Source: Vulcanimicrobiota bacterium (GTDB lineage Bacteria; Vulcanimicrobiota; Xenobia; Xenobiales; JADMJV01). Taken from it: a stretch of DNA of 64,000 nt. Both the position numbers and the translations under genes were made by a program. Below, one piece after another: positions 1 to 64,000 of this stretch (positions within the stretch are counted from its first letter, which is position 1; every line of letters begins with the position of its first letter). A model generated the notes under the pieces. It searched no databases. It saw only the letters and a list, made by a program, of their open reading frames with translations, and was not told the origin of the DNA. The DNA lies in assembly GCA_019637395.1 (NCBI GenBank), contig JAHBVR010000024.1, forward strand, positions 62,001 through 126,000. The letters are read 5' to 3'.

Positions 1-20
1 CCCAGGCTGGGTAGCCTGGG
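1..20. repeat. Perfect 8-bp inverted repeat at window edge
   Basis: Two perfect 8-base arms (CCCAGGCT and AGCCTGGG) flank a 4-base loop. It lies about 100 bases beyond the stop of the minus-strand LOG gene, so it could be that gene's terminator hairpin, with any T-run on the minus strand falling outside the window. No T-run follows on the plus strand. Bases 21-119 hold no gene that I can see. Confidence 0.4.
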
Positions 21-119
21 CCAGTTGCTTCTCCTAAAGCAAATTTACTATCCTGCCTGGCCGCCACCGAAACGCAAACCGTCCGGGGGAGATGTGAACG
101 AGTTGTAAATGAATTGTTG

Positions 120-665
120 CTAGAGTGTGAACTGGTTCAGGCGGGTGATCAGCTCCTGGGGCGTGGCGGTGACCCAGAGGCGCTCTCGATCGAGCGCATG
201 GTAGAAACCGCATTCTACGGTATGATCCAGTAGATGGAGGAAGCTTTCGTAAAATCCCAGGGTGTTGAGCACGGCTACCGGCTTCTTGTGGATCTCCAGT
301 TTTTGCCAGGCCAGCGCTTCACAAACTTCGTCCAGAGTGCCGATGCCGCCGGGCAGGGCCACGAAGGCATCACAACGGTCGTGCATGCGCTGCTTGCGCT
401 GGTGCATGGTCTCGACCACGTGCAGGTCGGTCAGGCTGTTGTGGGCCCATTCGCGCAAAACCATGGAGTGGGGAATGACTCCTTCCACATGGCCGCCGCG
501 GCTGAGCGCGCCGTCGGCCACGGCCAGCATCATGCCCTGGCCGCCTCCTCCATTCACAATGCCCCAGCCGGCGTCGGCGCAAAGTTCTCCGAGTTGGCGG
601 GCGTGCTCCATAAAAAGGGGATCTCGACCCGGCGAGGACCCCGCGAAAACACAAAGCTTTTTCAT
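120..665 (-). CDS. LOG-family (TIGR00730-type) nucleotide phosphoribohydrolase
   Basis: A 181-aa Rossmann-like protein of the lysine decarboxylase-like/LOG family. Characterised members release cytokinin or other bases from nucleoside 5'-monophosphates. The family signatures are clear: a Gly-rich loop NGGGGQGMM near residues 38-46, MHQRKQRMH at 87-95 and PGGIGTLDE at 105-113, which carries the catalytic Glu. Length is typical for the short bacterial form. The ATG at 665 is preceded by AAAGG at 7-base spacing, which supports the start. It is transcribed alone, divergently from the macrodomain-like gene. The physiological substrate in bacteria without cytokinin signalling is uncertain; a nucleotide-salvage or repair role is possible. 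Confidence 0.9.
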   Translation of the reverse strand: MKKLCVFAGSSPGRDPLFMEHARQLGELCADAGWGIVNGGGGQGMMLAVADGALSRGGHVEGVIPHSMVLREWAHNSLTDLHVVETMHQRKQRMHDRCDAFVALPGGIGTLDEVCEALAWQKLEIHKKPVAVLNTLGFYESFLHLLDHTVECGFYHALDRERLWVTATPQELITRLNQFTL

Positions 666-672
666 GAACCGG

Positions 673-788
673 CCTTTCGCAGGGGTCTTTTAAAGCCCTG
701 GCCGCCGTTTCTCCCAATGTGCAGGCCGGGCCCGAACGGACAGGAGCCGGCACATCATCCATCCTTTCGCAGGGGTCTGGCCAGGAGC
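673..788. repeat. 16-bp direct repeat pair exactly 100 bp apart
   Basis: CCTTTCGCAGGGGTCT occurs at 673-688 and again at 773-788, with no mismatch. The first copy, read on the minus strand, contains the AAAGG Shine-Dalgarno of the LOG gene. The second lies just before the likely start of the plus-strand macrodomain-like gene. It may be a small duplication or a paired regulatory site. Nothing else in the interval looks coding. Confidence 0.5.
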
Positions 789-805
789 TTGCAAATCAAT
801 CGCTT

Positions 806-1894
806 ATGCTCGAGACATTGGACGATTTTGACGGCGGCCCGGCGGCCCGCCAGCGTGTGTTGCAGGCTTTTCAAGCCGGCCTGGCCGGCCCTCATCAGGA
901 GCGGAGCCAGGTGGATCATTGGGAGGCGGATGTGGAGGCAGACCCCTCCGCCGCTTTTCGGCTGGACGAAGCCGGGATGGCCTGGTTGGGGGAATTGGCA
1001 GCCGGACGTTTTCGCTGCCGCAGTTTGCGGGATATGCGCCCCTCCAAGGGCGGCGGCCGACTGAGCCTGTGGGTTTTGACCGGTGCTCACGCGGTCACCG
1101 ACATCGGCGCTCTCCAGGCCTGTGCACCGCCCGATAGCCTGTTTCAAGTAGCCTCCCAGTTCAACTGCCTGGAGTCGCCCGGGGCTTACCTGGTGCGAGT
1201 GGCTGACTATTTTTATGATCCCACCCAGGGACCGCGCGCCTCGATTTCTGCTTATCCCGGCACTCTGCTGCGCCACTATCGCGCTCCCGACCAGGCCGGG
1301 GGGCATTTTGTGCAGACTCAGGCCGGACCCCAGCTTAATTTGCTGCACGCGGTGGAAGCACCGGTGCAGAGCGGGTACTTGACCTCCCGCGATTTGGTCC
1401 GGCCGGCCGAGTTTGCCGAGCGATTGGAACAGGACTTTGATTTGCTCGAGGTGGGCGTGCACGAAGCGGTGCAGGTGGTGCTGGGGGCTCAGTGGGACGG
1501 TCCGGTGCGTCCTGGCACCAGAATTTCACAGGTATTTACTTCCACGCTGGCGGCCGGCGGCTATGGGCGCATCGAATCGGTGCATTTAAACATCTGTCGG
1601 CAGTTGTTGCGGGCGGCCTACCTGGGCACGCTTTTGGCGGCGGCTTCGTTGCGCCAGCGCCGGGCGGTGCTGACCCTGATCGGAGGCGGTGTTTTTGGCA
1701 ATCCGCTGCCCTTGATTTGGGAGTCGATCGGGTGGGCTCTGGAGCAGGTGGAGCCTTATCTGCAACAGGATTTGACGGTCATCGTCAACGGGCGCAATCT
1801 GATTCCCGAAGTGGATGAGGAAACGGTACGCCGCGAGGTGCGCCGGCGGGGCGGTGAGGTTCTTTTCTGCTATGACTCGGGCATTCGCTTCTGA
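806..1894 (+). CDS. Macrodomain-like protein (probable ADP-ribose-binding fold)
   Basis: A 362-aa protein if started at ATG 806; the frame is open back to a GTG at 719, but neither start has a well-spaced Shine-Dalgarno, so the N-terminus is uncertain. The C-terminal half reads TLIGGGVFGNPLPLIWESIG, which resembles the conserved Gly-rich loop and following helix of macrodomains, then a strand TVIVNGRN. A block near FQVASQFNCLE and DPTQGPRASISAYPGT looks like a conserved ligand-binding core, but I cannot name a specific family. Macrodomains bind or hydrolyse ADP-ribose derivatives; that is inference here. Its TGA overlaps the start of the PIG-L deacetylase by 4 bases, so the two are probably translated together and act on related substrates. 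Confidence 0.6.
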   Translation: MLETLDDFDGGPAARQRVLQAFQAGLAGPHQERSQVDHWEADVEADPSAAFRLDEAGMAWLGELAAGRFRCRSLRDMRPSKGGGRLSLWVLTGAHAVTDIGALQACAPPDSLFQVASQFNCLESPGAYLVRVADYFYDPTQGPRASISAYPGTLLRHYRAPDQAGGHFVQTQAGPQLNLLHAVEAPVQSGYLTSRDLVRPAEFAERLEQDFDLLEVGVHEAVQVVLGAQWDGPVRPGTRISQVFTSTLAAGGYGRIESVHLNICRQLLRAAYLGTLLAAASLRQRRAVLTLIGGGVFGNPLPLIWESIGWALEQVEPYLQQDLTVIVNGRNLIPEVDEETVRREVRRRGGEVLFCYDSGIRF

Positions 1895-2622
1895 GCCTGC
1901 CGCGCGGATCCTGGCTTTTCCTTTTCGCTCATCCAGATGATGATGTGCTCATCGCCGGCACCGTATACACTTTGGTGGAGCGGGGCGATCGGGTGGATCT
2001 GGCCTGGGTGACGGATAGTTCTTCGCTGGGGGGATTGGTGCGCCGCCAGGCGGAGTCACGGGCCGCCGCTCACGCCCTGGGTGTGGAGCAAAGTCGCGTG
2101 CATTTCCGCGACTTCCCCTCGCTGGCTATGGTGCCCAGGCTGCGCCAGGATTTTCCGGCCATGCAGGCTCTGATCGAGGGAGTGAACGCGGATTACTGCA
2201 TGACGGTGGCTTTTGAGGCCGGCCACACCGATCACGACTGCGTGCAGTTCCTGGCTTCCCGAACCGGCCGTCCGCTTTATGAGTATCCGCTTTACAACTC
2301 GGCCGCCCGGGGCTTTCAGGTCAATCGCTTTCCTAATGGCTCCTGCGACTATCAGCCGCTCAGCTCGGAAGCGGTGCGGCGCAAGCATATGACGATGCAG
2401 CTCTACGCCAGTCAGTGGCCTTACATGCTGTGCGCCCGCCTGGCCACGCCGGTTTCCTTGATGATGGGGCGCGGCGAGCCCTATCGCCGTTGCCCCGCCG
2501 ACCGTGATTATTCGCAACCGCCCCATCCGGGTACCTTGAACGTGGACCGTATCTTCAATCGCTTTATGCGCTGGCGCTTTGCCGATTTTGCCCGGGCCGT
2601 GCGCGAGTTTGATTGTCAATAA
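1891..2622 (+). CDS. PIG-L/LmbE family deacetylase, apparent CTG start
   Basis: The family's metal-binding N-terminal motif reads LFLFAHPDDDVLIAG, with His and the Asp pair about residues 14-18, and a second conserved block FEAGHTDHDCVQFLA lies mid-protein. PIG-L enzymes are zinc hydrolases that remove acetyl groups from N-acetylglucosamine-type conjugates. The metal motif lies upstream of the first GTG (1945), which would itself be its Val. The frame has no ATG, GTG or TTG between the upstream in-frame stop (1873) and the motif, so initiation must be at CTG 1891, overlapping the previous gene's stop as CTGA, or CTG 1897. That gives 243 aa. The alternative is a sequencing indel that hides a normal start. 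Confidence 0.85.
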   Translation: MSLPRGSWLFLFAHPDDDVLIAGTVYTLVERGDRVDLAWVTDSSSLGGLVRRQAESRAAAHALGVEQSRVHFRDFPSLAMVPRLRQDFPAMQALIEGVNADYCMTVAFEAGHTDHDCVQFLASRTGRPLYEYPLYNSAARGFQVNRFPNGSCDYQPLSSEAVRRKHMTMQLYASQWPYMLCARLATPVSLMMGRGEPYRRCPADRDYSQPPHPGTLNVDRIFNRFMRWRFADFARAVREFDCQ

Positions 2623-2721
2623 AGAGGAAATGAATTGTCAAAAAATAGCAAGTTGTTCTCCAGTTAATTGAAGGCTATCCTGGACTCGTAATCCCAATGA
2701 GAAATGGATGGATGAAAATTT

Positions 2722-3357
2722 ATGAAGATCACTTTAATCGGCGCGACCGGCACGGTCGGGCAGCGCATTTTAATGGAAGCCTTGCAGCGCGGCCATCAGG
2801 TTACGGCTCTGGTGCGCGACGCTTCCAAGTTGAAGGCCGAGCCGGGACTGAAGATTGTCCAGGGCGATATTTTTGACCCGACCACGGTGGCCGCCGCCGC
2901 TCAAGGCAGCGAAGCCGTGTTGAGCTCCTATGGACCGCCACCCGATCAGACCGAAACCTTGATTCAGGCCACCCGCGCTCTTCTGCAGGGCGTGCGCCAG
3001 GCCGGTGTCAGACGCTTGTTGATGGTGGGCGGTGCCGGCAGCTTGCTGGTGGCTCCCGGACTCAAGCTGATCGACGCCGAGATTTTTCCGGAGGCCTACA
3101 AGCCGATCGCTCGGGCCCATGAAGCGGCTCTGGAAATTCTCTATCGCGAGGCGGATGATTTGGTTTGGACCAATCTCAGCCCGGCCGCCGTAATCGAACC
3201 AGGGGAGCGCACCACTCGTTTCCGACTCGGCCTGGATAATCTGGTGGCCGATGCCCAGGGGAACAGCCGCATTTCGGCCGAGGATTATGCGATTGCTTTC
3301 GTGGACGAGCTGGAGCAGCCGCGCCATAGCCAGCGCCGTTTTACCCTGGCTTACTGA
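2722..3357 (+). CDS. Short atypical SDR / NAD(P)H-binding (NmrA-like) protein
   Basis: A 211-aa single-domain Rossmann protein. The N-terminus KITLIGATGTVGQRIL carries the GxxGxxG dinucleotide motif at residues 7-13, and TALVRD at the end of strand 2 favours NADP(H). The later block MVGGAGSLLVAPG and a short C-terminus match the YwnB/BVR-B-like group of atypical SDRs that lack the YxxxK catalytic pair. Members reduce flavins, biliverdin or quinones, or act as redox sensors; the substrate here is not visible. Start ATG 2722 follows GGATGG about 10 bases upstream. The last 7 bases overlap the 3' end of the convergent minus-strand gene. Confidence 0.85.
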   Translation: MKITLIGATGTVGQRILMEALQRGHQVTALVRDASKLKAEPGLKIVQGDIFDPTTVAAAAQGSEAVLSSYGPPPDQTETLIQATRALLQGVRQAGVRRLLMVGGAGSLLVAPGLKLIDAEIFPEAYKPIARAHEAALEILYREADDLVWTNLSPAAVIEPGERTTRFRLGLDNLVADAQGNSRISAEDYAIAFVDELEQPRHSQRRFTLAY

Positions 3358-4075
3358 TCCTCGGGCTCCGGCTCGCACTGGAGTAACAGCCGCCGCGCCG
3401 TGGCCAGGAAGGCGCTGCCCTGGTCGGCGGCGTAGGCGGCCACATCCAGAAAGACCTGCCGGTCCTCCTGAGAGTACTGGCTCAGGGAGCCGGAGGACTC
3501 ACGCCAGGCGTAGAGCGCTTTGAGCTTCTCCTCACGAGCTTTGCTGACGTCGGGGTGGTCGATGGGGACCTTGGCTTCTTCCTTGCGGATCAAGTCGGTT
3601 AAGTATTGATCCACTTCCGAGAGCAACTGGCGGGCTCGCTCGGGCGCCACGGTTTTTTCGATCAGCCCGTGGCGAATCATCTGAATTTGCACATGCACGG
3701 CCGGCAGGGTGCCGGGTACAGTCGTCTCCAGCAGTTCTTGAATAGCCCGGTCGCGGTCTTCATTCCACTGAAAGTCCTCGGAGCCGTCGGGTGGCGGGGG
3801 GGAAGCTTCAGCTCCCGCGGCGGCCGGCTCGAAGGGATTGGCCTGGGCTTCGGCTTCTTCCCGGCGTTTCTTGGCTTTCCACTCTTCGTAGTGCACTAGG
3901 GCTTGGAGAACTTGCCTTTGTCGCCGTAAAGTTCCAGCACGCCCAGCGTTTCTTGTTGCCACAAACCTTCGGTCAGCGGGTAGGTCTTATCACCGGCTTC
4001 GGACGCTGCACGGCCCGTCCCGACGCTCGGAGCGGTGGGCTGATAAACGATGTAATCGGCGGATTGATCGGACAT
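3351..4075 (-). pseudogene. Unknown protein split by a 1-base frameshift
   Basis: Two coding-like halves lie in different frames. From ATG 4075, preceded by AAAGAG, 59 residues read MSDQSADYIVY... to ...GDKGKFSKP and end at TAG 3898-3896. The next frame continues as ALVHYEEWKAKKRREEAEAQ and runs 183 residues to 3351. Adding a single G at AAG|CCC around 3900 would join them as ...KFSKALVHYEEW..., a coherent 241-aa protein; the other possible N-terminus in the second frame is an Arg-rich shadow. The protein has a charged coiled region followed by a Pro-rich linker and a helical C-terminus. I recognise no family. It starts 13 bases after the EF-hand gene and was probably co-transcribed with it. 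A sequencing error is as likely as true inactivation. Confidence 0.65.
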
Positions 4076-4088
4076 ATACCAACTCTTT

Positions 4089-4535
4089 CTAGCGAGCGAT
4101 GCGGAATTCCTCGACGTAGTTCAGGCTGGGATCGGTGTGGTTGACAGAAACCGTGCGGGCTACGATTTCAGCTCCCCCGAAAGAGGCTTCCCGCTTGGTG
4201 ATGCCATCGGGGTGGAATTGGGTTTCGATGAAAGTTTCAAAGGTGGGCCGCTCGCTGCTGTTAACGAACAGGCCATCGACGCGATGCAGGCTGCCGGTCT
4301 GCGGGCAGCCGCTATACTCGGCCGTGCGGCTCCAGGGCACCATCAGGCAGTGGCCGGGACCTTGCAAGGAAATTTTACCGTCGCCATCGGCATCCTGGCT
4401 TTTGACCGAGTGGAATACATCGATCTCGCGATGGGCTTCGTGGCTGGCGTAGTCCGCCTGGCTGCGTTTGGCCTGGGCGGCGTTGGGATGAGAATAAACC
4501 TGGGCAAGCTTGCCCGCGACCTGGCTGCTGATCAT
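4089..4535 (-). CDS. Small protein with one EF-hand-type calcium loop
   Basis: A 148-aa protein of unknown family. The clearest element is SQDADGDGKISLQ about residues 44-56, a canonical DxDxDGxI calcium-binding loop. No signal peptide or membrane span is evident. The C-terminal half (FETFIETQFHPDGITKRE) looks like a beta-rich domain. ATG 4535 follows an AGAGAGG sequence about 12 bases upstream. It is the first gene of a minus-strand pair with the frameshifted gene 13 bases downstream. EF-hand loops recur in this window (38538-39029, 53131-54090). Confidence 0.6.
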   Translation of the reverse strand: MISSQVAGKLAQVYSHPNAAQAKRSQADYASHEAHREIDVFHSVKSQDADGDGKISLQGPGHCLMVPWSRTAEYSGCPQTGSLHRVDGLFVNSSERPTFETFIETQFHPDGITKREASFGGAEIVARTVSVNHTDPSLNYVEEFRIAR

Positions 4536-4859
4536 GGCGTTGAAGGGACCTCTCTGTGTGTGGTCCTAGAGTAACGCCCGGGTCTGAAAGATGCCTGAAC
4601 GTCCCTGTATCCATGCGGGTGTAAGGTGGCCTGCTCATGGCTGCATCCGCGTAAGCCAGCGCATAGTAGCGGTCCTTCTCGGATGTATAGCCGAACTGGC
4701 CCTTTCGCCGTCCAAAACCAGTGCCTGCTGCACCATTGGCCATTGCTGGCAGAGATAGCCCGACGAACGGAGAAATTGGACGCAATCTGGTAACGCTGGC
4801 AACAAATTTGTGATTTTCGAACCGGCGTTGCGAGTAGCCCTTCGAGCTATGCTGGAGCC
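4536..4859. other. Divergent intergenic region without a clear gene
   Basis: This 324-base gap separates divergent genes (EF-hand protein on minus, lipase-like on plus). Reading frames cross it on both strands but show no start with a Shine-Dalgarno and no recognisable motif. It must hold the promoters of both neighbours. A TATGCT hexamer at about 4847 would lie only a few bases from the plus-strand ATG; no matching -35 box is visible at normal spacing. Confidence 0.4.
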
Positions 4860-5711
4860 ATGGCAGGCAAACTCGACGGCATCCAAACCCCAACCACCTA
4901 TCACCTTCCTCCGGCCCGCCGCCGGCCCATTCAGCGGCAAGAATTGCAAGACACCTTCACCCCCTCTGCTCCCGTCGAGCGCTTTCCCACCCGCTCCGAA
5001 ATGCAGGCGGTGATGCGGGGATTCAACGAAGATCAGGAGCGGGCCGTGCTGGGCGGCAGCAATCGTCCAGGCCGCCTGGTCCCGCTGGTGCGCGGCCACA
5101 ACGGCGCCGTGATGACCATCCACGGTGCCAACGCTGCGCCCGAAACCGTTAATTCGTTGGCCGAACCCGGCCTGCGCCGGGGCCAGGAGGTCCACACCTT
5201 CGCCTATGACGATCGCTTTCGCAGTCTGCAAAACAGCAGTCAGGATCTGGCCCGAGAACTTGGGGAATGGATGGAGCGCAACCCCGGCCAGCCCCTCACT
5301 TTGCGCGCTCACAGCATGGGCGGGCGGGTGACTCTGGGCGCCCTGGCCCTGCTGCAGGAGCAAGGACGCCTGCAAGGACGCCGCCTCAACCTGGATCTGG
5401 TGGCCCCGCCCCTGGGCGGCTACAGCGAGGCCAACCTGGCCCGACTTGATCCGACCGGCGTGGCCGGCAGCCTGTTCCCCATGGTCCGACCCGGAGTGGA
5501 CATGGGCACCACCTCCGAGTTCCAGCGCCGCCTGGAGAACCTGCGCCTGCCCGAGAACGTGCGCACTCGCATTTTTTTGGGGGGGCGTGACGAAGTCGTC
5601 AACCCCAACTTGTCGGGCTTCCGGCGCATTCAGCAGAACCTGGGGGCCGAGGTCATCCGCCTGCCCGAGGCCGACCACGAGAGCATCCTGCAACAGGTGG
5701 TCGGGCACTGA
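4860..5711 (+). CDS. Alpha/beta hydrolase, lipase/esterase-like
   Basis: A 283-aa hydrolase. The oxyanion strand reads MTIHGANA near residues 85-92. The nucleophile elbow is AHSMGG with Ser152 (Ala replaces the first Gly of GxSxG). The acid is likely Asp244 in GGRDEVV and the base His273 in ADHES, giving a complete triad in the usual order. There is no signal peptide; the first 50 residues are Pro/Arg/Gln-rich and probably disordered, like those of the calpain-like protein 2 kb downstream. The fold suggests a triacylglycerol lipase or PGAP1-like esterase; the substrate is unknown. It is the first plus-strand gene after a divergent gap and appears monocistronic. Confidence 0.8.
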   Translation: MAGKLDGIQTPTTYHLPPARRRPIQRQELQDTFTPSAPVERFPTRSEMQAVMRGFNEDQERAVLGGSNRPGRLVPLVRGHNGAVMTIHGANAAPETVNSLAEPGLRRGQEVHTFAYDDRFRSLQNSSQDLARELGEWMERNPGQPLTLRAHSMGGRVTLGALALLQEQGRLQGRRLNLDLVAPPLGGYSEANLARLDPTGVAGSLFPMVRPGVDMGTTSEFQRRLENLRLPENVRTRIFLGGRDEVVNPNLSGFRRIQQNLGAEVIRLPEADHESILQQVVGH

Positions 5712-5780
5712 ACGTTTCTCCGGATTCCCAGGCCTGAGATGGAAGAACCCTCTGAGCTGATGCCCAGGTTAGGCGAGTGA

Positions 5781-6152
5781 TTAAGAGTGGGAACGCCGGG
5801 GAGCTCCTGGGCAAGGCAGTAAGGCCACCATCAGCCCCTCCCGCATCCAAGTCTGAAAGGCTTCCTGCGGCAGACTCTCCAGTCCATCTTCCTCTTGTCG
5901 GCGCACGGGACCACCGGCCACCAGAGTGGCGCCTACCTGCGCACCTTCCCCCAAGGAGTTGTAAAATATCAGCCGGTCCCCCTCCAGGGAGTGGGCCACC
6001 AGCACGTGGGGACCGACCTCGGGCCACTGCAAGACGAGGGGAATCTGCCCGGGTAGAGCCGCTACGAAGGTCGCCCAATCTCGACAGGGTGCCAACTCTT
6101 CACCCAATACCGAGCGGTGCAGAGCTAACTGCTGGGCCAGCAATGAATCCAT
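5781..6152 (-). CDS. Small protein resembling the C-terminal half of a C39/papain-like domain
   Basis: A 123-aa protein. ATG 6152 is preceded by AAGGA at 7-base spacing and is preferred to an in-frame TTG 18 bases earlier. The segment GPHVLVAHSLEGDRLIFYNS has the pattern of the His-bearing strand pair and Asn region of C39-like and calpain-like cysteine peptidases. The nearby calpain-like protein has the same layout (YHALTVDRIEGDYVYLRNP). No catalytic Cys block precedes it, so it may be a remnant, an inactive domain or an accessory protein. The opposite-strand ORF over the same bases is Pro-rich and looks like a shadow. Confidence 0.5.
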   Translation of the reverse strand: MDSLLAQQLALHRSVLGEELAPCRDWATFVAALPGQIPLVLQWPEVGPHVLVAHSLEGDRLIFYNSLGEGAQVGATLVAGGPVRRQEEDGLESLPQEAFQTWMREGLMVALLPCPGAPRRSHS

Positions 6153-6206
6153 CCCCGTGTCCTTTGGCAAACCGGGATTTCTCCCCTTGCGCCGAAAGCG
6201 GCGGGC

Positions 6207-6866
6207 TTGGAAGCTCTAGAAATAACCCCCCTTCACTCCACTGTCGTGATCTGGCGCAAATACCTGGCCCTGGAAGCCACCGAAGCCCAGTTTGCCCAGG
6301 CTCGCCAGGAAATGACCGAGCAACTGCAGAGCTGGCTGAAAGACTGCCAGGATGAAGAATTGGCCAAACTGTTGCAAAGCGCCCAAGTGGCCCAGGAGCT
6401 GGAGCAACTGATCGAAATCGATCAGGAATTGCATCGCTCCGAGCTCCTTTCCGAGCTGCTCCGGCAGCGCTGGAAGGATAATGAAAAAGCCAAAGTCTTA
6501 GCCCGCATGAATTTGGAGGTCAGCCCGTCTGAGCTGGAAGCCGGCCACTTCCTGGTATTGCGCCAAATGGTCGAAGAACGACCCGAAGAGGAGGCCCGCG
6601 CCTTTCTCCAAGATCTTTGGGACGAATTTGAGTTGGCCCATCAGGACTACCTGAAGACCCCCGTGGGTGAAGCGGAATGGACCCTGGAAGTAGCCATGGC
6701 CGACGACTGGATGGAGCAGGGCTATCGCATCTGGTTTGATTGTCTGGGTTGGCTGCTAGAGCAGCCCTGGGACGACCCCGGGGAGCTGGAAGCCATCTGG
6801 TCGGACCTTCGCGAAGCCAATCGCCTCTGGGTCTGGGTAGGCCGATTGGGCAGCCCGTTGTCCTAG
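6207..6866 (+). CDS. Unknown acidic helical protein
   Basis: A 219-aa protein rich in Glu, Gln, Leu and Trp, almost entirely helical by eye, with a long stretch of coiled-coil-like heptads about residues 20-130. No signal peptide, membrane span or known motif is seen. The first possible start is TTG 6207; a GTG at 6246 would shorten it by 13 residues, and neither has an obvious Shine-Dalgarno. It ends 34 bases before the calpain-like protease and is probably co-transcribed with it, so it could be a chaperone, inhibitor or adaptor of that enzyme. I recognise no family. Confidence 0.6.
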   Translation: MEALEITPLHSTVVIWRKYLALEATEAQFAQARQEMTEQLQSWLKDCQDEELAKLLQSAQVAQELEQLIEIDQELHRSELLSELLRQRWKDNEKAKVLARMNLEVSPSELEAGHFLVLRQMVEERPEEEARAFLQDLWDEFELAHQDYLKTPVGEAEWTLEVAMADDWMEQGYRIWFDCLGWLLEQPWDDPGELEAIWSDLREANRLWVWVGRLGSPLS

Positions 6867-6900
6867 ACAAAGCTGGAAGAAGTGGGAAACATCTCTCAAG

Positions 6901-8952
6901 ATGGACGCAGCACGCACAGGCACTCGCAATCTCGAGACTCCCACCGTGGTTCGCCCCCGGACTCGCAATGAGGGGGGCGCTGCCGGACAGGCCACGGCCG
7001 GTGGAGATCGAGCGGCGGCCCAGACCCTCCCCGTTGGCCAACTGCGCGGACGCGAGCCGGCGGCCGCTGCTGGCCCCCATCAGGTCGCCCTGCAGGAGCA
7101 GGGAGGTGCCGCACAAAGGGCTCGGGGCACAATTTTACGTGACCCCGCTGCCATCGTGCAGCACGAGATCGATTCCAATCCCCGTTTCCGCGAGCAGTAT
7201 GCCCGCCTGACCCCAGCACAACAGGCCGTCTTCCAACGTGTCGCTCGCTCCCAGGTGGCGGAGGGGACAACCCTCAATACCGCCCCTACCCAACCAGGCC
7301 TGGGCTTCGCTCCAGGCCAACAGGTAAGCCCCGAACAGCAAAGACAACTTCGCGGCACAGTCGCCCGCAATGGACTTTACGCCTTGTTGCGAGAGGGCAA
7401 ACTCGGCGAATCCGATAGCCGGGGAGGCAGCGCTCTGAACAACTTGGACCGTCTCCAGCGCAGTGGCCGCAACGGGGTACTTGAGGGTGCTCTGGCAAAT
7501 CTGGCTATGCCGGGCGCGGCCAACAATCCTCAGTCTTCGGCGGCGGTCAGCGAATTTCAGAACCACTTGATAGAAAAGAAACCGGCAGAATATCTCAATC
7601 GCCTGGCCACCCTGGTTGAGCAGGGACGCCCCGCCGTCGAATCCAAAGACAGCAACGAAGCCAATCGACTTTTAGCGGGCAACCTCAATGAAGCCGATGC
7701 CCGTCGTCAACTCTTCCATTCGGAGATAGCCTCCCAGCCCGGCTATGCAAGCCTGGGCCGGGAAGATCGAGTTCGCCTGCAAAGGGCCTATGATGCCACA
7801 ATTCCGTCCGGTCCTCCCCCGGTCTGGCCCGAGTACAAAGACTTTCGCAATCCCACGGCGGCCGAACAAGAAGCCCAGCGCAATTTCAGTCTGCAACTGC
7901 AAGAGCAGACCGCGGGCCGCCAGTCTCGGGCCGACCTGACCCGGCTTCTTCGCGATGACCGCCTCAACCACCGTGACTCGCAGGGTCAGACTCTGATGGC
8001 CAACCTCGATACCCTGCGCACCCAAAGATATGCCACGGAAGGCGGACACAGCCTCAACGGCCAGACCTACTATCGCGAAGTTCTCCATCAAGTGGCCAGC
8101 CCCGGCTCCATCCATCAAGGCGATCGCGGCACCTGCACCGTAACCTCAATCGAATATCTTCAAGCCACCCGCGAACCCGCCGAATACGCGCGCATCATGA
8201 GCGGGCTGGCCGGGCCGGAAGGGCGCGTGGCCATGCGGGACGGCCAAATCCTGACTCGAGATGCTGGCATCGTGGCCCCGGACAGCAGCGGCAGAAGCAG
8301 CGCCAGCCGGGTCTACCAGGCCAGTCTGATGGAATTTGCCAATGGGACGGGACTTGACTACAGCAACGAGGGCCAGGGCCGCCACCTCAATGCTCGAGGT
8401 GTAGCCCAATTGGACGGAGATGGCAAGCCACGGGGCGGGCTCTATGCCGACGAAATTCGCCGCATTGCCAATCCTCTCTTAGAGGGTGCCTTTGTGACTC
8501 ACAACGGAACGATGCACGGAGGCAATCGAGAGGCCATCACCCGCCAAATTCAAGAGGCAATTGGGGATGGTCAGGCGGTCCAGGTGGGAATGCGCTGGTC
8601 CCGCACTCCGGGCGAGCGAGACTCCTATCATGCCCTGACCGTGGACCGGATCGAGGGGGACTATGTCTATCTCCGCAATCCATGGGGATTTGGAGAAAGC
8701 GGCAATTCAGATGGAAGCCGTAGCCCTGTGCGCCAGGCCCTGCGCAGCGAGACCCCTTCCGTCTTCGGAGACAACTCCGATCCCGGCATCCCGAGGGGAC
8801 CGGCAGGCAGTTTGCGCATGAAACGGGACGAATTTTTCGCCAACCTCAGTGAATATCACGTGCTGCAAGAGGATCCGAGCCTGCTCGAAAAGGCCTGGCA
8901 GGCCATCAATCCCATTCCCGGCTGGCGCCGCATCGCCAACTTTATTTTTTAA
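6901..8952 (+). CDS. Calpain/papain-clan cysteine protease with long disordered N-terminus
   Basis: A 683-aa protein. Residues 1-150 are Ala/Gly/Gln/Arg-rich and probably unstructured; 150-390 are mostly helical; the protease domain occupies about 395-660. The catalytic set is visible in calpain order: Gln406 and Cys412 in HQGDRGTCTVTS, His577 in SYHALTVD and Asn593 in LRNPWGFGE. The NPWG signature is the calpain (C2) hallmark, but the domain order within the core is simpler than in eukaryotic calpains. There is no Sec signal peptide. ATG 6901 follows GTGGGA about 12 bases upstream. Absence of a signal with a disordered N-terminus would fit an intracellular protease or a substrate of a specialised secretion system; neither can be shown here. 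Confidence 0.75.
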   Translation: MDAARTGTRNLETPTVVRPRTRNEGGAAGQATAGGDRAAAQTLPVGQLRGREPAAAAGPHQVALQEQGGAAQRARGTILRDPAAIVQHEIDSNPRFREQYARLTPAQQAVFQRVARSQVAEGTTLNTAPTQPGLGFAPGQQVSPEQQRQLRGTVARNGLYALLREGKLGESDSRGGSALNNLDRLQRSGRNGVLEGALANLAMPGAANNPQSSAAVSEFQNHLIEKKPAEYLNRLATLVEQGRPAVESKDSNEANRLLAGNLNEADARRQLFHSEIASQPGYASLGREDRVRLQRAYDATIPSGPPPVWPEYKDFRNPTAAEQEAQRNFSLQLQEQTAGRQSRADLTRLLRDDRLNHRDSQGQTLMANLDTLRTQRYATEGGHSLNGQTYYREVLHQVASPGSIHQGDRGTCTVTSIEYLQATREPAEYARIMSGLAGPEGRVAMRDGQILTRDAGIVAPDSSGRSSASRVYQASLMEFANGTGLDYSNEGQGRHLNARGVAQLDGDGKPRGGLYADEIRRIANPLLEGAFVTHNGTMHGGNREAITRQIQEAIGDGQAVQVGMRWSRTPGERDSYHALTVDRIEGDYVYLRNPWGFGESGNSDGSRSPVRQALRSETPSVFGDNSDPGIPRGPAGSLRMKRDEFFANLSEYHVLQEDPSLLEKAWQAINPIPGWRRIANFIF

Positions 8953-8979
8953 GACGTTCCAGCCTCATTGATTTTGACG

Positions 8980-10581
8980 TTAACGCCCTAACGTCGACAG
9001 AGCGTTCAGCACCAGCTCCTTATTCTTTTCTTTGGCGTAGTCCATGTCCCATTGGCCGGGGAAGAGGAGGACGGGGCGTTCCCAGTTGTCCGTGGCCGGG
9101 CGAGTGGAACGGGAAAGTTGCAGGGCTTTATCGCCGGGATTGTCGATCCAGCGCACGAACTTCAGACCCATCGGCTCCATCTGGACTTCCACGTTGTAGT
9201 CCTGGCGCAGGCGATGTTCCACCACCTCGAATTGGAGCTGGCCGACGGCGCCCAGAATGGGGTCGTAAGTGGTGGAGTCATCCAGCCAGAAGACCTGGAC
9301 GGCGCCTTCCAGAGTGAGCTGGTCGAGGGCCTTGCGGAACTGCTTGCGGCGCGAAGGGTCGGTGACGGTCAGGCGCATAAAATGCTCGGCCGGGAACTGG
9401 GGGATGGGCTCGAAGCGAAAGGCCTTGCCGGAGTCATAAAGGGTGTCGCCCAGGGCCAGGTCGCCGGCGTTGACCAGCCCGACCACGTCGCCGGGGAAGG
9501 CTTCGTCCACCGTTTCGCGAGACTGGGCGAAGAGTTGCATGGGGGTGGACAGGCGCAGGGTATCGCCGGTGCGGGTGTTCTTCACCTTCATGCCGCGTTC
9601 GAAGCGACCCGAGGCGATGCGCACGAAGGCCACGTGGTCCCGGTGCTTGGGGTTCATGTCGGCCTGGATTTTGAAAACGAAGCCGGAGAACTTTTCCGAG
9701 TCGGGAGGCACGGGTTCGTCCCCCGGAACCTTGCGCGGGGTAGGGGTGGGCGCCATGGTCAGAAATTGGTCGAGGAACAACTGCACGCCGAAGTTGTTGG
9801 CAGCGCTGCCGAAATAGACCGGCGTCTGCTCGCCCACGGCGAACTGCTTGGGATCGAACTCTTCGTTGGCTTCCAGCAGTTCCACGCCGTCGATGAAGTT
9901 CTTGTAAGTCTCGCTGTCGCAGGTTTCTTTTATGATGGGGTCGTCGGCCTGGAGTTTGGTCAGCTCGGCCCGGCCACGGCGGTCCTCGCCGCGTTCAAAC
10001 CAGTGGACCTGGTGTTCGTGCAGATCGTAGACTCCCTTGAAGGTGGTGCCGTTGCCCAGCGGCCAGTTCATGGCCACCGTCTTGATGCCGAGCACATTTT
10101 CCACTTCGGTGATCAGGTCGAGCGGGTCAAGAGCCGGCCGATCCATTTTGTTGATGAAGGTGAAGAGCGGCATTTTTCGTTGTTTGCAGACATCGAAGAG
10201 CTTCAGGGTCTGGGCCTGGATGCCACGAGCGGCGTCCAAAATCATGACCGCTGCATCGGCGGCCAAAAGCGTGCGGTAGGTGTCTTCCGAGAAATCCTGG
10301 TGGCCCGGCGTGTCCAGCAAGTTAACCCGGTAGCCCTGGTATTCAAACGAGAGGACGGTGGAAGTAATTGAAATACCGCGCTGCTTTTCCAGTTCCATCC
10401 AGTCCGAGACGGCGTGCTGTTGGGCGCGGCGCGCTTTGACGGCGCCGGCCTGGTGCACCGCTCCGCCGTAGAGCAGCAGTTTCTCGGTCAGGGTGGTCTT
10501 GCCCGCATCGGGGTGGGAGATAATGGCGAAGGTGCGCCGGCGCTGGACTTCTTGCTGCAATTGGGTATGGGTAGCCGTCAT
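8980..10581 (-). CDS. prfC: Peptide chain release factor 3 (RF3)
   Basis: A 533-aa translational GTPase that recycles RF1/RF2 from the ribosome after termination. The G1 loop SHPDAGKTT lies at residues 22-30, then the G2 region RGISITST, G3 DTPGHQDF and G4 NKMDR, all intact. The N-terminal QRRRTFAIISHPDAGKTTLT is characteristic of RF3 rather than EF-G. Length matches the family. It starts 12 bases after the stop of the upstream metallopeptidase, so the two form an operon. Its stop codon lies inside a perfect 7-bp inverted repeat (8976-8995); no T-run follows, so a terminator role is doubtful. Confidence 0.97.
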   Translation of the reverse strand: MTATHTQLQQEVQRRRTFAIISHPDAGKTTLTEKLLLYGGAVHQAGAVKARRAQQHAVSDWMELEKQRGISITSTVLSFEYQGYRVNLLDTPGHQDFSEDTYRTLLAADAAVMILDAARGIQAQTLKLFDVCKQRKMPLFTFINKMDRPALDPLDLITEVENVLGIKTVAMNWPLGNGTTFKGVYDLHEHQVHWFERGEDRRGRAELTKLQADDPIIKETCDSETYKNFIDGVELLEANEEFDPKQFAVGEQTPVYFGSAANNFGVQLFLDQFLTMAPTPTPRKVPGDEPVPPDSEKFSGFVFKIQADMNPKHRDHVAFVRIASGRFERGMKVKNTRTGDTLRLSTPMQLFAQSRETVDEAFPGDVVGLVNAGDLALGDTLYDSGKAFRFEPIPQFPAEHFMRLTVTDPSRRKQFRKALDQLTLEGAVQVFWLDDSTTYDPILGAVGQLQFEVVEHRLRQDYNVEVQMEPMGLKFVRWIDNPGDKALQLSRSTRPATDNWERPVLLFPGQWDMDYAKEKNKELVLNALSTLGR

Positions 10582-10593
10582 GTTCTCCTGATT

Positions 10594-11346
10594 TCAGTGA
10601 CCGCCGCGGACGTAGGGTGCGAGCAACTTATCCCAACGGTGTTCTTTGATTTTGTATTCGTAGAGGGCCTTGGCCATGCGATTCTTGGGCACGATGGTGG
10701 AAACGAACGAACCATAAGAATTCGGGCTGTGACCATACATGAGCAGCAGAATGTTGTAAAGACGCTGCTGATCCAGAGAGTGCTCGTCCCAGAAGGCCAG
10801 TTCCTTCTGGTTACGTCCCATGGCGTAGAACCAATCGGCCGCCGCCCCTAAGATTTGATGACCTTGCGGCCCGCAGTCGAGAAGGATCATCGTGGCGAAT
10901 TCATCTGCGGCATCTTCCTCGCGACCGACCACAGGCACGTCCATTTCGCCGATCAGGGCGTGGCCCATTTCGTGCATCAAGGTGAAGAGAATGGCGCCGG
11001 TGGCGTATTCGATGGCTTCCTGTTGGCTACCCTTGTGGGCCACCGCGTCTTTGATCATGAACTCGACGAAATCGTAGGCCATGATGACGGCGTGGTTCTC
11101 CGGGTCATACCAGGCGTTGATTTTGCCGGTTTCGGCAAAAACCACGTCCATGTTGCGCGGCAGTTTGAAGCCCCGCGAGATCACGTCCATCAGCACCTGG
11201 ATGCCATTGGTTTTATCTTCGACGAAGGCCTGGTGGACGGCTTTGCTGATTTCACTTTTGGGTGCTACGAAGGTGACTTTGATGCGGCCGCCGTTCTGCG
11301 CGCAGGCGAAAGCGGTGAGCATCAGAAAGCAAAGGAAGGTTTTCAC
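10594..11346 (-). CDS. Secreted zinc metallopeptidase, DUF4344-like
   Basis: A 250-aa exported protein. GTG 11346 is chosen because it gives a clean signal peptide (KTFLCFLMLTAFACA) with a likely cleavage after residue 16; the frame extends further upstream only from a TTG through charged sequence. The zinc site is HEMGH at residues 125-129, with a Glu/Asp-rich motif EEDAADE at 143-149, where a third ligand is expected. This arrangement matches DUF4344 putative metallopeptidases. Substrate unknown. It sits directly upstream of prfC in one operon and diverges from the MoxR gene, so the 76 bases at 11347-11422 must hold both promoters. Confidence 0.75.
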   Translation of the reverse strand: MKTFLCFLMLTAFACAQNGGRIKVTFVAPKSEISKAVHQAFVEDKTNGIQVLMDVISRGFKLPRNMDVVFAETGKINAWYDPENHAVIMAYDFVEFMIKDAVAHKGSQQEAIEYATGAILFTLMHEMGHALIGEMDVPVVGREEDAADEFATMILLDCGPQGHQILGAAADWFYAMGRNQKELAFWDEHSLDQQRLYNILLLMYGHSPNSYGSFVSTIVPKNRMAKALYEYKIKEHRWDKLLAPYVRGGH

Positions 11347-11422
11347 ACCTGGCCATTCGTCCGGGGGAGTCGCGGGGCCTTTTGGCAAAGGAGTCAGGCA
11401 ATCAGCGCATTGGAGTTGGATT

Positions 11423-12244
11423 GTGACCGAACAAGTGGAAATTCAGGGCATCAAGTTGAGAGTGGCGCAGCCCGACGTGCTCAACATGCAATGGGTGGGC
11501 CAGCGCGAGCTGATGATGCAGCTACTGGCCGCCTGGTCGATTCTGGACCCTCGGGATGTTCCGCTTAATCCGCGCCTGCTGGGTAAGCCGGGGGTGGGCA
11601 AGACCACGCTGGCCTACGCGGCCGCCGTGCAGTTAGGCCGGCCCTGTTACCTGTTTCAGGCCACCATGGATACACGTCCGGAGGACCTGATCATCGCCCC
11701 GGTGGTCGGCCCCGACCAGCAGATACAGTATGTGGCCAGCGCCGTGGTCTCGGCCATGCTGGCCGGCGGCGTGGTCATTCTCGACGAGGGCAACCGCATG
11801 AGCGAGAAGGCCTGGGCCTCGCTGGCGCCGCTGCTGGACACGCGCCGCTATGTAGAATCGGTTATCGCCGGCGTGAAGATTCAGGCGCACCCGGAGTTCC
11901 GCTTTGTAGCCACTATGAATGAGGATTCCTCTACCTTCGAACTTCCCGAGTATATTCACTCGCGCCTGCAACCCCAGATCGTGGTGGAGTTTCCCGATCT
12001 GGCCGAAGAACTCAATATTCTGCGCTCCAATCTGCCCCACATCAAGGACGATGTGCTGATTTACGTCGGCAAATTTTTGCAGGCCGCCCACGCCGCCAAT
12101 GAGCGTTATTCGGTTCGCGACGGCATCAACGTGGCCCGCTACGCGGTAAAGTACGCCCGGGCGGCCGGCTGTGAAGAGAAGGAGGCCCTGCGCAAAGCCA
12201 TCATCCAGGTTTTGGGAAAAGAAGCTGAACGCTATGCCTCATGA
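11423..12244 (+). CDS. MoxR-family AAA+ ATPase
   Basis: A 273-aa AAA+ protein. GTG 11423 has GGAG at 7-base spacing; the open frame upstream is a shadow of the metallopeptidase. Walker A GKPGVGKT is at residues 54-61, Walker B GVVILDE at 116-122 and sensor 1 ATMN at 163-166. The MoxR-like insertion between strand 2 and Walker B (RPEDLIIAPVVGPDQ) is present. MoxR ATPases act as chaperones that remodel or insert cofactors into partner proteins, commonly with VWA-domain partners. Here the coupled partner is the TraB-like protein, whose ATG lies 11 bases inside this gene; no VWA gene follows. Confidence 0.9.
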   Translation: MTEQVEIQGIKLRVAQPDVLNMQWVGQRELMMQLLAAWSILDPRDVPLNPRLLGKPGVGKTTLAYAAAVQLGRPCYLFQATMDTRPEDLIIAPVVGPDQQIQYVASAVVSAMLAGGVVILDEGNRMSEKAWASLAPLLDTRRYVESVIAGVKIQAHPEFRFVATMNEDSSTFELPEYIHSRLQPQIVVEFPDLAEELNILRSNLPHIKDDVLIYVGKFLQAAHAANERYSVRDGINVARYAVKYARAAGCEEKEALRKAIIQVLGKEAERYAS

Positions 12245-14525
12245 GCCCTTTTACCTGGAGGTCGGGCCGTTTTATGTAGTGCCGGTGTGCCACCACGCCA
12301 TGGAATTTGCCCGCGAAGTCGAGCGGGCTTTTCGAGTGGTGCGGCCGCGCCGGGTGGCCATCGAGCTGGCTCCTTTCCTGTTGGAGCCGATGCAGCGGGC
12401 GGTGCGCCGCTTTCCGCGGCTGACCACGCTGGCCTACGAAGCGAGCCTGGAGCTTTCCGGGCGCGAACTGGAGGTGGTCAAGGAGAAGTTGGCGCGCCTG
12501 GAGGCGTCCGGCGACCTCTTTGACGGCTCCGGTAAATTGCAATTGAAGCGCCATCATCTTTTGGCCGTGGAACCCACCGATGCTTTTGCTGAGGCGACTC
12601 GCCTGGCTCAGGCTCATGAATTGCCCCTGCACGCCATCGACCTGCCCATCCACTATCTTCACCAGCATCAAGATAGGGTACCCGACCCGGCCAGCCTGAC
12701 GGCCATCGGCCTCAAGGCTTTTTATGAACTTTGGAACGAAAAAATGGGAGGCGCTCACACTCCCGAGGATCTGGCTCGCGAAGCCAACATGGCCAACGCG
12801 CTTTTCCATCTGCAACGTATGCACCCCGACGAGAAAGTGCTGGTGGTGGTGGGGATGGCCCATGTCGCTCGACTGCTCGAGCACCTGCAAGCCGGCGACG
12901 CTCCGCTCAAGCCGCCGCCTCCGTTTGAACACGGGGAGGTTGAGCTGTACGAGCCCGACCTCGAGACGGTGCGTATGAGTCACAGCGAATCCCCCTGGGT
13001 GATGGCTCTCTATGAGTTTCACCGCGGCGGTCCGGGCGAGGAAAAATACTGGCAGCCGCCGCCGGCCCCCGAACCGGAGCCGGAAGATCCGCGCGACCGC
13101 CTGAAGAACGTGGACCCAACCCAGGTCGTGGCCTCGCTGGAGATGATGCTGGGCCTGCGCCGCCGGCGACCCCAGCCGATGGACAAAAGGGAGCGCAAGG
13201 CGCTGTCCCGCTATTTGCAAGGCTTGAATGAGGATCCCGGAGCCTTCATGCAGTTGCTCAATCAGTTCGGTGGCGGGCGCCTGCCGGAGAAGGTGGATTT
13301 GCCTCACGTCAAGGCTCCCTCGAGCCGGTTTCAGGCCTTCAAGTTCAAGGAAGTCAACGATCGCCGCGCCGACCTGCGCGGACTTTACGCGGCCGTCCTG
13401 GAAGAAGCCGGCCCCGAGCTGGATCGCCAGGTCATGTTAGAAGCGTTGATGCGTACTACGGGGCACTACTACAGCGAGAACACCGGCGACCACCTGGCCA
13501 ACTGGCAGTTTCAGACGTTGTATCAGTATGTGCGAAACTATGCGCACCTGCACGGCCGCCTGCTGCCCACCGTCTATGAACTGACCATGGGAGCGCGCGG
13601 CGTGGCCGACGACAACTGGGCCTATGAGGTCTGGGACCTGGGGAGTTTCTACCCCTGGAGCCCCGAGCCCGAGGGCCACTCCGAGCTACCGCTGATGCAT
13701 ATGAGCGACGACAAGCTCTGGCTGGGGGGGCGTGAAGTGGTTTCCTGGCAGTTCCGCCGACGCTTTCCCAGTTTGCGCCGCATGCGCAAGCGCGCCAAAG
13801 AGGACGAGGCCGGCGATTGGGCCGATGAGTTCGAAGGCGGCAGCATCTGTAGCTATCCGGCCGAGGACCTGGTTATCGAAGACTACGCCCGCTATCTGCA
13901 AAAGAAAGCCATTCAGCAGATGAGCAGCGAGAAGACTCGGGTAGAGCCTTTTACCACCAGTCTGCTCGACGGCATAGACATGCGCGAAACGCTGCGCAAC
14001 TGGCACGAACGCAAGCTCTTCGTGCGGGATATCCGGCGCGTTACCGGCGGAGTGGGGGCGGTTATCGTCATCTTTGACGAAGACTCTAACGATGATCGCT
14101 ATCCCTGGCGCATGACCTGGCACGGCGAGCATTCGCAGGAGTCGGATATGGCCTTTTACGCCACCCCTACCAACGTAAAATTGGTGGGCCCGGGCATCTC
14201 CCGCTGCGAATACGGCGGATTGCTTATGACCTATCCCAACCGGCGTCTCGAGAATATCTGGGCCGACCCCAGCTATCACCAATTGCGCAGCAAGTCCGAG
14301 ATTTTGCTGATGGGTGCGCTGGAGTATGGTCTGGATCGGCACATCGTCTACGTATCGGCTACGCCGCCCCGCTCTCATTTTCGCAGCGTGGCCGGCCAAT
14401 TGGGCAAGCGCATCGTCTACCTGCCGATCGGTAGCTTGAGCCCGCAAAGCATCCAGAAGATCCGCGTCTTTCATGTGTTGAGCGACCACCAGAAGCGCAA
14501 AATAGCCAAAGATTATATCTGGTAG
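12234..14525 (+). CDS. Large TraB/Tiki-like protein coupled to MoxR
   Basis: A 763-aa protein. ATG 12234 lies within the last codons of the MoxR gene. The N-terminal 230 residues look like a TraB/PrgY/Tiki-type domain: PVCHHAMEFAREVERAF near 17-33, then a strand ending AIELAP and, later, VLVVVGMAHVARLLEHL near 200-216, the GxxH element of that fold. This resembles the layout of DUF5682-type proteins that also sit beside MoxR ATPases. The central and C-terminal 500 residues are long and mixed alpha/beta, with no motif I recognise. Probably the client or co-factor of the MoxR ATPase. Enzymatic activity is unproven. Confidence 0.65.
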   Translation: MPHEPFYLEVGPFYVVPVCHHAMEFAREVERAFRVVRPRRVAIELAPFLLEPMQRAVRRFPRLTTLAYEASLELSGRELEVVKEKLARLEASGDLFDGSGKLQLKRHHLLAVEPTDAFAEATRLAQAHELPLHAIDLPIHYLHQHQDRVPDPASLTAIGLKAFYELWNEKMGGAHTPEDLAREANMANALFHLQRMHPDEKVLVVVGMAHVARLLEHLQAGDAPLKPPPPFEHGEVELYEPDLETVRMSHSESPWVMALYEFHRGGPGEEKYWQPPPAPEPEPEDPRDRLKNVDPTQVVASLEMMLGLRRRRPQPMDKRERKALSRYLQGLNEDPGAFMQLLNQFGGGRLPEKVDLPHVKAPSSRFQAFKFKEVNDRRADLRGLYAAVLEEAGPELDRQVMLEALMRTTGHYYSENTGDHLANWQFQTLYQYVRNYAHLHGRLLPTVYELTMGARGVADDNWAYEVWDLGSFYPWSPEPEGHSELPLMHMSDDKLWLGGREVVSWQFRRRFPSLRRMRKRAKEDEAGDWADEFEGGSICSYPAEDLVIEDYARYLQKKAIQQMSSEKTRVEPFTTSLLDGIDMRETLRNWHERKLFVRDIRRVTGGVGAVIVIFDEDSNDDRYPWRMTWHGEHSQESDMAFYATPTNVKLVGPGISRCEYGGLLMTYPNRRLENIWADPSYHQLRSKSEILLMGALEYGLDRHIVYVSATPPRSHFRSVAGQLGKRIVYLPIGSLSPQSIQKIRVFHVLSDHQKRKIAKDYIW

Positions 14526-14536
14526 TAGTATAGAGT

Positions 14537-15130
14537 ATGGCAAGAGCACGCAAGGTCTTAGAAGCAGGCGGAGTGGATAGCCGGCAGCGACTGGTAGATA
14601 CAGCCTCGCGTCTTTTCCGCGTGCAGGGCTACCACGCCACCGGGCTCAACCAGATTGTGGACGAAAGTCAGGCGCCCAAAGGCTCGCTCTATCACTACTT
14701 CCCTGAAGGCAAGGAACAGTTGGCGGCCGAGGCCATGGTCAACGCCGGCCAGGTGCTGCGCAACAAATTGACCGGCCTGGGCTCTCTTTCGCCTGCCGAA
14801 GCCATCGATCGATTGGTGGAAGTTTCCATCGAGGAGCTGGTTTCCAGTGATTACCGCGATGGTTGTCCGATAGCCACCGTGGCCCTGGAGACAAATTCGC
14901 ATTCGGAGACGATCCGGGGCGTGTGCCAACGTATTTTCGGTGGGGCCCTGCAGATTTTGACCCATTGGTTGGCGGGTAAGGGCCTGGAGGAAGAAAGGGC
15001 GCGAGTGCTGGCTTTGACCGTTTTCTCGGCCTACGAAGGGGCGTTGATGCTCAGCAAGGTGCAAAAAAGCCCCCAGCCTTTACGCGAGGTGGCCGCCCAA
15101 CTCAAAGCCTTCGTGGGGGACATTCCCTGA
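14537..15130 (+). CDS. TetR/AcrR-family regulator, YxaF/LmrA-like
   Basis: A 197-aa repressor-type regulator. The N-terminal helix-turn-helix is clear (LFRVQGYHATGLNQIVDES, then KGSLYHYFPEGKEQL at about 50-64). The ligand domain has GCPIATVALE near residue 110, typical of the YxaF/LmrA branch that controls drug efflux or quercetin-type genes. It begins 11 bases after the TraB-like gene, and its stop overlaps the start of a GNAT acetyltransferase as CTGA. The coupled acetyltransferase may be a regulated target. No operator palindrome is obvious immediately upstream. Confidence 0.9.
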   Translation: MARARKVLEAGGVDSRQRLVDTASRLFRVQGYHATGLNQIVDESQAPKGSLYHYFPEGKEQLAAEAMVNAGQVLRNKLTGLGSLSPAEAIDRLVEVSIEELVSSDYRDGCPIATVALETNSHSETIRGVCQRIFGGALQILTHWLAGKGLEEERARVLALTVFSAYEGALMLSKVQKSPQPLREVAAQLKAFVGDIP

Positions 15131-16014
15131 GGCGGGCCCAGGCCGGAGATTACGAAACGGTCCGGGGGCTGCTGGCCGCCAAGGTCTATCCCGCCAGCCG
15201 TATCGCCGAAATCACGCCCGAACTGCGCCGCCAGGCCGATTTGACCGCTTTGGAGCAGTTCTGGACGGGTTGGTTAGCCAATGACCAGGTGACACTTATG
15301 GTGGGAAACGGTTGTTTTGCCATTGCCGCCCACTCCCAGGCGGACTTCGCCACCGGTCAGCCGGAAACGATTGTGGTGGAGCAGGTCGGATTCGACGGTG
15401 CGGTGCTGGCGTTTCTGCAAGAGCGCGCCAGGGTTTGGGGAGATGAGTTTCTGGCTTTGCGGCACTATCCGGAGGATGTGGAGCTAGGCGAGCGCCTGCC
15501 TAAACTCGGGTTCGCCCCTGAGCTGACGCGCATTACCCGCTCCACCGAGCCGCTACGGCCCATCGCGGCGGAGGTTCGCCCAGCCCGCGCGCGGGATCGG
15601 GCCTTCATGAGTCGCCTGCATATCGAGTGTTCGCCTTTCTACCGCTCTTCCAATCGCCAGGGCGTAGACTTGGGAGCCATTGACGCGCTCTCCAATTACC
15701 TGAGTTTGGACCTGCGGCACTATCTCGGTTGGGTGGACCAGCAACGCCGGGGCTATGTATTGCTGGAACGGGACTTCACCCTCGATTTGCTGGAGCGCAG
15801 GGGGGTTTATCTCTATGACATCGCGGTAAAGCCGGTCAACTGGGGTCAAGGAGTGGCGGTGGCACTGCATGAATCGGCTATGGCCGGCGCCCGCGCGTTG
15901 GGCTACCGGACCGTGGTCGGCGACATCGCCTTCGAGAATGAACGGGCCTTTTGGGTGGCCACCGAGAAGTTGGGCTATCGGGTGGAGTGGCGTCGCTGGG
16001 GCATCAATTTGTAG
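15127..16014 (+). CDS. Double GNAT-fold acetyltransferase, probable CTG start
   Basis: A 295-aa protein. The GNAT N-terminal strand and helix, RRAQAGDYETVRGLLAAK, lie upstream of the first TTG (15241), and no ATG, GTG or TTG is available in frame before it. A CTG at 15127 overlaps the TetR stop as CTGA and has GGGGGA at 6-base spacing, which strongly suggests initiation there. A second GNAT domain starts near residue 150 (EVRPARARDRAFMSRL) and carries motif A: YDIAVKPVNWGQGVAVALHE, then AFWVATEKLGYRVEW. The substrate is unknown; amino groups of small molecules or protein N-termini are typical. Confidence 0.8.
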   Translation: MRRAQAGDYETVRGLLAAKVYPASRIAEITPELRRQADLTALEQFWTGWLANDQVTLMVGNGCFAIAAHSQADFATGQPETIVVEQVGFDGAVLAFLQERARVWGDEFLALRHYPEDVELGERLPKLGFAPELTRITRSTEPLRPIAAEVRPARARDRAFMSRLHIECSPFYRSSNRQGVDLGAIDALSNYLSLDLRHYLGWVDQQRRGYVLLERDFTLDLLERRGVYLYDIAVKPVNWGQGVAVALHESAMAGARALGYRTVVGDIAFENERAFWVATEKLGYRVEWRRWGINL

Positions 16015-16144
16015 GAAACCGCTGGGAGTTTGTTACATCTTTAACGAGATGGCAACACCCGGGCGACTGTGGGAAGCTTCTCAGGCGCTAAGATTATCTC
16101 GACGGAGCGGCGACAGAAGCTGCGAAACGAAAGGGGCGACTCTT

Positions 16145-16393
16145 ATGATTGGTGCTTTAGGCGGACTGGCCGGAGGCGGCGGCGGAGCTGGTGGAATTAT
16201 GGAAGCCGGCAAGGGATTGCTCGGAAAAGTTAAGGGCAAAAAGAAGAAGAAGAAGGCCAAGAAGGCTCAAGAAGCCCAGCAAGCCCAGGGCGCCCAGGGT
16301 GGCGGTGGAGGCCAGGGCGGCGGCACTGGGATTCCCGGTGGTGTCAGCCAGATTATCGACATCGCCAAGGGTTTCACGGGCGGCAAAGCCTGA
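16145..16393 (+). CDS. Small Gly/Lys/Gln-rich protein
   Basis: An 82-aa low-complexity protein. It begins with a Gly-rich hydrophobic stretch (MIGALGGLAGGGGGAGG), then a Lys run (KGKKKKKKAKKAQ), a Gln/Ala/Gly linker and a short amphipathic tail (SQIIDIAKGFTGG). ATG 16145 is preceded by AAAGGGG at 9-base spacing, and a strong terminator follows, so this is a bona fide independent transcription unit. It could bind nucleic acid or membranes through the Lys cluster. I know no family for it. Confidence 0.7.
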   Translation: MIGALGGLAGGGGGAGGIMEAGKGLLGKVKGKKKKKKAKKAQEAQQAQGAQGGGGGQGGGTGIPGGVSQIIDIAKGFTGGKA

Positions 16394-16425
16394 TCTGCTC
16401 CAAACAATAAATATTTAAAATTCAC

Positions 16426-16462
16426 AACAAACTCGTCGCGTCCGGCGGGTTTGTTTGTTTTT
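16426..16462 (+). terminator. Intrinsic terminator after the Lys/Gly-rich gene
   Basis: The arms AACAAACTCG (16426-16435) and CGGGTTTGTT (16446-16455) pair over 10 bases with one T-G wobble around a 10-base loop, followed by TTGTTTTTG. It closes the small gene at 16145 and separates it from the next operon. Confidence 0.8.
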
Positions 16463-16505
16463 GTGGCGAAAAGCGAGTTCCGCAAGGGGTCAAGGAGGCG
16501 AACTG

Positions 16506-17039
16506 GTGACGAGAAAACCGATTGATATGGGCGCACTTTCCCATGCGTTGCAAGCGCCGGTGGAACCGGACAGTGCGCCGGTGAACCTGCTGGCCGGCGC
16601 GCTGAGCAAGCGCCCTGGTTCCGCCAAGCAGGGTGAACTCGAGGAGTCGCCGCACTTGTTGGCCGTGCGTGAAGCCGTGGAGGGCCTGCGCACCGGGAAA
16701 CTAACTCCCGAAGAGTATTATGAGGCCATCTCCACCGTGCACCTGCAGATTTCTGAATTGCTGGGACTGTTCGAAATGGGCCAGGTGCAGCGTGAACTGG
16801 CCAAAGCTGACGAGGAGAATCGGCAACTGGCCGAGCGTACGCGCGACGGCTTGCAGGTGGTGGAACAGGGATTGGTGCGCCTGGTGAATTACCTGGAGAG
16901 CCAGGAAACTGCCGACTTGGAAGAAGGGTTGGCCCGGGTCGAGGCCGGTTATCTCGATTTGGATCGAACCCAGGACGACGCGCTACTTCTGGTTGAGGAC
17001 GAGGAAGATGACGACGATGAGGATGAAGAGGACGAATAG
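16506..17039 (+). CDS. Unknown protein with very acidic C-terminus
   Basis: A 177-aa protein. GTG 16506 is supported by AAGGAGG at 7-base spacing; the frame upstream of it overlaps the terminator. A short N-terminal region is followed by long helices (about 60-155) with coiled-coil-like heptads, and the last 15 residues are nearly all Asp and Glu (EDEEDDDDEDEEDE). There is no signal peptide or membrane span. It ends 9 bases before the giant TPR gene and is surely co-transcribed with it. No family is recognised; a scaffold or chaperone-like role is only a guess. Confidence 0.7.
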   Translation: MTRKPIDMGALSHALQAPVEPDSAPVNLLAGALSKRPGSAKQGELEESPHLLAVREAVEGLRTGKLTPEEYYEAISTVHLQISELLGLFEMGQVQRELAKADEENRQLAERTRDGLQVVEQGLVRLVNYLESQETADLEEGLARVEAGYLDLDRTQDDALLLVEDEEDDDDEDEEDE

Positions 17040-17048
17040 ACCAGGTCT

Positions 17049-20000
17049 ATGAGCGACACAGAACAGAAGATTCAAGAGGCCATCGAGCTTCATCGGGCAG
17101 ACAAGACGGCGGACGGCCTGGCTATCCTGGATGAGCTGATTCCTACCCTGGAAGACCAGCGCGTGGCGCTTTTTGTGCGCGGCTGTCTGCGCGTGGGCAA
17201 CGAGGACGCTCAGAACGCCATCGTGGATTGGGAGCAGGCTCTGGATGGAGATCTGCAGTTGGCCTCGGCTTTGCATTCGCAGCACACCGCCCTGGTCGAC
17301 AAAGCACTTTACGACTTTCACTTCGAGACCACGGTGGAAGCCAACGACGCCAATGTTCATAGCGCCTTGGGGCGAGCTTACCGGCTCTTCGGGCGTTTCG
17401 ATGAAGCCATCACCAGTCTGGTACGCTCCACCGAATTATCACGCAGCATGTGGCGCGACGGAGTGGCCGCGGCCGAGTTGCAACTGAAAATGGGCATGGT
17501 CGAACAGGCCCAGGTGCTGGTTACCGGCCTGCTGGAAACGCGCCAGGATAACGGCGAGCTGCATTTCCAGGCGGGCCGTATCTTTCAAATGCAGAACTCG
17601 CTGGCTTTCGCGCTACGCCATCTGGAGCGAGCCGTTCAATTGGAGCCGGAGGATTGGCGCCCACGTCTGTCGCTGGGTGAAATTTACGTGCTACAAGCTC
17701 GTTTCGATCAGGCCGAGCCGCAATTGAGCAAAGCCCTGCAGCTTCAGCCCAGCGCCCGTGCTCACTTGTGCATGGCCGAGTGCGTTAAAGGCTCTTACCG
17801 TTTTGATGAGGCCCTGCAGCATCTGCGCAGCGCGGTGGAATTGGAGCCGCGCAATCTGACGGCTTTGACGGAGCTGGGCTCCCTGGCGCTGCAATTTGGC
17901 GATTTGGAACTGGGACAGGACTGTTTGCGTCGTGCTCTGGAAATCGATCCGAGCCGTGCCGAACTCTATGGCTTGCTGGCCAAAGCGGCTCAGCAGAAAG
18001 GCGATGCCGAAGAGGCCATCAGTTCTTACCGGAAATTGTTGGAGCTCTCGCCCGGCGAGGCTCAGCCCAATCATATCTTGGGCGGCCTGCTCGCCGCCCG
18101 CGGGGAAAATGGCGAGGCGGCCCGTTACCTGGAAAAAGCTCTGGAGTTGATGCGCGAGGACGTGCAGGTGACCTTGGACCTGGCCCGCGTCTACCTGTCC
18201 CTGGGCAAGAATTCCGAAGCCATCAAGTTATTGCGCGATAGCTTCGCGCGCAATCCTCATCACTCCGACACCAAGGCGTTGCTGCAGCAGCTCGACCCCG
18301 CGGCCGTCCCGGTCGACCGCACCCTGACCGTGAGCAGCGGTCCGGTGGAGGAACACAATCCCTGGCTGGATTCGAGTGAACGGGAGCCGGAGCTGGTCAT
18401 CTTCGAAGGTCATATGAAGCAGGGCCGGGCTCTGCTGGCCGAGGGACAGGAGGGCGACGCGCTCAAGTCCTTCCGTGCCGCCCTGACTCTTCGCCCCAAG
18501 GACCGCGACTGTCTGGTGGAAACGGGGCGCCTCTACGCGCGCCGCGGCATGTTGGGATTGGGGGCGGACCTTTTACAGCAGGGCTATGCCCTCAATCCTC
18601 AGGATTTCTCGCTGCTGCCTGAATTGATGGACTGTCTGGTTCGAGCCGATGAAATGGAGCGAGACGAAACGCTGGCGGCGCTGGTGTTGGGATTGCCGGC
18701 GAATCTCAACCGGCAGGGTTTTGTCGAGGCGCTGGCGCCTTTGCGGGGCAGCGTAGCGATGGACGAGCTGACCGACATCGTGGTCCAGGGTTTGCTGTCG
18801 CGCTTTCCCAGCGACACCGAGCTAAGGGCTCGTTGGGAGCAACTGAAGGTGGCTTCTTCGGTGGTCGAGGAACCGGTAGTCGAACCCGGTCCGGACGGCT
18901 TTGAAGAGCCCACCGCCGCCGAGCCTGCCCAGGTGGTCGAACCGGGACCGGATGGATTTGCCGGGCAGGCGGTGGAAACGGGAGGGGGGGCAGAGCTCGC
19001 TCCTCAACCCGCTGCTGTTGCGTTGATGGATGAGCCCGTGCCGCAGGCGACGTTGGAGCCGGTGGCGGTCGACGCGGTCCCGGAACCGGAGCTGCTGGTA
19101 GAATCTGTGCCTGACCCCCTGGCTTTCGAGCCCTTGGCGGCGGAGCCTGAGCCTGAGCCTGAGCCGGTGGCGGTGGAGCTTGAGCCGGTGGCGGCCGAGC
19201 CTGAGCCGGTGGCGGCCGAGCCTGAGCCGGTGGCGGCCGAGCCTGAGCCGGTGGCGGTGGAGCCCGAGCCGGTGGCTGTGGAGCTTGAGCCGGTGGCGGT
19301 GGAACCTGAGCCGGTGCCTATGGAACCTGAGCCGGAAGAGCCGGCTGAAGTGGCTATTCCCGAGCCGGAACCGGCGCCTGAACCTGAGTTCGAGCCCGCA
19401 GCTCCGATGCTCCAGGCCACGGTGGCAGTGGTTCCGTCTGAAACTAGACCCTGGGTGGAGGGGGAATTGGTGGAAGTCAGTTCCGTCCACCTGGACGTGT
19501 GGCGCGCTCAGCCTCGCTCACAGGAATCGGGCAGCCCGGCTGAGCTGCTGCGCCAATTCGCCTGGAACCTGTCCGGTCAGGGCCACTACCGGGAAGCCGT
19601 GTTGACTCTCAGCCAGGCCTTGGAGTGGGAACCCACGGTAGGAGCCGCCTGGTTGGAGCAGCTTCTGGGTCAGTGGTGTGACCACCTGGAGCAATCGGGC
19701 CAGCCGGAGGCAGCGCTGCAGGTGTGCCAGAGCAGGGTCGAACTCTTTCCCGATCAACCCGACGCTGCTCGTCGCCTCAAGGAACTCACCCCGGTACCGC
19801 CTCCACCCGTTGAGGAGGAGGTGCCGGTGGAAGATCTGAGCCAGGCTTTGGAAGCGATGCGCCACCATCCGGGTAATGAAGGATTGATCCTCAGGACGCT
19901 GGCGCTTGGAGAGGGCCGTGACGAGGAGTTGCTCAACGTCTTTCGGGTGCTGATTCGCGACCACGCTGACGAGCCGCTGCACTTCCGTAATTTCGCGCGC

Positions 20001-20174
20001 TGCTACTTGAAGCAGAACAAGCCGATTCTGGCGGTTGTTCAGTATCAGAAGTTCCTGGTGGCCCGCCCCACGGCCGAAGGTTACCGGGAACTGGCTGAAG
20101 CCTACACCCTGCTCAAGCGCGACAAAAACGCCGCCGATGCCCTGCGCAAAGCCGAAGAGCTAGCCTCGGGGTAG
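17049..20174 (+). CDS. Large TPR-repeat protein with Pro/Glu linker
   Basis: A 1041-aa protein. Residues 1-420 and 440-600 are consecutive TPR-like helical hairpins (for example [20 protein letters not shown] and [20 protein letters not shown]). About 610-790 is a Pro/Glu/Val/Ala-rich linker with a 7-residue repeat, and 820-1041 is a second TPR block. It has no signal peptide. TPR proteins are protein-protein scaffolds; partners are not visible. ATG 17049 follows the acidic protein by 9 bases. The stop is 5 bases from the convergent pilX-like gene. Confidence 0.85.
19161..19335 (+). repeat. In-frame 21-bp minisatellite inside the TPR gene
   Basis: Eight units with period 21 bases begin GAGCCGGTGGC (19161, 19182, 19203, 19224, 19245, 19266, 19287, 19308). 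Each encodes seven residues of the type EPVAxEP. Copies differ mostly at the Ala/Val and Glu/Leu positions. The length is a multiple of three, so copy-number change would only alter the length of the linker between the two TPR blocks. Confidence 0.9.
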
Positions 20175-20178
20175 ACCC

Positions 20179-22482
20179 TTACTGGATGGTAAAGAAGATC
20201 TTCTCCAGACGGAGATGATCGCGGTTGCCGTTGTCGGTGGTGTGGTTGGTCTTTAACTGGCTGTCGACGAGTTCACGGTCATAGATCAGATCCAGGGTGC
20301 GTGCTCCGTTAACGGTCACGTCTCCACCCGCCATGGCCGCGCCTTCGAGCCGGAACGACTTGTTCGGCGCGTTGATGATCAGGTCTCCGTCAGCGTAGAG
20401 CAGGCCCTGATAAAACATCTCGGGCACCTGGGCGGAGGGGTTGGCCAGATAATCTTGCAGGCTTTTCTTGTAGCTTTTGGCCCACTGCGCCATGGTGCTG
20501 ACCATGTTGGAAAGGCGGGCTTCGGTATCGCTCCCATGAGCGGCCATATCGATCCAGGAGGCGTCGCCCTGGCCATGGTTGTAGCCGGCCGCCAGCGTCT
20601 GAATGTATTCCTTCAAGCGCACGTACTGCTCGATGGTGGTTGTGCCCGTCCAACCCGGTCCCCAGACCGGCTCGGGGAAGTTGGTATGCAGTTCGGTATT
20701 GAGTTGATTCCAATAGGTTGCGGGTGAGCTGGATAACTGGGTGGTCTTCAGGCTTTGGGTGATGGTGGCCCGTTGCGCTCCAGTCTGGGTCAGCCAGTTG
20801 TCGAAGGGAGCCCAGTCGCCTCCGGCAAAGGTGTTGATGGCGTCTTTGAAGATGGGATAGTCCATGCTGACGGGCTCGCCGGGGAGTTGGGGTTCCGGCT
20901 CGGTGGCCGGGTTGATGGTCAGGTTGCGGGCCTTGACCACCACTCCCAATTGAGGGGCGGCGCGCAAACCCGAGGAGGCTTTCACGGTCATGTCGCCGCC
21001 CGAAATCATACTGCCGTAGCCGATGGCTCCGCCCGGGATGTCGATGTCACTGTTGGCCACCAGGGCGGCCATGTATTTGGCCGGATCGTTCAAGGCTGCT
21101 TCCAGGCCGTCGTTCAGCGATTGCTGGACGGCCACGCCGCCGGGAGTGAACTCATAGCCAAACAGCACTTCGGGCAGGCGGGCACCGTCGGCCGTTACCC
21201 GGAAGGCCCCGTTGCATTCGACCTTGTAGCCAGGTTTGATAGCCAGCTGGGCAGTCAGTACATTGACCAGCAGGCCGGGCTGAATTTCATGCACGGTCGC
21301 TTGCGGAGGATTGAGCAAAGGCTGGCCGTTGGCACCGGTGAAGCCGGCGTCGGTGCCCTCGTCGTAGCCCCAGTTTTCCGCGCCCGACTCCGATAGGGGA
21401 GCGCTGGGCACGGTGGGCGGATCGAGTTGGACGGAACCCTGCCGGGCATTAGCCGCCAGCCAGATATGGCCATCGGGATCGATCAACTGGTCATAGACCG
21501 AAGTTTCTCTTTGGTAGCGTTGGCAAGAGCCGGAGTTTCCTCCATCCAGTGAGCCCGGAGGTGGGGGCTCATAGTATTGGATTTGTTGTTCGATGTAGCG
21601 GACGTGGGTCAGGCCGCCGAAATGGTATTCTCCAGGCTTGGCCTGCGAGACTTTGCCGGGATCGTCCGGCAATTTAAAATTGGCGGGATCAAACGTGGGA
21701 ATGGTCGGCGGTCCCTGCCCGACCAGGTAAGTACCGGAACTGGCCGTATTGGCCGCATCTAACTCCTCATCCGTCTGTTGTTGGGTATTCGCCAGGAACA
21801 ATTGGTTCGATTCGGCGGATCCGTTTTTGAAGAACTGGACGTTGGCGGCGTCCGGCAACCTCAGTTCGGTGCCGGCACGCATGCGATTGACGTAAGGATC
21901 ACGGCTTTCCATGCGGATCAAGCCGGTAACACCGCTCAGATCGGCTTTCTTCTTCGAGACCAGGGAGTCATAGGAGATCGGTACCTGACGTAAGATCGTG
22001 TCCATACGGCGTACGGCGCTGCCGGAGCGGGCAACGCAGACCAATCGGCAGCTACGAGCCGGAATCGAGTAGTCCCCGTGGGGGTCGACCAGGCGGTTGG
22101 CCAGATTATTATAGATGGTCAGGTCGAATGTAACGGCGCTCGGACCATCGAAGTCTCCCTCGGGTTGAATGGCGCCGTGCAGAATCTTCTTGCCTCCCAC
22201 CAGTTGAGTTTGGATGCGGGCAGTGGGATGCAGCGCCGGATAGTTGTTAGGGCCGGAGACTGGGAAGTTCGGAGTGGTTCCCCAGGTAGGATCTTCTTCC
22301 AGGTGGTTCCAGGCGATACTGAGAGCCGTCAGGCAGGCGTCCTGAGCAGCACGCCGTTCCAGGGCATTACCCGTCAGCCGATGATTGGCGCGCTCGACCT
22401 GAATGAAAGCTCCGATCAAGGTCAACAGGAGCGACATCACCATCAAGGTGGTGATCAGTGCAAGTCCCTTTTTACGCTTCAA
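20179..22482 (-). CDS. PilX-like type IV pilus/secretion accessory protein
   Basis: A 767-aa protein whose N-terminus KRKKGLALITTLMVMSLLL is a basic leader followed by a prepilin-like hydrophobic helix (to about residue 27), then a very long periplasmic domain. PilX-type minor pilins are normally under 250 aa; the extra 500 residues, beta-rich with Gly/Asn/Pro loops, would form a large tip domain. There is no Glu at position +5 of the mature helix, as is typical for PilX/GspK-type tip pilins. It is third in the minus-strand order pilV-like, pilW-like, pilX-like. Probably a tip or minor subunit of a pilus or pseudopilus. Confidence 0.7.
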   Translation of the reverse strand: MKRKKGLALITTLMVMSLLLTLIGAFIQVERANHRLTGNALERRAAQDACLTALSIAWNHLEEDPTWGTTPNFPVSGPNNYPALHPTARIQTQLVGGKKILHGAIQPEGDFDGPSAVTFDLTIYNNLANRLVDPHGDYSIPARSCRLVCVARSGSAVRRMDTILRQVPISYDSLVSKKKADLSGVTGLIRMESRDPYVNRMRAGTELRLPDAANVQFFKNGSAESNQLFLANTQQQTDEELDAANTASSGTYLVGQGPPTIPTFDPANFKLPDDPGKVSQAKPGEYHFGGLTHVRYIEQQIQYYEPPPPGSLDGGNSGSCQRYQRETSVYDQLIDPDGHIWLAANARQGSVQLDPPTVPSAPLSESGAENWGYDEGTDAGFTGANGQPLLNPPQATVHEIQPGLLVNVLTAQLAIKPGYKVECNGAFRVTADGARLPEVLFGYEFTPGGVAVQQSLNDGLEAALNDPAKYMAALVANSDIDIPGGAIGYGSMISGGDMTVKASSGLRAAPQLGVVVKARNLTINPATEPEPQLPGEPVSMDYPIFKDAINTFAGGDWAPFDNWLTQTGAQRATITQSLKTTQLSSSPATYWNQLNTELHTNFPEPVWGPGWTGTTTIEQYVRLKEYIQTLAAGYNHGQGDASWIDMAAHGSDTEARLSNMVSTMAQWAKSYKKSLQDYLANPSAQVPEMFYQGLLYADGDLIINAPNKSFRLEGAAMAGGDVTVNGARTLDLIYDRELVDSQLKTNHTTDNGNRDHLRLEKIFFTIQ

Positions 22483-22513
22483 AGCCCCCCCTCTCCGAGA
22501 CCTACAGTATACA

Positions 22514-23248
22514 TCAAATATTGGTCAAATCCTGTGGGTAGGTATTTTCCGGTCGGACGAACATCTGCAACTGATAGGTCTCCATTCCCTGCACAATTCC
22601 CCCGTCGGGGCGGAGTTGGCGCTTCTCCTGGAGCTTCAGCGACAGTCGGAAACTGTTGTTGCCGTCGCGGTCGACCTTGAATTCGTAGACGTTGCGGCAC
22701 AAATAGGAATGCGCTGGAACGCTGCCATCGAAATTGTTGAAGCTCGGGTTGTCGCGGCAAAGATTGGCGAACTTGAGGATGGTCAGAGGAATCGGACTGA
22801 TCGGGGGCGGCAGAGGATCGACTTTGAGCCGGATCAGCGCACCTCGGTCCTGGTCGTTACTGGCGTAGTAGATCCAATAACGATTCCATTTCGGCTGCGA
22901 ACCGGCCAGGTCGAAGTTTTCCGTATTGTTCGGGTCGCTCCAGTCCTTCAGACTGATCAGAGAAATCGCGTCGCGATGAACGGTGGCCGTCTCGATGGTG
23001 CGGGTGCGCGCGGAATTGTTCAGGATCAAGACGGATTTGCCGGCGGTGCGCTTCAGGTCCGCCTGCAGTCCGTCCATCACGCGCAAGGCGTCGGCTTGAA
23101 CTCCCTGGCGCTGGTTGGCCGTCATGAAGGCTCGCGTACCATAGCGGAAAAAGAAGAAAACGATGCCCAGCACGCCCAGAAAAAGCATGCAGGCAATGGC
23201 CAGCTCCAGCACGGAAAAGGCACTTCTCTGCCTACGGTTTGGGTACAT
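22514..23248 (-). CDS. PilW-like minor prepilin
   Basis: A 244-aa protein. ATG 23248 lies 17 bases inside the upstream pilV-like gene; the longer open frame is a shadow of that gene. The prepilin N-terminus is RSAFSVLELAIACMLFLGVL, with Glu at mature position 5 if cleaved before Phe or Ser. The remainder is a globular domain with several Cys. It belongs to the minor pilin set that primes pilus assembly and reaches the inner membrane through the prepilin peptidase pathway. Confidence 0.8.
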   Translation of the reverse strand: MYPNRRQRSAFSVLELAIACMLFLGVLGIVFFFFRYGTRAFMTANQRQGVQADALRVMDGLQADLKRTAGKSVLILNNSARTRTIETATVHRDAISLISLKDWSDPNNTENFDLAGSQPKWNRYWIYYASNDQDRGALIRLKVDPLPPPISPIPLTILKFANLCRDNPSFNNFDGSVPAHSYLCRNVYEFKVDRDGNNSFRLSLKLQEKRQLRPDGGIVQGMETYQLQMFVRPENTYPQDLTNI

Positions 23249-23699
23249 ACACAATGCGGCTGCGCTTGAGGTGCATTTTACCATAGCCCTGCCGGTTGCG
23301 CGCGGCCCCTTCTTTGGATTGCCACCAGCGGACCTCGACTTGAATCGAATAGGTGAGGCCCATGTCGTCGGTGCCGGGCACGATGTGGGCTGGAACGGAA
23401 TCGACGTGGTAGGAAAATTCGGTTTGATTGGTTTCGTCGGTAAAGCTGATCCAGGCTGAGCCGTCATTGGGGGCGAGGGGATTCGCGTCAGGGTCGCGAT
23501 GATGTTTGGCCAGAGCATAGATCTCTCGCTCGATGACCGTTTCGGCGAAGAAACTGCCCTGAGATACCAGGGCGTTCTTGCTGGTGGCATCCAGCATCTG
23601 CCCGAAAAGCACCATGACGGTGACCACCATGAGGGCGAGCAAACCGGTGGCTACGACCAGTTCGCCGATGGTCAGCCCCCGTACTGCCGGCCGTTTCAT
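23232..23699 (-). CDS. PilV-like minor prepilin
   Basis: A 155-aa protein with a class III leader: KRPAVRG followed by LTIGELVVATGLLALMVVTV, placing Glu at position 5 of the mature helix. A small C-terminal domain follows. It is the first of three overlapping or adjacent prepilin genes on the minus strand. The N-terminal motif is the substrate signature of prepilin peptidase PilD. No major pilin, ATPase or secretin lies within the window. Confidence 0.85.
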   Translation of the reverse strand: MKRPAVRGLTIGELVVATGLLALMVVTVMVLFGQMLDATSKNALVSQGSFFAETVIEREIYALAKHHRDPDANPLAPNDGSAWISFTDETNQTEFSYHVDSVPAHIVPGTDDMGLTYSIQVEVRWWQSKEGAARNRQGYGKMHLKRSRIVYVPKP

Positions 23700-23739
23700 T
23701 TTTGCGGGTTTCTGCGCTACTTTGAATAACCCTATGGGG

Positions 23740-24381
23740 CTACCAGGGGAAGTCCTGGGCGGCCAACCAGATCGAAGCGTAGTGGCAGGCGCTGCCCGCC
23801 ATCACGAAGAGGTGCCAGACGGCGTGGCTGTATTGAAAGAAATGGGTGGCGTAAAACAGACTGCCCAGAGTATACGAGAGCCCGCCTGCCAGCAGCAGGC
23901 TGAGGGCCTTGAGGGAAAGGGCCTGCAGAAAATATGGGAAGAGAAAAACCGCCATCCAACCCATGAGCAGCATCAGAATCATCGAGATGGTCGGGTAGCG
24001 CGTGCCCCAGGTCAAGGAAATAAGTCCGCCGATGGCGGCCATGGACCAGACCAGCGCCAGCATGGAGGTGGACAGCGAATCGGGCAGGCAGAGCACGCAG
24101 AACGGCGTGTAGCTACCGGCGATGAAGAAGAAAATAGCCAGATGGTCGAGACGCTGCAGGCGTGGCTTCAGGGAGCTGCGCGGGCAGGCGTGGTAGAGGG
24201 TGGAAAAGAGGTAGAGCACCGCCAGGGTGCCGGCAAACAGGCAGGAGCCCCAGGCGGCCAGCGGACGGCTGGCCAGCCAGTGCCAATAGAAATAGACACC
24301 CAGACTGCTGAGGGCGAACCCCAGTCCGTGGGTGATAGTGTTGGCTATTTCTTCCCGGGGAGTTTCCTGGTGGGTGGTCAC
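23740..24381 (-). CDS. Hemolysin III family (PAQR-like) membrane protein
   Basis: A 213-aa polytopic membrane protein with about seven hydrophobic spans. It begins PREEIANTITHGLGFALS, the family signature, and carries STLYHACP, RLDHLAIFFFIAGSYTP and HAVWHLFVMAGS, with the conserved His and Asp residues that bind zinc in PAQR-type proteins. Members influence membrane-energetics homeostasis; the haemolysin label is historical. GTG 24381 overlaps the preceding gene's stop as GTGA, so the two are translationally coupled. Confidence 0.92.
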   Translation of the reverse strand: MTTHQETPREEIANTITHGLGFALSSLGVYFYWHWLASRPLAAWGSCLFAGTLAVLYLFSTLYHACPRSSLKPRLQRLDHLAIFFFIAGSYTPFCVLCLPDSLSTSMLALVWSMAAIGGLISLTWGTRYPTISMILMLLMGWMAVFLFPYFLQALSLKALSLLLAGGLSYTLGSLFYATHFFQYSHAVWHLFVMAGSACHYASIWLAAQDFPW

Positions 24382-24797
24382 AGTTTCAGAGAGTGAATGA
24401 ATTCCCGGTTGCGCGCCATGTCGTAAGTGGCCGAACCGGCCAGCACGCTCTGGCCTTTTACGTTGACCAGCAAGACCGAGTAGGGAACCCCTTGCTCATT
24501 GATTCCCTCCAGCTGAATGGCGGGATGATTGGAGACGCGCGTGGTTTTTTCTTCGTAATGACCCAGGTTGGGCGGCATGGTCTTGAGCGTGAAGGCTTTC
24601 AGGGCCGGTAGCGTCATCTGCTTGTTCAGCACGATCACCAGTTGGGATTGAGCCGGATTCCCATGCTCGTAGCTATAGGCTGTCCCGTCTTTGTCGCGTT
24701 CTTTTTTATAGGGCTTGTCGAATTTGGCCCCAAAGGGCGCCGGATCGGCCCCGACGGAGGTGGCCAGTAAGAGCGCGGCCAGCAGAAGCTTTTTCAT
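24378..24797 (-). CDS. Small secreted protein of unknown family
   Basis: A 139-aa exported protein: KKLLLAALLLATSVGA is a clear signal peptide, with cleavage around residue 17. The mature part is a small alpha/beta domain with a final TYDMARNREFIHSL. Its overall pattern (signal, short beta domain, C-terminal helix with Arg/Phe) resembles the products at 54109 and 60327, which may be distant paralogs. It lies between mfd (21 bases upstream) and hemolysin III (4-base overlap), so all three are one transcription unit. Confidence 0.75.
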   Translation of the reverse strand: MKKLLLAALLLATSVGADPAPFGAKFDKPYKKERDKDGTAYSYEHGNPAQSQLVIVLNKQMTLPALKAFTLKTMPPNLGHYEEKTTRVSNHPAIQLEGINEQGVPYSVLLVNVKGQSVLAGSATYDMARNREFIHSLKL

Positions 24798-24818
24798 TCC
24801 TCAGGGTTCTCGCCCGCT

Positions 24819-27800
24819 TCAGGCCGTCCTGCAGCGCTCCAGGTAGCGCAAAATGAGCAATATCTTCGAGAGCATTTCCTCGGCCGGCGGGTAGGTGGGG
24901 GGACCGGCCGCGACCCCAAACAGGCTGCCGAAGATCAAAGTCATGTTCTCCTCCATGCATTTCCAACCGGTTTCCTGCCACAGATGTTGTTTCTCTTTCA
25001 GCGTAAGCTTCCGCAAAAAAGGCGCCAGAAAGTAGAGTTTTCCCTCTTTGATGCGCACCGAGGGCACCTCGATGGCCCGAGCGCGCAATCGAATCTCCAT
25101 CAGTTGCAGCAGATACTGGCCGTTGGGTGGGGGAGGTCCAAAACGATCCACCAGCTCGTCCCGCACCGCTTCGAGGTCCTCGAAGTTGCGCACGGCCGCG
25201 ATCTTTTTGTAGAGAGCCACCTTCTGAGCGGAATCGGCGATGTAGTCTTCGGGCAGACTGGCCGGCACGGGGATCTCGACCACCACCGGCGTTTCTTCTT
25301 GAACCGGTTTCTCGGGCTTCTGGCCACGCAGGGTCAACACGGCTTCGTTGAGCATCTGGCAGTAAAGATCGAAGCCTACGGCGGCAATCGAGCCGGACTG
25401 CTCGCGGCCCAGGATGTCGCCGGCGCCGCGAATTTCCAGGTCGCGCAGGGCGATCTGGTAGCCTGCCCCGAGGTGAGTAAAGTCGCGGATGGTCTCGAGG
25501 CGCTTCAACGCCTCGTCGTGCAGTTCGCGCTGCGGAGGATAGAGCAGGTAACAGTAGCCCTGGCGGCTGGAGCGCCCGACGCGGCCGCGCAGCTGGTAGA
25601 GCTGGGCCAGTCCGAAGTGGTGGGCGTTGTTGATGAGAATGGTGTTGACGTTGGGAATGTCGACCCCGCTCTCGATGATGGTGGTGGAGACGAGCACGTC
25701 GTGCTCGCCGTTGAGGAACTCCATCAACAGCTTTTCCAGGCCTTCTTCGTCCATCTGGCCGTGGCCCACCACCACTCGGGCGCTGGGAACCAGGCGGCGG
25801 ATGTCGGCGGCCAGGCGCTCGATGCCTTCGATACGGTTATGGATGAAGAAGACTTGCCCTTCGCGGGCCATTTCGCGAGTGATGGCGCCTTTGATGATAT
25901 CGGGGTGAGATTCGAACAGGTAGGTCTTGATGGGAACACGGTCTTCCGGAGGGGTCTCGATGACCGACATGTCCCGGATGCCCATCAAGGCCATGTTGAG
26001 AGTGCGCGGAATGGGCGTGGCCGTCATGGCCAGCACATCCACGTTGGCTTTCATCTCTTTGATGCGCTCTTTCTGGCGCACGCCGAAGCGATGCTCTTCG
26101 TCGATGACCAGCAGGCCCAGATTTTGGAAGACGACGTCTTTGGACAGGATGCGGTGGGTACCCACCACGATGTCGACTTCGCCTTCTTTCAGCCTGGCCA
26201 GGGTGGCTTTCTGTTCTTTGGCGCTACGGAAGCGGCTGAGCATCTCGATCTTGACCGGAAAGGCCGCCAGCCGCTCGCAGAAAGATTGGTAATGCTGATG
26301 GGCCAGCACGGTGGTGGGCACCAGTACGGCCACCTGGCGGCCTTCCACGGCCGCTTTAAAAGCGGCGCGCAGAGCTACTTCGGTTTTGCCGTAGCCCACG
26401 TCGCCGCACACCAGGCGATCCATGGGGCGAGGGCGTTCCAGGTCGTCTTTGACTTCGCTGATGACGCGCAACTGATCTTCCGTTTCGGTCCAAGGGAAAG
26501 CTTCTTCCATTTCCTGCTGCCAGGGGGTATCGGGTGGAAAGGGGTTGGAACGGCTCATCTGGCGCTCGGCGTAGAGCTTGATCAGTTCCTGAGCCATCTT
26601 TTCGGCGTCCTCTTTGACTTTGGCGCGGGCTTTGGTCCATTCGCCGCTGCCCACCCGGCTCAGGCGGGCCAGTTCCGAGTCGATACCGTTGTAGCGCTGC
26701 ACCAGGTCAAATTGCTCGACCGGCACAAAAACGCCGTCTCCTTTAGCATACTCGAGGTGCAGAAAGTCGCGCGCGTTGCCCTGGACGACCAGTGATTTCA
26801 CGCCGAGATAGCGCCCGATGCCGTGCTGCAGGTGCACCACCAGGTTGTGCGGTTCCAGTTCCTGCAGACGAATGAGGGAGCCGCGCTCGGCCTTTTCGGT
26901 GGGCCTCCGTCGTCGCACCGCACCTGTAATTTCGCGGTCGGAGAAGACCTCGAGGGTATCGTCCAGGCGGAATCCCTCAGAGAGGGAGCCGTGCACTACC
27001 TGGGCGCTGAGTTGATTCTCGGCCAGCAGTTCTTTGAGGCGGCTGGCTTGCAGGCTGACCAGCAAGACCGGGGTTTTGACCTTGGGTAAATGCTTGAGCA
27101 GGCCTTCGACGCGGTCGGAGAAGCCGATTTGGGCCTGGGACTGAAACTCGAGCGAGTGCTCGGGCCTGGCGATGGTATCCCAACTGGGATTGGTCCAACT
27201 CGAGTAATAAAGCGGCTGAAAGCCGGCCAACAGCGCCAGCACGTCGCCCCATTGTACCCCCTTCCCTTCGTGCGTCCATTCCATGGCGTTAAGGCGCAAT
27301 TGAGAGGGTTCTTCCAGAACCACCAGTGTGCCGCGCGGCAAAAAGTCGCACAGGCGCTTGCCCTGGCGCTCGGTCTCTTTGGCCGGCAGAATTTCCACCT
27401 TGGGGATTTTTAGGAGGCTGCGCTGGCTATCGCGATCAAAGATGCGGATGGACTCCACGTCATCGCCAAAGAACTCGATGCGTACGGGATCGCCGGTGAC
27501 GGGAAAGATATCCAGAATACCGCCGCGCAGGGAGAATTCGGCCCGCCGCTCCACCATTCCGGTGCGTGAGTAGCCTTCGGCGCTGAGCATTTCCACCACG
27601 GTGTCGCGGTCCACGGATTCGCCGACGTGGATTTCAAAACGGCCGCGTTTGAGCTCGTCCGGGCTGAGCGTGGTCTGCAGCATGGCCCGGATCGAGGTGA
27701 TGATGAGGTGATGCTGTTGCTTGTCGAGTTGGTCCAGAATGGCCAGCCGAGCCGGATCGAGGATGGCTTCCTGACTTTCGTCCTGCTCGGGAAAATGGGT

Positions 27801-28085
27801 GATATGTTTGGCGTCCTGCACGGTGGCGCGCAGGTCCTGGGTCAGACGCTCGGCGCTTTCCGAACTGGGCGTGAGCCAGACGACCGGTAAGTTGTGATGA
27901 GCGCAGCAGGCCAGAGCCAGCAGCATGCGCGAGGAGCCGACCAGGCCGGTGCAACTGACCGGCTGATTGCTTTGCAGGCGCTGGGTTAGCTGTTGGGTGA
28001 GGGGATGTTTTTGAAAAAGCTCGAGGGCCGATTGCCATTCGGGCAGGAGAATCTGTTGACTGGTAAGGAGCATATTTCTTCTCAT
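24819..28085 (-). CDS. mfd: Transcription-repair coupling factor Mfd
   Basis: A 1088-aa SF2 translocase that removes stalled RNA polymerase and recruits UvrA. The UvrB-homology module is near residues 20-330; the RNA polymerase-interacting domain (LEPHNLVVHLQHGIGRYLGV) follows; the helicase core has Walker A CGDVGYGKTEVALRA and the DEEH box VIDEEHRFGV, with motif VI QLRGRVGRSSRQGYCYLLYP; a C-terminal TRCF domain is present. The start is ATG 28085 or ATG 28073; the open frame upstream of these overlaps the divergent gene and looks unconserved. Slightly shorter than most Mfd proteins, mainly at the N-terminus. Confidence 0.97.
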   Translation of the reverse strand: MRRNMLLTSQQILLPEWQSALELFQKHPLTQQLTQRLQSNQPVSCTGLVGSSRMLLALACCAHHNLPVVWLTPSSESAERLTQDLRATVQDAKHITHFPEQDESQEAILDPARLAILDQLDKQQHHLIITSIRAMLQTTLSPDELKRGRFEIHVGESVDRDTVVEMLSAEGYSRTGMVERRAEFSLRGGILDIFPVTGDPVRIEFFGDDVESIRIFDRDSQRSLLKIPKVEILPAKETERQGKRLCDFLPRGTLVVLEEPSQLRLNAMEWTHEGKGVQWGDVLALLAGFQPLYYSSWTNPSWDTIARPEHSLEFQSQAQIGFSDRVEGLLKHLPKVKTPVLLVSLQASRLKELLAENQLSAQVVHGSLSEGFRLDDTLEVFSDREITGAVRRRRPTEKAERGSLIRLQELEPHNLVVHLQHGIGRYLGVKSLVVQGNARDFLHLEYAKGDGVFVPVEQFDLVQRYNGIDSELARLSRVGSGEWTKARAKVKEDAEKMAQELIKLYAERQMSRSNPFPPDTPWQQEMEEAFPWTETEDQLRVISEVKDDLERPRPMDRLVCGDVGYGKTEVALRAAFKAAVEGRQVAVLVPTTVLAHQHYQSFCERLAAFPVKIEMLSRFRSAKEQKATLARLKEGEVDIVVGTHRILSKDVVFQNLGLLVIDEEHRFGVRQKERIKEMKANVDVLAMTATPIPRTLNMALMGIRDMSVIETPPEDRVPIKTYLFESHPDIIKGAITREMAREGQVFFIHNRIEGIERLAADIRRLVPSARVVVGHGQMDEEGLEKLLMEFLNGEHDVLVSTTIIESGVDIPNVNTILINNAHHFGLAQLYQLRGRVGRSSRQGYCYLLYPPQRELHDEALKRLETIRDFTHLGAGYQIALRDLEIRGAGDILGREQSGSIAAVGFDLYCQMLNEAVLTLRGQKPEKPVQEETPVVVEIPVPASLPEDYIADSAQKVALYKKIAAVRNFEDLEAVRDELVDRFGPPPPNGQYLLQLMEIRLRARAIEVPSVRIKEGKLYFLAPFLRKLTLKEKQHLWQETGWKCMEENMTLIFGSLFGVAAGPPTYPPAEEMLSKILLILRYLERCRTA

Positions 28086-28126
28086 ACCCAAGGTGTAGGG
28101 CCAGAAACTAGAGAACATCGAGCGCG

Positions 28127-29980
28127 ATGCAGGATGGCTCCGACCGTTTACGGCTGTTCTTGATCGGTACCCGCCTGGGCGGAGTGGTACTGGGCTTAAC
28201 GCTGACCCAGATGCACAAGATCGCACCCGCTTTGCCGGAGCCGCTCAAACCTCACGTCACCTTGCTGACGCTGGCCATTCTTTTCTACCAGTTGCTGGGC
28301 TGTGTGCTGTCTCATTTCGCCCGCGGCCCGGTGGCCGGCATCCTGGTTTTGCTGGATACGGTCATCGGTTTTGCACTCGGGAGAATCTTCGGGGCTCCCT
28401 ATTTGTTGCTCGGATTTACTCTGCCGGTGTTGGAGGCGGCCTGTTTCTTTTCAGCTTCGGCGGGACTCTTTCTGGCCTTGATCGGCGGGGTTTTCTATGC
28501 GGCCGTGCTGGCCCTTCCTTTGTTGTCGAGCATGCGCGACGGCAGTGATCTGACCGCCCAGGCCAGCCTGCAGTTGATTGCGGTGGAGGGGGTCTTTTCC
28601 TTTATCTTGCTCTATCTGTGCTCGCTAACCTTGGGCGAAACCCGCCAGCGCGCCCAGTTCGTCGAGGAGATGCATCAGGAGAAGGATCTGCTATACCAGG
28701 AGATGCAGAAGAAAACCCAGGATATCGGCAAGATCTACGCCGAGGTGGGTCAGCGCGAAACGGTGGCCACCGAGTTGGAGACTCGCTTGAAGCGGGCCGA
28801 GCGCGAGAAGCTGGAGCTGGAAGACCAGTTGCTACAGGCGGTCGAGGACCTGGATCGCCTGAAGCTGGCCAGCGAACACATTGGACAGGCTTCGGAGCAG
28901 CGCGAGGGCCAAATTTCCCAGGAGTTGAAGCGCTACAAGAGCCAGGCCGAGCGCGAGATGTTTTTGATGCAGAAGCGTCTGGAGCGGGAAACCCGGCTGT
29001 TGGGGGTGCTGCGCGATCTGACCGGGACGCTGGCTTTGAACGATACTCTGTTGGCCCTGACCAATCAGTTGCAGACGGTCCTGCCCTCGCAATCTTGTGT
29101 CATCTTTCTGGTGGATGAAGTCGACGGGCGGCGGGAGCTCTACCCCGAGGTGGCCGCCTCTCCCTACACCGACGCTTTCCGCAATCGCATTTTGCAGATG
29201 GGCGAGGAAGCACCGGGGTGGTGTGTGGCCCGGGTCCGGCCTTTGCGCATCGAGAACGGCTCGGTCCAGGTGGAAGGCACCACTCTGTCGACTCTGACTC
29301 CCTATGAAAAGAGCGCTGTAATCTGTCCCCTGCGAGCCGGGCAAGACGTCCTCGGAGCGATTTATTTGGGACGTAACGACGCCAATGAGTTCTCCCCCGA
29401 GGAGCAGGATCTGTTGCTGCGTATCTGCGAGCTGGCCGGCTCGGCCCTGGGCAATTCGCTGGAGTATCAACGCCATATCCAGCGTGGACTGCACGACCCG
29501 GTCACCCACTTATACAACTCGTTGTATCTGGAAGAGCGCTTGAAGGAAGAAGTCATGCGCGGCCGCCGCTACACTTATCCGGTCAGCCTGATTCTGTTGG
29601 ATCTCGATGGCTTCGTGGCCGCTCTGGAAAAGGTCGGCGAAGCGGGAGCCCACAAGATTCTGGTGGACGTGGCCGAGATCGTGCGCGTGGCTACTCGCGA
29701 AACCGACGTTCCCTGCCGCATCGAGAATGACGATTTCGGGATTCTCTGTGTGCATACCGATCGCGACCGGGCCAAGGCGGTCGGGGAGCGCATCCGGGCC
29801 GCCGTGGCTTCCACCGTCTTTGGACCTCCGGCTGTGCCGGTGAAGTTGTCGGCTTCGGTGGGAGTGGCCGGTGTGCCCCACGACGCCACCAATGAAGAAA
29901 TGCTGCAGAAGCGCGCTCTGGACGCTCTGGAGACGGCCCGCACGGGCGGCGGCAACCGCGTCTGTTTTTGGGACGGCTAG
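28127..29980 (+). CDS. Membrane GAF protein with degenerate GGDEF domain
   Basis: A 617-aa protein: about five membrane spans (residues 10-170), a long coiled coil (175-290), a GAF-like domain (290-445) and a GGDEF-fold domain (455-615). The diguanylate cyclase start DPVTHLYNSLYLEERL and the metal strand LLDLDGF are present. The active-site loop reads RIENDDFGIL (residues 531-540) where GGDEF is expected, so the first two Gly are replaced by Glu-Asn. Catalysis is therefore unlikely; GTP or c-di-GMP sensing is possible. It diverges from mfd and converges on pth. Confidence 0.85.
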   Translation: MQDGSDRLRLFLIGTRLGGVVLGLTLTQMHKIAPALPEPLKPHVTLLTLAILFYQLLGCVLSHFARGPVAGILVLLDTVIGFALGRIFGAPYLLLGFTLPVLEAACFFSASAGLFLALIGGVFYAAVLALPLLSSMRDGSDLTAQASLQLIAVEGVFSFILLYLCSLTLGETRQRAQFVEEMHQEKDLLYQEMQKKTQDIGKIYAEVGQRETVATELETRLKRAEREKLELEDQLLQAVEDLDRLKLASEHIGQASEQREGQISQELKRYKSQAEREMFLMQKRLERETRLLGVLRDLTGTLALNDTLLALTNQLQTVLPSQSCVIFLVDEVDGRRELYPEVAASPYTDAFRNRILQMGEEAPGWCVARVRPLRIENGSVQVEGTTLSTLTPYEKSAVICPLRAGQDVLGAIYLGRNDANEFSPEEQDLLLRICELAGSALGNSLEYQRHIQRGLHDPVTHLYNSLYLEERLKEEVMRGRRYTYPVSLILLDLDGFVAALEKVGEAGAHKILVDVAEIVRVATRETDVPCRIENDDFGILCVHTDRDRAKAVGERIRAAVASTVFGPPAVPVKLSASVGVAGVPHDATNEEMLQKRALDALETARTGGGNRVCFWDG

Positions 29981-29985
29981 GTGGA

Positions 29986-30552
29986 TTAGCGATTGAACTT
30001 GTTCATGGCGGGAGCGATGCCCTGATCGATCCAGGCTTCCACGCAATCGGCGGCACGTTCCAGCATCTGATCCAGGACTTCTTGTTCGTCTTTTTGGAAC
30101 TTGCCCAGCACGAAGTCGGCCGGATCCCACTGTTCGGGCACGGGGCCGATGCCCAGGCGCAGGCGCGGGAAGGCCTGGGTGCCGAGTTCGGCGATCAGGC
30201 TCTTGAGCCCGTTGTGCCCTCCCGCGCTACCGTCGGCGCGTAAGCGCAGCTGGCCCATCTTGAGAGCGAATTCGTCCACGATGCAGAGCACATTGCCTGG
30301 TTCGATGGGCGTCTGACGGCGCAGGGCGCTGACAGCCTGGCCCGACAGGTTCATGTAGGTCTGGGGTTTGAGCAGATGGATCTCGTCCTGGCCCCGGCGC
30401 TCTTTGACATACTCCATGTTGCCTCTGGTTTTCCAGGAACCGGCTCCCCAGCGTTTGCACAGCCGGTCCAAGACCATGAAACCGACGTTGTGACGCGTGT
30501 CCTGATAGCGCGTGCCGGGGTTGCCCAGACCGACCAGTGCTCGATGTGCCAT
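29986..30552 (-). CDS. pth: Peptidyl-tRNA hydrolase
   Basis: A 188-aa enzyme that releases peptides from prematurely dropped peptidyl-tRNAs. The N-terminus RALVGLGNPGTRYQDTRHNV carries the catalytic His20-equivalent in DTRHNVGF; KPQTYMNLSG and GGHNGLKSLI are the other family blocks. Length is standard. ATG 30552 has a strong GAGGAGAGG upstream. It follows rplY on the same strand, the conserved rplY-pth pair, with a hairpin between them that may reduce but not abolish readthrough. Confidence 0.97.
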   Translation of the reverse strand: MAHRALVGLGNPGTRYQDTRHNVGFMVLDRLCKRWGAGSWKTRGNMEYVKERRGQDEIHLLKPQTYMNLSGQAVSALRRQTPIEPGNVLCIVDEFALKMGQLRLRADGSAGGHNGLKSLIAELGTQAFPRLRLGIGPVPEQWDPADFVLGKFQKDEQEVLDQMLERAADCVEAWIDQGIAPAMNKFNR

Positions 30553-30563
30553 TTCCTCTCCTC

Positions 30564-30588
30564 ATGAAAGAAGGCCCCGAGTGGGGCC
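30564..30588 (-). terminator. Hairpin between rplY and pth
   Basis: GGCCCC and GGGGCC (6 bp) flank a 4-base loop at 30573-30588, followed on the minus strand by TTCTTTC. It is a weak intrinsic terminator or attenuator downstream of rplY, and the pth Shine-Dalgarno begins right after it. Confidence 0.55.
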
Positions 30589-30614
30589 CTCCTGACCTGC
30601 CTTGACGGACCGAG

Positions 30615-31202
30615 TTATTCGGCGGTGGCCATGGCGCTGCCGCGGGCGGCGAAGATGTTGACGATGGGCGAGTCGGGATTGTCCACCAGTTCGACGCCCT
30701 CGGGCAGGGCGACTTCGCCGATGGTGATGGTCTGCCCGAGGCGCAGTTTGGAGATATCCGCCGAGAAGCCGCCGGGGATGTCATTGGGCTTGGTGCGTAC
30801 GCGAATGCCGCGCACCATCTGCTCGACGATGCCGCCCTTGCTGCGGATGGTCTGTTCGCCCTCGAGAATCAGACGCACGGTGACAACCACTTTCTCGTTG
30901 AGGTCGAGTTTGCGCAGGTCCAGGTGGGTGATGCGCTGCTGATAGATATCGCGCTGCATGTCCTTGATAAGGCAAATGTGCTTCTTGTCGCCGGGAGCGC
31001 CGTCCACGGTGAGGGCGATGATGCGGTTCAGGCCCTTGCTCTGGACCAGGCTGAGCACTTCTTTCTCATCCAGGTCGAGCGTGATGGGCTCCATCGACGG
31101 CCCATAGAGAATGCCAGGAACGCGGCCGACGGCGCGCAGTTTGCGAGCGGTTCCTTTGCCGGTGCCTTTGCGAAATTTCGAAGCGAGTTCGACTTGGGCC
31201 AT
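30615..31202 (-). CDS. rplY: Ribosomal protein bL25, CTC form
   Basis: A 195-aa 5S rRNA-binding protein with the L25 beta barrel (residues 1-95) and the extra CTC-type C-terminal domain (100-190: VRGIRVRTKPNDIPGGFSAD and GQTITIGEVALPEGVEL). ATG 31202 is chosen because AGGAGG lies 8 bases upstream; a GTG three codons earlier is weaker. The N-terminus, with RKGTGKGTARKLRAVGRVPG, is the canonical L25 opening. It is driven by a TTGACA-N17-TAAACT promoter at 31269-31297. Confidence 0.97.
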   Translation of the reverse strand: MAQVELASKFRKGTGKGTARKLRAVGRVPGILYGPSMEPITLDLDEKEVLSLVQSKGLNRIIALTVDGAPGDKKHICLIKDMQRDIYQQRITHLDLRKLDLNEKVVVTVRLILEGEQTIRSKGGIVEQMVRGIRVRTKPNDIPGGFSADISKLRLGQTITIGEVALPEGVELVDNPDSPIVNIFAARGSAMATAE

Positions 31203-31268
31203 GACGGCCACCTCCTGTGATAAGTTCCCCTACAGCCCGTTTTGGTGTAGGGACGGTAAGACCGCAGA

Positions 31269-31297
31269 AGTTTATGGTAGCGAGTCTTTTTTGTCAA
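31269..31297 (-). promoter_or_regulatory. Sigma-70-type promoter of rplY
   Basis: On the minus strand a consensus -35 TTGACA (31297-31292), 17-base spacer and -10 TAAACT (31274-31269) point toward rplY, about 67 bases upstream of its ATG. Confidence 0.75.
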
Positions 31298-31301
31298 CAG
31301 G

Positions 31302-31330
31302 TTTACAGGGGAACGAGGCTGTATTATACT
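31302..31330 (+). promoter_or_regulatory. Sigma-70-type promoter of the tRNA operon
   Basis: TTTACA (31302-31307), a 17-base spacer and TATACT (31325-31330) lie 10 bases before tRNA-Gly. It stands back to back with the rplY promoter; the two -35 boxes are separated by only 4 bases. Confidence 0.8.
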
Positions 31331-31340
31331 CCAGCGGTTC

Positions 31341-31416
31341 GCGGGAGTAGCTCAGTCGGTAGAGCATCAGCTTCCCAAGCTGAGGGTCGCGAGTTCGAAC
31401 CTCGTCTCCCGCTCCA
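31341..31416 (+). tRNA. tRNA-Gly (CCC)
   Basis: A 76-base cloverleaf: acceptor GCGGGAG/CTCCCGC, D arm GCTC/GAGC, anticodon loop TTCCCAA giving CCC, T arm GCGAG-TTCGAAC-CTCGT, and encoded CCA. First of three tandem tRNAs. Confidence 0.97.
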
Positions 31417-31432
31417 GAGTTCTTAGACATAT

Positions 31433-31506
31433 GGCGATGTGGCCGAGTGGTTAGGCAACGGTCTGCAAAACCGTCCACAGCAGTTCGATTCTGCTCGTCG
31501 CCTCCA
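31433..31506 (+). tRNA. tRNA-Cys (GCA)
   Basis: A 74-base cloverleaf: acceptor GGCGATG pairs with CGTCGCC (one T-G wobble), anticodon stem ACGGT/ACCGT around CTGCAAA giving GCA, T arm AGCAG-TTCGATT-CTGCT, encoded CCA. It begins 16 bases after tRNA-Gly. Confidence 0.97.
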
Positions 31507-31514
31507 GAATACAA

Positions 31515-31591
<77 letters not shown>

Positions 31592-31595
31592 TTCC

Positions 31596-31625
31596 GAAGC
31601 TCCGAGAAGTCGGGGCTTCTTTTTT
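31596..31625 (+). terminator. Intrinsic terminator of the tRNA operon
   Basis: GAAGCTCCGA (31596-31605) pairs with TCGGGGCTTC (31610-31619) with one T-G wobble across a 4-base loop; six T follow. Confidence 0.9.
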
Positions 31626-31676
31626 CAGTACAAAAGTGACAAGGGACCCCCTTGGCCCAGCGCGTAGGCGTAGCCT

Positions 31677-33161
31677 ATGAGCAACAATCGCGCCAGTGGA
31701 GTGCTCCTCCACGTGACCAGTCTACCCGGCCGTTACGGGGTAGGCACTCTCAACCGTTCCGCTTACGCCTGGGTGGATTTTTTGGCCGACGCGGGTCAGA
31801 GTATCTGGCAGGTGTTGCCTCTGGGTCCCACTTCCTACGGCGACAGCCCGTATCAGAGTCTCTCCACTTATGCTGGGAACCCCTACCTGATCGGCCTGGA
31901 AGGATTGCTTGAGGAGGGTCTGCTGGAGCAGAAGGACCTGGAAGATGCTCCGGAACTGCCGGAAGGCAAGGTTGATTACTGCGCGCTCTATGAATGGAAG
32001 CTGCCGCTGCTGCACAAGATCGCCGAGCGCCACAGCCAGGCTGCTCCAGCCGAGTTCACCCGATGGTGTAAGACGCAGCCCTGGCTGGAGGATTACGCGC
32101 TTTTTCTGGTTCTCAAGAAAGAGCATAACAATCAGGCCTGGAATCAATGGCCCAAGCCAATCCGGCAGCGCCAGGCCAGGGCTCTGCAAGAGGCACGAGA
32201 TTCCCACCAGCAACTGATTTTGCAAGAGAAGTTCATTCAGTGGCTGTTTTTCAAGCAGTGGAAGCAACTACGGGACTACGCCGCCAGGCGCAAGGTGCGG
32301 ATCTTTGGAGATATTCCCATTTTCGTGGCCATGGATAGCTCGGATAGTTGGGCCCACCACCATCTCTTCCAGTTCGACAAGGAACTGCAGCCGCTGGCGG
32401 TAGCCGGCGTCCCCCCCGATTACTTCTCACCCACCGGCCAGTTGTGGGGCAATCCCCTCTACGACTGGAAAGCGCATAAGGACCAGGGCTACAAGTGGTG
32501 GATCGATCGGGTCAAAGCCGCATTCGACATGTATGACATCTTGCGGGTCGACCATTTTCGCGGCTTTGCCGGCTACTGGCGGGTGCCGGCCGATGCCAAG
32601 ACGGCCGAAACCGGTAAGTGGGTCAAGGGACCCGGAGCCGACCTCTTCAGGGCGCTGCACAAGGCTCTGGGTGAGCGCAACATTGTGGCCGAGGACCTGG
32701 GCGACATTACTCCCGACGTCATCGCTCTCCGCGACAAATTCGAGTTTCCGGGGATGAAGATTCTCCAGTTCGCCTACGGCTCCGGCCCCGGGAATCCGTT
32801 CCTGCCTCACAACTTCGAAACCACCCGTTTCGTGGCTTACACCGGTACCCACGACAACGATACGGTGCGCGGTTGGTATGAGAACGGCACCGAATCGGAA
32901 CGGGAATATTGCCGCGAATACTTCGGTAACCCAGAGGAAGCGGTCAGCGCCACCCTGATCCGGGCCACCCTGAAAAGCACCGCTCAATGGGCCATCATTC
33001 CTCTCCAGGATCTGCTGGACCTCGGAACGGAAGCCCGCATGAACTTCCCCGGCCGGGCTCACGACAACTGGCAGTGGCGTTTGAAGCCCAACGAACTCCG
33101 CCAAGAACACCGCGACCAGCTTCTCAAATGGACGCGCATGTACAATCGCCTTCAGGGCTGA
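31677..33161 (+). CDS. malQ: 4-alpha-glucanotransferase (amylomaltase)
   Basis: A 494-aa GH77 enzyme that transfers maltosyl and longer alpha-1,4-glucan chains in maltodextrin/glycogen metabolism. The N-terminus RASGVLLHVTSLPGRYGVGT, then SYGDSPYQSLSTYAGNPYLI, the nucleophile-containing LRVDHFRGFAGYW (Asp in VDHFRG), the acid VAEDLGDITPDV and the stabiliser YTGTHDNDTVRGWY are the family blocks in order. Full length. Start ATG 31677. It is monocistronic; the hairpin array begins just after its stop. Confidence 0.97.
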   Translation: MSNNRASGVLLHVTSLPGRYGVGTLNRSAYAWVDFLADAGQSIWQVLPLGPTSYGDSPYQSLSTYAGNPYLIGLEGLLEEGLLEQKDLEDAPELPEGKVDYCALYEWKLPLLHKIAERHSQAAPAEFTRWCKTQPWLEDYALFLVLKKEHNNQAWNQWPKPIRQRQARALQEARDSHQQLILQEKFIQWLFFKQWKQLRDYAARRKVRIFGDIPIFVAMDSSDSWAHHHLFQFDKELQPLAVAGVPPDYFSPTGQLWGNPLYDWKAHKDQGYKWWIDRVKAAFDMYDILRVDHFRGFAGYWRVPADAKTAETGKWVKGPGADLFRALHKALGERNIVAEDLGDITPDVIALRDKFEFPGMKILQFAYGSGPGNPFLPHNFETTRFVAYTGTHDNDTVRGWYENGTESEREYCREYFGNPEEAVSATLIRATLKSTAQWAIIPLQDLLDLGTEARMNFPGRAHDNWQWRLKPNELRQEHRDQLLKWTRMYNRLQG

Positions 33162-33184
33162 TGCCAGCGGCTTTGGGTGGCTGT

Positions 33185-34150
33185 CATTGCCACCTGCAAC
33201 CGTCCGCGCGAGCCCCTGGGTTGTCGTTTGTTGCGGGCCAGCGCTCTTCGGTTGTCGTCCGGCGGTGACTAATGTTGTCGGCCACCGGCAACTGCCTGCG
33301 GGAGGCCCTTCGGTTGTCGTCCGGCGGTAACAATGTTGTCGGCCACCGGCAACTGCCTGCGGGAGGCCCTTCGGTTGCCGTCTGGCGGTAACAATGTTGT
33401 CGGCCAGCGGCAACCGCTCGTGCGGGGGCTTCGGTTGCCGTCCGGCGGTAACAATGTTGTGGGCCAGCGGTAACCGCTTGTGCGGGGGCCTTCGGTTGCC
33501 GTCCGGCGGTAACAATGTTGTCGGCCACCGGCAACTGCTTGCGAGAGGCCTTCGGTTGCCGTCCGGCGGTAACAATGTTGCTGGCCAGCGGCAACCGCTC
33601 GTGCGGGGGACTTCGGTTGCCGTCCGGCGGTAACAATGTTGTCGGCCGCCGGCAACCGCCCGCGCGGGACCTTCGGTTACGGTCCGGCGGTAACAATGTT
33701 GTCGGCCACCGGCAACTGCCTGCGAGAGGCCTTCGGTCGTCGTCTGGCGGTAACAATGTTGTCGGCCAGCGGCAACCGCCCGCGCGGGGCCTTCGGTTGC
33801 CGTCCGGCAGTAACTAATGTTGTGGGCCAGCGGTAACCGCTCGCGCGGGGGTCTTCGGTTACGGTCCGGCGGTAACAATGTTGCGGGCCAGCGGTAACTG
33901 CCCCGCGCGGGGCCTTCGGTTGCCGTCCGGCGGTAACAATGTTGTCGGCCACCGGCAACCGCTCGTGCGGGGGGCTTCGGTTGCCGTCCGGCGGTAACAA
34001 TGTTGTCGGCCACCGGCAACTGCCTGCGGGAGGGCCCTTCGGTCGTCGTCTGGCGGTAACAATGTTGCGGGCCAGCGGTAACCCCCGCGCCTCCCGCCCC
34101 GTCGGTTGTCGTCTGGCGGTAACAATGTTCCCGGCCACCGGTAACCACCC
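33185..34150 (+). repeat. Array 1: tandem hairpin satellite, 15 units of about 61 bp
   Basis: Fifteen near-identical units share the core GGCGGTAACAATGTT (units centred near 33270, 33330, 33390 ... 34115), preceded by one degraded copy next to malQ. Each unit contains arms GTTGCCG and CGGCAAC flanking the AT-rich core, so the core sits in a hairpin loop. The same CGGCAAC arm can instead pair with the GTTGCCG arm of the next unit around a GC-rich linker such as CCCGCGCGGG. Arm variants (GTTAC/GTAAC, and G-T wobble) largely keep pairing. The array runs to within 5 bases of the msrA stop codon. ORFs across it are repeats of shifted frames and not genes. Confidence 0.95.
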
Positions 34151-34154
34151 GGGC

Positions 34155-34745
34155 CTACTTCTTCAGCAAGTTCGCGTAGAGGTGGCGCATTTTCTCGACT
34201 TTGGGGGCGATGACCACCGAGCAGTAGCCCTGGCGGGGGTTGGCTTTGTAGTAGCCCTGGTGGTAGGTCTCGGCTGAATAGAACTTGCGCAGCGGCACGA
34301 TCTCGGTGACGATGGGATTGGGGTAGTTTTTCTGGGCGGCTTGTCTGGCGGCTTCGGCTTCCGCCTTCTGTTTGGCGCTCTCGTAGAGAATGATGCTGCG
34401 ATATTGTGGGCCGTGGTCGGCGCCTTGCTGATTGGGCGTGGTGGGATCGTGCATGGTGAAGAAGATCTTCATCAACTGGTCGTAAGAGATGACCTTGGGG
34501 TCGAATTCGATCTGCACCACTTCGGCGTGTCCGGTTTGCTTGCCGCAAACCTGTTCGTAAGTCGGGTTGGCTACGTGCCCCCCGGAGTAACCGCTGGTCA
34601 CAGCCGATACGCCCTTGAGATCCTCGAAGACGGCTTCCAGGCACCAGAAGCATCCGCCTCCAAAAGTGGCCCGTTCCGCCAACGCTGGTTGTCCAAGTGC
34701 CATGAGAAATAGTCCTGCTATCCTTGCGAGTTTGGTCAGTTTCAT
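34155..34745 (-). CDS. msrA: Peptide methionine sulfoxide reductase MsrA, exported form
   Basis: A 196-aa enzyme reducing methionine-S-sulfoxide. The catalytic motif GCFWC is at residues 31-35 with Cys32 as nucleophile; SGYSGGHVANPTYEQVCGKQTGH then HAEVVQIEFDP follow, and ETYHQGYY is near the end. An N-terminal signal peptide (KLTKLARIAGLFLMALGQPALA) indicates export, so it repairs periplasmic or secreted proteins. Its stop codon directly abuts hairpin array 1, which therefore lies in its 3' region. Confidence 0.96.
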   Translation of the reverse strand: MKLTKLARIAGLFLMALGQPALAERATFGGGCFWCLEAVFEDLKGVSAVTSGYSGGHVANPTYEQVCGKQTGHAEVVQIEFDPKVISYDQLMKIFFTMHDPTTPNQQGADHGPQYRSIILYESAKQKAEAEAARQAAQKNYPNPIVTEIVPLRKFYSAETYHQGYYKANPRQGYCSVVIAPKVEKMRHLYANLLKK

Positions 34746-34766
34746 AGCGAGGCTAATGCTTCACCA

Positions 34767-35585
34767 GTGCCGAAAAGTTCCTCTGTGAACCTGGACTTGT
34801 TGGGTCTCTTTCAGAGTCCTCCCCGCCTGCGCAGCAAGCGCCACGCCGAGAAGCCGGCGCTGCCGGTCAGTGCGCGCCTGAAATATCCTCTCGGCGCTCA
34901 CCTCTACCGGGTGGGCCTGACCTGCCTGCTCACCTGCCTGGCCATTCTGAGTCTGGATCATCCCTGGCCTTTCCTCTGGTTGGGCGCGGCGGTGGCCATC
35001 GCCGCCCTTTACTGGCGCGGATTGTCGCTGTGCTACGGACCCGAGGCGCTGGAGCTCTATTGGCGGCTGCATAAACTGGCCCGCGTCTGCTGGTCGCAAC
35101 TGTTCCTCATTGATGTCTCGCAACGCGGCCTGCTGACCCTGTGCGAGCGCGACCGCATTCTGATGTCGGTCGACCCCGAGTTGGATCAGTTTGACGCCCT
35201 CTGCGCCGTCATTCTGCAGCGTGCCCCCGCTGATGTGCACATCACCGAATCGGCCGCGGGATTGCTGCTTAAAGAGGCCCGCCTGAGCGACGAAGACCTG
35301 CTGCGCTACTATGGTCCCCACTTTCTGGCCGAACCCAAAGTGCATGCCGTCCTCTGGGACCCCGGCCTCGATCCCTACGAAAGCTGGCTGAAAACAGCCC
35401 GGGACCTCAAGGCCCGGCTGCTTAAGGCGCGTGGGCGCTTCGTTCCCTTCACTCTGTCGTTGAATGGAATGGGCAAGACCCAGGTAAGCACCGACCCTCC
35501 CACAAAGGATTGCCTGGCCTGGGCCAGGGTCGAGGCCGACAAAATCCTCGTCAATTACGAGAATAACGGAGAGCGCACCTATTGA
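34767..35585 (+). CDS. Membrane protein of unknown function
   Basis: A 272-aa protein with two closely spaced membrane segments (about residues 46-64 and 66-84) followed by a soluble C-terminal domain of about 180 residues. The region just after the membrane part (GLSLCYGPEALELYWRLHKL) resembles a PH-like strand, but I cannot confirm a family. Start is GTG 34767. Its TGA overlaps the TTG start of the molybdoenzyme gene as TTGA, so it may help assemble or anchor that oxidoreductase. It diverges from msrA. Confidence 0.6.
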   Translation: MPKSSSVNLDLLGLFQSPPRLRSKRHAEKPALPVSARLKYPLGAHLYRVGLTCLLTCLAILSLDHPWPFLWLGAAVAIAALYWRGLSLCYGPEALELYWRLHKLARVCWSQLFLIDVSQRGLLTLCERDRILMSVDPELDQFDALCAVILQRAPADVHITESAAGLLLKEARLSDEDLLRYYGPHFLAEPKVHAVLWDPGLDPYESWLKTARDLKARLLKARGRFVPFTLSLNGMGKTQVSTDPPTKDCLAWARVEADKILVNYENNGERTY

Positions 35586-37807
35586 ACGAGCGCCGGGTCG
35601 CGGCCCAATCCCCCGCTAGCGAGCCTGCTTCCTACCAACTCACAGGCCCCGAAACGACGGCCGCCGGCATACCGGCCGTGGTCTCCAGTCTGCGCCACGT
35701 CATTGGGCAGGCGGGGCCGAAGAAGGCCATCAAGCTTTTGCGCACGCTCAACCAGAAGGGGGGCGTGGACTGTATGAGTTGCGCCTGGCCCGATCCGGAG
35801 AAACGGTCGCTCGCCGAGTTCTGCGAGAACGGCGCCAAGGCGGTGGCTGACGAAGGCACTCTGCGCAGGGCCCGGCCGGAGAACTACACGGTCGAGGAAT
35901 TGAGCCGCCAGTCCGATTACTGGCTTAATCAGCAAGGCCGGCTGACCCAGCCCCTGGTTTTACGCGCGGGCTCTTCGCGCTACCAGCCCATTGCCTGGGA
36001 TGAGGCCCTCGACCTGATCGCGCACCGGCTCAAAAGCACTCATCCCGATCGCAATGTCTTTTACACCAGCGGACGAACCAGCAACGAAGCAGCTTTCCTT
36101 TACCAATTGTTGGCCCGCCGTCACGGCACCAATAACTTGCCGGACTGCGCCAATCTTTGCCACGAATCCAGTGGAGTCGGCCTGAACTCTACTCTCGGTG
36201 TGTCCAAAGGCACGGTCACTCTCTATGACTTTTATCAAGCTCAGGTGATTGTGATCGTAGGCCAGAATCCGGGCACCAACCATCCTCGCATGCTGAGTGC
36301 TCTGCAGCGGGCCAAGAAAAACGGGGCCAGGATCGTTTCCATCAATCCGTTGCCCGAAGCTGGCCTGAGTAGCTTCAAGAATCCTCAGGATTACATGAAC
36401 CCGCTGCAGTTTTTCCGCTCGGCCACTTCCATGGCCGATCTGCATCTGCCGGTGACTATCAACGGTGACGTGGCGCTCTTTCAGTGGATTTGCCGCCGTC
36501 TTTTGGAGGAGAATAAACAGGAGGAGGCTTTCATCGAGGCCTATACCAGCGGTTTCACGGTCTTTCGCCATGCGGTCAAGAATGCCAGCCTGGAGGGCAC
36601 CGGCTTGACTGAAAAACAGGTGACTCCGCTGGTGGAGTGGCTTTCCCAGACGCGCCGCATTGTTTTTTGCTGGGCTATGGGTTTGACCCAGCACGTCAAC
36701 GCCGTCGACAATGTCAAAGCCATCGTCAACACCTGCCTGCTGCGTGGCGCCATCGGCCATCCGGGTGCGGGACTTTGCCCGGTGCGCGGCCACAGCAATG
36801 TGCAGGGCGATCGCACCATGGGTATTACCACTTATCCCAAGCAGGCCTTTCTAGACCGCCTGGGTCAGCATTTCAAGTTTCATCCGCCGCAGAAACCCGG
36901 GCTGGACGTGGTCAAGGCCATCCAGGCGATGTTGGAAGGCAAGGTCGACCACCTGGTCTGTCTGGGGGGAAATTTCCTGTCGGCCTGTCCCGATACCGAG
37001 TTAACCGCGCAAGCCCTTAAGAACACCAAATTGACGGTGCAAATTTCTACCAAGTTGAACCGTTCGCACCTGGTTACCGGTGAAGAAGCGCTAATTTTGC
37101 CCTGTCTGGGACGCACCGAGGAAGACGGTAACCAGTTCGTGACGGTGGAAGACTCGATGAGTATCGTGCACCGCAGCCAGGGCAAGCAGACGCCGGCCAG
37201 TCCGCAGTTGCGCTCGGAAATCGCTATCGTGTGCGACCTGGCCGGCCGGCTGCTCGACACCGACTGGTCTCTCTACAAGAGAAGTTACGACAAGATTCGC
37301 AGCGAGATCGAGGCGGTCGTGCCCGGCTTCTCGGATTTCAATCGGCGGGTGCGCCACCCTTCGGGATTCGCCCTGCCCATTCTGCCGCGCCAGGGCATCT
37401 TTCCGACCGCCGACGGCAAGGCTCACTTTTCGCCTCTGATTACGCCGGACTTGCGCCTGCCCGAAGGGCATTTCTATATGATGACCATTCGTTCCCACGA
37501 CCAGTTCAATACCACCATTTATGGGAATGACGACCGCTATCGGGGGATCCACAACAAGCGCCGGGTTCTTTTGATGAATCCGGAGGACGCGGCCCGGCAG
37601 CGGCTGCGTACGGGGGATCAGGTGGACCTGTGGTGCGAGCATCGCCGAGCCGACAACTTTACCGTCGTAACCTATCCCATTCCCCCCGGTTGCACCGCAA
37701 CCTATTTTCCCGAGGCCAATGCCCTGGTGCCGCTACAGAAAACCGCCCACGGCAGCAACACGCCGGCCTACAAATCAGTGATCATTCGCCTCGAGCCGCG
37801 CCAGTAA
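35582..37807 (+). CDS. FdhF/YdeP-family molybdopterin oxidoreductase
   Basis: A 741-aa protein, close to the size of YdeP (about 760). The N-terminal LNQKGGVDCMSCAWPDPEKR carries the Cys pair of the YdeP group; FYTSGRTSNEAAFLYQLLAR and NNLPDCANLCHESSGVGL are the cofactor-binding blocks, and the C-terminal molybdopterin dinucleotide domain (MMTIRSHDQFNTTIYG) is complete. YdeP is linked to acid resistance; the substrate is not known. Start is TTG 35582 in a TTGA overlap. The last 33 bases overlap the convergent zinc-ribbon gene. Confidence 0.93.
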   Translation: MNERRVAAQSPASEPASYQLTGPETTAAGIPAVVSSLRHVIGQAGPKKAIKLLRTLNQKGGVDCMSCAWPDPEKRSLAEFCENGAKAVADEGTLRRARPENYTVEELSRQSDYWLNQQGRLTQPLVLRAGSSRYQPIAWDEALDLIAHRLKSTHPDRNVFYTSGRTSNEAAFLYQLLARRHGTNNLPDCANLCHESSGVGLNSTLGVSKGTVTLYDFYQAQVIVIVGQNPGTNHPRMLSALQRAKKNGARIVSINPLPEAGLSSFKNPQDYMNPLQFFRSATSMADLHLPVTINGDVALFQWICRRLLEENKQEEAFIEAYTSGFTVFRHAVKNASLEGTGLTEKQVTPLVEWLSQTRRIVFCWAMGLTQHVNAVDNVKAIVNTCLLRGAIGHPGAGLCPVRGHSNVQGDRTMGITTYPKQAFLDRLGQHFKFHPPQKPGLDVVKAIQAMLEGKVDHLVCLGGNFLSACPDTELTAQALKNTKLTVQISTKLNRSHLVTGEEALILPCLGRTEEDGNQFVTVEDSMSIVHRSQGKQTPASPQLRSEIAIVCDLAGRLLDTDWSLYKRSYDKIRSEIEAVVPGFSDFNRRVRHPSGFALPILPRQGIFPTADGKAHFSPLITPDLRLPEGHFYMMTIRSHDQFNTTIYGNDDRYRGIHNKRRVLLMNPEDAARQRLRTGDQVDLWCEHRRADNFTVVTYPIPPGCTATYFPEANALVPLQKTAHGSNTPAYKSVIIRLEPRQ

Positions 37808-38557
37808 AGCCAGCAGGTCATCCGAGGCGGCCAGGAATTTATCCAGCCCTGAGGCCACGTGGCCTTCCCCGATGCGCATTTCGTCCAGCGCCTCCAGGCT
37901 GCGCTCCAGAGCGGCCACCGTCTCTTCCTGAAAAGGGCCGGTATAGTTCTCCTGGTGGCCCATGAGACGCTCTTCGACTTCGTCCATCACCTGGTATAGT
38001 TCTTCGAAACTCAGCTCGGCATCGACCGCCCGCACCAGCTTGAGGGCATTCTCGGTCATGGGGCGGCCGCGGTTGTTCAGACCCTCATCCTGCAGCACCG
38101 ACATGGAGCTGCCCGTCTGGGCTTCGGGCAGGTGGCGCTTGCAGCCGCCGCAACGCTCGGTGCCGCGTTCATTGACGGTGTTGCAGAAGGGACAGACGAG
38201 GCGCGACTGGGCCTCCACCCGTTCCAGTAAGCGCAGGTGCGCGGCCATCAGGTAGTTATTGGCTTTCTGAGCCAGCTCCAGGCCGCCCGGAAAATCGCCC
38301 TCGAAGCATTTGGCCACGGCCTCGAGCTGTTGTTCGAAACCCTCGAAGATGGCCGAGAAGATCGGATCATCCCAGGAAGAATGACCGTGAAAGACTTGAC
38401 CCTCCAGGCGGTTTAACTCGAACTGGACTCGGTCCGAGTAGGCCTGCAGGGTCAATTCTAGATCTTCGGAACTGGCCTGGCCGGCCTGTACGGCTTCCCA
38501 GCACGTCCGTAGCGCGGCCAGAGCCGGTGAATCGTGATTAGTAGCCGAACCAGCCAC
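37775..38557 (-). CDS. Zinc-ribbon helical protein
   Basis: A 260-aa protein if started at GTG 38557, which lies 20 bases inside the upstream gene; the longer open frame is a Thr/Ala-rich shadow of that gene. Residues 1-125 are helical, then a zinc ribbon LVCPFCNTVNERGTERCGGC (two CxxC pairs), then a second helical half. It may bind a partner or nucleic acid through the ribbon. No enzyme motif is seen. Confidence 0.7.
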   Translation of the reverse strand: MAGSATNHDSPALAALRTCWEAVQAGQASSEDLELTLQAYSDRVQFELNRLEGQVFHGHSSWDDPIFSAIFEGFEQQLEAVAKCFEGDFPGGLELAQKANNYLMAAHLRLLERVEAQSRLVCPFCNTVNERGTERCGGCKRHLPEAQTGSSMSVLQDEGLNNRGRPMTENALKLVRAVDAELSFEELYQVMDEVEERLMGHQENYTGPFQEETVAALERSLEALDEMRIGEGHVASGLDKFLAASDDLLALLARLEANDH

Positions 38558-39029
38558 CGCTCGCGAACCCACCGCCGCCGAAGATGTTGCCGGCCTGGTA
38601 ATTCCACTGGTTGGCGCCGCTCCAGACGTTGCCACCCATGTTGCTGTTCTGGTAACCCCACATATTGGCCTGGGTGTTGCCCTGGTAGTAGTTGCCCCAG
38701 ACATCGTTGGCGAAGCGGTTATTATTGTAGTTTCCGAAAACGTCCGCGTAGGTCGAGCTACCGCGTGTGGTGCCGTTGGTATCCCAGCCGAGGTAGTTGT
38801 TCTGGCTGGCAAATCCATTGTAGGAGCCGTTGTAGTTGTCCAGGTAGGCGCCGCGGCCGGTATTGAAGCCGACTTCGCCGGCGTTATAGGCCCCGCCCCA
38901 ACCGTTGCCGTAGCCTTGATACTGGCGCACGCCCAGACCGAAGTCCAATTTGCCGTCGCCGTTGGTGTCCCCCAACTGCAGGTTGATTCCCTGGCCACCA
39001 TGGGTGGGCAAAAAGATATTCAAAGCCAT
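38538..39029 (-). CDS. Gly/Asn/Tyr-rich protein with an EF-hand/dockerin-like loop
   Basis: A 163-aa protein. After a short hydrophobic start (ALNIFLPTH) comes LGDTNGDGKLDFGLG, a calcium loop of the EF-hand/dockerin type, then 110 residues rich in Gly, Asn, Tyr and Trp with pseudo-repeats such as NGWGGAYN, NGSYNGF, ANMWGYQN. ATG 39029 has GGGAG at 8-base spacing. There is no classical signal peptide. Composition resembles surface or self-assembling proteins; the product at 58597-58854 has a similar Gly/Tyr/Pro bias. Confidence 0.75.
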   Translation of the reverse strand: MALNIFLPTHGGQGINLQLGDTNGDGKLDFGLGVRQYQGYGNGWGGAYNAGEVGFNTGRGAYLDNYNGSYNGFASQNNYLGWDTNGTTRGSSTYADVFGNYNNNRFANDVWGNYYQGNTQANMWGYQNSNMGGNVWSGANQWNYQAGNIFGGGGFASGGWFGY

Positions 39030-39094
39030 GACAATTGCTCCCTCACTCTGCTATCTCTGACCTGTCTATCTTGCCAGAGCACCCTTAAAAAAGT

Positions 39095-40390
39095 TTACCC
39101 CTCCGCTTGCACCTTTTCCAGTTGGCTGGCCACGATCTGGTTGGCCATCAGCAAAAGTCCGTAGAGACGAATGCAGTCCGCACCGGACCCGCCGGTCAGG
39201 GGGCTATCGTAAAAACCCCAGATAGCCAGGTTGCCCAGCGTGAACAGGGTCAGCGCGAAGCCACCCATCAGCTTGCGCGGCCAGCCGGCGGAACAAGAAT
39301 ACATGTTGGTCACGGGAATCACCAGGGTGAAGTAGATGATGCAGCCGACCAGTTCCCAGACGCGCCCCTCATAATGGTACAGTCCCCAACTGGCCAGACC
39401 CAGGAAGATCGAGCCGCTGACCAGGTTGCTTTCCATGACTTCGTCAGCGCGCAAGATCTTGCGTCCATATTTGCTGAGGCGCAAAAGCGAGTTGCCGACC
39501 GGTCGCGCCACGAAGCTCAGGTAGGAGAAGATCGACCAGACGAAGAGCAGGCCGCTGATCAGGGGTCGCAGGCCGGGATGGCGTTTGGCCAATTCGCGCA
39601 GGAACTTCTCGGTGAAGTGCTCGGCCACCACCAGCATCCAGCGGATGTTGTTGGGTAAACTGGAAAGCCACAGGAGATAGCGCACGATCAGGCCGTAGAA
39701 CGGATAGCGCATGCGCAAAGCATCCAGGAATCCGTCGCGAGCCAGTTCGTTTTCCGGATCCGCCCTTAGCGCCTGGGTGAAAGCTTCCAGTGCTTCCTCC
39801 CGTTTGCCCTGGCGCAAGGCCGCGTAACCGAGGAAGGAAATCGCATCCGAGTCTTCCGGAGAATCGGCCAGCATCTCCGTGAGCAGGCCGCGAGCTTCTT
39901 CGGCCTTGCCGCTGTTGATCAGCGCCCAGCAGCGAGCGTGCAGGCAGTTTTCATCGCGTGGATCGAAGGTGAGTCCCTGGGCGGTGAGATCGAGTGCTTC
40001 GGCCCACTTCTTCTGGTCGCACGAGATAAAGGCGGACAATCCCAGGATGTCGGAGCGGCCGGGGTCGAGGCGTAAAGCCTCGCGCACCGAGGTCCGCGCC
40101 TCGGCCACCATGCGCCGCATGCGATAGATGGTGGCCAGCGAGGTGTGGGCGAAGACGCACTCCGGATCGAGTTTGATGGCCTGCTGGGCTACTTCGGTGG
40201 CGGCCTTTTTGCGACCCTGGCGAGCCAGGCACAGTCCCAGGTAGGCCATGCAGATGGCGTCGTCGGGAAACTCTTTCATGTGCTCGGCGAATTGATGCTG
40301 AGCTTCCTTGTAGTGCTGGGCCTGATAGAGCATCTGGCCGCGTCGGAAGGCGGAGGACTCGCCTCCCAGATCACCCTCGACTTCTCTCAT
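39095..40390 (-). CDS. TPR protein with C-terminal membrane segments
   Basis: A 431-aa protein. ATG 40390 overlaps the AAA ATPase stop as ATGA and has GAGG upstream; the longer frame is a shadow. Residues 15-210 form about six TPR hairpins (for example AYLGLCLARQGRKKAATEVA, DAISFLGYAALRQGKREEAL). From about 220 to 430 there are several hydrophobic spans (LIVRYLLWLSSL, GLLFVWSIFSYLSFVA, IIYFTLVIPV, LTLFTLGNLAIW). A cytosolic TPR module anchored in the inner membrane next to a Vps4-like AAA protein suggests a membrane-remodelling or protein-extraction pair. Confidence 0.75.
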   Translation of the reverse strand: MREVEGDLGGESSAFRRGQMLYQAQHYKEAQHQFAEHMKEFPDDAICMAYLGLCLARQGRKKAATEVAQQAIKLDPECVFAHTSLATIYRMRRMVAEARTSVREALRLDPGRSDILGLSAFISCDQKKWAEALDLTAQGLTFDPRDENCLHARCWALINSGKAEEARGLLTEMLADSPEDSDAISFLGYAALRQGKREEALEAFTQALRADPENELARDGFLDALRMRYPFYGLIVRYLLWLSSLPNNIRWMLVVAEHFTEKFLRELAKRHPGLRPLISGLLFVWSIFSYLSFVARPVGNSLLRLSKYGRKILRADEVMESNLVSGSIFLGLASWGLYHYEGRVWELVGCIIYFTLVIPVTNMYSCSAGWPRKLMGGFALTLFTLGNLAIWGFYDSPLTGGSGADCIRLYGLLLMANQIVASQLEKVQAEG

Positions 40391-41607
40391 CGAATCCTCG
40401 CCTTCTCCAGGTACTGGTCCAGGTCGTCGTACATGCCATCCTGGTTGGCAAAATTCACGTAGTTTTTGGCGCGCCGCAGCCACTCCATGGTGGAGGGCTT
40501 GCTCTCCTTGAGGGCGGCCTGGAAGTCGTGGTTGGTAATGTCGCGCAGGTTGCCCGATTTGAGCGCTTCCGAGAGAGCACGCTCGGTGGCCAGTTCGACC
40601 AGGTGAGCCAGGTCGGCGCCCGAGAAATGGTCAGTTTTGGCGGCGATGTCGGCCAGGCGCACGCTGCTGTCGATTTTGCGCCCTTTGGTGTGGATACTCA
40701 GGATCTGTTCGCGGGCCGGTTTATCGGGCGGCGGCACGAATAGCACTTTGTCGAAGCGGCCCGGGCGGCGCAAGGCCGAGTCCACGTTCCAGGGCATGTT
40801 GGTGGCGCCCAATACCATGACTTTCTGGTTATCCGCCACCATGCCGTCCATTTCAATCAGGAACTGCGAGACCATGGAGCGGGAATGGTGCGAATGCATG
40901 TCGCTGCGCTTACCGCCCAGGGCATCCACTTCGTCGATGAAGATGACCGAGGGCGCGTGATCGCGGGCCGTTTTGAATAGATTGGAAAGCTGCTTTTCGC
41001 TTTCGCCGATCCACATGCTGAGCACTTCGTTGAGCGACAGCAGGTAGAAGTTAGCGCCGATTTCGCCGGCGGTGGCTCGAGCCAGGTGGGTCTTGCCGCA
41101 GCCGGGCGGTCCGTAAAGCAGCAGGCCGCCGCCGATTTTCTTGCCGTAGGCGGCATAGATCTCGGGCTTTTGCAGCGGATAGAGGATATTGAGGCGAATC
41201 TTCTCTTTGAGCGCCTCCATGCCGCCGATCTCGGCGAAGGTGACGCGCAGCCGATTCTCGTTCTCGTGCTCTTCGCGCTTGTCGTCCTCCAAGCCGCTGA
41301 CCGGCACTTTAGCCACGCCTTCCAGTTCGGTTTCCAACTGCTCGTCGATCAGCTTGCGGTCGCTGGTGATGGCCTCTTTGTAGAGTACCCGGGCGGTTTC
41401 CAGCTCCCCCTGGGAATTAGCCAGGTGGGCGCCGGCCAACTTGGCCAGACCCTTATGCTCGGTCACCCGCAACGGGGTGGCGTGCTCCACCGCTTCCGCG
41501 TAGCGCCGAGCCTTGAGAAGCTGAGTTACGACCTGAACGCGCACACGGTCGTTGTCGGGCTTTTCCTCGAGGGTGGACAGCAGCAGGGAAATTAAATCAT
41601 CACTCAT
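40387..41607 (-). CDS. Classical AAA ATPase (Vps4/katanin-like) with N-terminal helical domain
   Basis: A 406-aa single-AAA protein. Residues 1-95 form a TPR/MIT-like helical domain, then a linker. Walker A GPPGCGKT is at 166-173, pore loop MWIGESEK at 198-205, Walker B VIFIDEVDAL at 221-230, sensor GATN at 267-270 and arginine finger region RRPGRFD at 280-286. The C-terminal helix resembles the Vps4 tail. Eukaryotic relatives disassemble ESCRT or microtubule polymers; the client here is unknown. Its ATG is about 115 bases from hairpin array 2, which precedes it. Confidence 0.9.
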   Translation of the reverse strand: MSDDLISLLLSTLEEKPDNDRVRVQVVTQLLKARRYAEAVEHATPLRVTEHKGLAKLAGAHLANSQGELETARVLYKEAITSDRKLIDEQLETELEGVAKVPVSGLEDDKREEHENENRLRVTFAEIGGMEALKEKIRLNILYPLQKPEIYAAYGKKIGGGLLLYGPPGCGKTHLARATAGEIGANFYLLSLNEVLSMWIGESEKQLSNLFKTARDHAPSVIFIDEVDALGGKRSDMHSHHSRSMVSQFLIEMDGMVADNQKVMVLGATNMPWNVDSALRRPGRFDKVLFVPPPDKPAREQILSIHTKGRKIDSSVRLADIAAKTDHFSGADLAHLVELATERALSEALKSGNLRDITNHDFQAALKESKPSTMEWLRRAKNYVNFANQDGMYDDLDQYLEKARIR

Positions 41608-41721
41608 ATCCCGTGGGGGCTTCCCTCACTGCTCAAAAAGTCCCTTTCCCAGCACAAGCGGAGCGGCTTCGAGATGCCTGTCTAAAAGATTACTGCCGGG
41701 ACTCGAGACGGGGTTTGCCCC

Positions 41722-42635
41722 CGACTTGCCGGCTTGGTGGCAAAAATTATCGCTGGCTGGTAAGTCTCACGGTGGGGGCGGCGACTTGCCGGTCTGGTGG
41801 CAAGAATTACCGCTGGCTGGTAAGTCTCACCGCCGGCTGGCAAGTCTCACCCCGGGGGCGCCGACTTGCCGGCTTGGTGGCAAGAATTACCGCCGGCTGG
41901 TAAGTCTCACCGCGGGGCGGTGACTTGCCGGCTTGGTGGTAAAAATTACCGCTGGCTGGTATGTCTCACCGCGGGGCGGTGACTTGCCGGCTTGGTGGCA
42001 ACAATTACCGCCGGTTGGCAAGTCTCACGGCGGAGGGAGCCCGACTTGTCGGCTTGGTAGTAAAAATTACCACCGGCTGGCAAGTCCCGCGGCGGAGGGA
42101 GCCCGACTTGTCGGCTTGGTGGTAAAAATTACCGCTGGCTGGTATGTCTCACCGCGGGGGCGCCGACTTGCCGGCTTGGTGGCAACAATTGCCGCCGGCT
42201 GGCAAGTCCCGAGGCGGGCGCGCCCACTTGCCGGCTTGGTGGCAACAATTACCGCCGGCTGGTAAGTCTCACGGCGGAGGGAGCCCGACTTGTCGGCTTG
42301 GTGGTAACAATTACCGCCGGCTGGCAAGTCCCGAGGCGGGGAGCCCACTTGCCAGCTTGGTGGCAAAAATTACCGCTGGCTGGTAAGTCTCACGGTGGGG
42401 GCGGCGACTTGCCGGTCTGGTGGCAAGAATTACCGCCGGTTGGCAAGTCTCACGGCGGAGGGAGCCGACTTGCCGGCTTGGTGCAAGAACTACCGCCGGC
42501 TGGTAAGTCCCCGAGGCGGGGGCGCCGACTTGCCGGCTTGGTGGCAAGAATTACTGCCGGCTGGTAAGTCTCACGGCGGAGGGAGCCCGACTTGTCGGCT
42601 TGGTGGCAACAATTACCGCCGGCTGGTAAGTCCCG
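41722..42635 (-). repeat. Array 2: tandem hairpin satellite, 15 units of about 60 bp
   Basis: Fifteen units start GACTTGCCGGC or close variants (41722, 41782, 41862, 41921, 41980, 42042, 42104, 42164, 42224, 42286, 42346, 42406, 42467, 42527, 42588). Each has outer arms GACTTGCC and GGTAAGTC or GGCAAGTC, inner arms GGTGG and CCGCC, and an AT-rich loop such as AAGAATTA. Linkers between units are GC-rich and fall into a few recurring classes. A half-unit duplication lies near 41831. Read on the minus strand the core contains CCGGCGGTAA and TTGTTGCCACC, matching array 1. It lies between the SET-domain gene and the AAA ATPase gene, both on the minus strand. Confidence 0.95.
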
Positions 42636-42699
42636 GAGTAGCTGGAAATTGAGCTGGAGTCCTGTTCTGGACGGCGAGCAGGTGAAGGAAGCCGGTTTC

Positions 42700-43179
42700 C
42701 TATTCCTGGGAGGAAGAGTCCTGGCTGCCGGGCCAAGCGTAGTTTTCTCGTGATTGCGGCAGGTCGCCCCAATATTCGCGCGCCAGCATGTAGCCGCAGC
42801 AGTTGGGAGCGCCGCAGGCACAGGGGAAGCGTTCGTATTCGCTGAGATCGTAGCCGTAGTTGAAGCTGAGCTCTTCGCCGGCTTGCAGGTCGCGGTCAGC
42901 CACGATCCAGATTTGGCCGCCGCTGAGTTCGACGCGGCAGTTAGGACTGCAACTGTGATTGAGGTAGCGAGCCGTGTTCTCTAGAGCTGCTCCGTCGATG
43001 TCGTGGGCGTAGTCGAGGTGGAAGATGTAATTATTGCCGGCCAGGCGGCGGCGGGCGCTCTCTTCTTTGCTGATGTGCTCGCCGCGATATTGCAGAATGC
43101 GCGTGCCGCCGGGAATCGGTTGCGCGGCGAAGAGTCCTTCCCCGGCCCAGCCAGAAGGCCCGATCCGTACCAGGCTCAA
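42700..43179 (-). CDS. SET-domain protein lysine methyltransferase-like
   Basis: A 159-aa protein that is essentially one SET domain. TTG 43179, overlapping the previous stop as TTGA, gives the natural opening SLVRIGPSGWAGEGLFAAQ. The motifs are AGEGLFAAQ (SET-N), RYLNHSCSPNC at 71-81 and GEELSFNYGY at 101-110; a post-SET zinc cluster CACGAPNCCGY at 120-130 completes the site. These are the S-adenosylmethionine and lysine channel residues of eukaryote-like SET enzymes, also found in some bacteria. The target protein is unknown. It lies downstream of a short coupled gene and upstream of hairpin array 2. Confidence 0.88.
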   Translation of the reverse strand: MSLVRIGPSGWAGEGLFAAQPIPGGTRILQYRGEHISKEESARRRLAGNNYIFHLDYAHDIDGAALENTARYLNHSCSPNCRVELSGGQIWIVADRDLQAGEELSFNYGYDLSEYERFPCACGAPNCCGYMLAREYWGDLPQSRENYAWPGSQDSSSQE

Positions 43180-43301
43180 GAGTCGAACAACTGCATGAAC
43201 TTTTCCACCACCTGCTTCTGGCCGCTCTGGTCGAGAGTATCCGCGTCGGGTTTCGTCGAAGTGCGGGTGAAATAGCGCACTCCATCCCCTTCCATCACCA
43301 T
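43176..43301 (-). CDS. Short protein coupled to the SET gene, possibly frameshifted
   Basis: From ATG 43301, 41 residues read MVMEGDGVRYFTRTSTKPDA... to FMQLFDS and end at the TGA overlapping the SET start. Coding-like sequence continues upstream in the same frame (FKGADEPPFL) to a stop at 43343. An ATG at 43351 (MLSDA...) would join it if one C were added in the run near 43337, giving about 58 residues. I recognise no family. The overlap suggests translational coupling with the SET gene. Confidence 0.5.
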   Translation of the reverse strand: MVMEGDGVRYFTRTSTKPDADTLDQSGQKQVVEKFMQLFDS

Positions 43302-43399
43302 CAGGAATGGAGGTTCGTCGGCGCCTTTGAACGCCGGGCGTCACTAAGCATCCAGGGGGATTCCCAACCGGTGCGGGGGTGATCCTGCTGTCCGAGATT

Positions 43400-43834
43400 T
43401 TACAGTCCCATCAGAGCGCGGGCCGCCAGGCCCAGCGGCAACCCGACCAGGATTCCGCCCCCGGCGCCCCAACTCCCTTCCGCGGCGGCTGCGACCCTGG
43501 CCTGACCCTTCTCGCCCATTGCGGGGTTGGCCAGTAGCACTCCGGTCGCTACCAATGGGAGCGCCACGATTCCCGCGAGTCCCCCCTTGGCCAGGCAGGC
43601 CGCCATCTGGGGTCCGGCCAGGCCGGCCGCCACGCCCGTCGCGAATCCGCTGAAGATGCCCACCCGGGTGGCCAAAGGCCATGGCCGCGAGGTCGAAACT
43701 TGCGTTTCGCGATGGACCGGAGCGACGGCCCCCAGGACCAGGGAGTCCACCTGTTCCCGAGGAGTCGTGGGCGGTGCCGCCGGTTTGTGTGAGGCGAATT
43801 GGGTTCGAAAGATCTGGCTGTGCGCGATTTTCAA
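43400..43834 (-). CDS. Small membrane protein, Ala/Gly-rich
   Basis: A 144-aa protein. TTG 43834 is supported by GGAGG at 6-base spacing. The first 60 residues are hydrophilic and Pro-rich (KPAAPPTTPREQV); then two or three hydrophobic Gly/Ala segments follow (RVGIFSGFATGVAAGLAG, GGLAGIVALPLVATGVLLA, GAGGGILVGLPLGLAARAL) that could be membrane helices. There is no signal-peptide-like N-terminus. Function unknown. It lies upstream of the short SET-coupled gene on the same strand. Confidence 0.6.
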   Translation of the reverse strand: MKIAHSQIFRTQFASHKPAAPPTTPREQVDSLVLGAVAPVHRETQVSTSRPWPLATRVGIFSGFATGVAAGLAGPQMAACLAKGGLAGIVALPLVATGVLLANPAMGEKGQARVAAAAEGSWGAGGGILVGLPLGLAARALMGL

Positions 43835-43897
43835 GGGAAACCTCCAGCAGTTTCTGCTCTCAGGTTAGCGCGACCCGCTTAGACCAGACTTAGAAGC

Positions 43898-44594
43898 TCA
43901 AGGCTTTTCGGCGAATTTGCGAGCGCTCCAGGCGGCGTCGGGTTGCAGTCCACGCGCCAGGCAGAACCTGCGCAGATCCTCGAAGCGTTTGCCCACGTCG
44001 AAGGCCAGCCGGAAGCGGAGTTTGCGAAGGCAGACGGGACATAGGAAAAAGCTGCGCGAGTCGAGTTCGTCCAGGTGGTTAACTCCGTTCATCAAGCAGT
44101 TGTAGTCGAGGTAATGGGCCATTCCAAAGAGGTGGGCCACCAGCCTGCAACTGCGCCGCAGGCGCAATTTTCCCAATCAGCCGGTCGGGAATGACCCACG
44201 CCCTGGTCGAGACGAGCCAGGCCAAAACGTAACTCCAGTCGTCTTGTGGGTAGAGGTCGGTGCTCGGGCAGGTCTAATAGCATACGCTCCCACAGATCGG
44301 AGGCCAACAACCGATACTTCTTGACGAAGAAATCAGGGTGGCCTTTGCCGGTTTGAGTGCCGGCAACACCTCACAATAAGCCCGGGTCGACTCCAGTTGC
44401 CCTCCCATAGCAGATAGCTCGGGTCTGGGTGACCCCGGCGAACCGGGCGAAGGACTGGCCTGGTTGATGGGCCCCAGCTGCTCGAACCCCGCTCCGAGCA
44501 ATAGCGGCGTTCGGCGGGCGGAAACCTCGGCTAGAGGCACTTCCGGGGTCGGCCCGGCCTCTGTGGCGCGCAGCCGTAGAACAGAAGCAACCAT
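43898..44594 (-). pseudogene. Decayed archaemetzincin (AmzA/AMZ2-like) metalloprotease gene
   Basis: Successive pieces of an archaemetzincin lie in order but in different frames. These are FEQLGPINQASPS (N-terminal block as in animal AMZ proteins), QPGQSFARF, KKYRLLASDLWERMLLDLPE, TDLYPQDDWSYV (44262-44224), FGLARLDQGVG, and finally RRSCRLVAHLFGMAHYLDYN, NCLMNGVNHLDELD and FFLCPVCLRKLRFRLAFDV down to 43898. The zinc motif HExxHxxGxxH is broken: only AHLFGMAH remains, consistent with loss of four codons holding the catalytic Glu. With at least four frame changes it cannot encode an active enzyme. It resembles eukaryotic AMZ2 more than the short archaeal forms. Confidence 0.75.
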
Positions 44595-44664
44595 GGCAAA
44601 CGGTATCTCATTCGCCCGACTTGGCATCGGGAACCCCATCCCTTTTTCGGCCGTTCCTCTTGGT

Positions 44665-45357
44665 ATGAAGAAAAGCTTGATCCTGTTGCTGTTGGCTACC
44701 TGTCCGCTGCTGGCCGCGCCTTACCGCAAGCCGAGCGCCCAGCAGGCGCGCGCCGTGTCTCTGGGGCAGGGCTTGAACGGGGCCGACCTGGAGCGCATCA
44801 AAGTGGGTAACCAGGCCGGTATCCTCAAGGTGTTGGGAAAGGACGGCCATTCGGTGGCTTTTCTCAAGGGAGCCGATAGTTGGAATGGGGGAGGCATCGA
44901 TGGGCGCGAGTGGGCGCCGGTCAAGCCGGAAGAGCGCGAGGCCATTCTACGGGCGCTGGAAATCAAGGACCCGGTCGACCTTTCCTACCAGTTGATTCTC
45001 AAGTATGAAAAGCTCTCACGCGTACCCGCGTTGGCTTTGATCGGAGTGCTGCAAGAACCACACTCCCACGAATTCTTGAGAAAACGGCTGCAGCCGTCCG
45101 AGGATCAGGTGGCTCGCCGTCAGGCCGTGCTGGCTCTGGCCATCAGTCCCAAGATCGAGCCCGAGGACGTCACCGCCGTTCTCAACCTGTTGAAGCGCGA
45201 TCACAACGCCTGGAACACCTTCGGTGTGGTACAGTTCTTTGAAATGCATCAGGCGCAACTGTCCAAAGACTCCACTTTGAAGGAGCGGGTGCTGGCCACC
45301 AATAGCCCGCACGCCGCCCAGATCGTGAGCCTGCTTCAGTCGCCCGAAAGTAGGTGA
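44665..45357 (+). CDS. Secreted HEAT-like protein of unknown function
   Basis: A 230-aa exported protein. ATG 44665 gives a clean signal peptide (KKSLILLLLATCPLLAAPYR); the longer frame upstream is a shadow of the archaemetzincin pseudogene. The mature protein is helical, with a HEAT-like stretch (EFLRKRLQPSEDQVARRQAV, then VTAVLNLLKRDHNAWNTFGV). It ends 27 bases before the STM4015-family gene and may be the first gene of that operon, or merely adjacent. Confidence 0.65.
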   Translation: MKKSLILLLLATCPLLAAPYRKPSAQQARAVSLGQGLNGADLERIKVGNQAGILKVLGKDGHSVAFLKGADSWNGGGIDGREWAPVKPEEREAILRALEIKDPVDLSYQLILKYEKLSRVPALALIGVLQEPHSHEFLRKRLQPSEDQVARRQAVLALAISPKIEPEDVTAVLNLLKRDHNAWNTFGVVQFFEMHQAQLSKDSTLKERVLATNSPHAAQIVSLLQSPESR

Positions 45358-45384
45358 ACTTACTCCGGGCTCAAAGAAGGCCGG

Positions 45385-46557
45385 ATGAGACGCGAACTGA
45401 TCTATATGGACGCCAAGTCCAGCAAATTCTGGAACATCCAGCTCGCAGGCAGTTCCCATACCGTTACTTACGGACGCATCGGATCGGCCGGCCAGAGCGC
45501 GACCAAGAACTTCGCCAGTGAAGAGCTGGCCCGCAAAGACGCCGAGAAGTTGATCAAGGAGAAGCTAGGTAAAGGCTACGTCGAGGCGGCCGCCGAGACT
45601 CCCCAGGCCGGCCAGTTGCTGGCAGTGGCCTTTCCCAGCGTCATCCACAAAGACGAGATTCAGCGCAATGTGGGAACCTTCGTGGGTCAGCGGGTGGTCG
45701 ACTACGACCCCGAGAAACCGGCCCGCAGCGATGTGGCCTACCGTTTCCGCAGCGACTACGAAAACGATGCCCTGCTCGAGAACCTGGAGCATTTTGCCCA
45801 AACCGAGGCGGCCGCCCAGTGCAGCGCCCTGGTCATCGGAGCCTGGCAGGGGGACGACAGCGGCACCGATTCCAGCCAGGTGATCGCGGCGCTGGTGGCC
45901 CACAAAGCGCGCTTCCCACGCCTGGTTGCCCTGTATCTGGGGGACATCACTTACGAAGAGAACGAAATGTCCTGGATTCAGCAAAGCGACCTCTCGCCGC
46001 TGTTGGAGGCCTACCCGCAACTGCAGCTGCTGCGTACGCGCGGGGGAGAGGGCCTGGAAATCAGCCGCCCGCGCCACGCCAAGCTGCGCGCCCTGGCCAT
46101 GGAAACCGGTGGAATGAACGCCGCGCTGGTACAATCGCTGGGCCGGGCCGAGTTTCCCAACCTGGAGTATCTGGAACTGTGGCTGGGTACCGAGGACTAT
46201 GGCGGCACGGTGACGACCGAGGATTTACAGCCGATCTTGGCCGGCACCCTTTTCCCCAAGCTGAAATACCTGGGTCTGCGCAATAGCGATCAAGCCGACG
46301 CCATGGCTCAGGCAGTGGTCACGGCGCCGCTGCTGCAGCAACTGGAAACTCTGGATCTGTCACTGGGCACATTGTCAGACGAAGGTGCTCGCGCTTTGCT
46401 GCAAATCAAGGCTCCTTTGAAGCGTTTGAACCTCCACCACAACTATATCAGTCCTGAACTGGTCCGCCAGTTAAAGGAGCTTCCGCTGAGCCTGGACGCC
46501 ACCAACCCCTCCGGCATGGAGGCTGACGACGAACGGTATGTCGCCGTCGGGGAATAA
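45385..46557 (+). CDS. STM4015-family protein: WGR domain plus leucine-rich repeats
   Basis: A 390-aa protein. Residues 5-70 form a WGR domain (SSKFWNIQLAGSSHTVTYGR, then FASEELARKDAEKLIKEKL). A linker of about 100 residues is followed by leucine-rich repeats from about 170 to 375 (PRLVALYLGDI, PNLEYLELWLG, FPKLKYLGLRN, LETLDLSLG). This is the STM4015 type found as first gene of the conserved STM4015-STM4011 cluster; function unproven. WGR domains can bind nucleic acid in eukaryotic PARPs, but none is shown here. The next gene starts 20 bases before its stop. Confidence 0.85.
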   Translation: MRRELIYMDAKSSKFWNIQLAGSSHTVTYGRIGSAGQSATKNFASEELARKDAEKLIKEKLGKGYVEAAAETPQAGQLLAVAFPSVIHKDEIQRNVGTFVGQRVVDYDPEKPARSDVAYRFRSDYENDALLENLEHFAQTEAAAQCSALVIGAWQGDDSGTDSSQVIAALVAHKARFPRLVALYLGDITYEENEMSWIQQSDLSPLLEAYPQLQLLRTRGGEGLEISRPRHAKLRALAMETGGMNAALVQSLGRAEFPNLEYLELWLGTEDYGGTVTTEDLQPILAGTLFPKLKYLGLRNSDQADAMAQAVVTAPLLQQLETLDLSLGTLSDEGARALLQIKAPLKRLNLHHNYISPELVRQLKELPLSLDATNPSGMEADDERYVAVGE

Positions 46558-47578
46558 ACGCTTCGGCCTCCTGGGGAATCTCGAAAACCGGCGCGTCCGC
46601 GACTATGTCCAGACCTTGAAAGAACTCGGCCAGCCCGAGCCGCTTTGCTTTGCCTATACGGACCTGTTGCAAAATCCCCGGCCGCTGCCGGTGGATTGCT
46701 TGCGCATTGACTCCCCTGGCGAAAACGATCGGGTGGCTCAATTGCTGATCGAACGGGGAGGCGGCCCCGAGAAGGCGGAAATCGGCCACGGGGAAATTGC
46801 TTATCTTAGGGAGTATTACGAGGGCTATCGGCTGTTTTTGCATAGCTTGAAGACTCCGGCCGTGAATGCTCCCGAAGAGATCGCGGTGATGTTCGATAAG
46901 TGGGCCTGTCACCAGCGCTTCATCCGGGCCGGTCTGCCCCGACCGGCCAGTCAACTGGCCACTGTGGAGTTACTACAAGCCCCGCAGGGCCGCTATTTTC
47001 TCAAACCTTTGCACGGCTCTTCGGCCTCGGGGGTGTGCGCCGTGCGCTGGCACGGCCGGCGCCGCCAACTGATCGCGCCTATCGAGATCGAGGGCGGGCG
47101 CCTCTACAACACGCTGAGAGTGCGCACTTACCGAGAATGCGAAGAAATAGACTTCATCCTGAACCGGTTGCTGCCCCAGGGAATGATGGCCGAGCAGTGG
47201 ATTCCCAAACTGAGCCTGCCCGGTGGTTTCACCGACCTGCGCGTGCTGGTGATCGCCGGGAAAGCCCGCCACCGGGTGGTGCGCCAGAGCCGCACTCCCA
47301 TGACCAACCTGCATTTAGGAAACCGGCGTGGCCAACCAGAAGAAATCGCCGAGTTCCTGCCGGCCGCCCTGGAACTGGCCGAACGCGCCGCCGCCTGCTT
47401 CCCCGGTTGTCTTTACGCGGGGGTGGACGTGCTGCTCGATCTCAAAGGCCGCCCGCTGATCGGGGAAATCAACGCCTTCGGGGATCTTCTGCCCAACCTG
47501 GAACATCAGGGAGAGAGCGCTTATGCGGCCATCATTCGGCAGGTGCTGGCTCGACCGGCGCAAAGCCGAGCGCTATGA
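46538..47578 (+). CDS. STM4014-family ATP-grasp enzyme
   Basis: A 346-aa protein with an ATP-grasp fold. The nucleotide-binding strand FLKPLHGSSASGV is near residues 154-166, FTDLRVLVIAGKARHRVV about 235-252, and the metal-binding tail YAGVDVLLD...LIGEINAFGDLL near 295-325. ATP-grasp ligases join carboxylates to amino or thiol groups, as in peptide or cofactor synthesis. ATG 46538 overlaps the upstream gene by 20 bases, and its stop overlaps the next gene as ATGA. Confidence 0.87.
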   Translation: MSPSGNKRFGLLGNLENRRVRDYVQTLKELGQPEPLCFAYTDLLQNPRPLPVDCLRIDSPGENDRVAQLLIERGGGPEKAEIGHGEIAYLREYYEGYRLFLHSLKTPAVNAPEEIAVMFDKWACHQRFIRAGLPRPASQLATVELLQAPQGRYFLKPLHGSSASGVCAVRWHGRRRQLIAPIEIEGGRLYNTLRVRTYRECEEIDFILNRLLPQGMMAEQWIPKLSLPGGFTDLRVLVIAGKARHRVVRQSRTPMTNLHLGNRRGQPEEIAEFLPAALELAERAAACFPGCLYAGVDVLLDLKGRPLIGEINAFGDLLPNLEHQGESAYAAIIRQVLARPAQSRAL

Positions 47579-48339
47579 AGGAATGGGTGGCGCGCCGGGC
47601 CGATATTCTCCTGATCACCCTGGACACGCTGCGCTACGACGCGGCCCAAACGGCCTGGCATCAAGGACAGCTTGAGGCTCTGGGCCCGCACCTGGGAGCG
47701 CAAGGCTGGGAAGAGCGCCATTCTCCGGCCAGTTTTACTTATGCCGCCCACCAGGCTTTTTTAGCCGGCTTTCTGCCCACGCCGCTGGGTCCAGGGCCGC
47801 ACGCGCGCCTTTTCGCCGCCGAATTTGCCGGCAGTAGCAGCACCACCGAAGACACTTTTACCTTCGAGCAAGCCAGTTTGCCGGAAGCCCTCCAGGCCCG
47901 CGGTTATCATACGGTCTGCATCGGCGGCACCGGATTTTTTAACCAGGCAAACGCGCTCTCGCGAGTCATTCCTTCGCTGTTCGCGGAAAGTCACTGGCGC
48001 CCGGAACTGGGCGTCACCGACCCGCAGTCGCCCCGCCATCAGGTGGCTCAGGCGCTGGCCTGCCGCGACTCCCGGCCCAATTTCACCCTGCTCAACATCT
48101 CAGCCATCCATCAGCCCAACCGCTTTTACACCGGGGCGGACCAGGACGACCTGGCGAGTCACACGGCCGCCCTGCTGGCCGTCGACCAGGCTCTCTTGGA
48201 GCTCTTCCGCGTGGAAAGGCCGACTTTTGTAATCGCCTGTTCCGATCACGGCACCGCATACGGAGAGGACGGCTATCACGGCCACCGCCTGGGTCACCCG
48301 GTGGTATGGACCGTGCCCTACGCCCATTTCAGTCTGTGA
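47575..48339 (+). CDS. STM4013/SEN3800-family hydrolase (alkaline phosphatase/sulfatase fold)
   Basis: A 254-aa protein of the alkaline phosphatase/sulfatase superfamily. The metal-ligand strand ILLITLDTLRYDAA is near residue 10-23, a probable nucleophile loop SPASFTYAAHQAFLAGFLP at about 50-68, and the second metal site ACSDHGTAYGEDGYHGHRLG near the C-terminus. It is shorter than typical sulfatases, as expected for this family. It starts in an ATGA overlap and its TGA overlaps the radical SAM gene as GTGA. The substrate is unknown; removal of a phosphate or sulfate from an intermediate is possible. Confidence 0.85.
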   Translation: MKEWVARRADILLITLDTLRYDAAQTAWHQGQLEALGPHLGAQGWEERHSPASFTYAAHQAFLAGFLPTPLGPGPHARLFAAEFAGSSSTTEDTFTFEQASLPEALQARGYHTVCIGGTGFFNQANALSRVIPSLFAESHWRPELGVTDPQSPRHQVAQALACRDSRPNFTLLNISAIHQPNRFYTGADQDDLASHTAALLAVDQALLELFRVERPTFVIACSDHGTAYGEDGYHGHRLGHPVVWTVPYAHFSL

Positions 48340-49607
48340 ATCTGGCCGACCGCATGCGCGAGGAAAGCTACGACGGCTATACCTACGCCTATCCTCACAA
48401 GACCGCCTACCGCCCGCTCGAGCCCGCTGTGTCGCTGCATGAGGCCTGGCGCGCGGAAGACACCAGCCGGCTCTTTCTCTATGTGCATCTGCCCTTTTGC
48501 GAGATGCGCTGCGGCTTTTGCAACCTATTTACCACCATTCGGCCCGGCCAGGAGCGGGTGGAGGCAACCCTCCAGGCCATTTTACGCCAATCGGAGGTTG
48601 TCTCTCGGGCGATCAAACCCGAGAAAGTGGCCCAGGCCGCCTTCGGGGGCGGCACGCCCAGCTATCTCAGCGAAGAGCAACTGGCCGGTCTTTTCCACCA
48701 TTTGCAACAACACTGGCCGGTGCAATTCACTGAAATCCCGGTATCTTTTGAAACTTCGCCGGGCACGGTCAGGCCGACCAAACTTGCCCTGCTGCGCCAA
48801 CTCGGGGTGGACCGCCTGAGTCTGGGCGTGCAGAGTTTTCGCCCCGAGGATCTGGCCGACCTGAAACGCCCGCAGCCGCCCGGGCAAATTGAACAAGCTT
48901 GCGAATGGATTCGTCAGGCCGGCTTTCCGGTCTTCAACATCGACCTGATCTACGGCAACCAATTACAGGACGAGAACGGCTGGGAGCAATCGTTAAGGAA
49001 AGCGCTGGAATGGCGACCCGAGGAGCTTTACCTGTATCCGCTCTATGTGGGCAAGCTGACCAACCTGGACCGGCTGGGCCGGCGTCCCGGCGAGCGGCGC
49101 CGGGCTCTTTATCGCTTGGCCCGGGAATTGCTCCTCAGTCACGGCTACCAGCAAGTCTCCATGCGTCTGTTTCGCTTGCCCGGAGTGCATGTAGATACCG
49201 ACTACTGCTGCCAGCAGGACGGCATGGTGGGACTCGGGCCGGGCGCTCGCTCGTATACGCGGGCGCTGCACTACAGCAGTGAATACGCGGTCGGGCAGCC
49301 GGGCGTGCGCGCCATCATCGAGGATTTCTGCCGGCGTTCCCCTGAGGAATTTGCCTGGGCCGACTATGGCTTCCGGCTCGACCCTGCCGAGCAGAACCTG
49401 CGCCGTCTCTTGAAGACGTTACTGCGCAACCAGCCGCTCGATTTCGACCCCGGACTGCCTCAACTGGAAGAGCTCGAGCAACTGGGGCTGGCCCAGTCCG
49501 ATCCCTGGAGACTGACCGAAGAAGGATTGGCCTGGAGCGATACCATCGGTCCCTGGCTTTATTCGCCGCCGGTTCAGGAGCGCATGCGGGAATACGAACT
49601 GCGATGA
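48336..49607 (+). CDS. STM4012-family radical SAM protein, HemN-like
   Basis: A 423-aa radical SAM enzyme if begun at GTG 48336, which overlaps the upstream stop as GTGA; an ATG 30 bases earlier in frame is the alternative. The iron-sulfur motif is CEMRCGFC at about 55-62, inside YVHLPFCEMRCGFCNLF, as in HemN/coproporphyrinogen oxidase-like enzymes. AFGGGTPSYLSEEQL, SFETSPGT and RLSLGVQSF are further HemN-type blocks, and a HemN C-terminal region is present. Haem biosynthesis is unlikely given the operon; these proteins belong to a dedicated pathway. Confidence 0.92.
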   Translation: MNLADRMREESYDGYTYAYPHKTAYRPLEPAVSLHEAWRAEDTSRLFLYVHLPFCEMRCGFCNLFTTIRPGQERVEATLQAILRQSEVVSRAIKPEKVAQAAFGGGTPSYLSEEQLAGLFHHLQQHWPVQFTEIPVSFETSPGTVRPTKLALLRQLGVDRLSLGVQSFRPEDLADLKRPQPPGQIEQACEWIRQAGFPVFNIDLIYGNQLQDENGWEQSLRKALEWRPEELYLYPLYVGKLTNLDRLGRRPGERRRALYRLARELLLSHGYQQVSMRLFRLPGVHVDTDYCCQQDGMVGLGPGARSYTRALHYSSEYAVGQPGVRAIIEDFCRRSPEEFAWADYGFRLDPAEQNLRRLLKTLLRNQPLDFDPGLPQLEELEQLGLAQSDPWRLTEEGLAWSDTIGPWLYSPPVQERMREYELR

Positions 49608-50482
49608 GATGGGATCTCTACTACCGCGGCTCGCTTTCCAGTTGCAACTATAGCTGCGGTTACTGTCCCTTCGCCAAGACGCGCAACACCCGCAGCGAAC
49701 TCGCCCGGGACCGCCGGCAATTGCTGCGCTTTCAGCACTGGACGGCCCGGCAGACGGCCCGCCTGGGCATTCTCTTTACGCCCTGGGGAGAGGCGTTGGG
49801 CCACCGCGCTTACCGGCGAACCTTGATTGAACTCTCCCACCAGCCCAACCTCGAGCGGGTGGCCATTCAGACCAACCTGAGCGCGCCTCTCCAGGAGCTG
49901 GCCGAAGCTTCGCCCAGGTTGGCCTTGTGGGCCACCTATCATCCCGGTCAGACCAGCTTGCAGCGATTCGCCGCCCAATGCGCGCGGCTCGACGACTTGA
50001 ACATTGGCTACAGCGTGGGGATGGTAGGCCTCAAAGAGCACTTCGCAGATCTGACCCGCCTGCGCCAGTTGCTGCCTCCCGAGCGTTACCTTTGGATCAA
50101 CGCCTACAAGCGCCGGTCTGACTACTATACAGCCGCCGACATCGATTTCTTGAAGAGCATCGATCCGTATTTCAACTACAACCTGCACCGCTATCCCAGC
50201 TTCAATACGGCCTGCCAGGCCGGCCACCGCAGTTTTGCCGTGGATGGTGAGGGTAACTTGCGCCGCTGTCATTTCGTGGGGGAGGTCCTGGGCAATATCT
50301 ATGAGTCCGACTTCGCACGGCACTTAAAACCGCGGTTGTGCCCCAATCAGACCTGCGGTTGCTACATCGGCTACATTCATCGCCCTGTCTTGCAATGGGA
50401 GCAGCGATTTGGACCGGGATATTTGGAACGCATCCCGAAAAGCGGATCCGCAGTGAACCTTCCAGAAGAGAGTTCTCTATGA
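49604..50482 (+). CDS. STM4011-family radical SAM protein
   Basis: A 292-aa radical SAM enzyme. The 4Fe-4S motif is C14-NYS-C18-GY-C21. A C-terminal Cys-rich segment (ACQAGHRSFAVDGEGNLRRC, then RLCPNQTCGCYIGY) looks like a SPASM-type auxiliary cluster region, the kind used in peptide or cofactor modification. It begins in an ATGA overlap with STM4012 and ends in an ATGA overlap with the TPR gene. Its substrate is unknown. Confidence 0.92.
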   Translation: MRWDLYYRGSLSSCNYSCGYCPFAKTRNTRSELARDRRQLLRFQHWTARQTARLGILFTPWGEALGHRAYRRTLIELSHQPNLERVAIQTNLSAPLQELAEASPRLALWATYHPGQTSLQRFAAQCARLDDLNIGYSVGMVGLKEHFADLTRLRQLLPPERYLWINAYKRRSDYYTAADIDFLKSIDPYFNYNLHRYPSFNTACQAGHRSFAVDGEGNLRRCHFVGEVLGNIYESDFARHLKPRLCPNQTCGCYIGYIHRPVLQWEQRFGPGYLERIPKSGSAVNLPEESSL

Positions 50483-51216
50483 CTCCACTGCTGGAACTTT
50501 TGCAACTGGGTAAAGTGCACGAAGCCCGCCAACAGGCTTCGGCTCGCCTGCTCATCCAACCCAACGATCCCGAAGCCCTGCTGGCCCTGGCCCGCATTGC
50601 CGCCGCCAACGCCGACGTGGAAGGGGCCGACAAACTCCTGCAACGCGCCGAGGCGGCTGGACAGACGGCCGAGACCCGTTTGACCCGGGCCTGCCTGGAC
50701 GCCGCTCGCCAGGACCATTCGCGGGCCGTCGAAGGCTTTCGCAAGATCCTGGCCGAGCAGCCGGAGCGGGCCGACGCGCTCTTTGGCCTGGCCTCGGCGC
50801 TGGTGTACCAGGAACAGTACGCCGAAGCGCTACCGTTTCTGGAAAAACTCACCGCCCTGGCGCCCGAAGAAGCCCGTTACCATTACCACCTGGGCCGCAA
50901 TTACCTGGAGCTGCAGCGTCTCGACGAAGCCGTCGACAGTCTGTCGCGCGCTCTCACCGAGGATCCCCACCACGTGGATAGCTTTCTGATCTTGAGTCGC
51001 ACGCTGCATCGCGCCGGTCAGCCCCAGGATGCTCAGGAGCTGCTGGAAATGGGAGTCAAGCTGATGCCCCAGCAGGCCCATCTGCAGAACGAACTGAGTA
51101 ACCTGCGGCTGCAGCGCGGCGATGTGACCTCGCTGCCGCACCGCTCCAAAGCCGCCGGCCTGGCCCGGGTGCGTTCCAAATTGCAGGCCGCCTTGGAGTT
51201 GGTTAACGGGAACTGA
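50479..51216 (+). CDS. TPR protein coupled to the STM4011 operon
   Basis: A 245-aa protein. ATG 50479 overlaps the STM4011 stop as ATGA; the frame upstream of it is a shadow. Residues 1-200 are about five TPR hairpins (ALLALARIAAANADVEGADK, ALVYQEQYAEALPFLEKL, LGRNYLELQRLDEAVDSL). No signal peptide or membrane span. Coupled translation suggests it is a scaffold for the pathway. The final 14 bases overlap the convergent LolA-like gene. Confidence 0.85.
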   Translation: MTPLLELLQLGKVHEARQQASARLLIQPNDPEALLALARIAAANADVEGADKLLQRAEAAGQTAETRLTRACLDAARQDHSRAVEGFRKILAEQPERADALFGLASALVYQEQYAEALPFLEKLTALAPEEARYHYHLGRNYLELQRLDEAVDSLSRALTEDPHHVDSFLILSRTLHRAGQPQDAQELLEMGVKLMPQQAHLQNELSNLRLQRGDVTSLPHRSKAAGLARVRSKLQAALELVNGN

Positions 51217-51856
51217 CGCGCTTATCCTTGTTGAAAAGCGAATTGGGCAGGTTCTGATTGAAAGAGTAGTGGCTGTATTTGGCTTCGCCGTTGGCGGAAG
51301 CGGACATAGAGGGAAAGTCGGCCGTCACTTTCAAGCTGTCGAAGACGGTGAAGTTACCCACTTTGGTGTACTCTATGTCCAGGGTCAGGTTGCCTTCGTT
51401 GCGGTAGCTGGTGGAGGACTGGGCCACCGTGTAGTGCTCTTTGTCCACCAGATAATCGATCTGCTTGATGTTGTCGCCGTTCCACTTGGGCACCAGCCGG
51501 CAATGAAAGACGGGGCGGCTTTTGTAGACGGATTCTTCCACCATGGTCGAGTCGAATCGCTCCATCTGCGGAAAGTTGAAGCCGAAAATAGCCGGGTACT
51601 TGCGGATTTCTTTCGGACCGCCGCTTAACTCGATCTTGTGCTTGTCGGCCTGTTTAAAGTAATAGGTTCCCTGCAACTTGGGTTTGTAGTGAATGGGTCC
51701 CATATCGGCCTGCATCTCGATGTCGAGCTGGGCCTTGAAATCCTGAAGACCGGGATTGAGAGCGCGGGCCCGCGAGAAGATTCTCTCGGTTTGTTCATCC
51801 GCGCCGGCCGCCGTGGCCAGAGCCAGCAGCAGAGCCATTCCTAAATACCGTTTCAT
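51203..51856 (-). CDS. Exported LolA-like protein
   Basis: A 217-aa protein with a signal peptide (KRYLGMALLLALATAAGA). The mature region is beta-rich and resembles outer-membrane lipoprotein-sorting (LolA/LolB-like) folds: long strands such as KAQLDIEMQADMGPIHYKPK and IKQIDYLVDKEHYTVAQSS. It could carry a lipid or lipoprotein in the envelope, but the similarity is at fold level only. It converges on the TPR gene and is in the same direction as the beta-lactamase. Confidence 0.6.
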   Translation of the reverse strand: MKRYLGMALLLALATAAGADEQTERIFSRARALNPGLQDFKAQLDIEMQADMGPIHYKPKLQGTYYFKQADKHKIELSGGPKEIRKYPAIFGFNFPQMERFDSTMVEESVYKSRPVFHCRLVPKWNGDNIKQIDYLVDKEHYTVAQSSTSYRNEGNLTLDIEYTKVGNFTVFDSLKVTADFPSMSASANGEAKYSHYSFNQNLPNSLFNKDKRVSSR

Positions 51857-51924
51857 CTAAAGCAAAGCCTCCTGGGACAACCTAGCGTAAAGGTTGCTTC
51901 TCGGCATGACAATTTCTGACAAAC

Positions 51925-52668
51925 CTACCACAAGCCTTTCTCGCGTAGATGATCGATGACCATCTGGCGGGCCGTCCAACCGCCCGGCCCCTGGCATTTA
52001 CCCTGAAAATCCAATACCACCACATATTCCCCTTGGGGACACTGCAAGATGCCCACATAGCGCCCCAGGTCGGTGCTTTCCCAGGTGCCGCTGCCGGTCT
52101 TGCCGGAAAGCCTGGATTGGCCGGAGGTCTGCACCACCAGAATTTGTTTGGTCAGCTTTTGGGCTTGCTGGGAAACGGGCAGCTTTTCCCGCCACAAGTC
52201 GCTCATAAAGCGGGCCTGCTCGCGGCTGTCGATGAGCAGGCTGCTGGTCAACCAGGCCCGGGTGAGCCCGCCGGAAAAGTCCTGATTGCCGTAGGCGAAT
52301 TTGGCCAGATAGGCTTTGACTCGTTTCATCCCCAGTTCTTGAGTAAGCACCTGGGTAACCCAGACCACCGAGCGCTCCATCCAGCTGGCCGCGGTCTGGT
52401 CCTGATTGACCTCGGGCCGTGAGTCTTTGACGCCGTTCCAGCGGAAGACCCGGTCCATGGTCAGGACCTTGGCATCGAAGCTCATCACCGCCGCCGCTAC
52501 CTTGAAAGTGGAGCAAGGCGGCAGGCGCTGGTTGAGGCCGGCCTGCTCCACTACCCGGTTATCCTTGAGATCGATGAGCAGAAAGCAGCCCTTGCGCCCG
52601 CCCAGCACATCGGCGCTGGCCACACCCCAGAGTAGTAGAAAGATGGTGAGGATGGTCTTGAAAAACAT
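51925..52668 (-). CDS. Class D (OXA-type) beta-lactamase
   Basis: A 247-aa exported serine beta-lactamase. The signal peptide is residues 1-19. Class D motifs are all present: STFK at 53-56 with Ser53 the nucleophile and Lys56 the probable carbamylated lysine, SVV at 100-102, YGNQDFSGG at 126-134 and KTG at 190-192. Length and spacing match OXA enzymes. Predicted role: hydrolysis of beta-lactams in the periplasm; the spectrum cannot be judged from sequence. No resistance-cassette or mobile element features surround it, so it looks like an intrinsic chromosomal gene. Confidence 0.93.
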   Translation of the reverse strand: MFFKTILTIFLLLWGVASADVLGGRKGCFLLIDLKDNRVVEQAGLNQRLPPCSTFKVAAAVMSFDAKVLTMDRVFRWNGVKDSRPEVNQDQTAASWMERSVVWVTQVLTQELGMKRVKAYLAKFAYGNQDFSGGLTRAWLTSSLLIDSREQARFMSDLWREKLPVSQQAQKLTKQILVVQTSGQSRLSGKTGSGTWESTDLGRYVGILQCPQGEYVVVLDFQGKCQGPGGWTARQMVIDHLREKGLW

Positions 52669-52781
52669 CCGGCCCGGTTCGGGCAGGACCTCAAACCTTC
52701 CCGCAGGTTATTGAAGTCCCATCTCACTCTGGCGCGGCCGGGTTAGTCTAAGTTCACACCCACACCAGGATTGGATGGACG

Positions 52782-53129
52782 ATGATCATGAAGAATGCAC
52801 TCAAACCTTTGATGCTGGCCACGCTGATGGCCCTGCCGCTGGTGACCTCCGCCTACGCCAGCCGGGTCGACGATTTGCTGGCCCGCCGCCAGGAGCTGCG
52901 CCGGGAACTGGCCGAGCACGAGCGCGAGTACAAACAGGCGGTGGCCGACAAGGATTTCGACCGCGCTCGCGACGCCTTGCGCGACGTGCGCGACAGCGAG
53001 CGGGAATTGACCCTGAACGGCGTCGAGCTGAAGGGCTATAAGTCCGACCGCGACGACATCTCCAAGGCCTATTTGCTGCGCTGGGACAAAGAGCCCGGTC
53101 TGCCGGTCCAGAATCTGGACAGCAAGTAA
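52782..53129 (+). CDS. Small exported helical protein
   Basis: A 115-aa protein with a signal peptide (KNALKPLMLATLMALPLVTS, ending at AYAS). The mature part is a charged helix rich in Arg, Glu and Asp (RRQELRRELAEHEREYKQA) followed by a short C-terminus, suggesting a soluble or envelope coiled coil. ATG 52782 or 52788. A strong terminator follows immediately. It diverges from the beta-lactamase; the 113-base interval 52669-52781 must hold both promoters. No family recognised. Confidence 0.75.
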   Translation: MIMKNALKPLMLATLMALPLVTSAYASRVDDLLARRQELRRELAEHEREYKQAVADKDFDRARDALRDVRDSERELTLNGVELKGYKSDRDDISKAYLLRWDKEPGLPVQNLDSK

Positions 53130-53130
53130 A

Positions 53131-54090
53131 TCAGAAGCCGCCCGAAGGGGCGGCTTTTGCATGGATCTGAGTGGGCTTGACCCAGGTGTCCCGGTCGTTT
53201 TCATAGTTGCCCAGCCAATGGACCAGCACGCCCTTGGGGCCGCGTTCCACCACCCGGGCCGGCCAGATGCTGCCTTCCGCTTTGACCCGCACCAATTCGC
53301 CCTCGCCGGCGCGGTTGACCCTGTTGGCTTTGATGAATTCGGTCTTGCCGCGAAATTGGGCGGAAAACTGGGTGCGGGCCTTCTGCTGGTCGACGAACTG
53401 CATTTGGCGGCCGAGTTCACTGCCCACTTCACTCAGCGACAGCACGCCGTCGTGGTTGCCGTCCAGGTAGCCTTCGCCGTGGAGGGCGTCCAAGAAGCAA
53501 TCGGAAAAGGTCCAGTTGCCCGTGCTGCTTTCGCTGGCTTTGGAGGAGGTCAAAGCGGCATAGTCCTTTTTGTGGCCGCCTCGTTTGACCCAATTGGCCA
53601 AAGAGCCGGAATGGCAGCAGTCGGCTACCAGTAAGACGCGCTGGCCGCGGAAAAGCGACTCCAGGTCGCCGGTCAGTTGCTTCTGACTATACAGCGTATC
53701 GGCTTCATAACCATCGTAAGGAACCATGTAGAAGGCTTTGCCGTCATGGTAGCCGTGACCGGCGTAGTAAAAGATCAAGATATCGCCGGGGCGGGTTCTG
53801 GCCAGAGTGGCTTTGACCGTGCTGCGCACGGCTTTGTAAGTGGCTGCTTTGTCCTGCAGCAGCACCAGGTGCTCGGTGGGCACGCCCAGTTTGCCGAAGG
53901 CTTTGACGATCTGGGTATCGCGCCGATTCAACTTGGAGAAGGAAGCCCAGGTCTCCCAGGTTCGGCTTGGATCGAAGGGCGCCGCCAATTGCTGGGCGGC
54001 GGCCAGGTGGGGGAGCAGCAAGAGTAGCAGGAGCAAAAAAAGTGGCGCACGTAGCCCCGTTCGCCCTTGGTAGCCAGGTAAACTCCTCAA
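53131..54090 (-). CDS. Exported caspase-family (C14) protease with EF-hand and Tudor-like tail
   Basis: A 319-aa protein. A hydrophobic segment (residues 15-33) serves as signal peptide or anchor. The p20-like catalytic core has His112 in YYAGHGYHDG and Cys159 in LVADCCHSGSL, the metacaspase arrangement. An EF-hand-type loop DGNHDGVLSLSE lies at 210-221, which suggests calcium control. The C-terminal 60 residues (LVRVKAEGSIWPARV, then VLVHWLGNYENDRDTWV) look like a Tudor-knot/chromo-barrel domain. TTG 54090 is the only start in frame before the signal. Bacterial caspase-like proteases cleave after Arg/Lys; the target is unknown. It diverges from the 54109 gene. Confidence 0.85.
   Translation of the reverse strand: MRSLPGYQGRTGLRAPLFLLLLLLLLPHLAAAQQLAAPFDPSRTWETWASFSKLNRRDTQIVKAFGKLGVPTEHLVLLQDKAATYKAVRSTVKATLARTRPGDILIFYYAGHGYHDGKAFYMVPYDGYEADTLYSQKQLTGDLESLFRGQRVLLVADCCHSGSLANWVKRGGHKKDYAALTSSKASESSTGNWTFSDCFLDALHGEGYLDGNHDGVLSLSEVGSELGRQMQFVDQQKARTQFSAQFRGKTEFIKANRVNRAGEGELVRVKAEGSIWPARVVERGPKGVLVHWLGNYENDRDTWVKPTQIHAKAAPSGGF
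53135..53158 (+). terminator. Terminator inside the 3' end of the caspase gene
   Basis: AAGCCGCC (53135-53142) and GGCGGCTT (53149-53156) form a perfect 8-bp stem with a 6-base loop, followed by TTTT, ending the plus-strand gene. The same bases encode the last residues (AKAAPSGGF) of the minus-strand caspase-like gene. Confidence 0.85.
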
Positions 54091-54108
54091 AGTCCAGAAT
54101 TGTCGAGC

Positions 54109-54651
54109 ATGCTGAAACCTGTCGCCTGGGCCCTGCTCCTATCGCTGGCGGCCTCGGCCAAGCCCACTCCCTATCGTGATGCCACCTGCGAGGTGCATTT
54201 TCCGGGCCACTTTGCCACCGGCCAGCAGGCGGTCAGCTACGTCCGACCGCACCTCCAGATGTACCTGCTCAGCTGGCCGACCTCGCCGAGCCAGGCCACT
54301 GCCTGGCTGGCTAATCTCTACCAACAAGCCAGGGCGCGGGGGTGCATCACCGCTTTCCTGAGCAAAAATCAGGCCAACGGATTGCAAATCCTGGAGGTCC
54401 TGACCGCCTCGGACCGGACCATCAGTCAGTTTTATCTGCTTTACGGTCGTTGCTACGAATTTCGGGTGTGTATTCACGATGGCAAAAAACATCCGGAAGT
54501 CGAGGATTTCTTTAACTCCATTCGTTTTCGGGAGCGCACCGTCAACCTGCGAGCGGCCATTAACAATTATCCGCGGGTTGCGAGCCGGGCTCCGGTGCCG
54601 GTTCAGCCTCGCCTCCCCGCGCCTTCGCCCGCCAATCCCTATACCTTCTAG
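54109..54651 (+). CDS. Exported protein, paralog of the 60327 product
   Basis: A 180-aa exported protein. ATG 54109 gives signal peptide LKPVAWALLLSLAASA. The mature part has CEVHFPGHFATGQQAVSYV near the start and EVEDFFNSIRFRERT later, the same order and spacing as FPAAVPDHPEGF and EVDAFFDSIAFAPE in the 60327 product. The tail is Pro-rich. I cannot name the family. It diverges from the caspase gene with an 18-base gap, so the promoters overlap the genes. Confidence 0.7.
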   Translation: MLKPVAWALLLSLAASAKPTPYRDATCEVHFPGHFATGQQAVSYVRPHLQMYLLSWPTSPSQATAWLANLYQQARARGCITAFLSKNQANGLQILEVLTASDRTISQFYLLYGRCYEFRVCIHDGKKHPEVEDFFNSIRFRERTVNLRAAINNYPRVASRAPVPVQPRLPAPSPANPYTF

Positions 54652-54773
54652 TCCATCCCGGCCTGCAAGGATCTTGGTCCCAACCCTTGGGTATGCACTT
54701 CACTCCTGCCGGCGCCGCTTCTGGCGTATTCTTAGCTCAAGGAATTCAAAGAAAGATTGGATGGAATGAAATA

Positions 54774-54944
54774 ATGCTTCGTTTAGCTTTGATGTTTTTT
54801 CTTATCGCCATACTGGCCTGGATGTTCGGTTTCGGCGGTGTGGCCGCGTTCTCGGCCGGAATCGGTAAAACTCTGCTGGGCGTGTTCCTGGTGGTGGCCA
54901 TTTTGGGGCTGCTATTCTTCGGCGGCTTGTTCTCCCGAGCTTGA
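54774..54944 (+). CDS. DUF1328 (YtjA-type) small membrane protein
   Basis: A 56-aa protein of two hydrophobic helices: LRLALMFFLIAILAWMFGFG and then AGIGKTLLGVFLVVAILGLL. The pattern of a first helix ending in FGFGG and a second starting near GIxK matches DUF1328/YtjA proteins, whose function is uncertain. The longer open frame upstream is unlikely. It is followed by an intrinsic terminator at 54963. Confidence 0.88.
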   Translation: MLRLALMFFLIAILAWMFGFGGVAAFSAGIGKTLLGVFLVVAILGLLFFGGLFSRA

Positions 54945-54962
54945 CTTGGTAAATAAACCTTA

Positions 54963-54996
54963 ACAGACTCCTGTTTAGCGCAGGGGTCTGTTTTTT
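54963..54996 (+). terminator. Intrinsic terminator after the DUF1328 gene
   Basis: ACAGACTCCTG (54963-54973) pairs with CAGGGGTCTGT (54981-54991) with one T-G wobble, 7-base loop, then a run of six T. Confidence 0.9.
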
Positions 54997-55013
54997 ATGC
55001 AGAAGGCTCTAGC

Positions 55014-55421
55014 ATGAAGTGGTTGCTCGTTTTTTTATTTTTGATCTCGCCGGCTCTGGCCCAATCGACCGATCCCGATAAACCGACTCCCCTCACCAGT
55101 AGCGTCACCGGCACCAGTTCCGGCGGCTTAAGCGACGAGAAAACTTACTATTACGCCTTCATGGTCAACAAGGGAACACTGACTCTGACGTTGGATGTCA
55201 CTCCTCTAGATAAATCGGATGGGGGAGGGATTGTCCAGTGGACCCTGCTCGATAGCAAATTCGCTAAACTGAAATACGACAATCTGGCCGCCCAGGGCAC
55301 GCCGCAGAGGCAAGTCAAGGACCTTCCCGTGACGATTAAGCGGCGAATCATCTTGAAGCTGACCGTCTCGGGCAATATCGACTACAAATTGCAGACCGGC
55401 GGCAGCGCGGTCAAACTCTGA
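55014..55421 (+). CDS. Small exported beta-sheet protein
   Basis: A 135-aa protein with signal peptide KWLLVFLFLISPALA. The mature domain is beta-rich (TYYYAFMVNKGTLTLTLDVT, RIILKLTVSGNIDYKLQTG), like a small carbohydrate-binding or PPC-type prepeptidase C-terminal domain. It ends 4 bases before cardiolipin synthase and is probably co-transcribed with it. Function unknown. Confidence 0.7.
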   Translation: MKWLLVFLFLISPALAQSTDPDKPTPLTSSVTGTSSGGLSDEKTYYYAFMVNKGTLTLTLDVTPLDKSDGGGIVQWTLLDSKFAKLKYDNLAAQGTPQRQVKDLPVTIKRRIILKLTVSGNIDYKLQTGGSAVKL

Positions 55422-55425
55422 AATC

Positions 55426-56880
55426 ATGATATACGCCGCTCCTCCCAGCCAGTGGCTGATGTGGTGGGCCGTGCTGGCCACCGTTTTCCATACTATTGGC
55501 ATCCTCTCGGCTTTGCATGCCGTGTTGAAGTGCCGCACCTCGGAGGGGGCCATCGCCTGGGGCCTGTCGCTGCTGTTTTTCCCCTACCTGGCCCTGCCCG
55601 CCTATTGGGCTTTCGGTAAGGACAAGTTCACCGGCTACGTGCAGCGCTTTAAGCGCCACCAACAGGCACGCCGCAATGAATGGCTCGAGCAGGTGCGCGA
55701 AGCCGGACCCAGGGCCAAACCGCTTAGCCCCGACCTGGACCAGGCCCGCGTCGGTTTTGAGCATCTGGCGGACTTTCCGCTGACCCACGGCAATCGAGTG
55801 GATCTGTTGATCGACGGAGAGCAAGCCTACCAGGAAATGTTCCAGGCCATCGGCCAGGCGAAAAGTTATGTGCTGGCCGAATACTTCATCATTCAGAATG
55901 ACGGAGTGGGCAATCAGTTTCGTGAGGCCCTGATGGAGCGCGCCCGAGCCGGGGTCAAGGTTTACCTGGTCTACGATGAGTTTGGCTGTTTGGGAGTCGG
56001 TCGCGCCTTCTTTGAAGAGATGCGGGAAGCCGGCGTGGAAGTGGTGGCCTTCGCCCCCGGGGGTTGGACCAAGGGCCGCCTCCAGATCAACTTCCGCAAT
56101 CACCGCAAGATTCTGGTGGTGGACGGGCAACTGGCCCACGTGGGGGGTATCAATATCGGCGACGATGCTTTGGGACTCAACAAATTCTACGGTCTTTGGC
56201 GCGATACCAACGTCAGTCTCACCGGTCCGGCCGTCCAGGGCGTCCAGGCGGTCTTCTGCAGAGACTATTATTGGGCTTCGGGCGGCAAATCCATTCCGGA
56301 GATCGACTGGGTCCCGAATCCCGATCACGACGGCCCGGATTCGGCTGTCTATGTGGCCGCCGGTCCGGCCGACCAGACCGACACCGGCACGGGCGTCTTT
56401 CTCAATTCGATCTATACCGCCCGCCGCCGTATCTGGCTGGCCACTCCCTACTTTTTGCCAACCGCCCCCGTGCTCTCGGCCCTGCAAACGGCCGTACTGC
56501 GCGGGGTGGAAGTCAAGATCATCATTCCTTTCAAGCGCGATATTTTGTTGGCTTACCTGGCCGCCTTCGTCTACTTGCCCGAAGCGTTGCGTTGCGGCAT
56601 CGAGATTCACCGGTTCAAAGCGGGCTACACCCATCAGAAGGTCATGCTCATCGACGACGAGTTGAGCTGGGTGGGCAGTTCCAACATGGACGCTCGCTCC
56701 ATGGATTTGAACTTTGAGGGCAATCTGGTGGTTTTTGGCGCGCGTTTCGCCAGCACGGTAGAGAGGATGCTCAAGCTGGATCTGGAGCGTTGTGAGAGAA
56801 TGAAGGCCGAGGACTGTCCGAAGGGCCTGTTCTTCCGGTTTGCCGTGCGCTTTGCCCGGCTTTTCGAGAATATCTTGTAA
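55426..56880 (+). CDS. cls: Cardiolipin synthase
   Basis: A 484-aa membrane phospholipase-D-type enzyme that condenses two phosphatidylglycerols. It has two N-terminal membrane helices (residues 10-30 and 40-60) and two catalytic HKD motifs: NHRKILVVDGQLAHVGGIN about 225-243 and THQKVMLIDDELSWVGSSN about 404-422. Length and order match ClsA-type synthases. Its stop overlaps the start of the PPDK-like gene (TAATG), so the pair is translationally coupled. Confidence 0.95.
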   Translation: MIYAAPPSQWLMWWAVLATVFHTIGILSALHAVLKCRTSEGAIAWGLSLLFFPYLALPAYWAFGKDKFTGYVQRFKRHQQARRNEWLEQVREAGPRAKPLSPDLDQARVGFEHLADFPLTHGNRVDLLIDGEQAYQEMFQAIGQAKSYVLAEYFIIQNDGVGNQFREALMERARAGVKVYLVYDEFGCLGVGRAFFEEMREAGVEVVAFAPGGWTKGRLQINFRNHRKILVVDGQLAHVGGINIGDDALGLNKFYGLWRDTNVSLTGPAVQGVQAVFCRDYYWASGGKSIPEIDWVPNPDHDGPDSAVYVAAGPADQTDTGTGVFLNSIYTARRRIWLATPYFLPTAPVLSALQTAVLRGVEVKIIIPFKRDILLAYLAAFVYLPEALRCGIEIHRFKAGYTHQKVMLIDDELSWVGSSNMDARSMDLNFEGNLVVFGARFASTVERMLKLDLERCERMKAEDCPKGLFFRFAVRFARLFENIL

Positions 56881-58646
56881 TGCCGCAAGCCTGGGGGCGC
56901 TATTTCTCACGCCATCCGGAAACCGGCTGGAAGCGAGCCTCGGCTGAAGTCTTTACCCATGAAATTCCGGTTCGGCAGCCTTTGCTGGCCTTACAGCAGG
57001 CCGTCCCCGAGGCCGCCTCACAGTTGCAGCAGTTGGCGCTGCAAGAGGAAGCGCGGCAGCGCGACGCCGTGGTGCTCGATTTCACCGTCGAGGAGGGAAC
57101 TGTGCGCGTGTTGGAGGTCCGTGGGCTGGAACGGACGCCCCAGGCCGCCTGTAAGATCGCCGTGGCTCTGGTGCAGGAAGGCCTGCTCGGGCGGGAGCAG
57201 GCTCTCTTGCGGATCGATCCGCAGGACTTGCGTGAAATGTTGCTGGGTTCCGTGGACGGTTCCGGCGAACTCCTCTGTCAGGGGGAGTCCATGGTGGGAG
57301 GGGTGGCCACGGGACGAATCGTAACTTCTCTGGACAGTGCGAGTCAGTGGCGCGAGCCGGTGATTTTGCTCTGCGATCAACTAACCTACGCGCAGCGTGA
57401 CGCGCTCGACCTGGTCAGTGGCCTGATTGTGCGCTCCGGACCGGCGCTGGCGGCCCGTCACTACGAGCGGCCCTGCATCCGGTTACAGGAGTGCGAGTTG
57501 AGTGAGGGTCAGCCGGTGACGCTGGACGCCGGCAGTGGCCGGGTTTTCGCCGGAGAGCTGCCGCTTTTGGCCGGGGAGCTGAGCGGGGATGCCCGCACCC
57601 TGCTGGAATGGGCGGATGAGCTGCGCGGTCTGGAAATCCGAGCCAACGTGGCTTCTTTGGAGGAGGCTCGGCAAGCTCCTTATTTCGGCGCTCAGGGAGT
57701 GGGGTTGTGCCGGATCGAGTCGCTTTTTCAGGCGCCCCACCGGCTGCCGCTTTTCCAACAGGTGTTACGCCAAATCTGTTACGAGAAACGGGCAACTTCG
57801 CCGGAATATGAACAGATCACCCGCGAGCTTTCCGAGGAAATCGCCGGGCTGCTGGAAGCAACCTCCGGCCCTTTCAATCTCCGCCTGCTGGACGCTCCTC
57901 TGTCTCAGATGCTGGGCTATTGGCGCGCTTCGGGAGAGCTGCCGGAGGGATACTTTGCCGGCGAGCTGTCCGCCTGGCTGCACGAACTCAATCCGATGCA
58001 AGGATTGCGCTGCGGTCGTTTAAGCCTGCTTTACCCGAAGCTTATGGAGATCCAGTTGCGGGCTGCCGTGCGCGCCCGGGCGGGTCGCGAGCTGCGACTT
58101 CAGGTGATGCTGCCGGGGGTCTGCGACGCGCAGGAACTGCGTCTTTTTCGCCAGTGTCTGGAGCAGGTGGCGGCCGAGGAAGACTGCCAATTGCCGGAGA
58201 TTGGCTCGATGCTGGAGATCCCGCGCGCCTGCCTGCTGGCCGACCAGTTGGGTGAGGTGGCTGACTTTCTCTCTTTTGGAACCGGCGATCTGACCGAAGC
58301 CACCTGTGGAATCTCACGCTACGATTCGCCTCTGAGTTTTTTGCCCGGCTACCTGGAAGCATCGGTCTTCGCCCGCGATCCTTTTGAGGCCATCGACCAG
58401 GACGGAGTAGGAGCCTTGATGCGCCTGGCTTGCGAACGGGTCCATGCAAAATGCCCATCCGTGGAGATGGGCACTTGTGGCGCTCAGGCAGTGGACCCCC
58501 AGAGTCTGGAATTTTGCATCCAACTGGGACTGAAGTATGTGAGCGTGCCGGTGCACCACCTGCCGGTAGCGCGCCTGGCGGCCGCTCAAGCGGAGCTTAG
58601 ACCAGGTAGCCCCCGCCTCCGGCTCCCGCGCCTCCGTAGAAGTTGA
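56880..58646 (+). CDS. Degenerate pyruvate phosphate dikinase-like protein
   Basis: A 588-aa protein aligning by motif with the C-terminal two thirds of PPDK. There is the end of the nucleotide domain (VLDFTVEEGTVRVLEVRGLE and ALLRIDPQDLREML), a swivel domain (SMVGGVATGRIV) and a PEP-binding barrel (FGAQGVGLCRIE, LRLLDAPL, SMLEIPRACLLADQL, LPVARLAAAQ). The ATP-grasp domain is missing. The phospho-His loop GGMTSHAA is replaced by RSGPALAA near 185-192. FGTND became FGTGD, and CGEHGGDP became CGAQAVDP. It is therefore unlikely to catalyse phosphotransfer; a regulatory or sensory role is possible. Co-translated with cls. Confidence 0.85.
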   Translation: MPQAWGRYFSRHPETGWKRASAEVFTHEIPVRQPLLALQQAVPEAASQLQQLALQEEARQRDAVVLDFTVEEGTVRVLEVRGLERTPQAACKIAVALVQEGLLGREQALLRIDPQDLREMLLGSVDGSGELLCQGESMVGGVATGRIVTSLDSASQWREPVILLCDQLTYAQRDALDLVSGLIVRSGPALAARHYERPCIRLQECELSEGQPVTLDAGSGRVFAGELPLLAGELSGDARTLLEWADELRGLEIRANVASLEEARQAPYFGAQGVGLCRIESLFQAPHRLPLFQQVLRQICYEKRATSPEYEQITRELSEEIAGLLEATSGPFNLRLLDAPLSQMLGYWRASGELPEGYFAGELSAWLHELNPMQGLRCGRLSLLYPKLMEIQLRAAVRARAGRELRLQVMLPGVCDAQELRLFRQCLEQVAAEEDCQLPEIGSMLEIPRACLLADQLGEVADFLSFGTGDLTEATCGISRYDSPLSFLPGYLEASVFARDPFEAIDQDGVGALMRLACERVHAKCPSVEMGTCGAQAVDPQSLEFCIQLGLKYVSVPVHHLPVARLAAAQAELRPGSPRLRLPRLRRS

Positions 58647-58854
58647 ATGGGCTGGGCTGCTGCGGGCCATAGGCGCCGGCACCGCCGAAAGGATTGTAGG
58701 GCTGCTGGTAGCCGCCGCCTCCCTGGAACTGGCTGAGCATCACCTGCATCAGTTGAGCGATGATCTGCATGATGGCCTGCATTGGATTGAAGCCACCGGG
58801 GCCCGGCAGGGGCCGCGGTTGCGGCGGCGTGGTTGGAAATCTTGCTAAAGCCAT
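58597..58854 (-). CDS. Small Pro/Gly/Tyr-rich protein
   Basis: An 85-aa protein. ATG 58854 has GGGGAGG at 7-base spacing. After a Pro-rich start (FPTTPPQPRPLPGPGG) comes one amphipathic/hydrophobic helix (MQAIMQIIAQLMQVMLSQF), then a tail GGGGYQQPYNPFGGAGAYGP rich in Gly, Tyr and Pro. It resembles self-assembling or surface-associated proteins. The 3' end overlaps the PPDK-like gene by 50 bases on the other strand. No family recognised. Confidence 0.65.
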   Translation of the reverse strand: MALARFPTTPPQPRPLPGPGGFNPMQAIMQIIAQLMQVMLSQFQGGGGYQQPYNPFGGAGAYGPQQPSPFNFYGGAGAGGGGYLV

Positions 58855-58929
58855 ATTGGATCCTCCCCAGAATCTGTATCTATTGGACCAGTATAAGTAG
58901 CGTATGTTTCCAAATCGTAAAGTGGACGA

Positions 58930-60264
58930 TTAAAAATTCCCCTTAATTACCCCGGCCACTTCCAGGCGTTCGATGGCCTGTCGACACTGGGTGCGGGAGA
59001 ACTCCAGCATGGCGGCGTTGCCGCTGGCGGCCAGGCCGCGTAGAGTTTCAGCCGCTTCGCGCATCAATTGCAGGCCTTCCTGGATGGCCTCCAGACGCGC
59101 ATCTGCCTGGGAAATTTTGGCCGTTTCTTTTTGCATTTTGGCGGCGGCGTCGTCCAGGTGTTGAGCGGCCGCGCGCACGGTATCGGCGTCGCACTGCCCT
59201 GCCGCCAGGGCGTAGGCCGGATCCAGTACGGAGCGGAATAAAACCGGCATTCCTTGAGTATGAGGACTGGCGGGAATGGGTTGGGGAGCGGCCGGCGCGG
59301 GAGCGGAGGCGGCCACGGTGGAGGCCAGCGTCTTGGCGCTGGCCTCCAGTTGCCCGGCACTGGCTACCAGATCTTCAAAGCCCGTGCGCTCCCGCAAACA
59401 ATGCTCCATTTTGTCCAGGCTGCTGAGCACGAAGTTGAGGCGGCGCATGACCAAAAGCATGCCGCCGGGCGGCACCACCGAACGCAGACTGGTGCGGCAC
59501 TGGCGGATCACGGTGAGCAGAAAGTCCACTTCCTCGTCCGCTCCGGTGCAGATTTCCAGGGCCTGAAACACACGATTCACGGCCGGAATGGGAGTTGGGC
59601 CTTTTTCGGCGCCGGGACGCAGCGGTTCTTCCAGCAGTCCGGCCAGGCGCGGAGCCAGTTCGGTCACGTCCTGTTCAATGTCGGGAAGTGGCCCGCCGGA
59701 CTGGGCGGTAGCCGATACCGCTTCCAGCAGTTGCTGCAGATGGTAGATCTGTTGGGCCGCCACCGGCGAAACGTTGCGGGCGGCCAGTTCGAAGCGCAGC
59801 CACTGGACGAAACTGGGTGAGTCTTTTAGCATGGCCAGCAGCCGCCCGCGATCACCGCCCTGGCGAGCCACGGCGTAGTGGGTCAGCAGGCGATTGAGAT
59901 AGGGGAAGACGGTGACTCCTTCGGTCAGGGTGGCCTGGTGCTCGGTCTGGGCGGATCGCACCGAGTTGACATTCCGTTCCGCTTCGTCGACGCTCAGGCT
60001 GAGCGCGCGCGGATCTTCAGCCAGGGAAGCCTGGCGCATGCGGGCCAAGCCGCCTAAATATTCGTTGAGTGCCTCGGCAATTTTCTCCCGGGTGGGAACG
60101 GGCATTTCGATGTCGTACTCGGCATCGGCCAAAAATTGGCGCAGGGTGTGCTGGGTGGTCAATTCCACCGATTCGATCAAGGGCGCCATGTCTATCATCG
60201 GCTCGGCTCCGCCCGCGGCCGCTCGGACTCGCGTCAACAATTCTTCGGTACGCACGGAGCCCAC
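58930..60264 (-). CDS. Unknown helical protein
   Basis: A 444-aa protein, helical throughout, with no signal peptide, membrane span or metal motif. Ala/Leu/Glu-rich heptads suggest a rod or scaffold (for example REKIAEALNEYLGGLARMRQ and FEDLVASAGQLEASAKTLAS). A Pro/Ala linker lies about residues 320-340. GTG 60264 or GTG 60255 may be the start, the former chosen by length. It diverges from the 60327 gene with a 62-base intergenic region. I do not recognise a family. Confidence 0.65.
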   Translation of the reverse strand: MGSVRTEELLTRVRAAAGGAEPMIDMAPLIESVELTTQHTLRQFLADAEYDIEMPVPTREKIAEALNEYLGGLARMRQASLAEDPRALSLSVDEAERNVNSVRSAQTEHQATLTEGVTVFPYLNRLLTHYAVARQGGDRGRLLAMLKDSPSFVQWLRFELAARNVSPVAAQQIYHLQQLLEAVSATAQSGGPLPDIEQDVTELAPRLAGLLEEPLRPGAEKGPTPIPAVNRVFQALEICTGADEEVDFLLTVIRQCRTSLRSVVPPGGMLLVMRRLNFVLSSLDKMEHCLRERTGFEDLVASAGQLEASAKTLASTVAASAPAPAAPQPIPASPHTQGMPVLFRSVLDPAYALAAGQCDADTVRAAAQHLDDAAAKMQKETAKISQADARLEAIQEGLQLMREAAETLRGLAASGNAAMLEFSRTQCRQAIERLEVAGVIKGNF

Positions 60265-60326
60265 TTCGGTGGAGTAAAATCGGCTCCTTCGGGAGGCTCC
60301 GGCCTGATCCGGTCGAACGGGGACGA

Positions 60327-61112
60327 ATGTCGTTGCGTGCTCTTTGCCTGACTCTGCTGTTGAGCGGTCCGGTGCTCTCGGAGCCGGTTCCTTTTGTCAC
60401 GCCGGACGGTATGGCGAAAGCCGTTTTCCCGGCGGCCGTACCTGATCATCCCGAAGGTTTTATGCTAACCCACGGCGACAGTTCTTATTTTTTCAAGCTC
60501 TTTCCTTGGGCCGAGAGCGATACTTCAGGTTACTTCGAGCTGTGCAAGCGGCACACGCTTTCGCAACCCGGCGGCGCGGTGCGAGATCTCCAGGCCGGAC
60601 CGGTCAAGGGGTTGGAGCGGCATACCGTTTCGGCGGGGCGACATCGGGTGACCCGCGAGTATGTGGCCAACGGCAACCTTTATACTTTTGTAGCTATGTA
60701 CCGTGATTCGCGGCAGCCGGCGGAAGTCGACGCCTTTTTTGATTCGATTGCTTTTGCCCCGGAAGCCACCAATCCCGCTCACTTGGGGCGGTCGCGGTTG
60801 GTCAATTGCAGCATTCGTCTGGATGGTTTGGTGCGTGCTTTCCGAGCCTACGCCGAGCAGCATGGCGGCGGCTATCCGGCCTCGCTGCAGCAATTGGTCC
60901 AGGCTCAATATCCGATTTTTACCACGTGTGAAAGCGGTGCGCCCTACGTTCTGCAAATTCAGGCCGATCATTTCACCATTCATTGTTCCGGTGATCACCA
61001 TCGCGAAGCCGGTTGCCCGGCCGATTTTCCGCGCATTGACCAGACTCGCCAGGTTTGGGAGGCTCCCGATCGGATTTTGCACCGGCCCGACACGGGCGTT
61101 CCGGGATTCTAG
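60327..61112 (+). CDS. Exported protein, paralog of the 54109 product
   Basis: A 261-aa exported protein. ATG 60327 follows GGGGA at 4-base spacing and gives signal peptide SLRALCLTLLLSGPVLS. The N-terminal 150 residues share the FPxxxxxHPEGF...EVDAFFDSIAF layout of the 54109 product. A C-terminal domain (LVRAFRAYAEQHGGGYPASL, then a strand pair with two Cys) may be separate and resembles a pilin-like tail in which short peptides such as YPASLQQL recur. It is followed 2 bases later by the DUF1877-like gene. Confidence 0.7.
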   Translation: MSLRALCLTLLLSGPVLSEPVPFVTPDGMAKAVFPAAVPDHPEGFMLTHGDSSYFFKLFPWAESDTSGYFELCKRHTLSQPGGAVRDLQAGPVKGLERHTVSAGRHRVTREYVANGNLYTFVAMYRDSRQPAEVDAFFDSIAFAPEATNPAHLGRSRLVNCSIRLDGLVRAFRAYAEQHGGGYPASLQQLVQAQYPIFTTCESGAPYVLQIQADHFTIHCSGDHHREAGCPADFPRIDQTRQVWEAPDRILHRPDTGVPGF

Positions 61113-61114
61113 GC

Positions 61115-61708
61115 ATGTCGCTGGAGGCCTTTTACCAATCGGTGCCGGCCCATTGTGAAGTCCTCAAGCGCTCGATTGCCGATGAGAACTATGGCCAGTT
61201 CTTGAACATGAAGTACCGGTTCAAGTCCGAGCAGCCGCATCCGATGTGGGAGGGAGAAGATGTGGCCTTCTGTCAGGATTTGAACCGTATGCTGGAGGCG
61301 CATCCGGGTTTACATGCCCGCAATTATACGCTGGCGGATCAGTGGGACGTGCTCGAGTATTTCATCTCTCCCTCGCGGCGCGCCGAGGATTACGAACATC
61401 CTGACCTGGGTCGCAAAGCAGTCAACGGCGAGCGTGAACTGGCCCCCCACCTGGTGGGGGCGGAAGGGGTGGCGCTGCGCTTCACGCCTCCCGAGACGGT
61501 GAAAAAGATTTTGACCTACCTGATGCAGACGGATTTTAAGGCGAAGTTCGATTTTCCGAAGATGTGCCAGGCGACTGTCTATAAGAATCGCGAGGATTGG
61601 ACGGCTGAGGCTTACTGGCCGTTTGTGGAAGGGCTTTTACGGGATTTAACCGGTTTTTATCGTCAGGCGGCCATCCACAATGAGGGGGTACTGGTCTGGA
61701 TTGATTAG
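61115..61708 (+). CDS. DUF1877/YfbM-like protein
   Basis: A 197-aa cytoplasmic protein. The mid-region pattern DQWDVLEYFIS (cf. KAW..lHyLL), then ALRFTPPETVKKILTYLMQT and a C-terminal FVEGLLRDLTGFYRQAAIHN matches the DUF1877 (YfbM) plan of a single alpha/beta domain, though the KAW signature is weak. Function of the family is unknown. ATG 61115 lies 2 bases after the previous stop. Its 3' end overlaps the convergent 86-aa gene by 4 bases. Confidence 0.55.
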   Translation: MSLEAFYQSVPAHCEVLKRSIADENYGQFLNMKYRFKSEQPHPMWEGEDVAFCQDLNRMLEAHPGLHARNYTLADQWDVLEYFISPSRRAEDYEHPDLGRKAVNGERELAPHLVGAEGVALRFTPPETVKKILTYLMQTDFKAKFDFPKMCQATVYKNREDWTAEAYWPFVEGLLRDLTGFYRQAAIHNEGVLVWID

Positions 61709-61965
61709 CTCTCGATGCCCAGAGCCCGTTTCCACCAGGAGGCCCGGACCGCAGGTCTGACCACGCGCCACTCCACGTTGAGCACTTCGCCCTGGGTATC
61801 CAGCAGGACCACCACTTCCTTTCCGTTTTCGGGAGAGGCGATGAGTTCCCAGTGCATCACGGGTGAACTGAGCTGGCGGCCTACGATGGGACGAGCAAAA
61901 TTGAAGCCGCGCTCGCGAGCGGCCGTGATGGCCAGTTGTTCCAGATGATAGCCGGCTTCTGACAT
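61705..61965 (-). CDS. Small protein coupled to the PilZ gene
   Basis: An 86-aa protein of unknown family, mostly beta with an N-terminal helix (EQLAITAARERGFNFARPIV) and strands MHWELIASPENGKEVVVLLD. ATG 61965 overlaps the upstream PilZ gene's stop as TGATG, so it is translationally coupled to it. No membrane or signal segment. Confidence 0.65.
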   Translation of the reverse strand: MSEAGYHLEQLAITAARERGFNFARPIVGRQLSSPVMHWELIASPENGKEVVVLLDTQGEVLNVEWRVVRPAVRASWWKRALGIES

Positions 61966-62954
61966 CAGACTTTACAGGGCCGCGAGATAAGTTCCAGCAG
62001 GGCTTCCCCGTCTTCGGCCTGCAGGCTGTAGCGCCGCCAGGCTCCCGGACCGAGACGCTCTTCTTCTTCGGCCGCCACGGCCTCCGACTGCATGCGGGCC
62101 ACTTCGGCGCAGCGCGCCGTTTCGCGATCTTCCAACCAGTGGCAAGCCGGAAATTCCAGCGTATGAATGGTTTCATCGGGCGTCACGAAGCGTACGAATA
62201 GTGAGCCGGAGGTGAGATTCCGAGAATAACCGTCCAGGCGGGCTTTGACCGGCAGGCACAGGGCTGGAGGTTCCGCTTTCGGCGGTGGAGGGGATGGCGG
62301 GGGGGAGGCCGCCGCGCTGGTTACCGCACCCGGCAACGGGTCGGCCAGGCGCGCCTGGTTGAGCAGTTTTTGCAGCCCCGAGGAAGCCCTCTCCTCCACG
62401 AAGCGAGCCAGATCATCCAGATCCTTTTGTTGTTGCGCGTCTTTGGGCAGAAAGCGCACTCCGCATTCATGGCCATCGCCGTTGGAGGTGGCTCGGGCCA
62501 CCTCGATGGGCACGGCCAGTGTGTCGAGACGAAAGCCTTCCAGGTCCAGGTTGAGCACGAAGCGTAATTTTTGCTTGATGGGACCTTTCAGTTGCAACTG
62601 GGCGCCACCTCGGCTGAAGTCGGTGACGGTGGCCTGGAACTGGGGGAGTTCCTTGGCTCGCGCTCGGATTTTGACGTCCACGCGCCGGCCCTGGCGCAAG
62701 ATGGGATCGTCTCCCCGGAATTCCAGTTGTTCGGGCAGTTCCGTGTCGACCACGGCCCGGTAGAGAAAGGTGCCGCCCGGCAATTCTTGCTCGGATTCGA
62801 GAAGGATGGGAACGGTCACCACTTTGCCGGTGCCGGGGGGAAGTTGCACGCGCACCTGAGTACGCGTGCCCAGGGTCATTCGTTTGCGCGAGCGCAACGT
62901 CAGGTTGCCGTTGCGCAGGTCCAGCGCCTCCACCAATCCAACCCTGGAAAACAT
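61965..62954 (-). CDS. PilZ-domain protein, likely c-di-GMP responsive
   Basis: A 329-aa protein. An N-terminal PilZN-like beta domain (1-95) precedes a PilZ domain with GRRVDVKIRARAKEL near 88-102, the Arg-rich switch, and DFSRGG at about 111-116, the D/NxSxxG motif. Both are c-di-GMP contacts. A Pro-rich linker (PPPSPPPPKAEPP) separates it from a C-terminal region without recognised fold. It lies between the TerB-like and the 86-aa genes, all tightly packed. A sensor for motility or surface-state regulation is plausible. Confidence 0.75.
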   Translation of the reverse strand: MFSRVGLVEALDLRNGNLTLRSRKRMTLGTRTQVRVQLPPGTGKVVTVPILLESEQELPGGTFLYRAVVDTELPEQLEFRGDDPILRQGRRVDVKIRARAKELPQFQATVTDFSRGGAQLQLKGPIKQKLRFVLNLDLEGFRLDTLAVPIEVARATSNGDGHECGVRFLPKDAQQQKDLDDLARFVEERASSGLQKLLNQARLADPLPGAVTSAAASPPPSPPPPKAEPPALCLPVKARLDGYSRNLTSGSLFVRFVTPDETIHTLEFPACHWLEDRETARCAEVARMQSEAVAAEEEERLGPGAWRRYSLQAEDGEALLELISRPCKV

Positions 62955-62955
62955 T

Positions 62956-63297
62956 CTAATTCTTGCGCCTCAACAATTCCAGTTGATTGGCCGAGATACC
63001 CCAGCGCACCGCCAGGTCGCCCAGCAGGGTCAATTCGGCCGGTTGGGGGTGTCCGTCGGCAAAGCAAACCTTGACCAACGCTTCCATACACTGCAAACGC
63101 TCGTGTTCGCTCATAGCAGCCTCCATCGATATGCTGGCCGGCGGCTGGCTCAGTCCCTGGTCCATCCAGGCCAACCGCTGCGCCAGCCGGACCCCTTTCT
63201 GCGCCAGCAAGTCCGCGATCAAGTCTACTTCGCTTTGTTTGACCACGCCGTCGGCCCAGGCCAGGCGGAAGAGCATCTGCGCTAGCTGCGTTTGCAT
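62956..63297 (-). CDS. TerB-like domain protein
   Basis: A 113-aa helical protein with two repeats of the TerB acidic motif: AWADGVVKQSEVDLIADLL and VCFADGHPQPAELTLLGDLA. TerB-like domains bind metal ions in tellurite-resistance and DjlA-type proteins. A single small TerB unit next to PilZ is typical of membrane or stress scaffolds; function is unproven. It ends 1 base before the PilZ gene start. Confidence 0.8.
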   Translation of the reverse strand: MQTQLAQMLFRLAWADGVVKQSEVDLIADLLAQKGVRLAQRLAWMDQGLSQPPASISMEAAMSEHERLQCMEALVKVCFADGHPQPAELTLLGDLAVRWGISANQLELLRRKN

Positions 63298-63416
63298 GCG
63301 CGGCTCTTCGCCAGGTACTGCAGAAATGCCCTCCGTTGATGCTGAGCCCAGGCCAAAGCTATCAAAGTTTTTTTGTCATAGTCTGGACATGCCCTTGGAG
63401 GAGCTTCTAAAATAGT

Positions 63417-64000
63417 TCACAGATTGGATTTGCGCAGGGGGAGAGCGTCCAGGGTGTCACGGTAGCCGCCGCTTTTACCGACCAGGAAGAGATAGGCCAG
63501 GATGGCGTAGAGCAGCATGGGCAGGACGGTGGCCGGGCCGGAGGCGGTCAGGAAGCGCACCGGCCCGTGGGCGGCGTAGGTGACGGGGTTGAGCAGCCAG
63601 ATGTAGAGTCCCATGCCGAAGAAAGCGCAGAACAGGGCGGGCAGGTTGAAGCCGTGCCAGAACCAGTAGTGGCCTTCAGGGGCGTCTTCGAAGACCTGGG
63701 AGACGTTGATGCGCCCGCGCCGCAACAGGAAGTAGTCGACCAGCAGCACCGCCGAGATGGGGGCGAACATGGTGGCGTTGTAGGCTAAAAACGCGCTGCC
63801 GCCGTCATACAGCCTGGAGGGCATGATCACGTAGGCCAGCACCGGGATGAAGCCCAACAAGGTGAGCTTTCCCCAGGGCAGAGCGCGCAGGGCGCCGATG
63901 TGCCGTAAGGCCAGGGCGGCGGTGTACATCATCATGGCCGAGGCGGACACATTGGCGATGGCCACCAGCAGCAGTGAGAGCACTCCGAAGAGAGGACCGC
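63417..64000 (-). CDS. NCS1-family nucleobase transporter, C-terminal part
   Basis: The frame is open to the window edge, and at least 190 residues of a polytopic membrane protein are visible (about five spans). APISAVLLVDYFLLRRGRI is the NCS1 (nucleobase:cation symporter-1) signature and is followed by a periplasmic loop. Members import uracil, allantoin, cytosine or thiamine precursors with Na+ or H+; the substrate cannot be chosen from this fragment. The start lies outside the window. Confidence 0.85.
   Translation of the reverse strand, partial: GPLFGVLSLLLVAIANVSASAMMMYTAALALRHIGALRALPWGKLTLLGFIPVLAYVIMPSRLYDGGSAFLAYNATMFAPISAVLLVDYFLLRRGRINVSQVFEDAPEGHYWFWHGFNLPALFCAFFGMGLYIWLLNPVTYAAHGPVRFLTASGPATVLPMLLYAILAYLFLVGKSGGYRDTLDALPLRKSNL

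What the first reader, a model, noticed from the sequence alone, without database searches (positions are those of the whole stretch)
33185..34150. Fifteen-unit hairpin satellite (array 1) between malQ and msrA
About 61-bp units share a GGCGGTAACAATGTT core inside arms GTTGCCG/CGGCAAC. Each arm can pair either within its own unit or with the neighbouring unit across a GC-rich linker, so the array could switch between two secondary structures. Arm changes largely keep pairing (G-T wobble or GTTAC/GTAAC). There are no unique spacers, so it is not a CRISPR. The last unit ends within 5 bases of the msrA stop, so msrA mRNA would carry it if transcription continues past the stop.
Basis: seen in the sequence. 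Interest (0 to 1): 0.82.

Follow-up and report, generated by a model that had tools for sequence, protein, structure and literature searches.

The report
Clade-specific hairpin satellite between genes
A 15-copy array of a roughly 61-letter palindromic repeat fills the gap between two genes of an uncultured bacterium; it belongs to a whole set of such arrays found only in a small group of species, appears and vanishes between close relatives, and looks like bacterial 'satellite DNA' that spreads at gene ends without any recognisable transposase.

Summary
Window 33246-34151 holds 15 modules (mean spacing 61 bp). It is non-coding and fills the 993 bp between the convergent malQ and msrA stop codons. 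Each ~44-bp module is an imperfect palindrome made of two 19-bp palindromes around AAT. In four relatives (MalQ 72-92% identical) the same gap is ~1-164 bp with no array, so array 1 is private to this genome.

It is not isolated. Covariance models find this family (F1) and a sister family (F2, which includes the window's second array) in three sister species only. Matches lie in arrays; the one stray is weak. An F1 array at one locus is kept in two species while its units were homogenised separately. In one relative seven F2 arrays sit within 100 kb and share units. Arrays favour convergent gene pairs (15 of 27, against 18% of pairs).

Best reading: a palindromic satellite behaving like clustered REP/BIME repeats but not a member. 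It lacks the GTAG/CGTC tag, dispersed single copies and a consistently present RAYT. The two alternative pairings are equally stable, but nothing shows a switch. Unexpected: array periods cluster at about 50, 60.5 and 71 bp, steps of roughly one DNA helical turn.

The parts
33185..33245 (+). degenerate leader / partial unit of array 1
   Evidence: listed as part of a 62% copy; outside the TRF array
33246..34151 (+). array 1: 15 modules, mean spacing 61 bp (family F1)
33372..33415 (+). example F1 module (CGGTTGCCGTCTGGCGGTAACAATGTTGTCGGCCAGCGGCAACC): twin 19-bp palindromes 33374-33392 and 33396-33414 around AAT; together one long hairpin
33416..33432 (+). example GC-rich linker; the adjoining arms can also pair across it (cross-linker pairing)
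31677..33161 (+). malQ (4-alpha-glucanotransferase, PF02446), stop codon 5' of array 1
34155..34745 (-). msrA (peptide methionine sulfoxide reductase, PF01625), stop codon 3-8 bp from the end of array 1
41720..42635 (+). array 2: about 15 modules, mostly 59-62 bp apart (sister family F2)
40387..41607 (-). AAA ATPase gene downstream of array 2
42700..43344 (-). SET-domain gene whose 3' end differs from the G001 orthologue where array 2 begins
41608..41648 (-). sequence matching the original 3' end of the SET gene (GGGACTTTTTGAGCAGTGAGGGAAGCC), left beside the ATPase start: second flank of array 2's insertion site

Best explanation
Array 1 is one copy of a non-coding, clade-restricted palindromic satellite (families F1 and F2). 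Shown: (1) the repeat unit is a conserved ~44-bp imperfect palindrome (two 19-bp palindromes around a 3-bp centre) plus a fast-changing GC-rich linker; (2) arrays are present at some intergenic sites and absent from the same sites in close relatives, mostly just after stop codons and especially between convergent genes; (3) units are homogenised within each array and, in one relative, shared between arrays in the same 100-kb region. Inferred: a short multi-unit piece is copied into a gene-end site, by regional template switching, ectopic recombination or an unidentified recombinase acting on the single-stranded hairpin, then grows and shrinks by slippage and unequal exchange; it is tolerated at 3' ends because it harms nothing there. 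Any effect on the neighbours (blocking read-through, stabilising mRNA 3' ends) would be secondary.
For: Presence/absence: the stop-to-stop gap is 993 bp in the window but ~1, 2, ~33 and ~164 bp in four relatives with the same gene order; the nearest, G002, has MalQ 92% and MsrA 86% identical. Array 2: the SET-ATPase gap is 1092 bp in the window and 18 bp in G001, with the old SET gene end left on the ATPase side. Family: R1 finds 46-49 F1 matches in G000 and 16-19 in G002, in arrays; the only isolated G000 match, C34:1216, is weak (26 bits). R2 finds 94 in G000, at least 150 in G001 (capped) and 37 in G002; none in 16 other relatives, including congeners G003 and G004. Persistence with homogenisation: G000 C15:81712 and G002 C9:2933 are the same locus (both flanking genes 85-87% identical) with different species-specific units. 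Regional spread: seven F2 arrays on G001 contig C4 share 69-80% unit identity between arrays, against 57-67% to other contigs and genomes. Site bias: 15 of 27 arrays are between convergent genes, against 308 of 1729 gene pairs (p ~1e-5); F1+F2 alone 9 of 15 (p 3e-4). The module core is conserved while the linker varies.
Against: No recombinase was found that tracks the arrays: Y1_Tnp is broken in G000 and absent from G001 and G002; RVT_1 is absent from G001. F1 arrays within G000 share only about two thirds identity, so no recent donor of array 1 is visible. The strong conservation of the core and the period classes suggest some recognition or function beyond neutral slippage. Clean target-site duplications were not shown.
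Confidence: 0.6

Rival explanations
1. The arrays are bidirectional transcription barriers: stacked GC-rich hairpins that stop or slow RNA polymerase, or protect mRNA 3' ends, between convergent genes.
For: Convergent-gene bias, arrays often filling the whole stop-to-stop gap (G001 C4:68998-69553, C78:156578-156839). Folds more stable than both kinds of control on both strands. No U-tract terminator is seen inside array 1.
Against: Relatives do without it at the same gene pair. Some arrays sit in tandem or divergent contexts. Orientation relative to neighbours is not fixed. Array length (2 to 15 units) far exceeds what a terminator needs.
Confidence: 0.18
2. The arrays are phased binding sites for a DNA-binding or nucleoid protein: palindromes repeated at about 50, 60.5 or 71 bp so that successive sites keep a constant rotational setting.
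For: 32 intergenic arrays have periods 47-52, 60-62 or 70-72 and none at 53-59 or 63-69; collapsing to family classes still gives p about 0.003 for a 10-11.5 bp step (post hoc). One array, G002:C546, mixes 51-52 and 59-61 bp spacings. Arms are conserved in sequence, not just in pairing.
Against: The family classes were set by hand after seeing the data. Two 55-bp spacings exist and unit length wanders by 1-3 bp. No candidate protein. The F1 and F2 arrays are essentially absent from congeners G003 and G004.
Confidence: 0.12
3. The array is an RNA (or single-strand DNA) element of fixed polarity whose hairpins matter, for example a stabiliser, a decoy, or a switch between within-unit and cross-linker folds.
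For: At paired positions G-T mismatches outnumber A-C on the module + strand (82:4 in F1 twin, 59:8 in F2 long cells; 20:3 and 31:7 as array-level events), the pattern expected if that strand folds. Both registers are equally stable.
Against: Almost no compensatory double changes within F1 or F2 twin/long schemes; the seven double-change pairs of the F1 long hairpin are few and 146 of 500 shuffles reach that number. The events are not independent. Orientation relative to genes is mixed.
Confidence: 0.08
4. Assembly artefact or ordinary replication-slippage noise with no conserved unit.
For: The relatives are mostly genomes of uncultured organisms and several arrays sit at contig ends (C2, C28, G001 C4).
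Against: The 15 units are distinct (84% matches). An F1 array at the same locus is found in a separately assembled species with both flanks, and the modules are shared by three species.
Confidence: 0.02

Closest known systems
REP / BIME repeats (repetitive extragenic palindromes), especially clustered ones such as T. roseum GTAG-23 (PMC3733652, PMC2817692)
   Same: Short palindromes with G-T pairs; regularly spaced clusters; intergenic; biased to convergent and co-directional gene ends, close to stop codons; [quoted passage not shown]
   Different: No GTAG or CGTC tag at the module ends; matches in arrays, essentially no dispersed single copies; all units of an array in one orientation; no intact RAYT in the carriers; ~44-bp palindrome plus a ~17-20-bp linker.
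Intergenic minisatellites / VNTRs (e.g. mycobacterial MIRU; from own knowledge)
   Same: Unit of 50-70 bp, head-to-tail, intergenic, differs between relatives.
   Different: Built on a conserved palindromic core shared by many loci and three species; linkers not conserved; gains of whole arrays rather than only copy-number change at fixed loci.
Cyanobacterial STRR/LTRR tandem repeats (from own knowledge)
   Same: Lineage-specific intergenic tandem repeats in large bacterial genomes.
   Different: Those units are much shorter and not paired palindromes; no sequence comparison was made.
CRISPR arrays and integron attC arrays
   Same: Regular spacing of palindromic repeats.
   Different: No unique spacers, no cassette genes; linkers are near-copies of each other; the outer arms do not fit the attC boxes by eye (consensus from own knowledge).

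Membership tests
REP/BIME | GTAG or CGTC unpaired tag at one end of the palindrome | tested here: not met
   No GTAG within 9 nt of either end in 67 modules; CGTC near the 5' end in 2 of 35 F1 and 0 of 32 F2 modules; definition from PMC3733652
REP/BIME | High copy number, dispersed singletons and doublets | tested here: not met
   In 1.96 Mb of the genome F1 matches are confined to five arrays plus one isolated weak match
REP/BIME | Associated tyrosine transposase (RAYT, Y1_Tnp) | tested here: not met
   PF01797 only as a broken gene in G000, absent from G001 and G002 which carry arrays, present in G004 which has essentially none
REP/BIME | Extragenic, biased to convergent/co-directional gene ends | tested here: met
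   comparison
REP/BIME | Regular spacing with alternating orientation (BIME) | tested here: not met
   Strong F1 matches of an array lie on one strand; reverse-strand matches are weak echoes of the palindrome
CRISPR | Near-identical repeats separated by unique spacers | tested here: not met
   Linkers are variants of each other
Rfam RNA families | Match to a known RNA family at gathering score | tested here: not met
   Only three tRNAs in the window
Integron attC array | Integron integrase and gene cassettes between sites | not tested
   The units are only about 61 bp apart, so no cassette genes can fit; integrase was not searched

The most novel reading that the evidence does not exclude
A bacterial satellitome: several unrelated families of hairpin satellites in one genus-level group that spread regionally to gene ends without a transposase, and whose periods are locked to steps of one DNA helical turn (50, 60.5, 71 bp), implying that a protein reads the arrays on one face of the helix.
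Probability: 0.2. Interest if true: 0.75.

Novelty: new variant of a known kind. Interest (0 to 1): 0.5.

Why it matters
Bacteria are thought to carry little satellite-like DNA, and the known abundant palindromic repeats (REPs) are largely explained by a domesticated transposase. Here is a clade in which palindromic tandem arrays occupy many gene ends, come and go between sister species and spread regionally, yet no intact REP transposase is present in the carriers. The three array-bearing species and their two congeners without these families make the origin, the spreading mechanism and any effect on convergent transcription directly testable by comparison.

Tried and rejected
Coding repeat: rejected, periods of 49, 50 and 61 shift the frame. 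CRISPR: no unique spacers. Known RNA family: no Rfam match. REP driven by RAYT: Y1_Tnp does not track the arrays. Retroelement driver: RVT_1 is absent from G001, which has the most F2 modules. U-tract terminators at array 1: only chance-level matches, none in the array. Two-state switch: equal energies but little covariation. Function tied to a gene class: flanking genes are diverse (MalQ, MsrA, SET, AAA, ArgJ, AhpC/TSA family, DUF885, HTH). Literature searches for such satellites in this phylum found nothing in the held library.

Full report
WHAT IS THERE. Array 1 is real. TRF reports 33246-34151, period 61, 14.8 copies, 84% matches; the core is found 13 times exactly against 0.09 expected, and 15 times with one-base variants, 60-63 bp apart. 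It fills the space between the convergent malQ (stop at 33161) and msrA (stop at 34155) genes, both confirmed by Pfam. The stretch 33185-33245 is a degenerate leader. Spacings that are not multiples of three make it non-coding, although spurious antisense ORFs run through it.

ANATOMY. Each unit has a ~44-bp module and a 17-20-bp GC-rich linker. The module is two 19-bp palindromes (7-bp stem, 5-nt loop) around AAT: GTTGCCG-TCCGG-CGGTAAC-AAT-GTTGTCG-GCCAC-CGGCAAC. Because both palindromes use the same arms, three pairings are possible: two small hairpins (91% of cells paired across F1), one long hairpin (82%), or pairing across the linker (95% in array 1). Windows centred on the module and windows centred on the linker have nearly equal mean energies on both strands. 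Whole-array folding beats dinucleotide shuffles and a control that keeps the tandem repetition, but most single units on the + strand do not stand out from their own shuffles.

A SUPERFAMILY, NOT ONE ARRAY. A covariance model of the module (R1) finds F1 arrays at five places in the genome (C17 = array 1, C15 twice, C11, C18) and in G002; in the 1.96 Mb of G000 read directly the matches are confined to these arrays plus one weak isolated match and a few at chance level. The window's second array (41720-42635) has the same architecture (TTGYCG..CGGTAA-NNN-TTACCG..GGCAA), and model R2 finds this F2 family in G000, G001 and G002 but in none of 16 other relatives searched, two congeners included.

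BIRTH, PERSISTENCE AND SPREAD. At malQ-msrA four relatives with the same gene order have stop-to-stop gaps of about 1, 2, 33 and 164 bp. At array 2 the gap is 18 bp in G001; the window keeps the old SET gene end beside the ATPase start, and similar sequence also lies on the SET side, so the array may be flanked by an imperfect ~30-bp duplication (weak). Another F1 array (G000 C15:81712) is present at the orthologous place in G002, with both flanking genes 85-87% identical, but the units differ by species, which is concerted evolution; the G003 homologue of the right-hand gene has no array nearby. In G001 contig C4 seven F2 arrays within 100 kb share 69-80% unit identity, against 57-67% elsewhere: recent regional spread.

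WHERE ARRAYS SIT. With a simple home-made gene finder, 15 of 27 arrays with two called neighbours lie between convergent genes, against 308 of 1729 gene pairs (p ~1e-5), 9 in tandem and 3 in divergent contexts. Several fill a convergent gap entirely. REPs show the same preference. Flanking gene functions are diverse. In tandem contexts modules are sense or antisense about equally often, by my reading.

TWO UNEXPECTED PATTERNS. Periods of 32 intergenic arrays from several unrelated families fall at 47-52, 60-62 or 70-72 bp and nowhere between; one G002 array mixes 51-52 and 59-61. This fits steps of one helical turn, but the test was made after seeing the data, and two 55-bp spacings exist. Second, at paired positions G-T cells far outnumber A-C cells on the module + strand, as if that strand folds as RNA or single-stranded DNA; in F2 unpaired columns the transition bias runs the other way (p 0.001), in F1 it does not differ. 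Events are shared among related units, so this is suggestive only.

MECHANISM. I favour a palindromic satellite that is copied into gene-end sites and then expands, shrinks and homogenises. The copying agent is unknown: Y1 transposase and reverse transcriptase do not track the arrays. A bidirectional transcription barrier and a phased protein-binding array are the main rivals and could be added effects of the same DNA.

COMPARISON. It works like clustered REP/BIME elements but fails their membership tests (tag, dispersed singletons, RAYT, alternating orientation). The closest described case is the clustered GTAG-23 REP of T. roseum (PMC3733652).

LIMITS. One quarter of the genome was scanned for arrays in general; the R1 and R2 genome scans score at most 150 candidates per genome; some pieces were chosen because they held matches; relatives are mostly uncultured-genome assemblies; there are no expression data.

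Noticed in passing
window 41720-42635: Second satellite array (family F2) upstream of an AAA ATPase gene; in relative G001 the SET-ATPase gap is only 18 bp, and the window's SET gene has a different C-terminus.
   Followed up: yes
L217:6486-6691 (G000 C22) and L204:13488-13663 (G000 C6): A third hairpin satellite family (GTGCGCGAGCTGGCGCAC core, period 50-51).
   Followed up: no
L160:11625-12014 (G000 C11) and L181:9472-9689 (G001 C2): A fourth satellite family (CCCGGTGGAGCC..GGTTAA, period 49-50) shared between two species at different places.
   Followed up: no
L242:17879-18058, L249:1133-1258, L250:15364-15664, L251:3041-3476 and 4343-4537: A fifth satellite family with a GAGGCAAAGCCTC-type palindrome, period 50-52 or 60; three of its arrays lie within 10 kb in G001.
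   Followed up: no
L171:9578-9839, L261:10395-10949 and 11993-12135, L257:15078-15207 (all G001): A sixth satellite family with a CCGCG-TTTTT-CGCGG-type hairpin, period 61-62.
   Followed up: no
L166:17-187 (G000 C2), L225:1-116 (G000 C28), L264:1-568 (G001 C4): Arrays lying at contig ends, suggesting that such arrays break assemblies in this clade.
   Followed up: no
L114:499-854 (G000 C17:499-854): The only Y1 transposase gene matches of the genome, split into two frames with a stop.
   Followed up: partly
window 19155-19335: 21-bp tandem repeat inside a TPR protein gene, coding for a Glu/Pro/Val-rich stretch.
   Followed up: no
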